From an uncultured Saprospiraceae bacterium (GTDB lineage: Bacteria > Bacteroidota > Bacteroidia > Chitinophagales > Saprospiraceae): a stretch of 45,282 bases of DNA. Position 1 is the stretch's first letter. The number at the start of each line of letters is the position of its first letter. The position numbers were made by a program, and so were the translations under genes. The stretch is taken from positions 1 to 45,282 of the forward strand of contig CAMZKG010000025.1 in assembly GCA_947311105.1 (NCBI GenBank). The letters run 5' to 3'. The notes beneath the pieces were generated by a model. It saw nothing but the letters and a program-made list of their open reading frames with translations, did not search any database and was not told the origin of the DNA. Shown here piece after piece: positions 1 to 45,282 of the stretch.

Positions 1-1440
1 ATCAATGGCTCTTTGGAGACGGGCAATTTTCGACGCAAGTCAATCCTAATCACACTTACGCCAATCCTGGATCCTATGATGTGGTGTTGATTGCCATTAA
101 TGACTGTGGGCAAGATACTACAACGGAGACGATTGTGATTTTGGATCAGGCGATTACAGCAGGATTTACAGCGGATATTACGGAAGGATGCGCACCATTG
201 ACCGTTCAATTTTCTGATCTTTCGACCAATAATCCTACTTCTTGGGACTGGACTTTCCCAGGTGGTACGCCGGCGACTTCTACGGCTCAAAACCCTGTGG
301 TTGTTTATGATAACTCTGGGCAATTTGATGTCACTTTAATTGCAACCAATAACTCTGGAACCGATACCGTTTCGGTAACGAATTACATCACTGTGAATAC
401 CGTTCCTACCGCCAATTTTGCATCCAATTCCAATGGATATGCAGCCGCTTTCGCAAATAGTTCGATTAATGCAACGACCTGCTTTTGGGATTTTGGAGAC
501 GCACAAACATCCACGACCTGGGCACCCAATCACACTTATGCGACTTCTGGCTCATACGATGTGGTATTAATTGCCATTAATGACTGTGGGCAAGATACCA
601 TTACTCATACGCTTGTTATTCCTGACCAGCCGATTGTGGCGGACTTTGTAGCGGACATTACGGAAGGATGTGCGCCATTGACTGTTCAGTTTACCGATCT
701 TTCGACCAATAATCCTACTTCGTGGGACTGGACTTTCCCGGGTGGTACGCCTGCGACTTCTACGGTTCAAAACCCTGTGGTTGTTTATGATAATCCCGGG
801 CAATTTGATGTATCTCTTACGGTCTCCAATGGTGCGGGGCCAGATGCCTATACTATCAATAATTACATCACCGTAAACGACAAACCGACAGCGACCTTTA
901 CGGCTGGTATTTCGGGGCTGATTGCGGCTTTCACCAACAACTCCAACAATGCCAATACTTATCAATGGCTCTTTGGAGACGGGCAATTTTCGACGCAAGT
1001 CAATCCTAATCACACTTACGCCAATCCTGGATCCTATGATGTGGTGTTGATTGCCATTAATGACTGTGGACAAGATACTACAACGGAGACGATTGTGATT
1101 TTGGATCAGGCGATTACGGCAGGATTTACAGCGGATATTACGGAAGGATGCGCACCATTGACCGTTCAATTTTCTGATCTTTCGACCAATAATCCTACTT
1201 CGTGGAGCTGGACTTTCCCGGGTGGTACGCCTGCGACTTCTACGGCTCAAGACCCCGTGGTTGTTTATGATAACCCTGGGCAATTTAATGTTACTTTGGT
1301 GGTATCTAATGGAGCAGCTACGGACAGTATCACAATCACCAATTATATTACGGCCAATGATAAACCCACGGCAGATTTTGTGTTTAGTTCGGGGGGGCTC
1401 ATGACATCGTTTAATAATACTAGCACCAATGCAACAAGCT
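1..1440 (+). repeat. In-gene tandem repeat: 480-bp units (two PKD domains each), three copies
   Basis: Bases 1-60 are identical to 961-1020 and 181-240 identical to 1141-1200. The 481-960 unit aligns with the same 480-bp period but is more diverged. Confidence 0.9.
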
Positions 1441-2804
1441 ATAAGTGGGATTTTGGCGACAATCAAACATCGACAGAACAAAACCCATTCCATGCATTCG
1501 ATACAATCGGTACCTATTTGGTTAGCCTAATAGCGACCAATGATTGCGGAAGCGATACGACATCACACTTGGTTGAACTAACGCAGAACATCGGTTTTCA
1601 AGCTGCATTCACCGCAGATAATACTATTGGTTGCGCACCAATGACGGTACAATACACCGACCAAACATTAAATAGTCCTACATCTTGGCTATGGACTTTT
1701 GAAGGAGGCACTCCAAGTACTTCAACGGATCAAAATCCAAGCATAACCTATAATCTATCAGGGACATATGCCATGACCCTAATTGTGAGCAATGGCACGA
1801 AAACAGATACGGTCGAGATGCTCAACTATATTACGGTAAATGAATACCCCATGGCATCGTTTAATGCATCTGGCAATGGTCTAACTATTCAGTTTACTAA
1901 TCAATCTGAATTTGGCGAGACCTACTTATGGGATTTTGGGGATGGAACCACTTCGACAGATGAAAACCCAAGTCATGTATATGGAGATTATGGCTTCCAT
2001 TTCATCACGCTAGTGGTGTCCAATGCCTGTGGTCAAGACTCTACCAATCAAAATGTTTTTATCGGAGAAGGGTTACCTGAAGCCGCTATACAAATGAGTG
2101 ATACGATTGGTTGTGGTCCAATGACTATTGATTGTCAGGCATTATTGGTCAATGCGGATAGTGTAAGATGGGATTTTCCGCAAGGAGACCCTACGGTATC
2201 TTCAGAAATATCTCCGACAGTTACATTTAACACGGCGGGCATATATACCATCACTTTGACGGCTTACAATAGTAGTGACTCCATAGTTGTAACGAAGCAA
2301 GTACAAGTGGATACGATGCCAAATGCGAATTTTACATTTAGTACTTTCGAGAAAACAGCGACCTTTAATCATCAGCTTGCGCCAAATACGACTTATACTT
2401 GGGACTTTGGGGACGGACATATTAAAGATGCTCAAAACCCAATACACGAATATGATTCGTATGGTAATTATCATGTCCTGCTATTGACTTCAAATACCTG
2501 TGGCACAGACCAATACGACCAAGAAGTTTCAGTAAAAGATACCTTAAGCGGTGTATTCTACAAATTGAACCCAAATCCTGGTTCGGGCTATTATCTCCTA
2601 GATGTAGAAACCGAAAAACCTACGGATATACACCTATTTTTCTACAGTGCGTGGGGGCAGGTACTTGCCTCCTACGAGTGGAAAGAAACTTCTAAACTAG
2701 ATGAAGAAGAAATAAACTTAGAGAACTTACCAAGTAGTGCCTTCTTCTATTATATTGAATTTGGCGCCTTTACGGCTTCGGGAAAATTAGAAAAAATCGA
2801 TTAG
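3..2804 (+). CDS. PKD-repeat surface/secreted protein with C-terminal T9SS-type sorting domain; 5' end outside the window
   Basis: The frame is open from the window edge (QWLFGDGQFSTQVNPNHTY precedes the listed ATG at 81). Repeated PKD motifs (WDFGDGTTSTDENPSHVY, WTFPGGTPATST). The C-terminus resembles a sorting domain (LNPNPGSGYYLLDVETEKPTDIHLFFYSAWGQVL). Confidence 0.9.
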   Translation, partial: QWLFGDGQFSTQVNPNHTYANPGSYDVVLIAINDCGQDTTTETIVILDQAITAGFTADITEGCAPLTVQFSDLSTNNPTSWDWTFPGGTPATSTAQNPVVVYDNSGQFDVTLIATNNSGTDTVSVTNYITVNTVPTANFASNSNGYAAAFANSSINATTCFWDFGDAQTSTTWAPNHTYATSGSYDVVLIAINDCGQDTITHTLVIPDQPIVADFVADITEGCAPLTVQFTDLSTNNPTSWDWTFPGGTPATSTVQNPVVVYDNPGQFDVSLTVSNGAGPDAYTINNYITVNDKPTATFTAGISGLIAAFTNNSNNANTYQWLFGDGQFSTQVNPNHTYANPGSYDVVLIAINDCGQDTTTETIVILDQAITAGFTADITEGCAPLTVQFSDLSTNNPTSWSWTFPGGTPATSTAQDPVVVYDNPGQFNVTLVVSNGAATDSITITNYITANDKPTADFVFSSGGLMTSFNNTSTNATSYKWDFGDNQTSTEQNPFHAFDTIGTYLVSLIATNDCGSDTTSHLVELTQNIGFQAAFTADNTIGCAPMTVQYTDQTLNSPTSWLWTFEGGTPSTSTDQNPSITYNLSGTYAMTLIVSNGTKTDTVEMLNYITVNEYPMASFNASGNGLTIQFTNQSEFGETYLWDFGDGTTSTDENPSHVYGDYGFHFITLVVSNACGQDSTNQNVFIGEGLPEAAIQMSDTIGCGPMTIDCQALLVNADSVRWDFPQGDPTVSSEISPTVTFNTAGIYTITLTAYNSSDSIVVTKQVQVDTMPNANFTFSTFEKTATFNHQLAPNTTYTWDFGDGHIKDAQNPIHEYDSYGNYHVLLLTSNTCGTDQYDQEVSVKDTLSGVFYKLNPNPGSGYYLLDVETEKPTDIHLFFYSAWGQVLASYEWKETSKLDEEEINLENLPSSAFFYYIEFGAFTASGKLEKID

Positions 2805-2840
2805 AGCAGAAAAATCATAGTACTGATTGTTTGTTTGTGG

Positions 2841-2873
2841 AAGGGAGCTGCTGTTAGCTTCCTTCCTTTTTTT
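2841..2873 (+). terminator. Intrinsic terminator after the PKD gene
   Basis: AAGGGAGCT-GCTGTT-AGCTTCCTT stem (one G-T wobble) followed by CCTTTTTTT. Confidence 0.75.
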
Positions 2874-2875
2874 GC

Positions 2876-3000
2876 GGCAATGCAAATTCATTTGCATAAA
2901 GGCAATGCAAATTCATTTGCATAAAGGCAATGCAAATTCATTTGCATAAAGGCAACGCAAATTCATTTGCATAAAGGCAACGCAAATTCATTTGCATAAA
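2876..3000. repeat. Five tandem 25-bp repeats, each with a palindromic core
   Basis: (GGCAAYGCAAATTCATTTGCATAAA)x5; core TGCAAAT-TC-ATTTGCA. The last two copies carry T>C. Confidence 0.97.
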
Positions 3001-3001
3001 G

Positions 3002-3032
3002 TTGCAATACCAAGTTCCATCTATTACCTTTG
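3002..3032 (+). promoter_or_regulatory. Candidate Bacteroidota promoter for the 3-hydroxyacyl-CoA dehydrogenase gene
   Basis: TTG (3002-3004), 20-nt spacer, TACCTTTG (3025-3032); matches TTG-N17-23-TAnnTTTG. Confidence 0.55.
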
Positions 3033-3055
3033 CCATCCTTAAAACAAAACGAATC

Positions 3056-3943
3056 ATGAAAAAAATAGCCATCATCGGAGCAGGTACTATGGGTAATGGA
3101 ATTGCCCATGTTTTTGCGCAAGCAGGATTTCAAGTCAACCTAATTGACATCTCTGAAAAAGCGTTAGACAAAGCGCTTGCCACCATAGCAAAAAACCTAG
3201 ACAGACTTATCAAAAAAGAGCGTCTAACCGAAGCACAAAAGAAAAAAACTTTGGGCAACTTAACCACCATGACTGCCATGCAGGACGGTTTAAAAGGTGT
3301 CGATTTAGTCATTGAAGCGGCTACCGAAAATACGGACATCAAATTAAGTATTTTTAAGCAGATGGATGAGCTTGCGCCCAAAAAAGCGATTTTGGCAACC
3401 AATACGTCATCGATCTCCATCACAAAGATTGCCGCAGTGACCAAAAGACCTGAAAAAGTCATCGGCATGCACTTTATGAACCCGGTCCCTATCATGAAAT
3501 TGGTAGAAATCATCCGCGGCTACTCTACTTCCAATCCGACGACTAAGAAAATCATGGATTTGTCTAAAGTGCTAGGAAAAGTACCTGTCGAAGTCAATGA
3601 CTACCCTGGTTTTGTGGCTAACCGCATCCTTATGCCGATGATCAACGAAGCCATCATTACACTCAATGAAGGCGTCGCTGGCGTAGAAGAGATAGACACC
3701 GTGATGAAATTAGGAATGGCTCACCCTATGGGTCCACTTTTATTAGCTGATTTTATTGGTTTAGATGTTTGTTTGGCCATCATGAATGTCCTTCACAAAG
3801 GGCTGGGAAATCCCAAATATGCTCCGTCGCCTTTACTGGTAAATATGGTCATGGCTGGAAAACTAGGCAGAAAGTCCGGTGAAGGATTTTATAAATATAC
3901 GCCTGGCTCCAAAGAAGTAAAGGTTTCTTCGTTTTTTAGGTGA
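3056..3943 (+). CDS. hbd: 3-hydroxybutyryl-CoA / 3-hydroxyacyl-CoA dehydrogenase
   Basis: MKKIAIIGAGTMGNGIAHVFAQAGFQV Rossmann motif, NTSSISI, GMHFMNPVPIMKLVEII, NDYPGFVANRILMPMINEA. ATG at 3056 is preferred over 3002. Confidence 0.93.
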   Translation: MKKIAIIGAGTMGNGIAHVFAQAGFQVNLIDISEKALDKALATIAKNLDRLIKKERLTEAQKKKTLGNLTTMTAMQDGLKGVDLVIEAATENTDIKLSIFKQMDELAPKKAILATNTSSISITKIAAVTKRPEKVIGMHFMNPVPIMKLVEIIRGYSTSNPTTKKIMDLSKVLGKVPVEVNDYPGFVANRILMPMINEAIITLNEGVAGVEEIDTVMKLGMAHPMGPLLLADFIGLDVCLAIMNVLHKGLGNPKYAPSPLLVNMVMAGKLGRKSGEGFYKYTPGSKEVKVSSFFR

Positions 3944-3950
3944 TTATAAA

Positions 3951-4013
3951 GGTGAAGGGTGAAGGGTTATTAAGGGTGAAGGGTGAAAGGGTGAAAAGGG
4001 TGAAGTTCAAGGG
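3951..4013. repeat. GGGTGAA-type short tandem repeats immediately 3' of hbd
   Basis: ggtgaagggtgaagggttattaagggtgaagggtgaaagggtgaaaagggtgaag. Confidence 0.85.
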
Positions 4014-4042
4014 TATGAATTTGGCTAACTGAAATTTCTATA

Positions 4043-4187
4043 AACGCCGAAGGCAAATGAACGTCCGAAGGACAAATGAACGCCGAAGGCAAATTGAACG
4101 TCCGAAGGACAAATTGAACGCCGAAGGCAAATTGAACGTCCAAAGGACAAATTGAACGCCGAAGGCAAGTTGAACGCCGAAGGCAAA
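4043..4187. repeat. Alternating mini-hairpin repeat array (GCC-GAA-GGC / GTCC-GAA-GGAC)
   Basis: Repeated AACGCCGAAGGCAAATTG and AACGTCCGAAGGACAAATTG units; both cores are 3- or 4-bp stems with a GAA loop. Confidence 0.93.
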
Positions 4188-4194
4188 GCGACAC

Positions 4195-4689
4195 CTATTC
4201 ACACCGCAAATAAATAGGCCCCACCTGTATCTCATTAGATTTATGGCCAGCCCGATCTTTGATATAAAGGCTATAATATAAGGTATCCATTGTTTTAGAA
4301 GGAGAAACACCACAAGGAGCGGTACCATCACCAAAGATACAACATGCTGTAAAAATCTTTAAGTCCACTGTTCCTGAAATCCCATTACCAGCCCCTTCTT
4401 CTGGTATAAAAGGTATTTGGAAAGTATTTCCTTCATAGCCATCTCTAGAATCAATCAAAAAGACATTGGGGTCAGTCGGCTCGGTAGTGGATTGTTTGCT
4501 GCCTAGGTCACCATCACCATCCGTAAAGGAGAAGCTGACTATCATGGTATCTTCATTCTGGCCGCCTTGCTTCATAATTTGTTTGTTCATTCCTACAAAT
4601 TCGATAACAGGCTCATCGGGGTAGTTTGGCGGATCAACGCACCCCCACAATAAGACCACAAACACAAAAAACAACAAGAATTGACGCAT
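4195..4689 (-). CDS. Hypothetical lipoprotein
   Basis: 164 aa; MRQFLLFFVFVVLLWGC lipobox-like N-terminus. Confidence 0.75.
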   Translation of the reverse strand: MRQFLLFFVFVVLLWGCVDPPNYPDEPVIEFVGMNKQIMKQGGQNEDTMIVSFSFTDGDGDLGSKQSTTEPTDPNVFLIDSRDGYEGNTFQIPFIPEEGAGNGISGTVDLKIFTACCIFGDGTAPCGVSPSKTMDTLYYSLYIKDRAGHKSNEIQVGPIYLRCE

Positions 4690-4702
4690 AATCAGTTTTT
4701 TA

Positions 4703-4796
4703 GAATAACGGTAACTATTTAGGTACCGCAGATTTTTGCCACAAAATGCCTATTTTCTGCCTAAAAATAGGAGCATCTAAATAGTTACGAATAACG
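4703..4796. mobile_element. MITE-like element (4711-4788) with 8-bp target-site duplications
   Basis: 12-bp perfect TIRs GTAACTATTTAG...CTAAATAGTTAC, flanked by perfect direct repeats GAATAACG at 4703-4710 and 4789-4796. Confidence 0.8.
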
Positions 4797-4844
4797 AAGT
4801 TAATAGGAATTAGCCATTTATGCAAATATCCCCCAATATTGACC

Positions 4845-5801
4845 TTACAAATCCGACACCATTAGATTACAACCACGCACATCACTTTGATCATATCTCC
4901 CCAACACTTCAAATTGAAAGTCTTGCGATATACGTCCAATATCATCTGTAGCTATAAAACTACACGTATCCATATTGGCCAAATCAATCACATTTATTAG
5001 TCCTGTTTTTCCGAAAGGAGCTAAAGCAAATGGGTCATTCACTTCTCTCAAAAGAATCCGCATTGTCTTTGCTGGAGTATAGACACCGTCGCCTTTGGAG
5101 TAGGCTTGCGAAAAAAGCTCCGTCATCCCATATTCAGAATGAATGGCGGACACATTAAAGGCTGTCTTCAATATTTGATGCAATTCTTCTCTAATCAATT
5201 CTTTTCTTCGTCCTTTCATTCCCCCTGTTTCCATGATTAGGCAGTGAGACAGATCCATTTGATGCGCTTCCGCAAAATCCAATAAACCAAAGCTCACTCC
5301 CAACAACAGGCATTTTCTATTGCTGTTTTTTGCTTTCGCCAAAACATCTTTTAACGCCACAAAATCATGAAGATAAAATCCACTTAAAGGGCTCTGGGTT
5401 TTGGATATAAAATCATCAGCCATCGCCACTAACGACGAATTAGACCTTTCAAGGTATCCTGGCAATAGGGCAAATAGATGATATTCTTCCAAAGCACCAT
5501 ATTGCTTTTCAAAAATTCGTTGGGCATTTGACAAGTAAAATTGTTGGTTTCTTACATGATGAATGGAAGGAATAGCGCCCGTAGTGCCACTACTTTCAAA
5601 TAAGGTACTGGTCTCCCATGCTCCCGATTTTATTTCATGACTTTTAAAAAAAGAAATCGGCAAAAAAGGGATATCTTCTATTTGAGATATAGGTTTGTCA
5701 AATTGACCAGATAACGTTAAAAACTGATGATAGACTGGATTGTGAACAGATTGATAGGCATAAATATCCAAGGCCATATCTTCAAAGGTCCAAGAATCCA
5801 T
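4845..5801 (-). CDS. LuxE/PaaK-type acyl-protein synthetase / AMP-binding family protein
   Basis: FESSGTTGAIPSIHHV nucleotide-binding motif, HSEYGMTELFSQAY, TDDIGRI. The true start is probably MDSWTFEDM at 5801, because a terminator and promoter lie in the listed N-terminal extension. Confidence 0.8.
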   Translation of the reverse strand: MDSWTFEDMALDIYAYQSVHNPVYHQFLTLSGQFDKPISQIEDIPFLPISFFKSHEIKSGAWETSTLFESSGTTGAIPSIHHVRNQQFYLSNAQRIFEKQYGALEEYHLFALLPGYLERSNSSLVAMADDFISKTQSPLSGFYLHDFVALKDVLAKAKNSNRKCLLLGVSFGLLDFAEAHQMDLSHCLIMETGGMKGRRKELIREELHQILKTAFNVSAIHSEYGMTELFSQAYSKGDGVYTPAKTMRILLREVNDPFALAPFGKTGLINVIDLANMDTCSFIATDDIGRISQDFQFEVLGRYDQSDVRGCNLMVSDL

Positions 5802-5844
5802 CTGCAATTTTTCAAGGAGTTTTTTACGCAAGTATTTTTTTCTG

Positions 5845-5852
5845 CAAAGATA
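5845..5852 (-). promoter_or_regulatory. Candidate -7 element TATCTTTG for the LuxE-like gene
   Basis: TAnnTTTG match 43 nt upstream of the ATG at 5801. Confidence 0.45.
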
Positions 5853-5869
5853 AGAGAATAAGGCAAAAG

Positions 5870-5905
5870 AAAAAGGGATGCGCCACAAGTGACACATCCC
5901 TTTTT
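5870..5905 (-). terminator. Intrinsic terminator downstream of the SprB-like gene
   Basis: AAAAAGGGATG...CATCCCTTTTT hairpin, 11-bp stem, T-tracts on both strands. Confidence 0.8.
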
Positions 5906-5925
5906 TATTTAAGAGCTAAGAAAAA

Positions 5926-8900
5926 TTACTCTTTTCTAAGCTTCATCATCTTCACTTCGCCATCAACAATTACTTTTACGAAGTAAACACCAGATGAAAG
6001 ATCCGGAATTAAGAATCTACGTGGTCCACTATTTCCTGCTTCAACATTAAAGATTTTAACCATCTTACCGTTAGCATCATAAATAGCTACTTGACCAGTA
6101 GTTACTTTATCTTTCATGATATCCACATAAAAGACTTCACCTGCTGGGTTCGGGAAGATCGCAAAATCATCTTGACCAGACTTCTTAGCCATAATCTTAA
6201 TAATATCAGAGCTCATCTCAAATCCATTAGCGCCTTTCATAACAACTCTATAGTAATTAGTGCCATTACGTGGGTGCTCATCAGTGTAGTGGTAGTTATT
6301 AAAACCATTAGTAACACCATGTCCCAACATAACGTCCATAGCAAAGAAATCTTCACCAGTAGCAGAACGCTCAATTTGGTAGGTATAATCTCCATTTTCA
6401 GCACCTGACACCCATTCTAATTCAACGGTTTGATTAAGACTACTCAAAGAACCTGTAATGCTTACAAAACCATTACCACAAGTATCTTTTACGGTAATCG
6501 TTATCGCTGCAGGTTCTTTCCACTTCACACACCCTGCACGACGTACACATTTTCTATATTCCGTAGTCTCAAACAATGCCGGTGGCTGATAATTGGGAGC
6601 ATTCGTATTACCAGGGATCGGCTCTAAAACACCACCTGGAGCAATACTCTTCATCCACAAATACTCTAAGTCTCCAGACCCTCCTGAAGCTTCAACTATC
6701 GTAACCAGCTCATCAGGTACCTGCCCAGGACAAATAGCCTGTGAATACCCAATTGTTCCTGGAGCTGTAATCTCATTACATATCGTATGAATACCAGCAT
6801 CTATAGTCAAAATATCTCCTGTAGAAGTGCTCACTGTAAACGAAGCTGATTCGCCAGATTCTCCTGAAGCATCACTATCGAAAGCATCATTACCTGCATT
6901 GATTTTTGCAAATTGATAACCATTCGGTAAGCTTGTTGGGTCAAATTGAACGATATAATCACCATCTACCACACAATCAAATAGATAAGCTCCATTAGCA
7001 TCCGTAGTGGTAGTTTGGACAATAGCACCCGTCGCTGCATCCAATAAATTGACGACAAAGCCTTCAACTCCTACAGAACCAGCATCTTGAATACCATTTT
7101 GGTCAGTATCATACCATACAAAGTCTCCTACGCTTACGCAATTCTTAATCAAACCAGCATCCAAATCAGGGTTGTATTGTCCTGGAGTTAGGGTTACGAC
7201 CTGAGTCATACCCATTGCAGGATCCACATCACTATCCATAGCATCATCAGTACCAGCATTTGCCGTAGTAAACTCATGATTAGCAGGCAATGTAAATGTC
7301 ACCTTATAATCACCAGGAGGCAATGTAAACATATACATACCATTTACATCGGTCGTAGTTGACAAATCTATCATCAAGCCATAAGCAGAAGTACCTGTAA
7401 CCTGAACAGCTATTCCTTCAACAGGAACTTCACCTGGATCTTGGATACCATTTGTATTAGCATCAATCCAAACATAGTTACCAAGCTTGGCAGGATCTTC
7501 TAAGGTAACAGTAGACTCACAAGTACACCCAGTCACATCATCTGTAACCGTAACCGTATAAGTCCCAGCCGCCAAAGCAGTAACCTGTTGGATTGTTGCT
7601 CCATTAGACCAAAGGAAGGAAAAGAATCCTGGGTTACCACCATTTGTAGTCACCGTGGCCGAACCATCATTGCCACCAATAGAGCTTATATGAGCACCGT
7701 TATAACTTGAAGCAACAATAGCATTACAAGTAAAACCTGGTGTATCTCCTACCGTTACAGACGCATTGGCCGTACAACCGTTAGCATCTGTCACCATTAC
7801 GACATAATCACCAGCAGGAATACTCATAGCCATGTGTCCTGTCTGACCAAAAGAGTCATTCCATTTATAGGTATAAGGAGCCGTGCCGCCTGTTACTTCT
7901 ACATTAGCAGAACCATTGTCTCCACCGCAGCTAGCATTTTCAGAAGAAGTCGTTAAGACCATTGCGGTTGGTTCACTGATAGTAACCACACCAGTAGCCA
8001 TACAACCGGTAGCATCTGTTACTGTCCATCCTTGGGTGCCAGCAGGTAAACCAGTGGTCGTGGCTGTAGTACCACCATTTTCCCAAGCGTAAGTATAAGG
8101 AGCCGTTCCATTAGTCACCGTTATAGTTGCGGTTCCATCACTGCCACCATTACAGGAGACGGCTGTTGTTGTTGCTGTAGCTGCTACCTGCCCATCTTGT
8201 TGTACTGTTGCTGTAGCAGCTGCTAAACATAAATTAGCATCTGCAACAGTTAATAAATAATTGCCTGCAGATACTCCTGTAATAGAAGGGTCTGTTGAGC
8301 CATTAGACCATAAGTAGGTAATAGCCCCTGTACCGCCTGTAACCGTTGCAGCAGCAGAGCCATTAGCTTCGCCGCATGTAGCAGGTGTGGTAGTAAAGTT
8401 AATCTCCATTGGAGCAGGCGCCCCAACAGTTACGGTTTTAATTAATGGACAGCCTCCCGCATCTAAAATAGTCACAGAGTAACTACCCGCAGCCAAACCT
8501 GTTGCAGTAGCACCAGATGCACCACTTGACCAAGCATAAGTATAATTGCCGGCACCAGAAGTTACGGTAACAGTCGCAGTACCATCGCTGGAATCTGAAC
8601 AACTAGCTGACGTACTTGTGATATCCGCAGTAATATTTGAACCTGTTTGACCGACAACAACAGTTGCAGTTGCCGAACAACCACGAAAATCCGTAACAGT
8701 CACACTGTGCATACCAGGAGCTAATCCAGTTGCCGTAGCGGTTGTTTGACCATTAGACCAAGTATATGTATAAGTACCATTGCCACCTGTAGCAGTAGCT
8801 GTTCCGGTACCATCAGAAGCACCACAATTAGCAGGAGTAGAATTCGTATTGATAACAATTTCATCGGGCGACCCAATGGTAAAGGTTTGTACTATTGGAC

Positions 8901-10077
8901 AATTACCTGCATCTGAAACAGTTACAGAATATTGACCAGCACATAAGCCAGAAACACTATTTCCTGTAGTGTTGGTGCTCCAGTTGTAAGAATATGGAGC
9001 GTCACCAGAAGTAATCGTTACTGAAGCAGCACCATCACAATTGCCATAACAAGTCGCATCGTTTGCACTCAATGTAAAACCTAAGTTAGATGAACCAGAT
9101 TGCCCTACATTAACGGTATTTACCGCTGTACAACCATTTGCGTCTGTCACTGTGACTGTATAATCACCAGGGCTTAAATCCATAATAGTAGCAGTATTAC
9201 CACCGTTAGACCAAGCATAAGTATAATCAGGTGTACCACCAGAGCCCGAAGCACTTGCAGAGCCTGTATTAATCCCTGAACATCCAGCAGGAGTGGAAGA
9301 TACATTTGCATTAACGACAGGAGGCTCATTAACGGTCGCATGATCCACAGCTACGCAGCCGTTTGCATCCGTTACCGTAACATCATAAGTACCTGCACAC
9401 AAACCTGTCACGTGGTCAGAAGTTTGAGAAGTACCGGACCATTGATAAGTATAAGGAGTTAACCCCGTCATTGGCATTGTCGTTGCCGTACCATCACAGT
9501 TTGATGCACAAGTTGCATCTGTAGCCGAAGTACCCAACCAAATACCTTCTGGAGATGGCTGAACAGTAGCAGATCCCTGAATAGAACATCCATTAGCATC
9601 TGTAATAGTCACTGTATAAGTACCTACATGCAAGTTATAAGCAACCCACCAAGATTGCCCCGCAGGATCATCCCACAAAATAGTGTAAGGCGGAGTCCCA
9701 CCAAAAGCAAGAACACTTGCCGTACCATCACTACTGATGTCGCAAGTTTCGTAAGAAGCATTCATTATCAAAGACAATGCTGCTGGTTCTGAAATGTAAA
9801 CACTACTTGATGTAGTGTTTCCTGTAGTTGCATCAGTTGCAGTTACGGAGTAACTACCTGGTGCTAATGAGTTAATTGTTTGTCCAGAAGTGCCTGTACT
9901 CCATAAGAAAGAATAGGTACCCCCTGCCCCATCTACTATATTTGCGGTAGCAGTTCCATCATTGGCACCATTGCAAGTGACATTGGTAGAGCTAATTTGT
10001 ACAGAAAATCCGTACATCGCAGTAGTAAAGAAAAAAGCAGAAAGAAAAACAATAATTTGTGTAAGTTTTCCGTTCAT
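5926..10077 (-). CDS. Giant SprB-repeat adhesin-like protein with SdrD B-like domains and T9SS C-terminal sorting domain
   Basis: About a dozen repeats of the type [75 protein letters not shown] SdrD B-like; C-terminal [16 protein letters not shown]...[21 protein letters not shown]. Start at [11 protein letters not shown] (10077) with a signal peptide. Confidence 0.9.
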   Translation of the reverse strand: [1383 protein letters not shown]

Positions 10078-10401
10078 GGAAGAATATTTTAGGAGATTAA
10101 AAATTAAGTAATTCAATACATCAAAGGGCATACGAATGTATGCAATTGTAATCAGCAGTCGGATTGGATGCTACAAAGATAACACTTTCTGCGTTAAAAG
10201 GCAAATAATCACTCTACCAATAATAATTTTTAACATTTGTTTTTAGTTAAAATCAAAAAATATCCAAAATATCCATTTTTTTTTCAAAAAGTACGTATAA
10301 ATACTTACTAATCAGCAACAAATATCTTACTTTAAAATACACTACAATCAGTACGCTTTCTATCAGAATAACATAGTTTTACGAAAGTATAATGTTATTA
10401 A

Positions 10402-10986
10402 TCAACTTTCTCCATCACTTGGCAAATCTTTAATATCTGTCTCCTCCGTTTCTTCTAACCCTGCACGCTTAAATCTATCCATAGAATCCATCGCATAATT
10501 CCAAAAATCTTGAAATACAGGCTTCAACGTCATAAAAACACCCCTTGCTTCAACGGGGATTTTCTCCAAATAAGGATAAGAAAAGGAAGTTTCCTTGGTC
10601 TGGGTATCTATCCCTTTGGCCTCATTACCAAACCATACCAAGATGCTAAATAACAAAATAAAGAATCCAGACATCAAAATCCCCCCTGCAACCTTGTTTA
10701 TAGCATTAATTTTTATGGTTTTGAAGATGCCTTCTACCGTTTTTGCCAAAAGGCGAACCAATAACATCACTCCCACAAAAGTAACCACAAATCCCGCAAT
10801 AAACATCAATGGTGATTTGCTAAACGTATCTTCCAAAAAACTGGTCATATAGGGCGAAAATTTCATCGCAGCCATCAAACCTAAAACTATTGATAAAGTG
10901 GAAAAGACCGTTTTTATGATTCCTTTGCTATAGCCCACATAAAACCCATAGACTGCAGAGATAAAAAAGATGATATCTATGACCAT
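10402..10986 (-). CDS. CvpA family membrane protein
   Basis: MVIDIIFFISAVYGFYVGYSKGIIKTVFSTLSIVLGLMAAMKFSPY, typical of CvpA. Confidence 0.82.
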   Translation of the reverse strand: MVIDIIFFISAVYGFYVGYSKGIIKTVFSTLSIVLGLMAAMKFSPYMTSFLEDTFSKSPLMFIAGFVVTFVGVMLLVRLLAKTVEGIFKTIKINAINKVAGGILMSGFFILLFSILVWFGNEAKGIDTQTKETSFSYPYLEKIPVEARGVFMTLKPVFQDFWNYAMDSMDRFKRAGLEETEETDIKDLPSDGES

Positions 10987-11301
10987 TCTTGCACGTTTTG
11001 ATTAGTAATCTTATGATACGCCCCCCCCAAAAAAACAATTAGCCGCTTAAACCAACATTCCTCCATAAAGGCGAAGGTAATCATTTAACCATTTATTGGG
11101 GCAATATTCAATATATAAACTGCGTTGTTAGTTCGATTTACCTTAATTTCGTCCAAATTTTGAAGCTAATTGGGAGTTTTACCTATTTTTTCTGGCATCC
11201 ATTTTGTTTCTTATGGCAGTGTATAGCCTCCCTTCAAAGACCTTTTGTGAATATACACTATGACCAAAAGGTAATTTATCCACATTTCAAATTCGACTTT
11301 A

Positions 11302-11793
11302 ATGAGAAATTTTCTTGCCTTATTGGTATTCACTTTCTTAGCTTCCACAGCTACTTTTGCTCAAGGGCCTACAGTTAACTCTTCTGACAACTTACCTCTT
11401 GTGTTTATCCTTGGCGAACACGCAGAGCAATACGATGCAATGACCGAACAATACTCTAACATGCTCCTTGACGAGTGCAAAGGTGACATGCAAGTGGCTT
11501 ATACCAAATGGATGACCATGCTTAAAGAAATGGAAACTTTTTCCAATGAAATTGGCTACAACATGGATGGTGTTCAGGTTTGGATGAATGTCTTTTGGAA
11601 CAAAGATGGCTCTATCAAACACATCGCTTACTATCTTAAGCCGGAGTCTAAGGTGGTTCCTTTGGATGAGCTAACTGCTTTTATCAAGACTTTTGCGAAG
11701 CAATACAAGTTTCCTTTACTTGCCAAAAACCAATATGTCCACTATGGACAGGCTTTCTTTCCGACTGCTCCCAAAAGAGTAGCACACAAATAA
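11302..11793 (+). CDS. Hypothetical secreted protein
   Basis: 163 aa; signal peptide MRNFLALLVFTFLASTATFAQG. Confidence 0.7.
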   Translation: MRNFLALLVFTFLASTATFAQGPTVNSSDNLPLVFILGEHAEQYDAMTEQYSNMLLDECKGDMQVAYTKWMTMLKEMETFSNEIGYNMDGVQVWMNVFWNKDGSIKHIAYYLKPESKVVPLDELTAFIKTFAKQYKFPLLAKNQYVHYGQAFFPTAPKRVAHK

Positions 11794-11849
11794 ACAATAT
11801 ATCGGTCTAATCCTTTCAATATTCATACATTATTGAAAATTGAATTGGA

Positions 11850-12812
11850 GTGACTAAAAAATCAGTATTTTTTTCCATTGCCCTAGGGCTGTTACTTTTG
11901 AGTTCTTGTCATAAAGAATCGAAAGTAACAGTTTCTTGGGCTTTTTTTGATTTCCCTTATGACTATGACTTGACTTGCGTCAAAATGCAATCCTTAGACA
12001 ATTGGCACATAGTCGGTGGTGAAGCTTGGGCTACAGGTATTTATGCAAATATTATCCATCAGGACTCCGTTAGCATCGACAGCATCGCTCCTAAAAGATT
12101 GAATGCCATTCACTTAGACAACGCCAATAGCCTAACGGCTGTAGGATATACGGGTTACATCTTATCCAAGCCTGCCAGCTCTCCCGCTTCTTGGTATTCC
12201 AATAAATTATTTAGCTCCTTTGATGTTTTAAGGGACATCACTTACCTTGATGACTCTACGGGTCTAGCAGTTACTGGAGTCGCCTATCAAAATGGTTATA
12301 TTTTTAAGCTTGGAGCCAATCAGTCCATTATGCAGATTGATAGCTTCAACCATTCTCTGCGCGCCATTGATTATATCTCCAAGTCTAATGCCATCATCGT
12401 AGGATACGGTATCATCCTAAAAATGCAGTCTGACGGGACTTGGAAAAGACTTCATAATTTTGGAGATTTTTATGTGGACGTTGACTTCCCTTCTCCCCTA
12501 GTCGGCTACATCATTGGTAATGCAGGCGCCATCCTAAAAACAACAGATGGTGGCAAAAACTGGACTTATTTACAAAAGAAAAATACTTATTCGAAAAGAA
12601 CAGCTTTCCGTGCGCTAAAGTTTACTGATGACCAAACTGGATTCATTACGGGGGAGCATGGTTTACTCTGGAAAACAACCAATGGCGGCAAAAATTGGAC
12701 TATTGGGGAGACATTGCCTGACATAGAATTTCATGATATTGATGTACTTGATGATGTCGGAGTTCTTGTAGGGAAAAACGGGACCATCGTGACTTTTAAT
12801 CCTAATTTTTAG
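11850..12812 (+). CDS. YCF48/BNR-like repeat lipoprotein
   Basis: GTG start; MTKKSVFFSIALGLLLLSSC lipobox; repeats GNAGAILKTTDGGKNWTYLQ and GEHGLLWKTTNGGKNWTIGE. Confidence 0.75.
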   Translation: MTKKSVFFSIALGLLLLSSCHKESKVTVSWAFFDFPYDYDLTCVKMQSLDNWHIVGGEAWATGIYANIIHQDSVSIDSIAPKRLNAIHLDNANSLTAVGYTGYILSKPASSPASWYSNKLFSSFDVLRDITYLDDSTGLAVTGVAYQNGYIFKLGANQSIMQIDSFNHSLRAIDYISKSNAIIVGYGIILKMQSDGTWKRLHNFGDFYVDVDFPSPLVGYIIGNAGAILKTTDGGKNWTYLQKKNTYSKRTAFRALKFTDDQTGFITGEHGLLWKTTNGGKNWTIGETLPDIEFHDIDVLDDVGVLVGKNGTIVTFNPNF

Positions 12813-12814
12813 CC

Positions 12815-14455
12815 ATGAAAATCACCAACAAAGAAGTTGCCAGCTATTTTGACTCTTTAGTCAAACTCATGGAAATACATGATGACAATCCTTTCAAAAT
12901 TCGCTCCTATAAAAATGCTTATCTAAACATTCGCAAGCTGTCCAAGCCTATCGCTGAAATGTCACCAATAGAAATAAAATCAATCCCACGTATTGGCGCT
13001 TCTACCTTAGACAAAATATTAGAAATAATTGATAATCAACAACTTACCTTACTTAAAGAATATCAAAACAAGACCCCAAAAGGAATTTTGCAATTACTAA
13101 AAATAAAAGGCATCGGCCCTAAAAAAATAAAAACAATTTGGAAAGAACTCGGCATAGAAAGCCCCGTAGAATTATTATATGCCTGCAATGAAAATCGACT
13201 TGTCCAGCTAAAAGGATTTGGGCAAAAGACCCAAACAGATATTGCCCAAAAAATAAATTTTTTCTTACAAAACAGTGATTCCTTTTTGTGGGCTAATATT
13301 AAAAATGAAGCAGACATTTTGTTTGAGTTCTTTCGAGAAAAAATACCTAAAAAAAATCGACTTTCCTTTACAGGCGCCTTTCGGCGAAAAGACCCTATCC
13401 TCAAGGCTATAGAGTTTGTCACAGATGTTGATATTAATTTTTTAGCGCAAGCGTATCCACAGCTAAAAAAGCAGGCGAACACTGCCCTTACGGGAAAAAG
13501 CAAGCTTGGGGTTCCTTTCAAAATTTTCCACTGCCCCACAGATGAGTTTGGGAAAAAGCTCTTTGATACTTCTGGAAAAAAGGAGTTCAACCAATTGGTT
13601 CTTGACAAAATAAAAAACCTACACCCATCCCCAAATGAAGAAGCTATTTTTGCGCAAGCTAAACTACCTTTTTGCCCACCAGAGCTACGTTGGGGCTCGC
13701 TTCCATCCGATCAAATCATCAAAAATCTTATTACTAAAAACGACATCAAAGGAGTCATCCACGCACATAGCCAATGGAGTGATGGGCACAATACAATACT
13801 AGAAATGGCGCTAGAAGCTCAAAAAAATGGCTATGAATATCTCGTTATCACCGACCACTCAAAATCAGCCTTTTATGCAAATGGTCTCCAAGCTGAGCAA
13901 GTTTTGGCTCAAATGGAAGAAATTGATGCCATTAACCAAAAATTAGACGGATTTCATGTTTTAAAAGGCATTGAGTCAGACATTCGAAATGATGGAAACT
14001 TGGACTATGATGATGATTTATTGGACAAATTTGACATCATCATTGCTTCCATTCACTCAAACTTGCGCATGGATCGCACGACTGCAACCCAACGATTGAT
14101 TGCCGCCATTGAGCATCCCAAAACCCGAATCTTAGGACACCTTACTGGTCGATTATTGCTGGCACGAGAAGGCTACCCTATTGACATAGACCGGATTTTG
14201 GATGCTTGCGCCAAACATCAGGTTGCTGTTGAATTAAATGCCAACCCATACCGATTAGACATTGATTATCAACACATTAGAAAAGCGCTTGACAAGGGTG
14301 TGCAAATTTCTATCAATCCTGATGCTCATAGTATTCAGGGAATCGGCGACATTCAATATGGCATTTTGGCAGCAAGGAAAGCGGGTGTCGCCGCAAAAAA
14401 CAACTTAAGCTCGCTATCACTTGAGCAATTTCAAAAATTCATCTCAAAGAAATAA
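12815..14455 (+). CDS. polX: Family X DNA polymerase / PHP domain protein (PolX)
   Basis: N-terminal HhH (IKSIPRIGASTLDKILEI, LKIKGIGPKKIKTIWKELGI) and C-terminal PHP (GVIHAHSQWSDGHNTILEMALEAQKNGYEYLVITDHS). Confidence 0.9.
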   Translation: MKITNKEVASYFDSLVKLMEIHDDNPFKIRSYKNAYLNIRKLSKPIAEMSPIEIKSIPRIGASTLDKILEIIDNQQLTLLKEYQNKTPKGILQLLKIKGIGPKKIKTIWKELGIESPVELLYACNENRLVQLKGFGQKTQTDIAQKINFFLQNSDSFLWANIKNEADILFEFFREKIPKKNRLSFTGAFRRKDPILKAIEFVTDVDINFLAQAYPQLKKQANTALTGKSKLGVPFKIFHCPTDEFGKKLFDTSGKKEFNQLVLDKIKNLHPSPNEEAIFAQAKLPFCPPELRWGSLPSDQIIKNLITKNDIKGVIHAHSQWSDGHNTILEMALEAQKNGYEYLVITDHSKSAFYANGLQAEQVLAQMEEIDAINQKLDGFHVLKGIESDIRNDGNLDYDDDLLDKFDIIIASIHSNLRMDRTTATQRLIAAIEHPKTRILGHLTGRLLLAREGYPIDIDRILDACAKHQVAVELNANPYRLDIDYQHIRKALDKGVQISINPDAHSIQGIGDIQYGILAARKAGVAAKNNLSSLSLEQFQKFISKK

Positions 14456-14490
14456 TGCCCCGTATTTCATTAACATTTAGGCAAAAAAAT

Positions 14491-14520
14491 TTGAAAAGAA
14501 GAAAAAGCGGTCTAACTTTG
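14491..14520 (+). promoter_or_regulatory. Candidate promoter for the DUF1573 gene
   Basis: TTG (14491-14493), N19, TAACTTTG (14513-14520). Confidence 0.5.
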
Positions 14521-14547
14521 CCCATTGTTTAATCAAAAAATAGAATC

Positions 14548-15045
14548 ATGTCCATAAAATCGACTTTAATACTATTTGCTAGCATTTTATTTTTAGCTAG
14601 CTGCAACTCCGTTTCAAGTGATGAAAAAGCAATTCGTCAAGCAGCAAAAGCAAAGCTATCGGCACCGCCATCCAATGAAAGAATCAACAAAGGAAACGAC
14701 AACAAGGTAGTCGTTACAGGGCCTACCACAAAAATACAATTCAAAGAGGACAGTTACGACTTTGGCACCATTAACGAAGGTCTCAAAGCCAAGCATGTTT
14801 ACGAATTTACAAATGTAGGCACCGAGCCTTTAATCATTCAAAACGCCAAAGCAAGCTGTGGATGTACCGTACCGACCTTTTCAAAAGAACCTGTCGCACC
14901 AGGAGAAACAGGCGAAATAGAACTCGTATTTGACTCTAAAGGCAGACCAGGCAAAACAAGCAAATACGTCACCGTAACGGCTAATACAGAGCCCATAAAA
15001 ACTAAGATTTTCCTGACAGGCGAAGTAAAGCCAAAGAAAAAATAA
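14548..15045 (+). CDS. DUF1573 domain lipoprotein
   Basis: KFKEDSYDFGTINEG-type motif, FTNVGTEPLIIQNAKASCGCTVPTFSKEPVAPGETGEIELVFDSKGRPG. Confidence 0.88.
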   Translation: MSIKSTLILFASILFLASCNSVSSDEKAIRQAAKAKLSAPPSNERINKGNDNKVVVTGPTTKIQFKEDSYDFGTINEGLKAKHVYEFTNVGTEPLIIQNAKASCGCTVPTFSKEPVAPGETGEIELVFDSKGRPGKTSKYVTVTANTEPIKTKIFLTGEVKPKKK

Positions 15046-15048
15046 ACG

Positions 15049-15915
15049 ATGCTCCAAAACTACCTTTCCCTCATAAAGTTTAGCCATACTATTTTTGCGC
15101 TCCCCTTTGCATTGGTTGGTTTTTTTTTGGGGGTCATCTATACAGGTGGAGACATTCCGTTTGACAAATTAATCTATGTGATATTAGCCATGGTGTTTGC
15201 ACGCAGTGCCGCCATGGCTTTTAATCGCTATGCTGACCGCAAAATAGATAAAGCCAACCCTAGGACAGCCTCCAGAGAGATTGCCGCAGGGATTATCAAG
15301 CCCCAAAATGCCTTGATATTTATTATTATCAATGTCGGGCTTTTTGTGTTGGTCTCTTGGATGATCAATCCGTTATGTTTTGCGCTTTCGCCTGTGGCGT
15401 TGTTGGTTGTTCTTGGCTATAGCTACACCAAAAGATTTACGTCTTTAAGTCATTATGTACTGGGTGTTGGTCTTGCCTTATCTCCGATTGGAGCGTACCT
15501 TGCGGTAACGGGGCAATTCGCCTTAATCCCGATTTTATACAGCATTGTTGTCTTTACTTGGGTGGCAGGATTTGACATTATTTATTCGTTGCAAGATGAG
15601 CAATTTGACAAGTCCCAAGCACTCCATTCCATTCCGACTTTTCTAGGTAGTAAAAAGGCTTTGACACTTTCGACACTAACCCATGTACTCACCGCAGGAA
15701 TCATGACCTACGCTATCTACTTGACAGTCAACTCACTAGACCCAATCAACTGGATAACATGGCTTGGTGGCTTAGTCTTTGTCAGCTCACTAATCTATCA
15801 GCATTTAATCGTCAAACCCGATGACTTGAGTCGAGTCAATTTAGCATTTTTTACAACTAACGGAGTAGCGTCAGCTATTTTTGGGCTTTTATTCGTCTTG
15901 GATTATTTTATTTAA
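15049..15915 (+). CDS. UbiA-family polyprenyltransferase (4-hydroxybenzoate octaprenyltransferase-like / MqnP-like)
   Basis: KFSHTIFALPFALVGFFLG, AFNRYADRKIDKANPRTASREIAAG, DIIYSLQDEQFDK. Confidence 0.88.
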   Translation: MLQNYLSLIKFSHTIFALPFALVGFFLGVIYTGGDIPFDKLIYVILAMVFARSAAMAFNRYADRKIDKANPRTASREIAAGIIKPQNALIFIIINVGLFVLVSWMINPLCFALSPVALLVVLGYSYTKRFTSLSHYVLGVGLALSPIGAYLAVTGQFALIPILYSIVVFTWVAGFDIIYSLQDEQFDKSQALHSIPTFLGSKKALTLSTLTHVLTAGIMTYAIYLTVNSLDPINWITWLGGLVFVSSLIYQHLIVKPDDLSRVNLAFFTTNGVASAIFGLLFVLDYFI

Positions 15916-16779
15916 GCATCGTGCTTCAATCAAAGTACCCGTACTATTCAAATTAAAGCTATTGAGAATATGCAATGGGATTTTACCATCCTTTAAGGGT
16001 TGAATTGTCTTTTCATGTAAAATTCCGGCCCCAGATTTAGCGATGATTTCCGCTTCTTCAAAAGTTAGTTTTGGAATTAATTGTGCATCAGTATCTACAT
16101 TAGGATCTGCTGTAAAAATACCATCAACATCTGTGTAGCTTTCCACTCCCTTCACGCCAAGATATTTGGCTAACAAAGAAGCGGAATAATTACTCCCATT
16201 ACGCCCCAATGTCGTGGTAACATGGCTTCCGGTACTAGCCAAAAAACCTGTAACAACGGGAACTACCCCTTGCGGAAAAAACTCAAAATACCGCTTAGTC
16301 AAACACCTAGACAACTCGTCATAAATATTAGCTGAACCAAATAAATCATCTGTTATGAAAAAATGGCGGCTATCGACAAACTGCGTCGGCACTCCATTAT
16401 CATTTAATAAGCGGCTCACCACTAGAGCCGACAGTATTTCACCTTGAGCCAATAATAAATCTTTAGTCGCCTGATTATAACATCCCAACAACTTGGTTCT
16501 TTCCAAGATTGAGGCTATTTGTTCAAATATTCCATCATAGTTCCAGCCTAAAGAAGGAGCACATTGATAGTCTTTAAATGCCACAAAATCTTTTTGATAA
16601 TCTTTCATTTTTCTAGCTCTTTCAAGCATAGACCCTAACCAATCAGTGCTATCACCCCTTGCAGAAACCACCAAAGCGATGGCTTCTTCGTGCTTATATT
16701 TTGATTGAACAATGGAAATTACATTTTTAATTCCCTGCCCATTACCTAATGATTTTCCACCAAATTTTAATATTCTCAT
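15889..16779 (-). CDS. Aspartate kinase catalytic domain, apparently lacking ACT domains
   Basis: MRILKFGGKSLGNGQGIKNV, TTLGRNGSNYSASLLAKYLGV, TDVDGIFTADPNVDTDAQLIPKLTFEEAEIIAKSGAGILHEKTIQPL. The protein ends about 25 aa past this point. Confidence 0.85.
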   Translation of the reverse strand: MRILKFGGKSLGNGQGIKNVISIVQSKYKHEEAIALVVSARGDSTDWLGSMLERARKMKDYQKDFVAFKDYQCAPSLGWNYDGIFEQIASILERTKLLGCYNQATKDLLLAQGEILSALVVSRLLNDNGVPTQFVDSRHFFITDDLFGSANIYDELSRCLTKRYFEFFPQGVVPVVTGFLASTGSHVTTTLGRNGSNYSASLLAKYLGVKGVESYTDVDGIFTADPNVDTDAQLIPKLTFEEAEIIAKSGAGILHEKTIQPLKDGKIPLHILNSFNLNSTGTLIEARCLNKIIQDE

Positions 16780-16858
16780 TTGTTTTATTTTTTCCAACTG
16801 TTTCTTAGTACTAGCACTTTAGAGCTGCCCAATGACAAGAATAGCCCTAGAAGAACCG

Positions 16859-17863
16859 TTATAAAAAAAACGGAGCTAATATTCTATCTAGTTGTTCAAA
16901 TTCCATCAAAAAGGCATCATGCCCATGAATCGAATTAATCTCAAAATAATGATTCCGAATACCGACTTTATCCAGTATTACTTTTGTTTTAATATTTTCT
17001 TGACTTACAAAAAAAATATCCGTATCAATACCAATCTGAATAATTTCCGACTGCACAGGAGCCATCACATTTTCAAAAGAATCATCCTTTGCCACATCAA
17101 TATGAGACAACAAATGATTCATCATTTTATAAGCAAGCAACTCAAATCGCTCAGTCAAACGCTTACCATGATAATCCAACCAAACAGCTACTTCAAACTG
17201 CTGTTTGATGCTATTTTTTGAGCGCTTAAAACGTCTTCCTAAGGACTGTGGTGTCCTATAAAATAACATCGCCATCATCCGCGCATCCTGTAATGGTCGA
17301 ATAGAATTTTGGAGTATTTGTTCTTGTACACGATTGTGCCCTATAATCCAATCTGTTGATTTCCAATCTGTTGCAATAGGAATTAGATACTTAGCCAGCT
17401 TTGGTGCAAGTGCTGCCATTTCCCACACTATTCCCCCACCAAGGGAGCCGCCAAGCAACGCATGAATAGATTTTACATGCAATATTTCCAAAGTCCTAAT
17501 AAAAAGAAAAGCCACTTTTTTTGCTGTAAAGCACTGATAATCTTCAATCAACAAACCGTCATAACCATTTCCAGGAATATTAAAACTAATGACAGTCATC
17601 TTATCGGTATCAATGGTATGTTGAGCACCAATTAAGCTCGACCACCAGCCCGTTTTTCCTGCTACGTTGGAGTTTCCGGTAAGAGCATGTACAACGACAA
17701 CAACTGGCGCAGTATATAATGGCTGCCCAAAAATCTGATATGAAATGGAGACTACTCCTTCACCTGTCAGAATTGGTTGGTAGTATAAATTTAGCGAACG
17801 AGCAGACTCTATTGAAACAGAAGTCGTCGCTTGGGTTACTGTCAACTTATTTTTGTTTTTCAT
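16859..17863 (-). CDS. metX: Homoserine O-acetyltransferase (MetX-like alpha/beta hydrolase)
   Basis: VVVVHALTGNSNVAGKTGWWSSLIG, LLGGSLGGGIVWEMA nucleophile elbow, C-terminal IHGHDAFLMEFEQL. Abuts metY. Confidence 0.87.
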   Translation of the reverse strand: MKNKNKLTVTQATTSVSIESARSLNLYYQPILTGEGVVSISYQIFGQPLYTAPVVVVVHALTGNSNVAGKTGWWSSLIGAQHTIDTDKMTVISFNIPGNGYDGLLIEDYQCFTAKKVAFLFIRTLEILHVKSIHALLGGSLGGGIVWEMAALAPKLAKYLIPIATDWKSTDWIIGHNRVQEQILQNSIRPLQDARMMAMLFYRTPQSLGRRFKRSKNSIKQQFEVAVWLDYHGKRLTERFELLAYKMMNHLLSHIDVAKDDSFENVMAPVQSEIIQIGIDTDIFFVSQENIKTKVILDKVGIRNHYFEINSIHGHDAFLMEFEQLDRILAPFFL

Positions 17864-19141
17864 TTACAAATTAGTTTTGAGTGCCTGACGAATATCTTCT
17901 TTCAAATCTTCTATCTCTTCTAGCCCCACCGATAGCCTAATTAAATCCTGACTCACTCCAGATTTTAGCAAATCATCACTAGCCAATTGTTGATGAGTTG
18001 TACTAGCAGGATGAATAATCAAAGATTTTGTGTCACCTATATTAGCCAATAAGGAAAACAATTTTGTTGCATCTGTTACTTTTTGAGCAGCATCAAATCC
18101 CCCCTTCAAACCAAAGGTCACTATTCCACTCTGGCCTTTCGGCAAATATTTTTTGGCAAGTTGATAATAAGGACTTGAAGCCAAGCCTGGATAGTTTACC
18201 CAAGCTACTTCGGGCCTACTTTCTAGCCAGCGAGCCAATTCCAAAGCATTTTGACTATGTTTTAAAATTCTTAGTGGCAAAGTTTCTAATCCCTGAATTA
18301 TTTGAAAAGCATTAAAAGGAGACAAGGCCCCTCCATAATCACGTAACCCTTCAATTCGTAATTTTACTGCAAAGGCCGCTGCACCGAAGGCTTCGTGATA
18401 TACCAAACCGTGATACCCTGCATGCGGCTCTGTGAATTCTAAAAAGCGACCACTAGACCAGTCAAAAGTCCCCGCATCCACAACAATACCACCTAAAGAA
18501 TTACCTTGCCCCGCAATGTATTTGGTCAGGGAATGTATCACGATGTTTGCTCCATATTTAATTGGATTTAGTAATAAAGGTGATGGCACGGTGTTATCCA
18601 CAATTAAAGGCAGCTTATTTTGCTGTGCTATATTTGCAATCGCCTGAATATCAAGCACATCCAGCTTTGGATTGCCAAGAGACTCGATAAAAATCACTTT
18701 AGTATTAGGCAAAATAGCTTCCGAAAAAGACCCCGGATTATCTGGATTAACAAATGTAGTTGTTATCCCAAATCTCTTTAAAGTAACATTGAGCAAATTA
18801 AAAGTTCCCCCGTACAAACTATTTGAAGCGACGATATGATCCCCCGCCTTTAGAAGGGTCAACAAGCTTGTTGCTATCGCAGCGGCCCCCGAACTAAAAG
18901 CGACCCCCGCAATGCCTCCTTCCAGACTGCAAACTCTTTTTTCCAAAATATCAACCGTTGGATTATTGAGTCGAGTATAAATAAACCCTGGTATTTTCAG
19001 TGCAAAAACATCTGCGGCATGCTTGGTGTCTTCAAAGACATAAGATGTTGACTGATAAATAGGGACGGCTCTAGTAGTTCCTGTTTCGCTAGGATTATGC
19101 CCTGCATGAATAGCACGGGTACTTATATTTAAATGGTTCAT
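17864..19141 (-). CDS. metY: O-acetylhomoserine sulfhydrylase / Cys-Met PLP enzyme
   Basis: TRAIHAGHNPSETGTTRAVPIYQSTSYVFEDTKHAADVFAL, NPTVDILEKRVCSLEGG, HSLTKYIAGQGNSLGGIVVD. Confidence 0.93.
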   Translation of the reverse strand: MNHLNISTRAIHAGHNPSETGTTRAVPIYQSTSYVFEDTKHAADVFALKIPGFIYTRLNNPTVDILEKRVCSLEGGIAGVAFSSGAAAIATSLLTLLKAGDHIVASNSLYGGTFNLLNVTLKRFGITTTFVNPDNPGSFSEAILPNTKVIFIESLGNPKLDVLDIQAIANIAQQNKLPLIVDNTVPSPLLLNPIKYGANIVIHSLTKYIAGQGNSLGGIVVDAGTFDWSSGRFLEFTEPHAGYHGLVYHEAFGAAAFAVKLRIEGLRDYGGALSPFNAFQIIQGLETLPLRILKHSQNALELARWLESRPEVAWVNYPGLASSPYYQLAKKYLPKGQSGIVTFGLKGGFDAAQKVTDATKLFSLLANIGDTKSLIIHPASTTHQQLASDDLLKSGVSQDLIRLSVGLEEIEDLKEDIRQALKTNL

Positions 19142-19173
19142 TGTATTCGATTAAAAATTAAAATTGGATTTCA

Positions 19174-19216
19174 TTCAAAAAAAGTTCCTTTGACTAGGTA
19201 CTGCCAAAGGAACTTT
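19174..19216 (-). terminator. Attenuator terminator 2, upstream of metY
   Basis: Transcript AAAGTTCCTTTG-GCAGTACCTAGT-CAAAGGAACTTTTTTT: perfect 12-bp stem (19205-19216 / 19181-19192) plus T-tract. Confidence 0.88.
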
Positions 19217-19261
19217 AAAAAGAAAAACTTTTTACGAAAGTATCAATGTAGGCAGTACCTA
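19195..19261 (-). promoter_or_regulatory. Antiterminator pair 2 of the metY leader
   Basis: Transcript TAGGTACTGCC (19261-19251) is perfectly complementary over 11 nt to GGCAGTACCTA (19205-19195), which lies in the loop and stem edge of terminator 2. Confidence 0.8.
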
Positions 19262-19326
19262 TGCATTTGCATCATGTCCATAGACATCATCCAAGCAAAA
19301 AAAGAAATGCGAACGAGATGAATCAT
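19243..19326 (-). CDS. Met-rich leader peptide 2 (27 aa)
   Basis: ATG ATT CAT CTC GTT CGC ATT TCT TTT TTT GCT TGG ATG ATG TCT ATG GAC ATG ATG CAA ATG CAT AGG TAC TGC CTA CAT TGA = MIHLVRISFFAWMMSMDMMQMHRYCLH*. 7/27 Met; an internal ATG start (19290) is also possible. Confidence 0.78.
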   Translation of the reverse strand: MIHLVRISFFAWMMSMDMMQMHRYCLH

Positions 19327-19348
19327 TAATTTAAGTTTAATTTTAAGC

Positions 19349-19385
19349 AAAAAAAAAGCCTTTGTGTCTATCACAAAGGCTTTTT
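19349..19385 (-). terminator. Attenuator terminator 1
   Basis: Transcript AAAAAGCCTTTGTG-ATAGA-CACAAAGGCTTTTTTTTT: 14-bp perfect stem, 5-nt loop, 9-T tract. Confidence 0.88.
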
Positions 19386-19432
19386 CAGGAAACATGTCAA
19401 TCTAAAAACACGATACAAAAATGACCTTTGCG
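19372..19432 (-). promoter_or_regulatory. Antiterminator pair 1 of the metY leader
   Basis: Transcript CGCAAAGGUCAUUUUU (19432-19417) pairs with AAAAAGCCUUUGUG (19385-19372), the 5' arm of terminator 1, with a CA bulge and two G-U wobbles. Confidence 0.7.
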
Positions 19433-19485
19433 TAAGTAACCTTACTCATCATCATGTACATATTTTTGTATGTCGCTTGTTTCAT
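19402..19485 (-). CDS. Met-rich leader peptide 1 (27 aa)
   Basis: ATG AAA CAA GCG ACA TAC AAA AAT ATG TAC ATG ATG ATG AGT AAG GTT ACT TAC GCA AAG GTC ATT TTT GTA TCG TGT TTT TAG = MKQATYKNMYMMMSKVTYAKVIFVSCF*. Confidence 0.78.
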   Translation of the reverse strand: MKQATYKNMYMMMSKVTYAKVIFVSCF

Positions 19486-19489
19486 GGGG

Positions 19490-19523
19490 CAAATATAGGA
19501 TAGTTTATTTTTAAATGCTCAAA
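19490..19523 (-). promoter_or_regulatory. Candidate promoter of the metYX-AK leader transcript
   Basis: TTTG (19523-19520), 22-nt spacer, TATATTTG (19497-19490), just upstream of leader peptide 1. Confidence 0.65.
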
Positions 19524-19743
19524 AAAGATTGGTTTTAACAAAAAAACTTTTGAGTCCACTCCGAAAAGTCAATATGCATTTTGATTTGGTTTCAGTTAAA
19601 CAACAATTGATGAATGTACAATTGAACGAAAATAGATTATTTTTGTAATTAACGTATTATTTTTGTTTAAATATGTTAAACACAAGTAATAGAGCGTTGA
19701 TTTTGGCATAATTTTTAAGCTTATACCGCATCAAATACATACC

Positions 19744-20646
19744 ATGAAGAAGACACTAACAAAAACACTGCTTTTAATTCTTTTTTCGAGCATTTCTTTT
19801 TTTGCGCAAGCGACACCACCAGATACTGTACGTACTGCTATAAAGGTAGGTATCGTCAAAGAATACTGCGTTGACACGTCAAATTTTGCAGGTACAATGT
19901 CCAGTTTGGAAGACATCTGTGATGGTTCATCTGGCACAGCCGTAAATTTTATTTTATTACCGACTACCTTTTGTGTTAGTTATGGCGGGCTAGAACTGGG
20001 CACCGAATCAAGCTGTCTAGTATATTGTGATGATACAGGACTCTGCGATACGACCGTTTTAGTGGTGACTATTGTGCCAGATTCTGTTTCAACCCTGCCG
20101 GCAATAGCCGTAGATGATTATTTAGAGACTATCCAAAACTCATCAGTTATCCAAAATATCCTTGAGAATGATTTATTGCCCAACAATGGGGCATTTACGA
20201 GTCTGCGCATCATTAATCAGGGAAATAATGGAAGTGCAGGCATCAATCAAGACGGCATTCTCACCTATACACCTAATCCAGACTTTTGTGATGCAATAGA
20301 CACTTTATCCTATGAAGTCTGCAATATTGTCTCCTGTGATACTGCTAGTATCTATATAACGGTAGCTAAATGTCTCAACATTGACGGGCTATTTGTGTAT
20401 GATGGTTTTTCGCCAAATGGTGACTTTGTCAACGATTTTTGGAAGATATTGGGATTGGAAGACATCCCCGACCACCATATCTATGTCTACAATAGGTGGG
20501 GCAATCTTGTTTTTGAAGCAAAAAACTATCAAAATGATTGGGACGGCAAATGGGACGCAACACCTTTAACGACAGGGACTTATTTTTATATAATTGATGA
20601 TGGGAAAGGAATAAAACAAACTGGTTACGTACAAATTTCATATTAG
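19744..20646 (+). CDS. Gliding-motility-associated C-terminal (T9SS type B) domain protein
   Basis: Signal peptide; VYDGFSPNGDFVNDFWKILGLEDIPDHHIYVYNRWGNLVFEAKNYQNDWDGKW...TYFYIIDDGKGIKQTGYVQI. Confidence 0.9.
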   Translation: MKKTLTKTLLLILFSSISFFAQATPPDTVRTAIKVGIVKEYCVDTSNFAGTMSSLEDICDGSSGTAVNFILLPTTFCVSYGGLELGTESSCLVYCDDTGLCDTTVLVVTIVPDSVSTLPAIAVDDYLETIQNSSVIQNILENDLLPNNGAFTSLRIINQGNNGSAGINQDGILTYTPNPDFCDAIDTLSYEVCNIVSCDTASIYITVAKCLNIDGLFVYDGFSPNGDFVNDFWKILGLEDIPDHHIYVYNRWGNLVFEAKNYQNDWDGKWDATPLTTGTYFYIIDDGKGIKQTGYVQISY

Positions 20647-20718
20647 TCTTTTTTAGCACGATTTTTGAAAAGTATAAATTAGATTTTTTTTTCATGAATT
20701 ATAAACAACTTACATAAG

Positions 20719-21723
20719 ATGAAAAACTTACTTATTCTTGCGTTTGTAGTACTGTACGGTACAAGTGTGTTTGGGCAGCAAGACCCCATGTTTACGAAGT
20801 ACATGTTTAACTCACTCTATTACAATCCGGCTTATGCTGGATCACATGACCATTTGAGCGCTGCCTTGTTGCATCGGACACAATGGATTAATTTTAAGGG
20901 AGCTCCCAATACACAAACCTTAACGGTACATACTCCCTTGCGGGAAAATCGTGTAGGAGTTGGTCTAACGTTATTACATGACCAAATTGGAGTGACTAGA
21001 ACAACAAGCGCAAATTTGGCCTATGCCTATCGCATCCCTTTCGGGAAAAAAGCAAAATTAGCTATTGGAATTCAAGGAGGAATGACCAATTATCGAGCTG
21101 ATTGGCAAAAATTAAACCTAGAAACAGATTCAGATGTAGCTTTTATGGGAGACAATCCCAATAAGTGGCTGCCGAATTTTGGGATAGGTCTTTATTTTAG
21201 TACTGAGCACTTTTATACAGGCTTGAGCTCGCCACATTTAATTGAGCATAAACTAAGAGATCAGAGCACGTCTATTGAAGCTTCTTTGATTGCCCAACAA
21301 TATAGACACTACTATTTTACTATTGGTGGAGCCATTCCTATCAAAGGAGATGACATTGTTTTCAAGCCATCTCTACTACTAAAGAACGTAGGAATTGACA
21401 GTAAACTACGCAAAACAGCGGACTTGCAAGCCATTAATGCACCAACCGAATTCGATATAGATTTGTCTGTATTATTCATGAATACGATTTGGGTCGGTAC
21501 AGCATTTAGGTCTTCCATTGAGAAATTTTCTAATAACAAGAGTTCATTTGACTCTGGAGATGTTTGGGCTTCCTACAACCTAAGAAATGGTATGCGCATC
21601 GGTGCAGCTTATGACTATACCTTGACGGAAATAAACAAGGAAACACCCGGCTCTTTTGAAGTAATGCTTGGATATGAGCTTGATTTCAAAACTAGACGAA
21701 TCGAGACACCACGATATTTCTAA
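20719..21723 (+). CDS. PorP/SprF family type IX secretion membrane protein
   Basis: QQDPMFTKYMFNSLYYNPAYAGSHDHLSAALLHRTQWINFKGAPNTQTLTVHTPL. Confidence 0.93.
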   Translation: MKNLLILAFVVLYGTSVFGQQDPMFTKYMFNSLYYNPAYAGSHDHLSAALLHRTQWINFKGAPNTQTLTVHTPLRENRVGVGLTLLHDQIGVTRTTSANLAYAYRIPFGKKAKLAIGIQGGMTNYRADWQKLNLETDSDVAFMGDNPNKWLPNFGIGLYFSTEHFYTGLSSPHLIEHKLRDQSTSIEASLIAQQYRHYYFTIGGAIPIKGDDIVFKPSLLLKNVGIDSKLRKTADLQAINAPTEFDIDLSVLFMNTIWVGTAFRSSIEKFSNNKSSFDSGDVWASYNLRNGMRIGAAYDYTLTEINKETPGSFEVMLGYELDFKTRRIETPRYF

Positions 21724-21783
21724 TAAACGAAACATTGCGGCACAAAAAGTAGTATGTTAACCAAAATTGAAAAAATAACTAAA

Positions 21784-24240
21784 ATGCGAAAAATAAAATT
21801 TCTTTCCATTTTTGCCCTCCTATTTGTTTTCGGCACTAGTGCTTTTGCACAGTCCGGAAAGCTAAAGCGGGCAAAGAACTTCATGGACAACCTAGAGTAT
21901 CTAGCAGCAATCCATGCCTACAACCAAATACTAGAAAAGAACGATGTTGCAGAAGCCAAAATCAACTTGGCAGACTGTTATCGTAAGATTGATGATACCG
22001 AAAATGCTGAATTTTGGTATGGGCAAGTAGTCAGACTTCCCGAAGCACAGCCTATTCATAAGCTTTATTATGGGCAGGCTCTACAAGCTAATGGAAAATG
22101 CGACCTTGCCAAAGAATGGTATCAGCAGTACATCGATGCCGCTCCCGAAGATATTCGTGGCAAATTCCTTGCAAAATCTTGTGATTATCAAGAAGAATTG
22201 ATGACCAAAAACACGGGTATTTATGAGGTTGAGCACATGGATTTTAACTCTAATCTTGATGATTTTAGCCCGACCTATTATAAAGACGGTATTATTTTCG
22301 CATCGGAAAGAGACAAAGGAGCAGCCGTAAAGCGTATTCATACGTGGACTGGACAACCTTTTAATGAGTTGTACTACATCGACGCCAAAGAAAAGAAGAA
22401 AAGTGAAATCGGTTGTACTTATGAATATGGTAAGCCTGAGAAATTTTCTAAGTCAATTAATTCAAAATTTCACGAAGCAGGGGTCACTTTTACGAAGGAT
22501 CAAGATCGTATGTATTTCACTAGAAATAACTACAATCATAGAAAAAGAAAGAGCAGTGATGAAGGTATCACCAAATTAAAGATTTATACGGCTACTGGTG
22601 GTGACAATAAATGGGGAAAAGTAGAAGAACTACCATTTAACAGTGATGAATATTCTTGTGCACACCCTACCCTTGATAGTGACGGCAAAAAAATGTATTT
22701 TGCTTCTGATATGCCTGGTGGTTTTGGCGGCATGGACTTATATGTTACCGAAAGAGAAGGTGAATCTTGGGGGCCACCTATCAATCTAGGCCCTAGAGTA
22801 AACACAGAAGGAAATGAAATTTTTCCACATTTTTCTGGTGAAAAATTATTCTTTGCTTCTAATGGTCATGTTGGACTAGGTGGACTAGACATCTACTTTA
22901 TGAATAGACAAGATGGCGGAGAATGGAGCTCACCAGAAAACCTAGGTGCTCCTATCAACTCTACCGAAGATGATTTTAGCTTGATTATGAATGAAGAAGG
23001 CACTTGTGGCTATTTTGCTTCGGATAGAAAAGGTGGCTCCGGAAGGGATGATATTTATGCTTTCCGCAAGGTCGCTTCTCCTGTTCACATCTTTGTTTAT
23101 GATGCAGAAACTGGCGAAGGTATCGAAGGTGCAAAAGTCCTTAATAGCTGCACTGGCGAAACACTTACTACCAACGCCGAAGGTAAAACACAAATCGACA
23201 TGAAACTAGATATGTGCTGTACTTTTGACGCAAGTAAAGAAGAATATGATGACAATGGTAAAGAAGGCTGTACCAAAGACATCAAAATGGGTGACCCTGT
23301 TTTTGTAGAGATTCCTCTAGAGCAAGAAAAGAAGTTTGATGTAGATGGTATCGTTTTTGACCAAAGTACTGGACTACCTTTAGAAGGTGCTACCGTTACT
23401 TTAGTTTCTACTTGTGAAGAAGAAAAAACACAGACCTATACGACTGACCTTACAGGAAAATATCATTTTGAATTAACGAAAGAATGTTGTTATTCTGTCA
23501 AAGGTGAAAAAGTGGATTATTTAGCAGCATCTTCTGATGAGTTTTGCACGAAAGGGCTTAAAGAAGGAAAGACCTTTAATGAAAACTTAAATCTAATGCC
23601 TACCAAGGCGGGAATCGCTTCTACGGAAGGAGATGTGTATTACGACCCTGTTACTGGAAAGTACCTTGATCGCAAATCTGGCAATCCTGCTGATGGCACC
23701 TACCCTAACGGTATGGTCTATAAGGATGGAACGATGTATGTAAATGACGAGCCTTACACTAACGTACCTACTTTCCAAACAGGTCCTGGTACGGTAGCTG
23801 ATGGTGAGCCTATCCCTTACTTGGTAGATATCTATTATGATTTTGACCAATCGTACATTAGAGACGAAGCCGAGCCAGAATTAGAGAAAGTTTTTGCCAT
23901 GATGAATGACAATCCAAATGCGATTTTGGAAGTATCTTCTTATACAGATTCTAGGGGGTCTGACTCTTACAACGACCGCCTATCTAGAAGAAGAGCTAAA
24001 GCTGTCGTCAAATGGCTTATCAAAAAAGGTATCTCTAAGGCTAGAATCACTGCCAAAGGGTATGGAGAAAATAACCTAGTCAATAATTGTGAAGACCTTG
24101 CTCCTTGTTCGGAAGAAGAGCACCAGCTCAACCGTAGAACAGAGTTTAAAGTAATTGGTTATTTAGATGACAATAAAGAAATCATCTCTCAACCTAAAGC
24201 AAATCCGAAGGTGGATCCTTGTAAAAACTGTCCTTTCTAA
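21784..24240 (+). CDS. OmpA-family protein with TPR / PD40 / carboxypeptidase-regulatory-like regions
   Basis: FASERDKGAAVKRIHT and YFASDMPGGFGGMDLYV PD40-like; DIYYDFDQSYIRDEAEPELEKVFAMMNDNPNAILEVSSYTDSRGSDSYNDRLSRRRAKAVVKWL OmpA C-terminal. Likely start MRKIKF at 21784. Confidence 0.92.
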   Translation: MRKIKFLSIFALLFVFGTSAFAQSGKLKRAKNFMDNLEYLAAIHAYNQILEKNDVAEAKINLADCYRKIDDTENAEFWYGQVVRLPEAQPIHKLYYGQALQANGKCDLAKEWYQQYIDAAPEDIRGKFLAKSCDYQEELMTKNTGIYEVEHMDFNSNLDDFSPTYYKDGIIFASERDKGAAVKRIHTWTGQPFNELYYIDAKEKKKSEIGCTYEYGKPEKFSKSINSKFHEAGVTFTKDQDRMYFTRNNYNHRKRKSSDEGITKLKIYTATGGDNKWGKVEELPFNSDEYSCAHPTLDSDGKKMYFASDMPGGFGGMDLYVTEREGESWGPPINLGPRVNTEGNEIFPHFSGEKLFFASNGHVGLGGLDIYFMNRQDGGEWSSPENLGAPINSTEDDFSLIMNEEGTCGYFASDRKGGSGRDDIYAFRKVASPVHIFVYDAETGEGIEGAKVLNSCTGETLTTNAEGKTQIDMKLDMCCTFDASKEEYDDNGKEGCTKDIKMGDPVFVEIPLEQEKKFDVDGIVFDQSTGLPLEGATVTLVSTCEEEKTQTYTTDLTGKYHFELTKECCYSVKGEKVDYLAASSDEFCTKGLKEGKTFNENLNLMPTKAGIASTEGDVYYDPVTGKYLDRKSGNPADGTYPNGMVYKDGTMYVNDEPYTNVPTFQTGPGTVADGEPIPYLVDIYYDFDQSYIRDEAEPELEKVFAMMNDNPNAILEVSSYTDSRGSDSYNDRLSRRRAKAVVKWLIKKGISKARITAKGYGENNLVNNCEDLAPCSEEEHQLNRRTEFKVIGYLDDNKEIISQPKANPKVDPCKNCPF

Positions 24241-24257
24241 ATAAAGGATAAGTAACT

Positions 24258-24298
24258 AAAAAGACCGCTACAACAATTGTTGTAGCGGTCTTTTTTTT
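24258..24298 (+). terminator. Intrinsic terminator after the T9SS gene cluster
   Basis: AAAAGACCGCTACAACAA/TTGTTGTAGCGGTCTTTT near-perfect palindrome plus T8. Confidence 0.93.
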
Positions 24299-24435
24299 GG
24301 ACAAACCAATTTGGTAAGATTTAAGAAACCACTAGTTGCGACCTATCTTCATTACCTTTTGCCAATTTCCCGAAAATTAAGCATATACGAAGCCTATTTA
24401 TCCCAATACCGTAAAACTTAAGTACCGAATCTTAA

Positions 24436-25365
24436 TTAATTATAAGTAGATTTCTTGATAGAGTTTGTCTCAACATATACATGCTCAAACTTCTCATCAT
24501 TAGCGACTATTTTCTTCTTGATATCCTGAACGATAGGCTCCACTTGACCAATCGTCAAATCATCCTTAAAATTTACTTCTAGCCCGACCATTACTTCATC
24601 TGGTCCCAAGTGCATCGTTCTTATGTTGCCAAAAAACTCAATTTCAGGATAATCATCCAAAACATCCCTAATCATCTTCAAATCAGCATCCGACACGGTC
24701 TCTCCTATCAACAAATGTCGTGTTTCTTGAGCCATAAAATAAGCTACATAACTCAACAATACGCCTATCGCAATGGAAGCCAGAGCATCATATACAGAGT
24801 CATCTAGTACAAAAGTCAATGTCACACCAATTAGGGCAATGACAAGACCTATCATGGCAGCCGCATTTTCAATAATAACTGCAAGAGTGGCGGCATCTTT
24901 ACTTTCTACTAGAGCCGACCTAAACCCCGTAGGATTCACCTTCCGAAACTGCTTCCAAGCGACCCATAGACTAGCTCCTTCAAAAAACATCGCTCCAATA
25001 AGAACTCCATAATTCCATGCAACCTTAGAATGGTCTGGCGGCCCTTGCGGGTGCAAAAGGTGCTTAATCCCTTCATACATCGCCATTCCGCCACCTAAAG
25101 CAAATATAAAAATCGCCACAATAAAACTCCAAAAATAAATCTCTTTACCATGACCAAACGGGTGTAATTCATCGGGACCTTTCTTACTCCTTTTTATGCC
25201 CAATAACAATAACAACCCGTTGGTTGTGTCGATGACGGAGTGAATACCTTCTGAAAGCATTGCCGCACTTCCTGTAAAGAAAGACGCAATAAACTTTAAA
25301 ACAGCTATACCTAGATTAGCTGCTATTGAAGCAAAAATGGTTAATTTTGAACCTGATGCTGCCAT
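24436..25365 (-). CDS. Cation diffusion facilitator (CDF) family transporter
   Basis: LSEGIHSVIDTTNGLLLLLGIKRSKKGPDELHPFGHGKEIYFWSF. Confidence 0.92.
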   Translation of the reverse strand: MAASGSKLTIFASIAANLGIAVLKFIASFFTGSAAMLSEGIHSVIDTTNGLLLLLGIKRSKKGPDELHPFGHGKEIYFWSFIVAIFIFALGGGMAMYEGIKHLLHPQGPPDHSKVAWNYGVLIGAMFFEGASLWVAWKQFRKVNPTGFRSALVESKDAATLAVIIENAAAMIGLVIALIGVTLTFVLDDSVYDALASIAIGVLLSYVAYFMAQETRHLLIGETVSDADLKMIRDVLDDYPEIEFFGNIRTMHLGPDEVMVGLEVNFKDDLTIGQVEPIVQDIKKKIVANDEKFEHVYVETNSIKKSTYN

Positions 25366-25404
25366 ATATCTTTTATTTTTTTCCGCAAGGTATAAAAAAA
25401 AATC

Positions 25405-25446
25405 GTAATTATTTAGGTGCTCCTATTTTTAGGTAGGAAATAGCCC
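25405..25446. mobile_element. Truncated copy of the GTAACTATTTAG MITE-like element
   Basis: GTAATTATTTAGGTGCTCCTATTTTTAGGTAGGAAATAG aligns with the reverse complement of 4750-4788; no second TIR found. Confidence 0.6.
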
Positions 25447-25455
25447 ATTTAGTTT

Positions 25456-25557
25456 CCCGTCATAACCGTACACCCCGCTACACCCGTTAAACCGTCCTAA
25501 CCGTTACACCGCTAAACCGTCATACCCGTTACACCGTCCTAACCGCTAAACCGTCAT
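25456..25557. repeat. ACCGTTACACCGCTA-type minisatellite
   Basis: ccgtcataaccgtacaccccgctacacccgttaaaccgtcctaaccgttacaccgctaaaccgtc..., ending next to the stop codon at 25558. Confidence 0.9.
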
Positions 25558-26640
25558 CTACTCTTCTTTCTGCTCAAAATCCAAAATCAAGGAAAAGATA
25601 TGGGCATAAAAAGGATTGTTGGCTTTATTTAGGTTATTAAAAGCATAGTCCAACCTGATACGCTTGAACTGCAAGCCGACCCCAATATTGGGTTGAAAAA
25701 TCAAATGAGTCACTTCAGGCTTAATATCGTCCTTAATCTTCTGAAACTGCCCTATTCCTGCCCGCAAAAAAACCGTTTTTTTGTAACCTGCTTCGATTCC
25801 TAGTTTTGGGTCAATATTAATCGACTTGGACGAGACCAAGACATTTCTCTGCCCATCAGTCGTAAAAGCAAAGTCAACTTCAGAGAGTAATGTCCATTTA
25901 TCCCCAAAGGCATTTTTGTAGCTAGTACCTACGATAAAAGATGGTTTGGTAATTTCTATGGAGCTTTTGGGTATTTCATTTCCTGTTTGGTTAAATACAT
26001 CTTTTTCTTCGTCCGTCAGCGTAAAACTCCAAGCATTAAAAGTAGTGGTGATGTCCTTAGCCATCAACCCCGCCGTGAATCGCCCCTTTTGGTATTGCAA
26101 ACCCGCATCTAAACCAAATCCCCAAGCGCCCCCAAAAGGTCCAATAGACCGTCTAATTATTTTTGCGGAAGCGCCATAAGACCAAGCCGTATTCTTTTTC
26201 CATAAGTTACCATAAGAAAACAACAAAGCATAATCCGCTGCCGAAAACTCTGTAATATTATCATAATTAATGGTGCCATCTGGCTCAACCAGACGCAATG
26301 TATTAGGTATTTTATCAATCCCCAATCGAACTAATGACAAGCTCGCAAAACCCTTGGCTCCTAGATTCTTGCCTACCGCTAAATAATCGTATTGTGCTAC
26401 ACCTGCAAACCACTCCGCATGCATCGCAGTTGCCTGAAAAGATGTTTCTAGACGAGCCAACCCGGCAGGATTCCAAAAGGCCGCAGAAATATCATTGGAT
26501 TGGGCGACCAAAGCTCCAGCCTGCCCATGGGCTCTTGCCCCTACCCCAATCTCCAAAAAAGCATTGCTATACTTTTGACCATAGCTTGTCAAGCTGCTTA
26601 GTAATAAAACTAAAAGGCTTAATTGAATTTTGCTAATCAT
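25558..26640 (-). CDS. PorV/PorQ family outer-membrane protein
   Basis: Signal peptide; FLEIGVGARAHGQAGALVAQSNDISAAFWNPAGLARLETSFQATAMHAEWFAGVAQYDYLAVG. Confidence 0.8.
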   Translation of the reverse strand: MISKIQLSLLVLLLSSLTSYGQKYSNAFLEIGVGARAHGQAGALVAQSNDISAAFWNPAGLARLETSFQATAMHAEWFAGVAQYDYLAVGKNLGAKGFASLSLVRLGIDKIPNTLRLVEPDGTINYDNITEFSAADYALLFSYGNLWKKNTAWSYGASAKIIRRSIGPFGGAWGFGLDAGLQYQKGRFTAGLMAKDITTTFNAWSFTLTDEEKDVFNQTGNEIPKSSIEITKPSFIVGTSYKNAFGDKWTLLSEVDFAFTTDGQRNVLVSSKSINIDPKLGIEAGYKKTVFLRAGIGQFQKIKDDIKPEVTHLIFQPNIGVGLQFKRIRLDYAFNNLNKANNPFYAHIFSLILDFEQKEE

Positions 26641-26669
26641 TATTTATTCGTTTTGTGCAAAAATACGAC

Positions 26670-26829
26670 GTAAGTGTTGAGATGCCCCTATTTTTAGGCA
26701 GAAATAGCATTTTTATGCATGTTTAAGCACTTTTTTTGAAGCGTAGCTAAGCTACGTGATGAAAAAAAGCAAAAACAGGCACAAAAGGTCACATTCTATG
26801 ACAAAATAGCGCTCTACCTAAATAGTTAC
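26670..26829. mobile_element. Longer copy of the MITE-like element, with internal palindrome CGTAGCTAAGCTACG
   Basis: Starts GTAAGTGTTGAGATGCCCCTATTTTTAGGCAGAAATAGC and ends CTAAATAGTTAC. Confidence 0.65.
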
Positions 26830-26891
26830 ATTACAACGACATACCTGATATTTTGGCGTTTAGAAGCTTTTTTTAACTTTTATATACTCCA

Positions 26892-26927
26892 ACAAAAAAG
26901 CAAGTGCCGAATATACGACACTTGCTT
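26892..26927 (-). terminator. Intrinsic terminator downstream of the NYN-CSD gene
   Basis: AAGCAAGTG-TCGTATATTCGG-CACTTGCTTTTTTG on the minus strand. Confidence 0.85.
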
Positions 26928-26948
26928 AACTATTCTAGAATGAATGAA

Positions 26949-27908
26949 CTAAATCAAATCTTCTTCATCAACATAGCCATCGTCAGATGACACGCCAACA
27001 CTAGCCTGAATTAGCTTCACATTCACTGCGATATCTTGCCCGTTTTCATTTTGGTCGATATCGAAGGTTACTAAATCTCCAGGAGATAAATCTTCATGAT
27101 CAGTATCAATCAGACTTTGGAAGTGGAAGAATAAATTATTAGGGGGGTAACTAATAAATCCATATCCACTCTTTAATGAAAGAATAGTACTCTGATGAGC
27201 TTCTTCGCCATTCTCCCTAATGGTAACTGTAGGAGGGGGTGCATCCACGGATTGCATCACAAATAAATTCTGCAACAAAGGATTATTTTCCTTAGCCGTT
27301 TCTTCAATGATTTCGTGCATTGGTACAGAATAAGTCATCTCATTCTCCAAATCTTGCGAAATCTTTGTGGTCTTCTCCGTACCGTAGTCATCTACAAATT
27401 CAAACTCCCAATACAAAACCATCGTCCTTACTCCCTTGGTGTTCAGTTTTCTAATTAATGGCTTAAAATCGCCATTAGTTGTAATGAAAACAATCACATC
27501 CAAATCTTTTAAGTAGGCGGATTCAAGCGCCTCCAGTGCGTACCATACATCTACACCCTTTTCTTGCCGCACCCCTTGATAGGTTCTGACAGGTAAATAA
27601 TGCGTGGTAATTCCCTCCATCATCAAAATCTCGTTAAAGATTCTATCATAATAAAGTTGATTGCCTTTTTGACTGGCCTCCTTGGCACTTAGTCGTCCCC
27701 GAAAATAGTGGGCATCCACTATTTGGCATAATCTGGGGTCTGCGTTTTCATCTAGTGCTACTTGATGCCTTATAAAAGCATGTAGCCCCGCGATGCTGAT
27801 ACGAGATTGTCTGGCGTGTACATAATTGTAATAATTACTTACGTGAAGGAAGTAATTACCGTCATAAAACACTCCAATCTTGGTAACAGAAGTCTTTCCT
27901 GTGTTCAT
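26949..27908 (-). CDS. NYN (LabA/DUF88-like) domain protein with C-terminal cold-shock-like domain
   Basis: VFYDGNYFLHV, EKGVDVWYALEALESAYLKDLDVIVFITTNGDFKPLIRKL; C-terminal GYGFISYPPNNLFFHFQSLIDTDHEDLSPGDLVTFDIDQNENGQDIAVNV. Confidence 0.85.
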   Translation of the reverse strand: MNTGKTSVTKIGVFYDGNYFLHVSNYYNYVHARQSRISIAGLHAFIRHQVALDENADPRLCQIVDAHYFRGRLSAKEASQKGNQLYYDRIFNEILMMEGITTHYLPVRTYQGVRQEKGVDVWYALEALESAYLKDLDVIVFITTNGDFKPLIRKLNTKGVRTMVLYWEFEFVDDYGTEKTTKISQDLENEMTYSVPMHEIIEETAKENNPLLQNLFVMQSVDAPPPTVTIRENGEEAHQSTILSLKSGYGFISYPPNNLFFHFQSLIDTDHEDLSPGDLVTFDIDQNENGQDIAVNVKLIQASVGVSSDDGYVDEEDLI

Positions 27909-28112
27909 AAAAAACGTGAAATTTTTAGATATAATAATTTAAAGTGCCGAAATTAACAATTATCTTTCGATAATTGTTAAAAAAATCGACGTTTTCTCTT
28001 GGTTTTGGTTTTTCTCTCATGGTTTTGGTTTTTATAGCATTTAGAAAATAATAAAAAAAACAGAACAACAGTATTTTATTTTGGTTCAACATAACAATAC
28101 AAAATCATATAT

Positions 28113-29357
28113 CTATCTTGATTTCTCTTCCCAAATTTTAATTAGCTCAATGATTGTTTTTACTGCCAGCTCCATATCTTGGACAGTTACCCACTCTTGC
28201 TTTGAGTGAAAGGCATGTCCTGCCGCAAAAATATTAGGGGCTGGCAAGCCCATAAATGACAGCCGACTCCCATCAGTACCACCACGAATACTACCCTTTA
28301 CAGTCGGCAAATTAAGCCGATTCATCGCTTCTACAACATAGTCGGAGACTTCAGGAAAATCCTTCAATACATTTTTCATATTGCGATACTGCTCCGTAAT
28401 CACCAACTCCGCCTTACTCCCTGGATATTTCTCCATCACCTTGTCCATTAGCTTGCGCAAAAAGACACCATGCTCGGCTAATTTTTCATCATCAAAATCT
28501 CGGAGAATAAACTCAATGGTCGTTTGCTCAATCAGTCCATTTATACTAGTCGGATGTATAAACCCTTCCTTACCTGATGTGGTCTCTGGTGACAATCTAT
28601 CTTTCGGCAACGCTTCCACAATTTCGGCGGAAATCTTTATCGCACTTTCCATCTTGCCTTTTGCGTAGCCTGGATGTTGAGACACACCCGTTATCGTAAT
28701 CACAGCCCCATCTGCCGAAAAAGTCTCATCTTCTACCGTTCCGACTTCTTCTCCGTCCATCGTATAGACAAAATCCGCATTCAGCCGCTCCACATCCAAC
28801 TTATCTACTCCACGCCCTATCTCTTCATCTGGTGTAAATAAAATCTTAATTGTACCATGCTTTATCTCTGGATGACTCATCAGATGAGTAGCGGCATCCA
28901 TTATCTCTGCTATTCCTGCTTTATCATCGGCACCAAGCAATGTTAAACCCGAAGCCGTCACCACATCATGCCCAATCTTCTTTCTTAAGTCTTTATGCTT
29001 CGCTGGGTCAATCAACACTTCTGGGTCATCCGGCAATGAGATTACCCCGCCATCATAATTTTTATGGACAATTGGTTTCACATTGGCACCACTAGCATCT
29101 GGTGCCGTATCCATGTGAGAGCAAAAACAAATTGTAGGTATTTTTTTATCCGTATTAGACGGTATCGTAGCATAAACATATCCATATTCATCCATTGCGA
29201 CGTCCTGAATCCCCAAATCTTGTAGCTCTTTAACCAAAAGCCGTCCCAAATCCTTTTGCTTCATGGTAGAAGGACAGGTGTCTGATTTTGGGTCAGATTG
29301 GGTATCAATTTGCACGTATCTCAAAAAACGCTCCTTCACGGTATGCCTCATGCCCAT
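28113..29357 (-). CDS. pepT: Peptidase T (tripeptide aminopeptidase)
   Basis: ERFLRYVQIDTQSDPKSDTCPST, CFCSHMDTAPDASGANVKP, LLGADDKAGIAEIMDAA, FTPDEEIGRGVDKLD, RGGTDGSRLSFMGLPAPNIFAAGHAFHS. Start chosen at MGMRHTVKERF. Confidence 0.94.
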   Translation of the reverse strand: MGMRHTVKERFLRYVQIDTQSDPKSDTCPSTMKQKDLGRLLVKELQDLGIQDVAMDEYGYVYATIPSNTDKKIPTICFCSHMDTAPDASGANVKPIVHKNYDGGVISLPDDPEVLIDPAKHKDLRKKIGHDVVTASGLTLLGADDKAGIAEIMDAATHLMSHPEIKHGTIKILFTPDEEIGRGVDKLDVERLNADFVYTMDGEEVGTVEDETFSADGAVITITGVSQHPGYAKGKMESAIKISAEIVEALPKDRLSPETTSGKEGFIHPTSINGLIEQTTIEFILRDFDDEKLAEHGVFLRKLMDKVMEKYPGSKAELVITEQYRNMKNVLKDFPEVSDYVVEAMNRLNLPTVKGSIRGGTDGSRLSFMGLPAPNIFAAGHAFHSKQEWVTVQDMELAVKTIIELIKIWEEKSR

Positions 29358-29501
29358 ATTATTAAATTTTAGATAGTTCTCTCTCCTTGCTTGCGCAAAA
29401 AAATAAGTCTGCAAAAGTAGGTTATTTATTATTAAAAAGTATTGTTTTTATTGATTTTTTTCCTTTTGACAGATATTGGATTGATTGGGTGGTGAAGTTG
29501 G

Positions 29502-29627
29502 GGCGTTCGCTTTGCTCTCTGAGTTGAGACGTTCGCTTCGCTCTCTGGTTGAGTCACTCGCTTTGCTCGTTGGTTGAGACGCTCACTTCGTTCGCTGGTT
29601 GAGACACTCGCTTCGCTCGTTGGTTGA
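29502..29627. repeat. Tandem repeat array (GTTGAGACNYTCGCTTCGCTC-type units)
   Basis: ttcgctttgctctctgagttgagacgttcgcttcgctctctggttgagtcactcgctttgctcgttggttgagacgc... Confidence 0.9.
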
Positions 29628-29676
29628 ACAAAATACCAAAGATTTAAGGGCAACTTACTCGCCAAACTTGCACAAC

Positions 29677-29832
29677 GTCACACCCGTTATACCACTACAC
29701 CCGTTATACACCCGTCACACCGCTACACCCGTTACACCGCTACACCCGTTACACCGCTACACCCGTTACACCGCTATACCCGTTACACCGCTGCACCCGT
29801 TACACCGCTGCACCGCTACACCGCTACACCCG
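29677..29832. repeat. ACCGTTACACCGCTAC minisatellite (about 17-bp unit)
   Basis: Repeated acacccgttacaccgct units, ending about 11 bp from the stop codon of the 29844-30926 gene. Confidence 0.95.
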
Positions 29833-29843
29833 CAATTGCTCCG

Positions 29844-30926
29844 TTATAAATATTTAGTTTTCAAGGTCATCTCCAAATCTTTTGACAGTTTGAAGGTTGT
29901 TTTTTCAAAATCTGGTGGCCCCATAGAGCCACGGGCATCATTGGCGAAACCAAAACCTTCTTTTGGGATGCCCATAAAATTAGTGTTCATTTTTCCATCT
30001 TCGTTTTCGTCATGGATGTACTTTATGGCATACTTGCCTGAAGCCAAGCCGTCAAATTGGACTTTTACTTCATGATTTTGAATGCTTACTTTTTTGCGCT
30101 GTATGGTTTTCTTATTACCATCTTGTAAACTCATCAGGATGACACCATCATTGTTTCTTAAGTCTTTTATGTGTATCGTTACGGAGTAAGCTTTCTTTTG
30201 GGTTACAGGAGCTTTACGATCCATCTTGTTTGCTTCTTTATTCTTCATGCTCTCCTTTTTGGCGGTAGATTTTTTGGGAGCCGGCCCCTTTTTGGTGGAG
30301 ACAATTTGTTCTGCCATTTCTTTCCCCCAGGAAGGGTGTAGTCTTGAAGTAGGCTTAAAATTATCCCATTTTGCTAACAAGTCCTTTGTCTCTTTGATAA
30401 AAGGAGCCAAATCCTGCTTGAAAAACTGAGCAGCGCCCATTTTTCCTTGGATAGCCATCAGTTTTGCTCTAGGATTCGTTGGATCCAACTGTAATGCTTC
30501 TTGGTAAGCTTTGCCAGACATTGCGCCGTATAATTGACCGCGAGACATCGGATCGACGACTAATTTGGCGGTATAAATCATTCCTTGAAGGGTTTTTATT
30601 TCTGCTTTATCCTTCGCATCCTTGGCTAGTGGCTGAGCCATTTCTAGGATTCTTTGCGCTTCATCAGCCAATTCATCCCCCCTTTCTTTGTCTCTAAAAC
30701 TCATTCTGGTTAGCGCCAAGGACTGGTAGTAATAGGGTAGCCATTCATTAGGCTTTAGTTTCGCTATTCGTTGAAACTGATTAGATGCTTTTTGTAAAGC
30801 TACAGGTGTTTCGGCAGCCCGTAGCGTTCCAAGCGCTTTGCTCATCGCCTTTTGATAAGGAGTCGCTTGCGCAAAAGAACAAGAAGAGAAAATGAAGAGT
30901 GCAAAAATGGCTATTAGATTTTTCAT
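29844..30926 (-). CDS. Secreted protein with TPR-like N-terminal part and DUF2141 C-terminal domain
   Basis: Signal peptide; VTIHIKDLRNNDGVILMSLQDG...FDGLASGKYAIKYIHDENEDGKMNTNFMGIPKEGFGFANDARGSMGPPDFEKTTFKL. Confidence 0.85.
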   Translation of the reverse strand: MKNLIAIFALFIFSSCSFAQATPYQKAMSKALGTLRAAETPVALQKASNQFQRIAKLKPNEWLPYYYQSLALTRMSFRDKERGDELADEAQRILEMAQPLAKDAKDKAEIKTLQGMIYTAKLVVDPMSRGQLYGAMSGKAYQEALQLDPTNPRAKLMAIQGKMGAAQFFKQDLAPFIKETKDLLAKWDNFKPTSRLHPSWGKEMAEQIVSTKKGPAPKKSTAKKESMKNKEANKMDRKAPVTQKKAYSVTIHIKDLRNNDGVILMSLQDGNKKTIQRKKVSIQNHEVKVQFDGLASGKYAIKYIHDENEDGKMNTNFMGIPKEGFGFANDARGSMGPPDFEKTTFKLSKDLEMTLKTKYL

Positions 30927-31100
30927 GATTGAATGATTGGTGTGATTGAATATTTCAAAGGTGCAGGTAAAAAGCAGGATTTTAAAGTAAAAGTGGATGA
31001 AGTGTCGGTTTTGGGGGTTGGATTGTCATTGGGTTGTTTCAAGTGATTTTTTGAAATTAACTTTCCTACTTTTGTTCAATCATGAAGACTTCTTCTTTGG

Positions 31101-31194
31101 CGACTGACAAGCTTCTTTAAGCTAAATTTTTCCAAAAGCTGACAATATCAATAACCACGGGCTTTGCTAAGTGCCTAAACTTGAGTACCTTAAC
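31101..31194 (-). repeat. Dispersed intergenic element, family 2, copy A
   Basis: Reverse complement ...CAAGTTTAGGCACTTAGCAAAGCCCGTGGTTATTGATATTGTCAGCTTTTGGAAAAATTTAGCTT aligns with 32846-32900. Confidence 0.6.
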
Positions 31195-31271
31195 TTACAA
31201 TAGGCTCTTTCTAGTCATTCTAGCCAAACTAGATATAATTTTCCCCAAAAGGGGCGCCCTAATCTTAGCAT

Positions 31272-31394
31272 CCGCCGAAGGCAATTGAACGTCCGAAGGA
31301 CAATTTGAACGCCGAAGGCAAGTTGAACGTCCGAAGGACAATTTGAACGCCGAAGGCAAGTTGAACGCCAAAGGCAATTGAACGCCGAAGGCAA
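31272..31394. repeat. Second array of GCCGAAGGC / GTCCGAAGGAC mini-hairpin repeats
   Basis: Same units as 4043-4187. Confidence 0.93.
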
Positions 31395-31445
31395 AATGAT
31401 ATAAAGAAGTTTTTGTAGTTTTGCGGAACAAATACCCGTTACCAT

Positions 31446-32837
31446 ATGCTCCATAATCCTAAACAATTTTTCACAACAATAGCCTTTATATTTGGTTTTT
31501 TGTTTGTGTTTATCTTGCCACCAGGGCATGTTCCTGATGAACCTAACCATTTTTTCAAATCCTATCATATTTCATTGGGACACTGGAAAGGCGAAACGAA
31601 GAATCAACGGCTAGGTGGATCTCTGCCGGTCAGTTTAGGACAGTTTTTTCAGCCTTTTAGAAAAATGCGCTATCACTATGATGAAAAGGTCTCCACTTTG
31701 GACTTCCAGCAGGTCGCTACTATTAAATTGAATCCAGCGGAGACACAATTTGAAGACTTTCCCAACACCGCAATATATACGCCTATTGGCTATGCCTCCC
31801 AATCGCTCACCATTTTTTTTCTTCGACAAATGGATGCACCACCCATTGTTCTCTTTTATCTCACCCGAATAACCAGTTTGTTATTCTGGATTGGACTAGT
31901 TGGGTTGGCCATTTCTTGGATTCCTTTCGGAAAATGGACACTAACCATACTAGCGCTATTACCTTCTTCTCTTTGGATTCATGTTGGCATCACTGCAGAT
32001 TTAATGACCAATGGGGTTTCTTTTCTTTTGATTGCGTTAATATTAAAAATGATTTATGGGGAGCAAGTCATTCGCCGAAGAGATTTTATTTTAGCCATCA
32101 TTTTGGCTTCGTTACTTTCCATCACGAAGATTGTTTATTTTCCAATATTTGCGTTGGTTTTTTTGATACCAAAAGAAAAATTTTCGACCCTTTCAAAGTT
32201 GCGGCCCCGAATAACTAAAACTATTTACATCGGCGTTGGCCTGGTGATTAACTTATTGATTATCAACAACCTATACAAGAGCTCAAAGGAAAACTTCATC
32301 GCCTATGAAGACTATAATCCTTCCTATCGAAGTGGTCAACAGATTAATGAAGGCGCTAATCCTAGCCAGCAATTTACCTATGTCGTTAATCACCCGATAG
32401 CTTTCACCAAAACAATGGTGGTGTCCTATTTTGAGTCTGCAAAGGCGACTTTGGCCCATTACTTTGGAAAATTTGGGTGGGAGAAAAACTATCTTCCAAG
32501 CTGGATTATTGGACTTCTTTTGTTGGCAACTATAGGCGTTTCAATTTCTAAAAGGAAAAAACGGTTGGATATATTTGACAGAATATATACACTAGGGATT
32601 GCCATTTTGATGATGATAGGGTTTGCCATTGTCATTTATATCCAATGGTCACCTGTTGGGTCAGACCAAGTTTTAAATTTAGCGGGCAGGTATATGATTC
32701 CCATATTTCCGTTATTCTTTTTGGCAATTCCTAGCCTTTTGAGCAAATATCAACCATGGATTCTGCTTTTTGCGCAAGTGATAATTCTAGTTAGTTTGAG
32801 CTGGGGCGCTATTTTGATTGTTGGTCGGTATTATTAA
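31446..32837 (+). CDS. DUF2142-like multi-pass membrane protein
   Basis: FIFGFLFVFILPPGHVPDEPNHFFKSYHISLGH and many TM segments; AGRYMIPIFPLFFLAIPSL. Confidence 0.8.
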   Translation: MLHNPKQFFTTIAFIFGFLFVFILPPGHVPDEPNHFFKSYHISLGHWKGETKNQRLGGSLPVSLGQFFQPFRKMRYHYDEKVSTLDFQQVATIKLNPAETQFEDFPNTAIYTPIGYASQSLTIFFLRQMDAPPIVLFYLTRITSLLFWIGLVGLAISWIPFGKWTLTILALLPSSLWIHVGITADLMTNGVSFLLIALILKMIYGEQVIRRRDFILAIILASLLSITKIVYFPIFALVFLIPKEKFSTLSKLRPRITKTIYIGVGLVINLLIINNLYKSSKENFIAYEDYNPSYRSGQQINEGANPSQQFTYVVNHPIAFTKTMVVSYFESAKATLAHYFGKFGWEKNYLPSWIIGLLLLATIGVSISKRKKRLDIFDRIYTLGIAILMMIGFAIVIYIQWSPVGSDQVLNLAGRYMIPIFPLFFLAIPSLLSKYQPWILLFAQVIILVSLSWGAILIVGRYY

Positions 32838-32840
32838 TTA

Positions 32841-33115
32841 TTTAAGTTTCGGTAGTTAGAAAAGATTATTGGCATTATCAGCTTTTTGAAAAAATTAGCT
32901 TTGGAAAGCTTGTCTCGGTCACCAAGCCAAACTAAGCGATGAGCAAATTTTGATCGTCCTAGACCTTCATGTGGCGATACTCGCTTCGCTTGTCTCTACA
33001 TCTTGCAAATTAATTTGCAAGTCCACTCGTTCAACATGCCCGACTTATAGCGATGAGCAAATATATAAAGTCAGCCTGTCCCAGCAACGTTAAACTTTAA
33101 GTACCGAAACTTAAA
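32841..33115. mobile_element. Dispersed element, family 2, copy B, with 18-bp TIRs (17/18)
   Basis: TTTAAGTTTCGGTAGTTA (32841-32858) vs reverse complement of 33098-33115 TTTAAGTTTCGGTACTTA. ATTA direct repeats flank it. Confidence 0.6.
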
Positions 33116-33143
33116 ATTAGTAAATTAGTCCTTCACCAAATTC

Positions 33144-35282
33144 TCAATTCAATTTATCCACCTGATTCAAGCCTGTATTTCGCGAAAGCGTAATAAAGCA
33201 ACCTAAGAAATAAAAGCGATCCGCCGCAGGTAGTATTTCGTGACTTGCAAAATGGCCGCTTGCGTCTGGCACCGGTGCGTATTCGTACCCAAAACTGTTT
33301 TTAAAGCCTAGTACATTGGATACAGAAGCATAAATGACCACATTCGGCTTCGGCAAGTAACTCCAACTTAGATTTAATGACCGATAGGACTTGGTACTTT
33401 CGGCATTGAATTGATTGGTATTCGGATTATTGTAAGGTCTGGGACTGGAATAACTGGCAGTTGCGCTGATGTAAGAATTCCATTTGGACATCCAATATTT
33501 ATAGACTATAGATGCGTGATGTTTAGCGGTGAAACTAGGGGCGGCCTTTTCAGGAAAATCATGATACAATCGCTCCGAAAGCAAGTAAGAATAAGAAATC
33601 CAAAATTTAGAATTTTTAATAGATTTGGTGTCTCTAAAGAAAACATCTAATCCTGATGCGTAGCCATCTCCATCTTGCCGATAGGTGTTTTTATCGTAAG
33701 GATTGGTGAATCTGACAAGCTTGTCATACTTTTTATAATATACTTCTGTGCGCAATAATCGGCTGTTTTTTTCGACCTGATAATTAAGAATATAATGGTC
33801 TGCTTTTCTAAAGGTTAATTGGTCATCAAGTGCATAATATTTCTCTTGCGGATTTTGATAAAATTGTCCGTAAGCAAAAGATATTTGACTCTTTTTTCCA
33901 GTCTTTAAAGCGGATGAAATTCTTGGTGATATTTTATATTCATCTAAATAATCATCATACTCTGCCCGTCCACCTAGTTTAATCACAAAATTGTTCGACA
34001 AGAATATATTCGCTTCCGCAAAACCAGATGAACTATTGATAGTCAAAGGGTTATCGTAGGATTTTCGATTGGTTTCTTTGTAAAAATGCTCTCCACCAAA
34101 TTTTATACTTGCTTTTTTTGAATGCAGATAAGTGACGTTTGTTTTAATATGGAGTTCTTTTAATTGATTAAAAAGATCAACGTTTCCATAAGTAATATCA
34201 TTATTATCATAAGAGTAAGAAGCCCCCGCTCTAAGCACCCATTTTTTAGAAATTGGGTTCATCCAATTTACATTTAAAAAAGTATTTTCATTTTTGGTTT
34301 GATAGGATTTTTTATTGTCTGAAGCATAAAAATCAAATACTTTTAATCCACTACTGGCGACACTACTTGTAGTATATATTTTTAGCAATCCGGACTTGCC
34401 CGTTTTTTGGCGCAAGCTCACGGCGGCACTCGTTGAATTCCAAGCATCTTCTACTTCAAATCGTTGCTTGGCTAGCTTAAAATAAGGGTTCAAATTAGTA
34501 TAGTCTAAGGTTGCCGTCACTGCGGTTCTATCCCATTTTTTTGTCCCTGACAATCCGCCACCGATGGACATCAACGAAATATCAACACGCTCCTTGCTAT
34601 CAAACCCCTGCGTATTGAGTAATAAAACAGATGACAAAGCTTGTCCATATTCTGCTGAATAGCCGCCTGTATTAAACACGGTGCCTTTAAATAAAAAAGG
34701 ACTAAAACGCCCACGTACGGCAATATTTGGCGATCCCGAAGTGTAAGCGACGGGTACGTGCATGCCATCAATGTAGGTTTGGGTTTCTTCAGAACTTCCG
34801 CCCCGAACAAATAAACGGCCAGATTCTCCGACAGTGGTTGTGCCTGGAAATGTCTGTAGTGCATTTCCGATGTCACCCATAGCGCCAGCGGTAGTTACAA
34901 TATCCAAAGGCTTCAAAACGGCTGCTTTTTTCTTGTCATTCGCTTCAAAAGAGCCTGCTGTTACGGTTACGGCTTTTAATTCATTGAATTTTTCCGCAAG
35001 GCTCATATCTACGTGGATTTCTTTTCCGTTGATATTGATGGCTATTTTTTGCTGTTCGTATCCCAAAAAATCAGCCACAATCACTTGCTTGCCCGTGACG
35101 TCCGTCTCAAAAGAGAAAGAACCGTCTTCATCGGCAGTGGTACCGTCAAAAGAGCTTTCAATGGTAATGTTGGCAAACCCCAACGGCGCCCCTGAATGGT
35201 CGGTAACTTTGCCTGAAATGGTGGTTTGGGCTTGCGCAAAAAGGGTTATGCAGGAAAAAATTAGTACAAAAATTTGTTTCAT
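33144..35282 (-). CDS. TonB-dependent receptor with carboxypeptidase-like N-terminal domain
   Basis: TTISGKVTDHSGAPLGFANITIESSFDGTTADEDGSFSF; plug GNALQTFPGTTTVGESGRLFVRGGSSEETQTYIDGMHV; beta-barrel C-terminus. Confidence 0.92.
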   Translation of the reverse strand: MKQIFVLIFSCITLFAQAQTTISGKVTDHSGAPLGFANITIESSFDGTTADEDGSFSFETDVTGKQVIVADFLGYEQQKIAININGKEIHVDMSLAEKFNELKAVTVTAGSFEANDKKKAAVLKPLDIVTTAGAMGDIGNALQTFPGTTTVGESGRLFVRGGSSEETQTYIDGMHVPVAYTSGSPNIAVRGRFSPFLFKGTVFNTGGYSAEYGQALSSVLLLNTQGFDSKERVDISLMSIGGGLSGTKKWDRTAVTATLDYTNLNPYFKLAKQRFEVEDAWNSTSAAVSLRQKTGKSGLLKIYTTSSVASSGLKVFDFYASDNKKSYQTKNENTFLNVNWMNPISKKWVLRAGASYSYDNNDITYGNVDLFNQLKELHIKTNVTYLHSKKASIKFGGEHFYKETNRKSYDNPLTINSSSGFAEANIFLSNNFVIKLGGRAEYDDYLDEYKISPRISSALKTGKKSQISFAYGQFYQNPQEKYYALDDQLTFRKADHYILNYQVEKNSRLLRTEVYYKKYDKLVRFTNPYDKNTYRQDGDGYASGLDVFFRDTKSIKNSKFWISYSYLLSERLYHDFPEKAAPSFTAKHHASIVYKYWMSKWNSYISATASYSSPRPYNNPNTNQFNAESTKSYRSLNLSWSYLPKPNVVIYASVSNVLGFKNSFGYEYAPVPDASGHFASHEILPAADRFYFLGCFITLSRNTGLNQVDKLN

Positions 35283-35392
35283 CTTCTTTTGGTTTTAATG
35301 ATGTCCCAAAAGTGATGGTTTTGGCGGGGTATTGAAAGTAAAAAGGGATGGAGTGTTGTTTTTGGGGGATGAGTTGATGGAGTTGAGAAGTT

Positions 35393-35517
35393 GAGTCGCT
35401 TCGCTGGTTGAATCGCTTGTCCTTCGGACTTTGCTGTTTGAGTCGTTCGCTTCGCTCTCTGGTTGAGTCGCTTCGCTGGTTGAGTCGCTTGTCCTTCGGA
35501 CTTTGCTGTTTGAGTCG
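35393..35517. repeat. Array mixing GTCCTTCGGAC hairpins with GTTGAGTCGCTTCGCT units
   Basis: cttgtccttcggactttgctgtttgagtcgttcgcttcgctctctggttgagtcgcttcgctggttgagtcgcttgtccttcggactttgctg. Confidence 0.92.
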
Positions 35518-35605
35518 CAGAATCGGTTGGGATTAAAAGCCATTCGTGAGTATAATAGAGATGTAAAACGCAAAAGAAGATGTCGATTCAGGTCCAATTA
35601 TTTAG

Positions 35606-35914
35606 GGTATTGGTACCGTCGCAACTATTGTCAATCAAAGTACTTTTGGCAAATTTCGTAACTGGCAAAGATACCAAGAAACCAAAAACTGCCTAGAAAT
35701 GCTAGGAATCAGCTATTCATCTGGTCAAGAAAAAAAGTATCTATTGGGGAAGTATCCCATGGCAGATGTTTTTTTGGCTTGGAGCAATGCAATTGAACCT
35801 GCTGATTTGGAAAAGCATGTAAAAGGAAATTGGCGATGGAAGTTTCAGATTTTATCTTGTGTTCTTGTGGCTTTTATTGGTCTCATTTTTTTTAAAGGGC
35901 AATATCGCAAGTAG
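35606..35914 (+). CDS. Small membrane-anchored hypothetical protein; ORF open upstream of the listed ATG (35699), possibly 5'-truncated or non-ATG start
   Basis: In-frame GIGTVATIVNQSTFGKFRNWQRYQETKNCLEMLGISYSSGQEKKYLLGKYPMADVFLAW...ILSCVLVAFIGLIFFKGQYRK; in-frame TAG at 35603. Confidence 0.45.
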   Translation, partial: GIGTVATIVNQSTFGKFRNWQRYQETKNCLEMLGISYSSGQEKKYLLGKYPMADVFLAWSNAIEPADLEKHVKGNWRWKFQILSCVLVAFIGLIFFKGQYRK

Positions 35915-36014
35915 GTTTATAATAATTTAATCCTTACCAGGTGCTTCGTCCACTTGGCTTTATTGCCATTTTTTTGGCTATCTTTAGCTTTTTTAATGCG
36001 CTAATCATTTCATC

Positions 36015-36614
36015 GTGCCCACCAAAAACCTTTTAATCATATTCACCAAGAATCCACTACTTGGGCGGGTTAAAACTCGTCTGGCAAAAACACTTGGAGA
36101 CCAAAAAGCACTTTCTATTTTTAAAAAGCTTTTAGCGCAAGCGGCAAAAACAGCGTCAGAATGGAACGGAGATGTATGGGTATTTTATGCCGATTTCCTT
36201 CCGGAAAATGATTTGTGGTCTTCGGTTGCCCAACGAAAAGTTTTACAAGAAGGAAAAGGACTAGGGGAGCGGATGGCGCATGCCTTTGGATTGGGGTTAT
36301 CGTCTTACGACAATGTTGTTTTAATTGGGACGGATATACCAGCCATTTCTACGCAAGTAATTCAAAAGGCTTTTATGGTTTTAGACGGGCATGATTTTGT
36401 TATCGGGCCGACTTTTGATGGCGGCTATTTTTTGATAGGGATGAAAGCCTTTCATTCGTATGTTTTTCAAGATATCACATGGAGCACTGCTTCGGTTTTT
36501 GTGCAAACTAAGCAAAAAATACTTGACCATCACCATAGCGTTTTTTCTCTTCAGCCTTTAATAGATGTTGATTCTGAGTCTGATTTAGCAGGATTTGAAT
36601 GGCTTTTGGAATAG
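36015..36614 (+). CDS. TIGR04282-type (DUF2064) glycosyltransferase-like protein
   Basis: NLLIIFTKNPLLGRVKTRLAKTLGDQKAL, VVLIGTDIPAISTQVIQKAF, FVIGPTFDGGYFLIGMK. Confidence 0.87.
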   Translation: MPTKNLLIIFTKNPLLGRVKTRLAKTLGDQKALSIFKKLLAQAAKTASEWNGDVWVFYADFLPENDLWSSVAQRKVLQEGKGLGERMAHAFGLGLSSYDNVVLIGTDIPAISTQVIQKAFMVLDGHDFVIGPTFDGGYFLIGMKAFHSYVFQDITWSTASVFVQTKQKILDHHHSVFSLQPLIDVDSESDLAGFEWLLE

Positions 36615-36885
36615 TTTATCAAGAGACACTAAGGGAAAGTAGAGATGAATTTCATGAATAATGTAGCAAACGAAAAGTAGCATGCCAGGCAACGTTGGAG
36701 TTTTTTACTTTTTATCGAGTCATTAGTAATAAAAAATACATATTTTTTTTCTATATTTAACTCGTAGAAAAGAATTCTATCAAGCATAAAAAACAGGTTT
36801 ACAGAGTTATTTAAATCATCTTTTTTTAATACACAATCTGTTTGTGTTAAACAAGATTTAACGGTTTGTCCAACGTGCAATTTAG

Positions 36886-36916
36886 TTGATTTTCTAAGCG
36901 TTTTCCCTTATATTTG
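36886..36916 (+). promoter_or_regulatory. Candidate promoter for a 23-aa ORF upstream of recJ
   Basis: TTG (36886-36888), N20, TATATTTG (36909-36916). Confidence 0.5.
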
Positions 36917-36989
36917 TTAGGCAAAAATAGCCCTTAACTCAGGCTCTTTTAGCAAGGAACACTATCCAAGAACACAAAACACTAGAACT

Positions 36990-37061
36990 ATGATTATCTT
37001 AGCTGCCCTTCTGCTTTTTATGCTCATTGTCTTGAAGTACCAACAATATACCGAAGCTTAA
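36990..37061 (+). CDS. 23-aa hydrophobic microprotein candidate
   Basis: ATG...TAA = MIILAALLLFMLIVLKYQQYTEA*, one TM-like segment, downstream of a consensus-like promoter. Confidence 0.45.
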   Translation: MIILAALLLFMLIVLKYQQYTEA

Positions 37062-37188
37062 TTGACTTTTCGATAGTACGATAGACGACATAAACTTCTA
37101 TTTTTTTGGTTATTTCTTAAAATTGACATACCTTCGACGGTAGAATTGAATCGTAGTGCTATGTACTAGCATTACTCGTCAATCTACT

Positions 37189-38931
37189 ATGAAGAAACAA
37201 TGGAAATACAAACCTGTTGACACTCCTGCGGTCAACTTGCTTCGTGACGAACTCGGAGTAAATGCCACCATGGCTAAACTGCTGTTTTTGCGTGGTATAA
37301 AATCCAAAGAACAAGCCGATAAGTTTTTTAATCCTTCTTTTGATGATTTGCACGATCCTTTTCTTTTGAAGGATATGGACTTAGGTATTACTCGCCTAAA
37401 CCAAGCCATTGATAATAATGAAAGGATTTTGCTTTATGGCGATTATGATGTTGATGGGGTTACTTCTGTCAGCTTGCTTTATACTTTTCTAAAGCGCTTT
37501 ACAGAAAATCTCGATTTTTACATTCCAGACCGCTACAAAGAAGGGTATGGCTTGACTCTTGAAGGTATTGATTTTGCTAAACAAAATAATGTCAAGTTGC
37601 TCATTGCGATGGATTGTGGCACCACAGCGGCACCCCAAATCACCGTAGCTAAAGAAAAAGGAATTGATGTCATCGTTTTGGATCACCACTTGCCTGTCGA
37701 AGAAATTCCGCCAACGGTCGCTTTAATCAATCCCAAACAAGCAGATTGCTCTTATCCTTTTACAGATTTGAGTGGATGCGGGGTTACTTTCAAATTTGCG
37801 CAAGCATATGCTGCTCATAAAGGGATGCCCAAGCGGGCTTTGCTTTCTTTATTGGATTTTGTGGCGACTAGCATTGCGTGTGACTATGTGCCAATCGTTG
37901 GGGAAAATAGAATTTTGGCGACTTTTGGTTTGCACCAAATAAATCAGCGTACTCGTGTCGGCTTTAAAGCACTAATTGCTCGCACTAATTATACTTATCC
38001 TTTTACGGTTTCAGATATTGTTTTTGGGATAGGTCCGTATATCAACGCCGCTGGTCGATTATCCGATGGTAAAGAAGCCGTTCGTTTGCTTTTGGCGGAA
38101 GACTGGCTCGTAGCGTCAGAATATGCCAATATCTTACGTGTACGCAATACGCAGAGACGAGTATTTGACCGAGAAAACCTTGAAGAAGCCATAAAAATTT
38201 GGGAAAGTAATCCGCATCACCTGGATGTACCGATAGTTGTACTTTTTCAGTCTAATTGGCACAAAGGAGTGTTGGGTATTGTCGCGTCACGAATGGTCAA
38301 ACATTATCACAAGCCCGCAGTCATCATGTGTGAATCTAACGGCGAAATCGTTGCTTCTGCTCGCTCCACTTCTACGATAGATGTCCACGAACGACTTAAA
38401 CAATCTGAACATTTATTTAAATCCTTTGGTGGCCACCCCAATGCGGCAGGTTTTAGTATGGAGCCCCAAAATCTTGCCGAATTAACCAAGAATTTAATCG
38501 AAAGCATGAAAGGGGTTTCTATCGCTCAACAAACGCCTACGTTAGATATTGATGCGGAGCTGGAGCTTAAAGACATCACTCCTGAGTTTATGGAAGCTTT
38601 GCGCAAGCTGGAGCCTATGGGTCCAGGCAATCCCAATCCATTGTTTGTGTGTGAAGATGTCGAAGTAGTAGGCCCGATTCGGTATGTAGAGAAGAATAGT
38701 ATTCGGTTGCGTGTTGCCAAGGGGAAGTCGAAGCAATTTAAGGCGGTGGGCTTTCGCAAAGGAGATTATATTCAGCAAATCAATAGCCAGCAATTTTGTA
38801 TGTGCTTTAAGATCATTGAAAGTGTCTGGAAAGGGAAAAAGCAACTCCAACTTCAGTTGAAGGATGTTTTTGAAGGTGACATCCATGCAGAACGTGTTAT
38901 TGCTACTGAAGAGCAGGATGACAAGGTCTAG
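37189..38931 (+). CDS. recJ: Single-stranded-DNA-specific exonuclease RecJ
   Basis: RILLYGDYDVDGVTSVSLLYTFL, AMDCGTTA, VIVLDHHLP, GIGPYINAAGRLSDG, KSFGGHPNAAGFS. ATG at 37189 preferred. Confidence 0.95.
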   Translation: MKKQWKYKPVDTPAVNLLRDELGVNATMAKLLFLRGIKSKEQADKFFNPSFDDLHDPFLLKDMDLGITRLNQAIDNNERILLYGDYDVDGVTSVSLLYTFLKRFTENLDFYIPDRYKEGYGLTLEGIDFAKQNNVKLLIAMDCGTTAAPQITVAKEKGIDVIVLDHHLPVEEIPPTVALINPKQADCSYPFTDLSGCGVTFKFAQAYAAHKGMPKRALLSLLDFVATSIACDYVPIVGENRILATFGLHQINQRTRVGFKALIARTNYTYPFTVSDIVFGIGPYINAAGRLSDGKEAVRLLLAEDWLVASEYANILRVRNTQRRVFDRENLEEAIKIWESNPHHLDVPIVVLFQSNWHKGVLGIVASRMVKHYHKPAVIMCESNGEIVASARSTSTIDVHERLKQSEHLFKSFGGHPNAAGFSMEPQNLAELTKNLIESMKGVSIAQQTPTLDIDAELELKDITPEFMEALRKLEPMGPGNPNPLFVCEDVEVVGPIRYVEKNSIRLRVAKGKSKQFKAVGFRKGDYIQQINSQQFCMCFKIIESVWKGKKQLQLQLKDVFEGDIHAERVIATEEQDDKV

Positions 38932-39022
38932 GTTCTTGATATAGCTATTACGACAAAGGCATAGCACTAAGTCCTTTGGACAATTTGTCGCCTGATGACT
39001 AATTTTTTGTAGCTTTCGCAAA

Positions 39023-39295
39023 ATAAACCTTGATTTTCTTAAAAATAACAGATACCTTGCTCTTATTAAAAATGATTGGGGCGTTAATTATTGCATTGAC
39101 TTAGAAAAAGGGATTATTCTTAATTACATAAATAGCCAACGAGGACGAGGAAAGATTACAGAGCATTTTTTCAAACACAACAGTTCTTTTGTTTACAGGA
39201 AAAATCATGGATATGACATCTGGAAAGATAGAAGAATTAAAAGAATTACTACTTACTCAGGTGTAATATCGAATTTTAAAAAAAATGCAAATTGA
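39023..39295 (+). pseudogene. ORF remnant of about 90 aa without ATG start
   Basis: Open frame INLDFLKNNRYLALIKNDWGVNYCIDLEKGIILNYINSQRGRGKITEHFFKHNSSFVYRKNHGYDIWKDRRIKRITTYSGVISNFKKNAN*; protein-like composition, no ATG. Confidence 0.4.
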
Positions 39296-39390
39296 AAAAG
39301 TAGGAGATGTCCTGATTTTTATTTAACAATGCTTTGCGTCTATGCCTGGACATTGTCATCCATCAAAAACCAAACTCACAGAACTAACAA

Positions 39391-40161
39391 ATGAACGAGA
39401 AAATAAATAAATATTTGGATAGAATCGAAAAAGAAAAAGAAGTAAAAATTCTTTTGGCGTGCGAAACAGGTTCCAGAGCATGGGGATTTCCTTCACCAGA
39501 TAGCGATTTTGATATTAGGATTATTTATGTTCATAAAAAAGATTGGTATTTATCCCTTTTAGAAAAAAGAGATAGCATTGCTTTAATGTTTGAAAATAAC
39601 GAGATTGATATAACGGGTTGGGATTTGCGAAAAACACTTAGACTTTTACAAAAATCAAACCCACCATTATTAGAACGCATTCAATCGCCTATCCTCTACA
39701 AACAGAGCGGTTCATTTTTAAAAGAAATAAATGAATTAGCAAATTCTCAATATTCAAGAATTGCTACCATTCATCATTATTTAAGTATGGCAAAAAAGTT
39801 TTTAGAAGAACTAAAGGAAAAGGAAGATTATAAACTTAAAAGGTTTTTTTATGCTTTACGTTCGGCAACGGCTTGCAAATGGATATTAGAAAAAGAAGAA
39901 ATGCCACCAATCGAATTTCAAAAAATGCTTAGTGGTTTGAACATCGAAAATAATCTCATTAATAGAATTAACGAACTCATTTATTTGAAATCAACAATAA
40001 GTGAAAGTTATCTACACCATGGAGAAATTGAACTTATAGATTTCATCGAAGCGTGTATAAATTCAGCAGATGAAAACCGAAAATCTTTACCTTCATCTAA
40101 AGGAAACGCAGACGAGTTAAATTCCTTTTTCTTAAAAATGCTTGCTCAAAATGACAATTGA
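39391..40161 (+). CDS. RlaP-like (COG3541) DNA polymerase beta superfamily nucleotidyltransferase
   Basis: ILLACETGSRAWGFPSPDSDFDIRIIYVHKKDWYLSL, NEIDITGWDLRKTLRLLQKSNPPLLERIQSPILYK. Confidence 0.87.
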   Translation: MNEKINKYLDRIEKEKEVKILLACETGSRAWGFPSPDSDFDIRIIYVHKKDWYLSLLEKRDSIALMFENNEIDITGWDLRKTLRLLQKSNPPLLERIQSPILYKQSGSFLKEINELANSQYSRIATIHHYLSMAKKFLEELKEKEDYKLKRFFYALRSATACKWILEKEEMPPIEFQKMLSGLNIENNLINRINELIYLKSTISESYLHHGEIELIDFIEACINSADENRKSLPSSKGNADELNSFFLKMLAQNDN

Positions 40162-41209
40162 AGAATTAAAAGAAAAGGGATTGATTATTCTCGAATGTAT
40201 AAGCGGAAGCAGAGCATATGGGTTGGATACACCAAGTTCCGATACCGATATCAAAGGAGTGTTTTTATTGCCCAAAAAGGACTTTTATGGCCTTGAATAT
40301 ACCGCGCAAGTAAGTAATCCAACAAATGACATTGTTTATTATGAATTAGGTCGCTATATGGAATTACTTGCTGTAAACAACCCTAATATATTGGAACTTT
40401 TAAATACACCAAAATCAGCGGTTTTATACAAGCATCCATTTTTGGAAGAAATTAACTCGGAGCTTATTTTGTCAAAACTTTGTAAAAATACATTTGGAAA
40501 ATTTGCCTTGTCTCAAATAAAAAAAGCTAAAGGATTAAAAAAGAAAATTGTAAATCCAGTTAGGAAAGAAAGAAAAAACATTTTATCATTTTGCTATGTA
40601 AATTACGGTCAAGGTTCTATTCCATTAAAAAAGCTTCTTGAAATTAAAAACTGGAAACAAGAAAATTGTGGCTTAATTAATATTGCTCATATGAAAAATT
40701 TGTTTGGTCTTTTTTATAGCGAAACTATCAGTTACAACGGAATAATAAAAAATGAGTTATCAAATGATATTCGTTTAAGTTCAATTCCAAAAGAAGAAAA
40801 ACAAGAAGCATTACTCTATTTTAACAAAGACGGTTATTCTAAGTATTGTAAAGAATATAAGGAATACTGGAATTGGGTAGAAAATCGAAATGAAGTGCGT
40901 TATAAAAATACAAAAAACCACGGAAAGAATTATGATGCAAAAAATATGATGCATACATTTAGGCTTTTAGAAATGGCAATTGAAATTGGAAAAGACAGAG
41001 AGATAAACGTTCAAAGACCCAATAGGAACTTTCTTCTTGATATAAAAAATGGTATTTATGAATATGAAGACCTATTGATAATGGCACAGGAACGACAAGA
41101 AGAAATGGAAAAGTTTTTTGAGAACTCAAAACTGCCTGAACGACCAAATATTGAATTGATAAGTGAACTTGCTTACAAGCTAAGAGATAAGTTTTATAAA
41201 GACGAATAG
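40151..41209 (+). CDS. Second RlaP-like nucleotidyltransferase, overlapping the first by 11 bp
   Basis: IILECISGSRAYGLDTPSSDTDIKGVFLLPKKDFYGL, DIVYYELGRYMELLAVNNPNILELLNTPKSAVLYKHP. ATG at 40151 preferred over TTG at 40142. Confidence 0.87.
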   Translation: MTIEELKEKGLIILECISGSRAYGLDTPSSDTDIKGVFLLPKKDFYGLEYTAQVSNPTNDIVYYELGRYMELLAVNNPNILELLNTPKSAVLYKHPFLEEINSELILSKLCKNTFGKFALSQIKKAKGLKKKIVNPVRKERKNILSFCYVNYGQGSIPLKKLLEIKNWKQENCGLINIAHMKNLFGLFYSETISYNGIIKNELSNDIRLSSIPKEEKQEALLYFNKDGYSKYCKEYKEYWNWVENRNEVRYKNTKNHGKNYDAKNMMHTFRLLEMAIEIGKDREINVQRPNRNFLLDIKNGIYEYEDLLIMAQERQEEMEKFFENSKLPERPNIELISELAYKLRDKFYKDE

Positions 41210-41226
41210 AAAAAATTAAAAAGACA

Positions 41227-42024
41227 TTGAGACACATACTAAACATATTGATAATCTCGGTACTGTTGTCTTGCTCTCCAAAACCCAACGGGCAAGAAAA
41301 AAAACTGGATAAATTTGAGATACCGACAATTATCCAAACTGAAAATATTGATTCTGTGACCTACTTCGTAAATAGATCTTTGTCCGAGACACGGGGTGAA
41401 TTTATAAGCAAGTACAAATTCTCGGAATCAATAACTATTAGTGAAAAGCAAGACACGTCTTTACTACAAGATTTTATCTGGGAGTATTTTAGACCATACG
41501 ATGACAGCTTGGCTACAGATGGTTTTCAATTAAAAACCGATTATAAAACAACTTTCGCGCACAGATCCTGCTGGGGTGATTTTGGGCATTACTTCCCAGT
41601 ATTTGTTGTCAATGAAACAAACGAAACTAAACTTTTTCTTGGTAAAGTAGGTTCCATGTTTGCTATTCAAGAAGCACTTGATTCAAGTAGACAGTGGCGA
41701 CCAATTGAAAGTAACGCTTTTGAATTTTGTGGCAATGCGTACTGGGGGCTTAAAGTGCACCCAAAAGAATTTGTACTTTTTGTAATGCCTAAATACAGCG
41801 GAGACTTTGAAACCTTATTAAGGGTTAGGCTAAAAATTGGAGACAATATCTACGTTTCCCAACCCTATAAAGGGACAATTAACCCGAATCAATTTTATTT
41901 GAAACGGAATGACAGGAAGCAGATTAAGAACGACCCTGTAAGGTCTATAAAGTATGAGTTCTACGGAGCAATACCAAAAGAATGTGATATGGGAGAATTA
42001 AAAACAGTGACAGCGAATAAGTAG
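41227..42024 (+). CDS. Hypothetical lipoprotein
   Basis: TTG start; MRHILNILIISVLLSCSPK lipobox. Confidence 0.65.
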   Translation: MRHILNILIISVLLSCSPKPNGQEKKLDKFEIPTIIQTENIDSVTYFVNRSLSETRGEFISKYKFSESITISEKQDTSLLQDFIWEYFRPYDDSLATDGFQLKTDYKTTFAHRSCWGDFGHYFPVFVVNETNETKLFLGKVGSMFAIQEALDSSRQWRPIESNAFEFCGNAYWGLKVHPKEFVLFVMPKYSGDFETLLRVRLKIGDNIYVSQPYKGTINPNQFYLKRNDRKQIKNDPVRSIKYEFYGAIPKECDMGELKTVTANK

Positions 42025-42162
42025 AACAATTAATTGTTGTTCCAAGGATAGGTGCTGCGCTGTGTGCCAGCTTCCCTTCCTTGTACGACATCTAAATATA
42101 ATGTATTTGTTAGTCTGTTAGTCTAGATAAATACAGCGCTGTAAAGAACTGTAATTTTCAAG

Positions 42163-42178
42163 CTACACCCGTTACACC
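42163..42178. repeat. Single unit of the ACACCCGTTACACC minisatellite
   Basis: ctacacccgttacacc, 3 bp from the stop codon of the DUF502 gene (42182). Confidence 0.7.
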
Positions 42179-42181
42179 TTA

Positions 42182-42799
42182 TTACTTACGTCTCTTGCTA
42201 ATTTCAAAAACCTTTTCAGAACCTACGCCCATACCTATGATGGTACGCATTGCATCTTCTGTCTTAATATTTGGGGTATGAATAATTTGATGCTCCTGAA
42301 CATGAAAAATAAATCCATTGGTCGGATTGGGTGCTGTGGGTACAAAAACGGTATAGATGCCTAGTTCGGGGTTACTATCTGTCAAAAAACCCGTCATCAA
42401 TACGCCTGATCCATAAGCATCCACTAGGACAACTTCCGAAAAAGGCATCTTTTCTACACCTGAAAACTGCTGAACTGTTTTTTTTATGACGCTATAAAGC
42501 GGCAATTTTACTAGATACTTTCGCTCAAATCCATCAAATATATTTTTACCTATTCGTGTACGCACAAAAAGCCCTAAAAAGAAGAAGAGTAAAATGACCA
42601 ACACGAAAGCGATGACATTATAAAAAATTTGCGGCAATTCTACATCCAAAGAATGATGAATAAGCATGGCTATTGGCTTTAACATCTTTGTAATGATACC
42701 AATCAAGGATTTTGCCAGCATGACGACGATTGCCAAAGGCAAAAGCACTATAAACCCACCCAAAAGGGTTGTATTTATAAAGTTTTTTATCCTTTTCAT
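42182..42799 (-). CDS. DUF502 family membrane protein
   Basis: GGFIVLLPLAIVVMLAKSLIGIITKML...FFFLGLFVRTRIGKNIFDGFERKYLVKLPLYSVIKKTVQQF...GVLMTGFLTDS. Confidence 0.87.
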   Translation of the reverse strand: MKRIKNFINTTLLGGFIVLLPLAIVVMLAKSLIGIITKMLKPIAMLIHHSLDVELPQIFYNVIAFVLVILLFFFLGLFVRTRIGKNIFDGFERKYLVKLPLYSVIKKTVQQFSGVEKMPFSEVVLVDAYGSGVLMTGFLTDSNPELGIYTVFVPTAPNPTNGFIFHVQEHQIIHTPNIKTEDAMRTIIGMGVGSEKVFEISKRRK

Positions 42800-42806
42800 T
42801 GCTTGG

Positions 42807-43376
42807 TTATTTTGAAGTATTCAACAATCTTACTATTTCCTTCTCCAATTTTTTGGGCTTAGTCATTGGTGCATACCTTTTAATCGGCTTACCTTCTCTG
42901 TCAATGAGAAACTTAGTAAAATTCCATTTTATTTTACTGCCAAAAGTACCCCCTAGTTCTTGCTTTAGATATTTAAATATCGGGTGGGTCAACTCACCAT
43001 TGACATCAATTTTTTGCGTAAGCTGAAAGGTGACTCCATGATTTTTTTGACAATACTGTATCATAGACTCGTTAGTTTCTGGCTCTTGATTTCTGAATTG
43101 ATTGCAAGGAAACCCAATAACCACCAGACCTTTATCGGCATATTTTTGATGCAAATCTTGTAGTCCTTCAAATTGTGGCGCAAACCCACAACGCGTCGCT
43201 GTATTCACCACCAAAACGACTTTCCCCTTAAAATCCGCCATCGGCAGCTCTTTTCCGTCAGGTGTTTTTGCTTTTAAATCGTAAAAAGGCATGGATCGCT
43301 TTTTTGAAGGCTTGGCTTTTTGTACCGATTGGCAAGCCGCTAAGCCTATGAGTAAAAAAATTAGATATTTGCTCAT
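42807..43376 (-). CDS. Glutathione peroxidase family protein
   Basis: GKVVLVVNTATRCGFAPQFEGLQDLHQKYADKGLVVIGFPCNQFRNQEPETN; KIKWNFTKFLIDREGKPIKRYAP. Confidence 0.93.
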   Translation of the reverse strand: MSKYLIFLLIGLAACQSVQKAKPSKKRSMPFYDLKAKTPDGKELPMADFKGKVVLVVNTATRCGFAPQFEGLQDLHQKYADKGLVVIGFPCNQFRNQEPETNESMIQYCQKNHGVTFQLTQKIDVNGELTHPIFKYLKQELGGTFGSKIKWNFTKFLIDREGKPIKRYAPMTKPKKLEKEIVRLLNTSK

Positions 43377-43377
43377 C

Positions 43378-44757
43378 TTAATCTATGTAATCAAACCATG
43401 AAGTAAAGTGTCTCAAAAATGCAGGCTCTTTGGTAATTTTAATCCCCTTTACCTTTTGACGATCTTTCATCAACTCGCCAAACACTTCGATTACGTAGTC
43501 GATGTGACTTTGGGTGTAAACCCGTCTTGGGATCGCCATTCTAACTAATTCCATGCTCGCTGGAACAAACTCTCCAGCATCATTTTTCGCTCCAAACATA
43601 ACAGAACCTATCTCTACCGCTCTCACTCCACCGATTTTATAAAGCTCTATGGCCAATGCCTGTCCAGGGTATTGCTCTGGTGGAATATGCGGATAAAATG
43701 CTTTTGCATCTACATATACTGCATGACCACCTACAGGCTGAATAATTGGCACACCCAATTCCATAATTTTATTTCCAAGATAAGCGGTGCTCGTCACCCG
43801 ATAATGCAAGTAATCTGGCTCAAATACTTCCTTGATACCTATCGCAATCGCTTCCATATCACGCCCAGTTAAGCCACCATAAGTAGAAAAACCTTCGGTC
43901 ACAATGAGTGTTGTTTTACATTCATCCGCTAGCTGCTCATCATTTAGGGCAAGAAACCCGCCCATATTGACTAAGGCATCTTTTTTGGCGCTCATAATCG
44001 CTCCGTCTCCTAGCGAAAGCATCTTTTTGGCGATGTCTTCATAAGTCCAATCCTTATAGGCTTCTTCTCTATGCTTAATAAAATAAGCATTTTCGGCAAC
44101 GCGACACATATCAAAAATAAAGAAAACGCCATGTTTTTTACATATTTCGGCAACGGCTTCTGCATTAGCCATACTTGCTGGCTGCCCACCGCCACTATTA
44201 TTGGTTATCGTTAGGATCACCGCCCCTATATTTTGGGCTCCATGCTCTATGATTAAACGATCAAGTTTCTCTGTGTCCATATTGCCTTTAAAAGGGTGCA
44301 AGGACGAAGGCTGTGTACCTTCCGGGATAGGAATATCAAAAGCTTTGGCGCCAGAAAACTCAATATTGGCTCTCGTCGTATCAAAATGTGTATTTGAAAT
44401 AAATATTTTCCCGGGCCCGCCTATCTTGGTATAAAGCAGATGTTCGGCGGCACGCCCTTGGTGAGTGGGCAAGATATATTTGTAGCCTGTTAGTTCTTTG
44501 ATGGCCGTTTCCATGCGTTTCCAGCTTCGAGCGCCTGCGTAGCTTTCGTCGCCGCGCATGATACCGCCCCATTGGTTGGCACTCATAGCGGAAGTTCCAC
44601 TATCGGTCAACAAATCAATGATCACGTCTTCTGCATCAATCAAAAAAGGATTGTAATGAGCTTTTTTCAGGATTTCGATACGCTCGGCTTCTGACGTCAG
44701 CTTGATAGGTTCGACAACTTTTATTCGAAAAGGTTCGATAGTTACTTTATGGTGCAT
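43378..44757 (-). CDS. tnaA: Tryptophanase (beta-eliminating lyase family)
   Basis: EPFRIKVVEPIKLTSEAERIEILKKAHYNPFLIDAEDVIIDLLTDSGTSAMSANQWGGIMRGDESYAGARSW, VAENAYFIKHREEAYKDWTYEDI, MSAKKDALVNMGGF. Start at MHHKVTIEPF. Confidence 0.87.
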   Translation of the reverse strand: MHHKVTIEPFRIKVVEPIKLTSEAERIEILKKAHYNPFLIDAEDVIIDLLTDSGTSAMSANQWGGIMRGDESYAGARSWKRMETAIKELTGYKYILPTHQGRAAEHLLYTKIGGPGKIFISNTHFDTTRANIEFSGAKAFDIPIPEGTQPSSLHPFKGNMDTEKLDRLIIEHGAQNIGAVILTITNNSGGGQPASMANAEAVAEICKKHGVFFIFDMCRVAENAYFIKHREEAYKDWTYEDIAKKMLSLGDGAIMSAKKDALVNMGGFLALNDEQLADECKTTLIVTEGFSTYGGLTGRDMEAIAIGIKEVFEPDYLHYRVTSTAYLGNKIMELGVPIIQPVGGHAVYVDAKAFYPHIPPEQYPGQALAIELYKIGGVRAVEIGSVMFGAKNDAGEFVPASMELVRMAIPRRVYTQSHIDYVIEVFGELMKDRQKVKGIKITKEPAFLRHFTSWFDYID

Positions 44758-44886
44758 GTTTTCATTTTTGATGATGGATAGTGCAAGGGTTAGCTTGCGC
44801 AAAAAAATTGGTTCAAAGATAGGTAAAAGTGTTGGACTGAAGGCACCTAGTTGACGAAATGTCGTTAAATCTCTAGTTATCGGCTA

Positions 44887-44940
44887 GAGCTTCGGTACTT
44901 AGAAAAGACGTATTTATTATCAGCTTTTTAAAAACATTGG
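44887..44940. repeat. Dispersed intergenic element, family 2, copy C
   Basis: GCTTCGGTACTTAGAAAAGACGTATTTATTATCAGCTTTTTAAAAAC aligns with 32846-32895. Confidence 0.6.
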
Positions 44941-45041
44941 TTATATAAAATAAAAAACAATACTCTAAAAACTACAGTCTATATACTTTAGCTTTCTTTA
45001 ACATTTAAGCCTAAATATTTGTTAAGTACGGTACTAGGATT

Positions 45042-45071
45042 TTGTTGCTCTCCTTAATTCTTATATATTTG
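45042..45071 (+). promoter_or_regulatory. Candidate promoter upstream of the signal-peptide ORF
   Basis: TTG (45042-45044), N19, TATATTTG (45064-45071). Confidence 0.45.
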
Positions 45072-45084
45072 CTAAAAAGCTAAA

Positions 45085-45192
45085 ATGAAATCAATCCTAG
45101 TTTTACTTATCTCACTATGTAGTTTTACCATGTTGTTTGCACAGAAAAAGCACACTATAAAAGCTGGAATGCTACAGCTATTCTCGGTATGA
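45085..45192 (+). pseudogene. Probable frameshifted or truncated secreted-protein gene
   Basis: MKSILVLLISLCSFTMLFAQKKHTIKAGMLQLFSV*: complete signal peptide and then an early stop. Another frame continues as HYKSWNATAILGMKIFIYDLFQ. Confidence 0.4.
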
Positions 45193-45282
45193 AAATTTTC
45201 ATATATGATTTATTCCAATAAAGGCATATCTACTTGTTTTCTTTTAGTGATGAAAAAATAGATGGCTTTCATTGATGCCGCA

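Follow-up and report, generated by a model that had tools for sequence, protein, structure and literature searches.

Most accounts of bacterial methionine regulation invoke SAM riboswitches, Met T-boxes and repressors, and we know of only scarce documentation of leader-peptide attenuation in Bacteroidota. Leader-peptide attenuators have been described for other amino acids, including Trp, His, Leu/Ilv, Thr, Phe and Cys (PMC1262725, PMC2965389, PMC8632094). Polycysteine leaders are represented by leaderless sORFs in mycobacteria (Canestrari 2020, as cited in PMC13236596), by the cys leaders of Actinobacteria (PMC1262725) and by the cysS uORFC-8-2 of Rhodobacterales (PMC8632094). The accessible main text of an RNA-seq study of Flavobacterium psychrophilum reports 'strong clues' that amino acid operons are preceded by leader-peptide attenuators (PMC9723704). 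The preliminary description of the locus considered here had proposed a possibly undescribed Met attenuator; this holds for the open-access literature searched, in which no bacterial 'methionine leader peptide' was found, but subscription papers and supplements lay outside the search and an earlier comparative-genomics report remains possible.

The window (the whole 45,282-nt stretch that was analysed, from an uncultured Saprospiraceae bacterium) carries two 27-codon Met-rich leader ORFs in series upstream of metY, each with an antiterminator arm and an intrinsic terminator. Every element of the preliminary description was recovered on the minus strand, base for base, in the 5' to 3' order promoter, ORF1, terminator 1, ORF2, terminator 2, metY. 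The promoter (19490–19523) is of the Bacteroidota type, with TTTG at 19523–19520, a 22-nt spacer and TATATTTG at 19497–19490. Leader ORF 1 (19402–19485; MKQATYKNMYMMMSKVTYAKVIFVSCF) has Met at codons 9, 11, 12 and 13, with orthologs in 14 or more Saprospiraceae and in L122. Its antiterminator 5' arm (19417–19432) consists of CGCAAAGG (19432–19425) and UUUUU, and the partner is AAAAAGCCUUUGUG of terminator 1; the duplex (−13.4 kcal/mol, z −2.4) co-varies among orthologs. Terminator 1 (19349–19386, −18.9 kcal/mol) has a stem of 15 pairs, one of them a basal G-U, at 19386–19352, followed by T9. Leader ORF 2 (19243–19326; MIHLVRISFFAWMMSMDMMQMHRYCLH) has Met at codons 13, 14, 16, 18, 19 and 21; its start is inferred from orthologs, because an in-frame ATG also lies upstream at 19395, just before terminator 1. 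Each window leader contains a single Cys, outside the Met cluster. The module 2 arm AGGUACUGCC (19251–19260) occupies leader 2 codons 23–26, directly before the stop, and pairs with GGCAGUACCU (19196–19205) to give a duplex of −21.1 kcal/mol (z −4.1), the best of all 39 terminators considered below. Terminator 2 (19177–19216, −18.2 kcal/mol) has a 12–14-bp stem at 19216–19181 and T7. The arm had been thought to pair with the terminator; the duplex is indeed present, but the 3' arm comprises the end of the 5' stem plus the loop, so that pairing is mostly with the loop and reaches no more than one or two bases into the stem. The neighbouring upstream gene (19744–20646, plus strand) is divergent, and neither terminator therefore ends an upstream gene.

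The genes downstream of the leaders serve methionine synthesis. metY (17864–19141, minus strand, ATG at 19141) encodes O-acetylhomoserine aminocarboxypropyltransferase, or homocysteine synthase (TIGR01326, 623 bits, cut-off 495). It is followed on the same strand by a metX-like homoserine O-acyltransferase gene (16859–17863) matching PF00561 and TIGR01392 (E 8e-48), which at 163 bits against 500 scores below the MetX equivalog cut-offs, and by an aspartokinase gene (15889–16797; TIGR00657, 228 bits against a cut-off of 209). The latter matched only PF00696 and no ACT regulatory domain in the domain search, leaving a bare catalytic domain; it overlaps tail to tail by 27 nt (15889–15915) with a UbiA prenyltransferase gene on the plus strand (15049–15915). 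This metY is absent at E ≤ 1e-100 from all four other genomes of the genus (G026, G131, G540 and G541), and operon and leader are therefore patchy within the genus.

The position of the promoter bears on how the first leader is translated. In the window, TATATTTG lies 4 nt ahead of the ORF1 ATG. TAnnTTTG or TAnnnTTG is found 4–25 nt before this ATG in about ten orthologs overall: the distance is 4 nt in L001, L006 and L185, 6 nt in L122, and 9–25 nt in L186, L012, L011, L192, L187 and L121. The predicted transcription start coincides with the leader 1 AUG or immediately precedes it, and leader 1 is thus inferred to be leaderless or nearly so and probably translated from the 5' end or very near it.

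Conservation was assessed in the 600 nt upstream of metY orthologs, with a Saprospiraceae-family set of 18 comprising the window and sequences of 63–74% identity. Leaders rich in Met/Cys codons are present at 17 of these 18 orthologs, nearly all followed by terminators, and in 15 they are tandem (L001, L006, L008–L013, L185–L189, L191 and L192; module 1 of L010 was recognised by eye). The remaining members have one leader (L190), one poly-Cys leader (L184) or an S-box instead (L007). Tandems also occur in L122, from another family of the class, in Puteibacter (L051) and in the genome of L121, and one or two modules are found at three Flavobacterium-like loci (L054, L117 and L120), with weaker cases at L045, L047 and L049. 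An unguided detector run over both strands of 123 loci returned 39 matches; every one precedes metY and lies on its strand. The distance from stop to terminator is fairly constant, mostly 20–32 nt in 39 modules, and the conserved parts are the in-frame Met/Cys codons, the arm and the terminator. Judged from sequence alone, such modules are not unique to the window genome: they extend through Saprospiraceae, Flavobacteriaceae and Puteibacter, with a related design in SAR202 Chloroflexota. There, six metY loci of SAR202/Dehalococcoidia type have Met/Cys leaders ending in HMMCCVMGSCMT before the stop, with a terminator ~20 nt downstream of the leader. Separately, the three Flavobacterium-like loci have a second small ORF, with an ending like HKSLLFQMYALEEEDLFA and seemingly conserved, between the leader terminator and metY.

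Further comparative evidence concerns pairing between leader and terminator. Of the 39 modules, 38 show it: the last ~10 leader codons, or the bases flanking the stop, form a duplex with the next terminator, on its 5' arm or loop; for module 2 of L121, the duplex test found no convincing pairing of this kind. Mean duplex energy is −14.0 kcal/mol for cognate against −9.5 kcal/mol for non-cognate combinations (Mann-Whitney p = 1e-14), and leader tails outscore their own shuffles (mean z = −2.35). When tails were reassigned to terminators at random within class 1 or within class 2, none of 20,000 permutations did as well as the real pairing in either class. Three-way covariation is seen in both modules: at several 5'-arm positions whose base varies between genomes, the tail and 3'-arm partners change along with it, as mutually exclusive hairpins predict. 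In module 1, for example, genomes with C instead of U at column 2 or 3 carry G instead of A on both partners, while the loop pairs of module 2 exchange C-G for U-A and G-C for A-U (tail/loop pairs AGGUACUGCC/GGCAGUACCU in the window, UGGUAUUACC/GGUAAUACCA in L186 and GUAUUACUA/UAGUAAUAC in L012). In several relatives, too, the main partner of the module 2 arm is the loop of the terminator and not its stem. Conservation of Met-rich ORFs and alternative pairings, set beforehand as a test that could have refuted the proposal, was thus borne out. The permutation test is the stronger evidence, because the covariation count is limited to pairs reported by the duplex program; MAFFT did not align the spacers reliably, and pair counts rest on per-sequence duplexes and the permutation test, without a covariance model. 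The sequences are phylogenetically related, and the p-values overstate their independence. In the window, the module 1 tail pairs equally well with terminator 2 (−13.4 kcal/mol).

How a ribosome would act on these pairings was explored by folding with a ribosome assumed to cover −15 to +12 relative to the A-site codon. With a ribosome stalled at the Met codons, the antiterminator arm is predicted to be free in both modules, as originally proposed: in leader 2, stalling at Met codons 13, 14, 16, 18 or 19 gives an antiterminator probability of 1.0 before the 3' arm is made, and a ribosome at the stop gives 0.0 for the antiterminator and 1.0 for the terminator. Masking of the arm by a ribosome at the stop is therefore supported for module 2; it fails for module 1 of the window, where the arm remains uncovered and the antiterminator has a probability of 0.92. 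Leader 1 stops soon after the arm in orthologs (GGC ACT ATT GTA TAA in L008), whereas its window tail reads GTC ATT TTT GTA TCG TGT TTT TAG: the ancestral stop has been lost and the leader runs ~three codons longer, leaving module 2 as the only one in the window with a fully classical geometry. When no ribosome is present, upstream leader RNA takes up the module 1 arm in part (antiterminator 0.43), and termination after ribosome release is therefore possible. On this folding model, module 1 either depends on release and refolding or is partly decayed, and may be leakier. At full equilibrium, terminator 2 still prevails in most stalled states (0.5–0.7); the switch must therefore be kinetic, as in known attenuators.

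We regard it as very probable that two serial ribosome-mediated transcription attenuators of the classical trp/his type tune this met operon by the supply of charged Met-tRNA. Three of the features expected of a classical attenuator are present: an ORF with codons for the end product upstream of the operon, an intrinsic terminator before the first gene, and a co-varying, mutually exclusive antiterminator. The reading also draws support from the S-box, a regulator already known for this pathway, which relatives carry at this place and the window's genome lacks. With plentiful Met, a ribosome trailing RNA polymerase would pass the Met codons and reach the stop (module 2) or be released (module 1); the antiterminator arm would be masked or refolded locally, the terminator would form and transcription would stop. 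When Met-tRNA is short, the ribosome would stall at the Met cluster upstream of the arm, leaving it free to pair with the emerging terminator 5' arm or loop, and polymerase would enter metY. Because two gates in series both have to be passed, leakiness would be multiplied, giving lower basal expression and a sharper response. This model joins elements, conservation, in-frame codon content and mutually exclusive, co-varying pairings that are directly observed to leader translation, stalling, read-through, a Met response and a two-gate benefit that are inferred in the absence of expression, Term-seq or Ribo-seq data. A further consideration counts against it: AUG is also the start codon, so that Met shortage hits initiation and elongation alike, and starvation would also reduce initiator fMet-tRNA and hence leader translation, a puzzle in its own right.

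An alternative that is unlikely, yet survives best, is that the leaders act mainly on translation, or via Rho and coupling between leader and metY, as proposed for mycobacterial polycysteine leaders, with the hairpins secondary. It draws on mycobacterial cys operons that are controlled by polycysteine leaders without clear terminators (PMC1262725; Canestrari 2020, via PMC13236596), and on the S-box plus poly-Cys leaders of other Saprospiraceae, which usually have no intrinsic terminator. At the loci studied here, however, 39 modules have strong T7–T9 terminators at a fairly constant distance after the stop, with co-varying arm pairing, and leader 2 ends ~100 nt upstream of metY.

That the RNA is an unrecognised SAM or Met riboswitch binding its metabolite directly, with the ORFs incidental, is very improbable. 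It gains some plausibility from the fact that the locus is shared with S-box riboswitches of relatives: the S-box stands at the same place upstream of metY in many Flavobacteriaceae and in one Saprospiraceae genome (RF00162 confirmed by Rfam for L007, L036 and L044; other S-boxes called by the TTAGCAACC core). No Rfam family, riboswitches and T-boxes included, matched at the gathering threshold anywhere in the window, however, and identity as a SAM-I riboswitch (RF00162) or Met T-box was rejected on this basis; Rfam also gave no match at this place in leader-bearing relatives, no S-box was found in the window's own genome, and the modules have no aptamer-like conserved core. Furthermore, drift between ATG and TGY codons among leaders alters the RNA sequence but keeps the sulfur amino acids.

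Leader and S-box appear instead to replace each other. A quick tree of 58 metY sequences, in which the window occupies a long branch, requires six changes between leader and S-box; well supported branches force no fewer than four of them. We consider it likely that undescribed Met/Cys-codon attenuators, typically two in series, are widespread, control the direct-sulfhydrylation Met operons of Bacteroidota (with the related design at SAR202 Chloroflexota metY) and repeatedly swap with SAM riboswitches. If so, the same operon would have switched in evolution between sensing charged tRNA and sensing SAM. Nine loci with a metY type of ~50% identity, from other Saprospiraceae, show a further arrangement, in which a SAM riboswitch and a Cys leader stand in series before metY, usually without an intrinsic terminator; the Cys run lies directly before the stop, for example MMCCCCCCCC. 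Orthologous operons with tandem leaders or S-boxes, and this more distant metY type with S-box and poly-Cys leader, constitute a natural experiment, in which a cell's choice of tRNA charging over SAM as the signal becomes a directly testable question.

Codon content bears on what is sensed. ATG/TGY codons fall in the leader frame and the two other frames in a ratio of 331:118:14, which argues for selection on codons and not on a DNA repeat. The Met clusters on which Met sensing had been proposed are conserved, but in most relatives Met and Cys codons are mixed (for example MNFIKMNMMCCCMCKK): typical module 1 leaders are MNFIKMNMMCCCMCKKPYATGSLC and MKIRNNNMMCCMMCKEIYAKGTIV, typical module 2 leaders MFRSINICCCMEMCMMMYVTQRYCPD and MNTFSSIQFTTNNMMQMMQMMMRIMQWYYLY, and the window and, largely, L186 are Met-only. 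The class would then sense sulfur amino acids, with the window a Met-only version whose response to Met is untested. It was considered whether Cys codons are kept where assimilatory sulfite reductase is present; this was rejected, since the leader-bearing genomes tested have no PF01077 match, with or without Cys codons in their leaders, and only the S-box genome G110 has one; no sulfite reductase domain match was found in the window's genome. Nor is the leader tied to absence of sulfite reductase as a general rule: the leader-bearing Flavobacteriaceae-type genomes G214, G250 and G394 have a match, and the S-box genome G283 has none. Seven loci in other Saprospiraceae carry poly-Cys leader ORFs, often two in series and each with an intrinsic terminator, before a nitrite/sulfite-reductase-like gene (recognised by sequence, without a family search). 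Leader:terminator pairing is weaker there, and the same arm geometry is not claimed.

As improbable as direct metabolite binding is a function of the Met/Cys-rich peptides in their own right, for example as micro-proteins that bind metal or arrest peptides that sense it, responding to copper or redox rather than to Met supply. A precedent exists in another system, where the accessible text describes a nascent exported protein that senses copper via translational control (PMC9973294), but in the leaders only a loose Met/Cys cluster is conserved, without constraint on its spacing or order, base pairing dictates the C-terminal part, and composition tracks the downstream pathway, Met-only in the window as against Cys-rich before sulfite reductase.

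The remaining possibility was examined with dinucleotide shuffles of 19142–19560, in which a module was defined as at least four clustered Met codons plus a terminator. Within 18900–19900, terminators 1 and 2 are the only ones found, with 0.5 expected from shuffles. The same detector revealed no further Met-leader module elsewhere in the window on either strand, and no leader was found at the genome's own metH (L195) or at two other PLP-enzyme loci, in a scan that did not extend to the whole genome; an MMCCC pattern match at L161 does not resemble a leader, as no terminator follows it. The least credible reading is that two ordinary terminators stand in chance or decayed sequence: the region is AT-rich, slippage can create ATG-rich stretches and the geometry of window module 1 is degraded, but none of 600 shuffles yielded even one module where the real sequence has two, and conservation with covariation across orthologs of many genera has, as far as sequence comparison can, already refuted it for the class.

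Two serial attenuators reading charged Met-tRNA can be set against the known systems. Like the enterobacterial classical attenuators (trp, his, leu, thr, ilv and phe), the metY leaders combine an ORF with regulatory codons, an arm 2 at the ORF end and an antiterminator opposed to an intrinsic terminator, in an operon that makes the sensed amino acid. Unlike that set, they would sense Met (with Cys added in relatives), form two serial modules, belong to Bacteroidota, are probably leaderless and have a module 2 antiterminator that largely pairs with the terminator loop. With the polycysteine leaders they share a ribosome that would sense sulfur amino acid codons, with the mycobacterial ones a probable leaderless start and with uORFC-8-2 the intrinsic terminator; the polycysteine leaders differ in being Cys only, in preceding other genes and in having a single module, with no Met specificity reported in the accessible texts, and the window leaders contain no Cys run of the mycobacterial kind (a Cys-codon run in a leaderless sORF). 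The SAM-I riboswitch occupies the same upstream position at the same gene in L007, L036 and L044, but binds SAM directly and involves no leader peptide, and the window has no match to its family model. The F. psychrophilum report concerns the same phylum, but its main text, as far as accessible, mentions neither methionine nor tandem leaders nor Met/Cys specificity (PMC9723704). A Met peptide attenuator that reads charged tRNA would thus add an amino acid specificity not found described: the working principle would be that of known ribosome-mediated attenuation, and the specificity, the serial architecture and the lineage would, within the open-access literature, be new.
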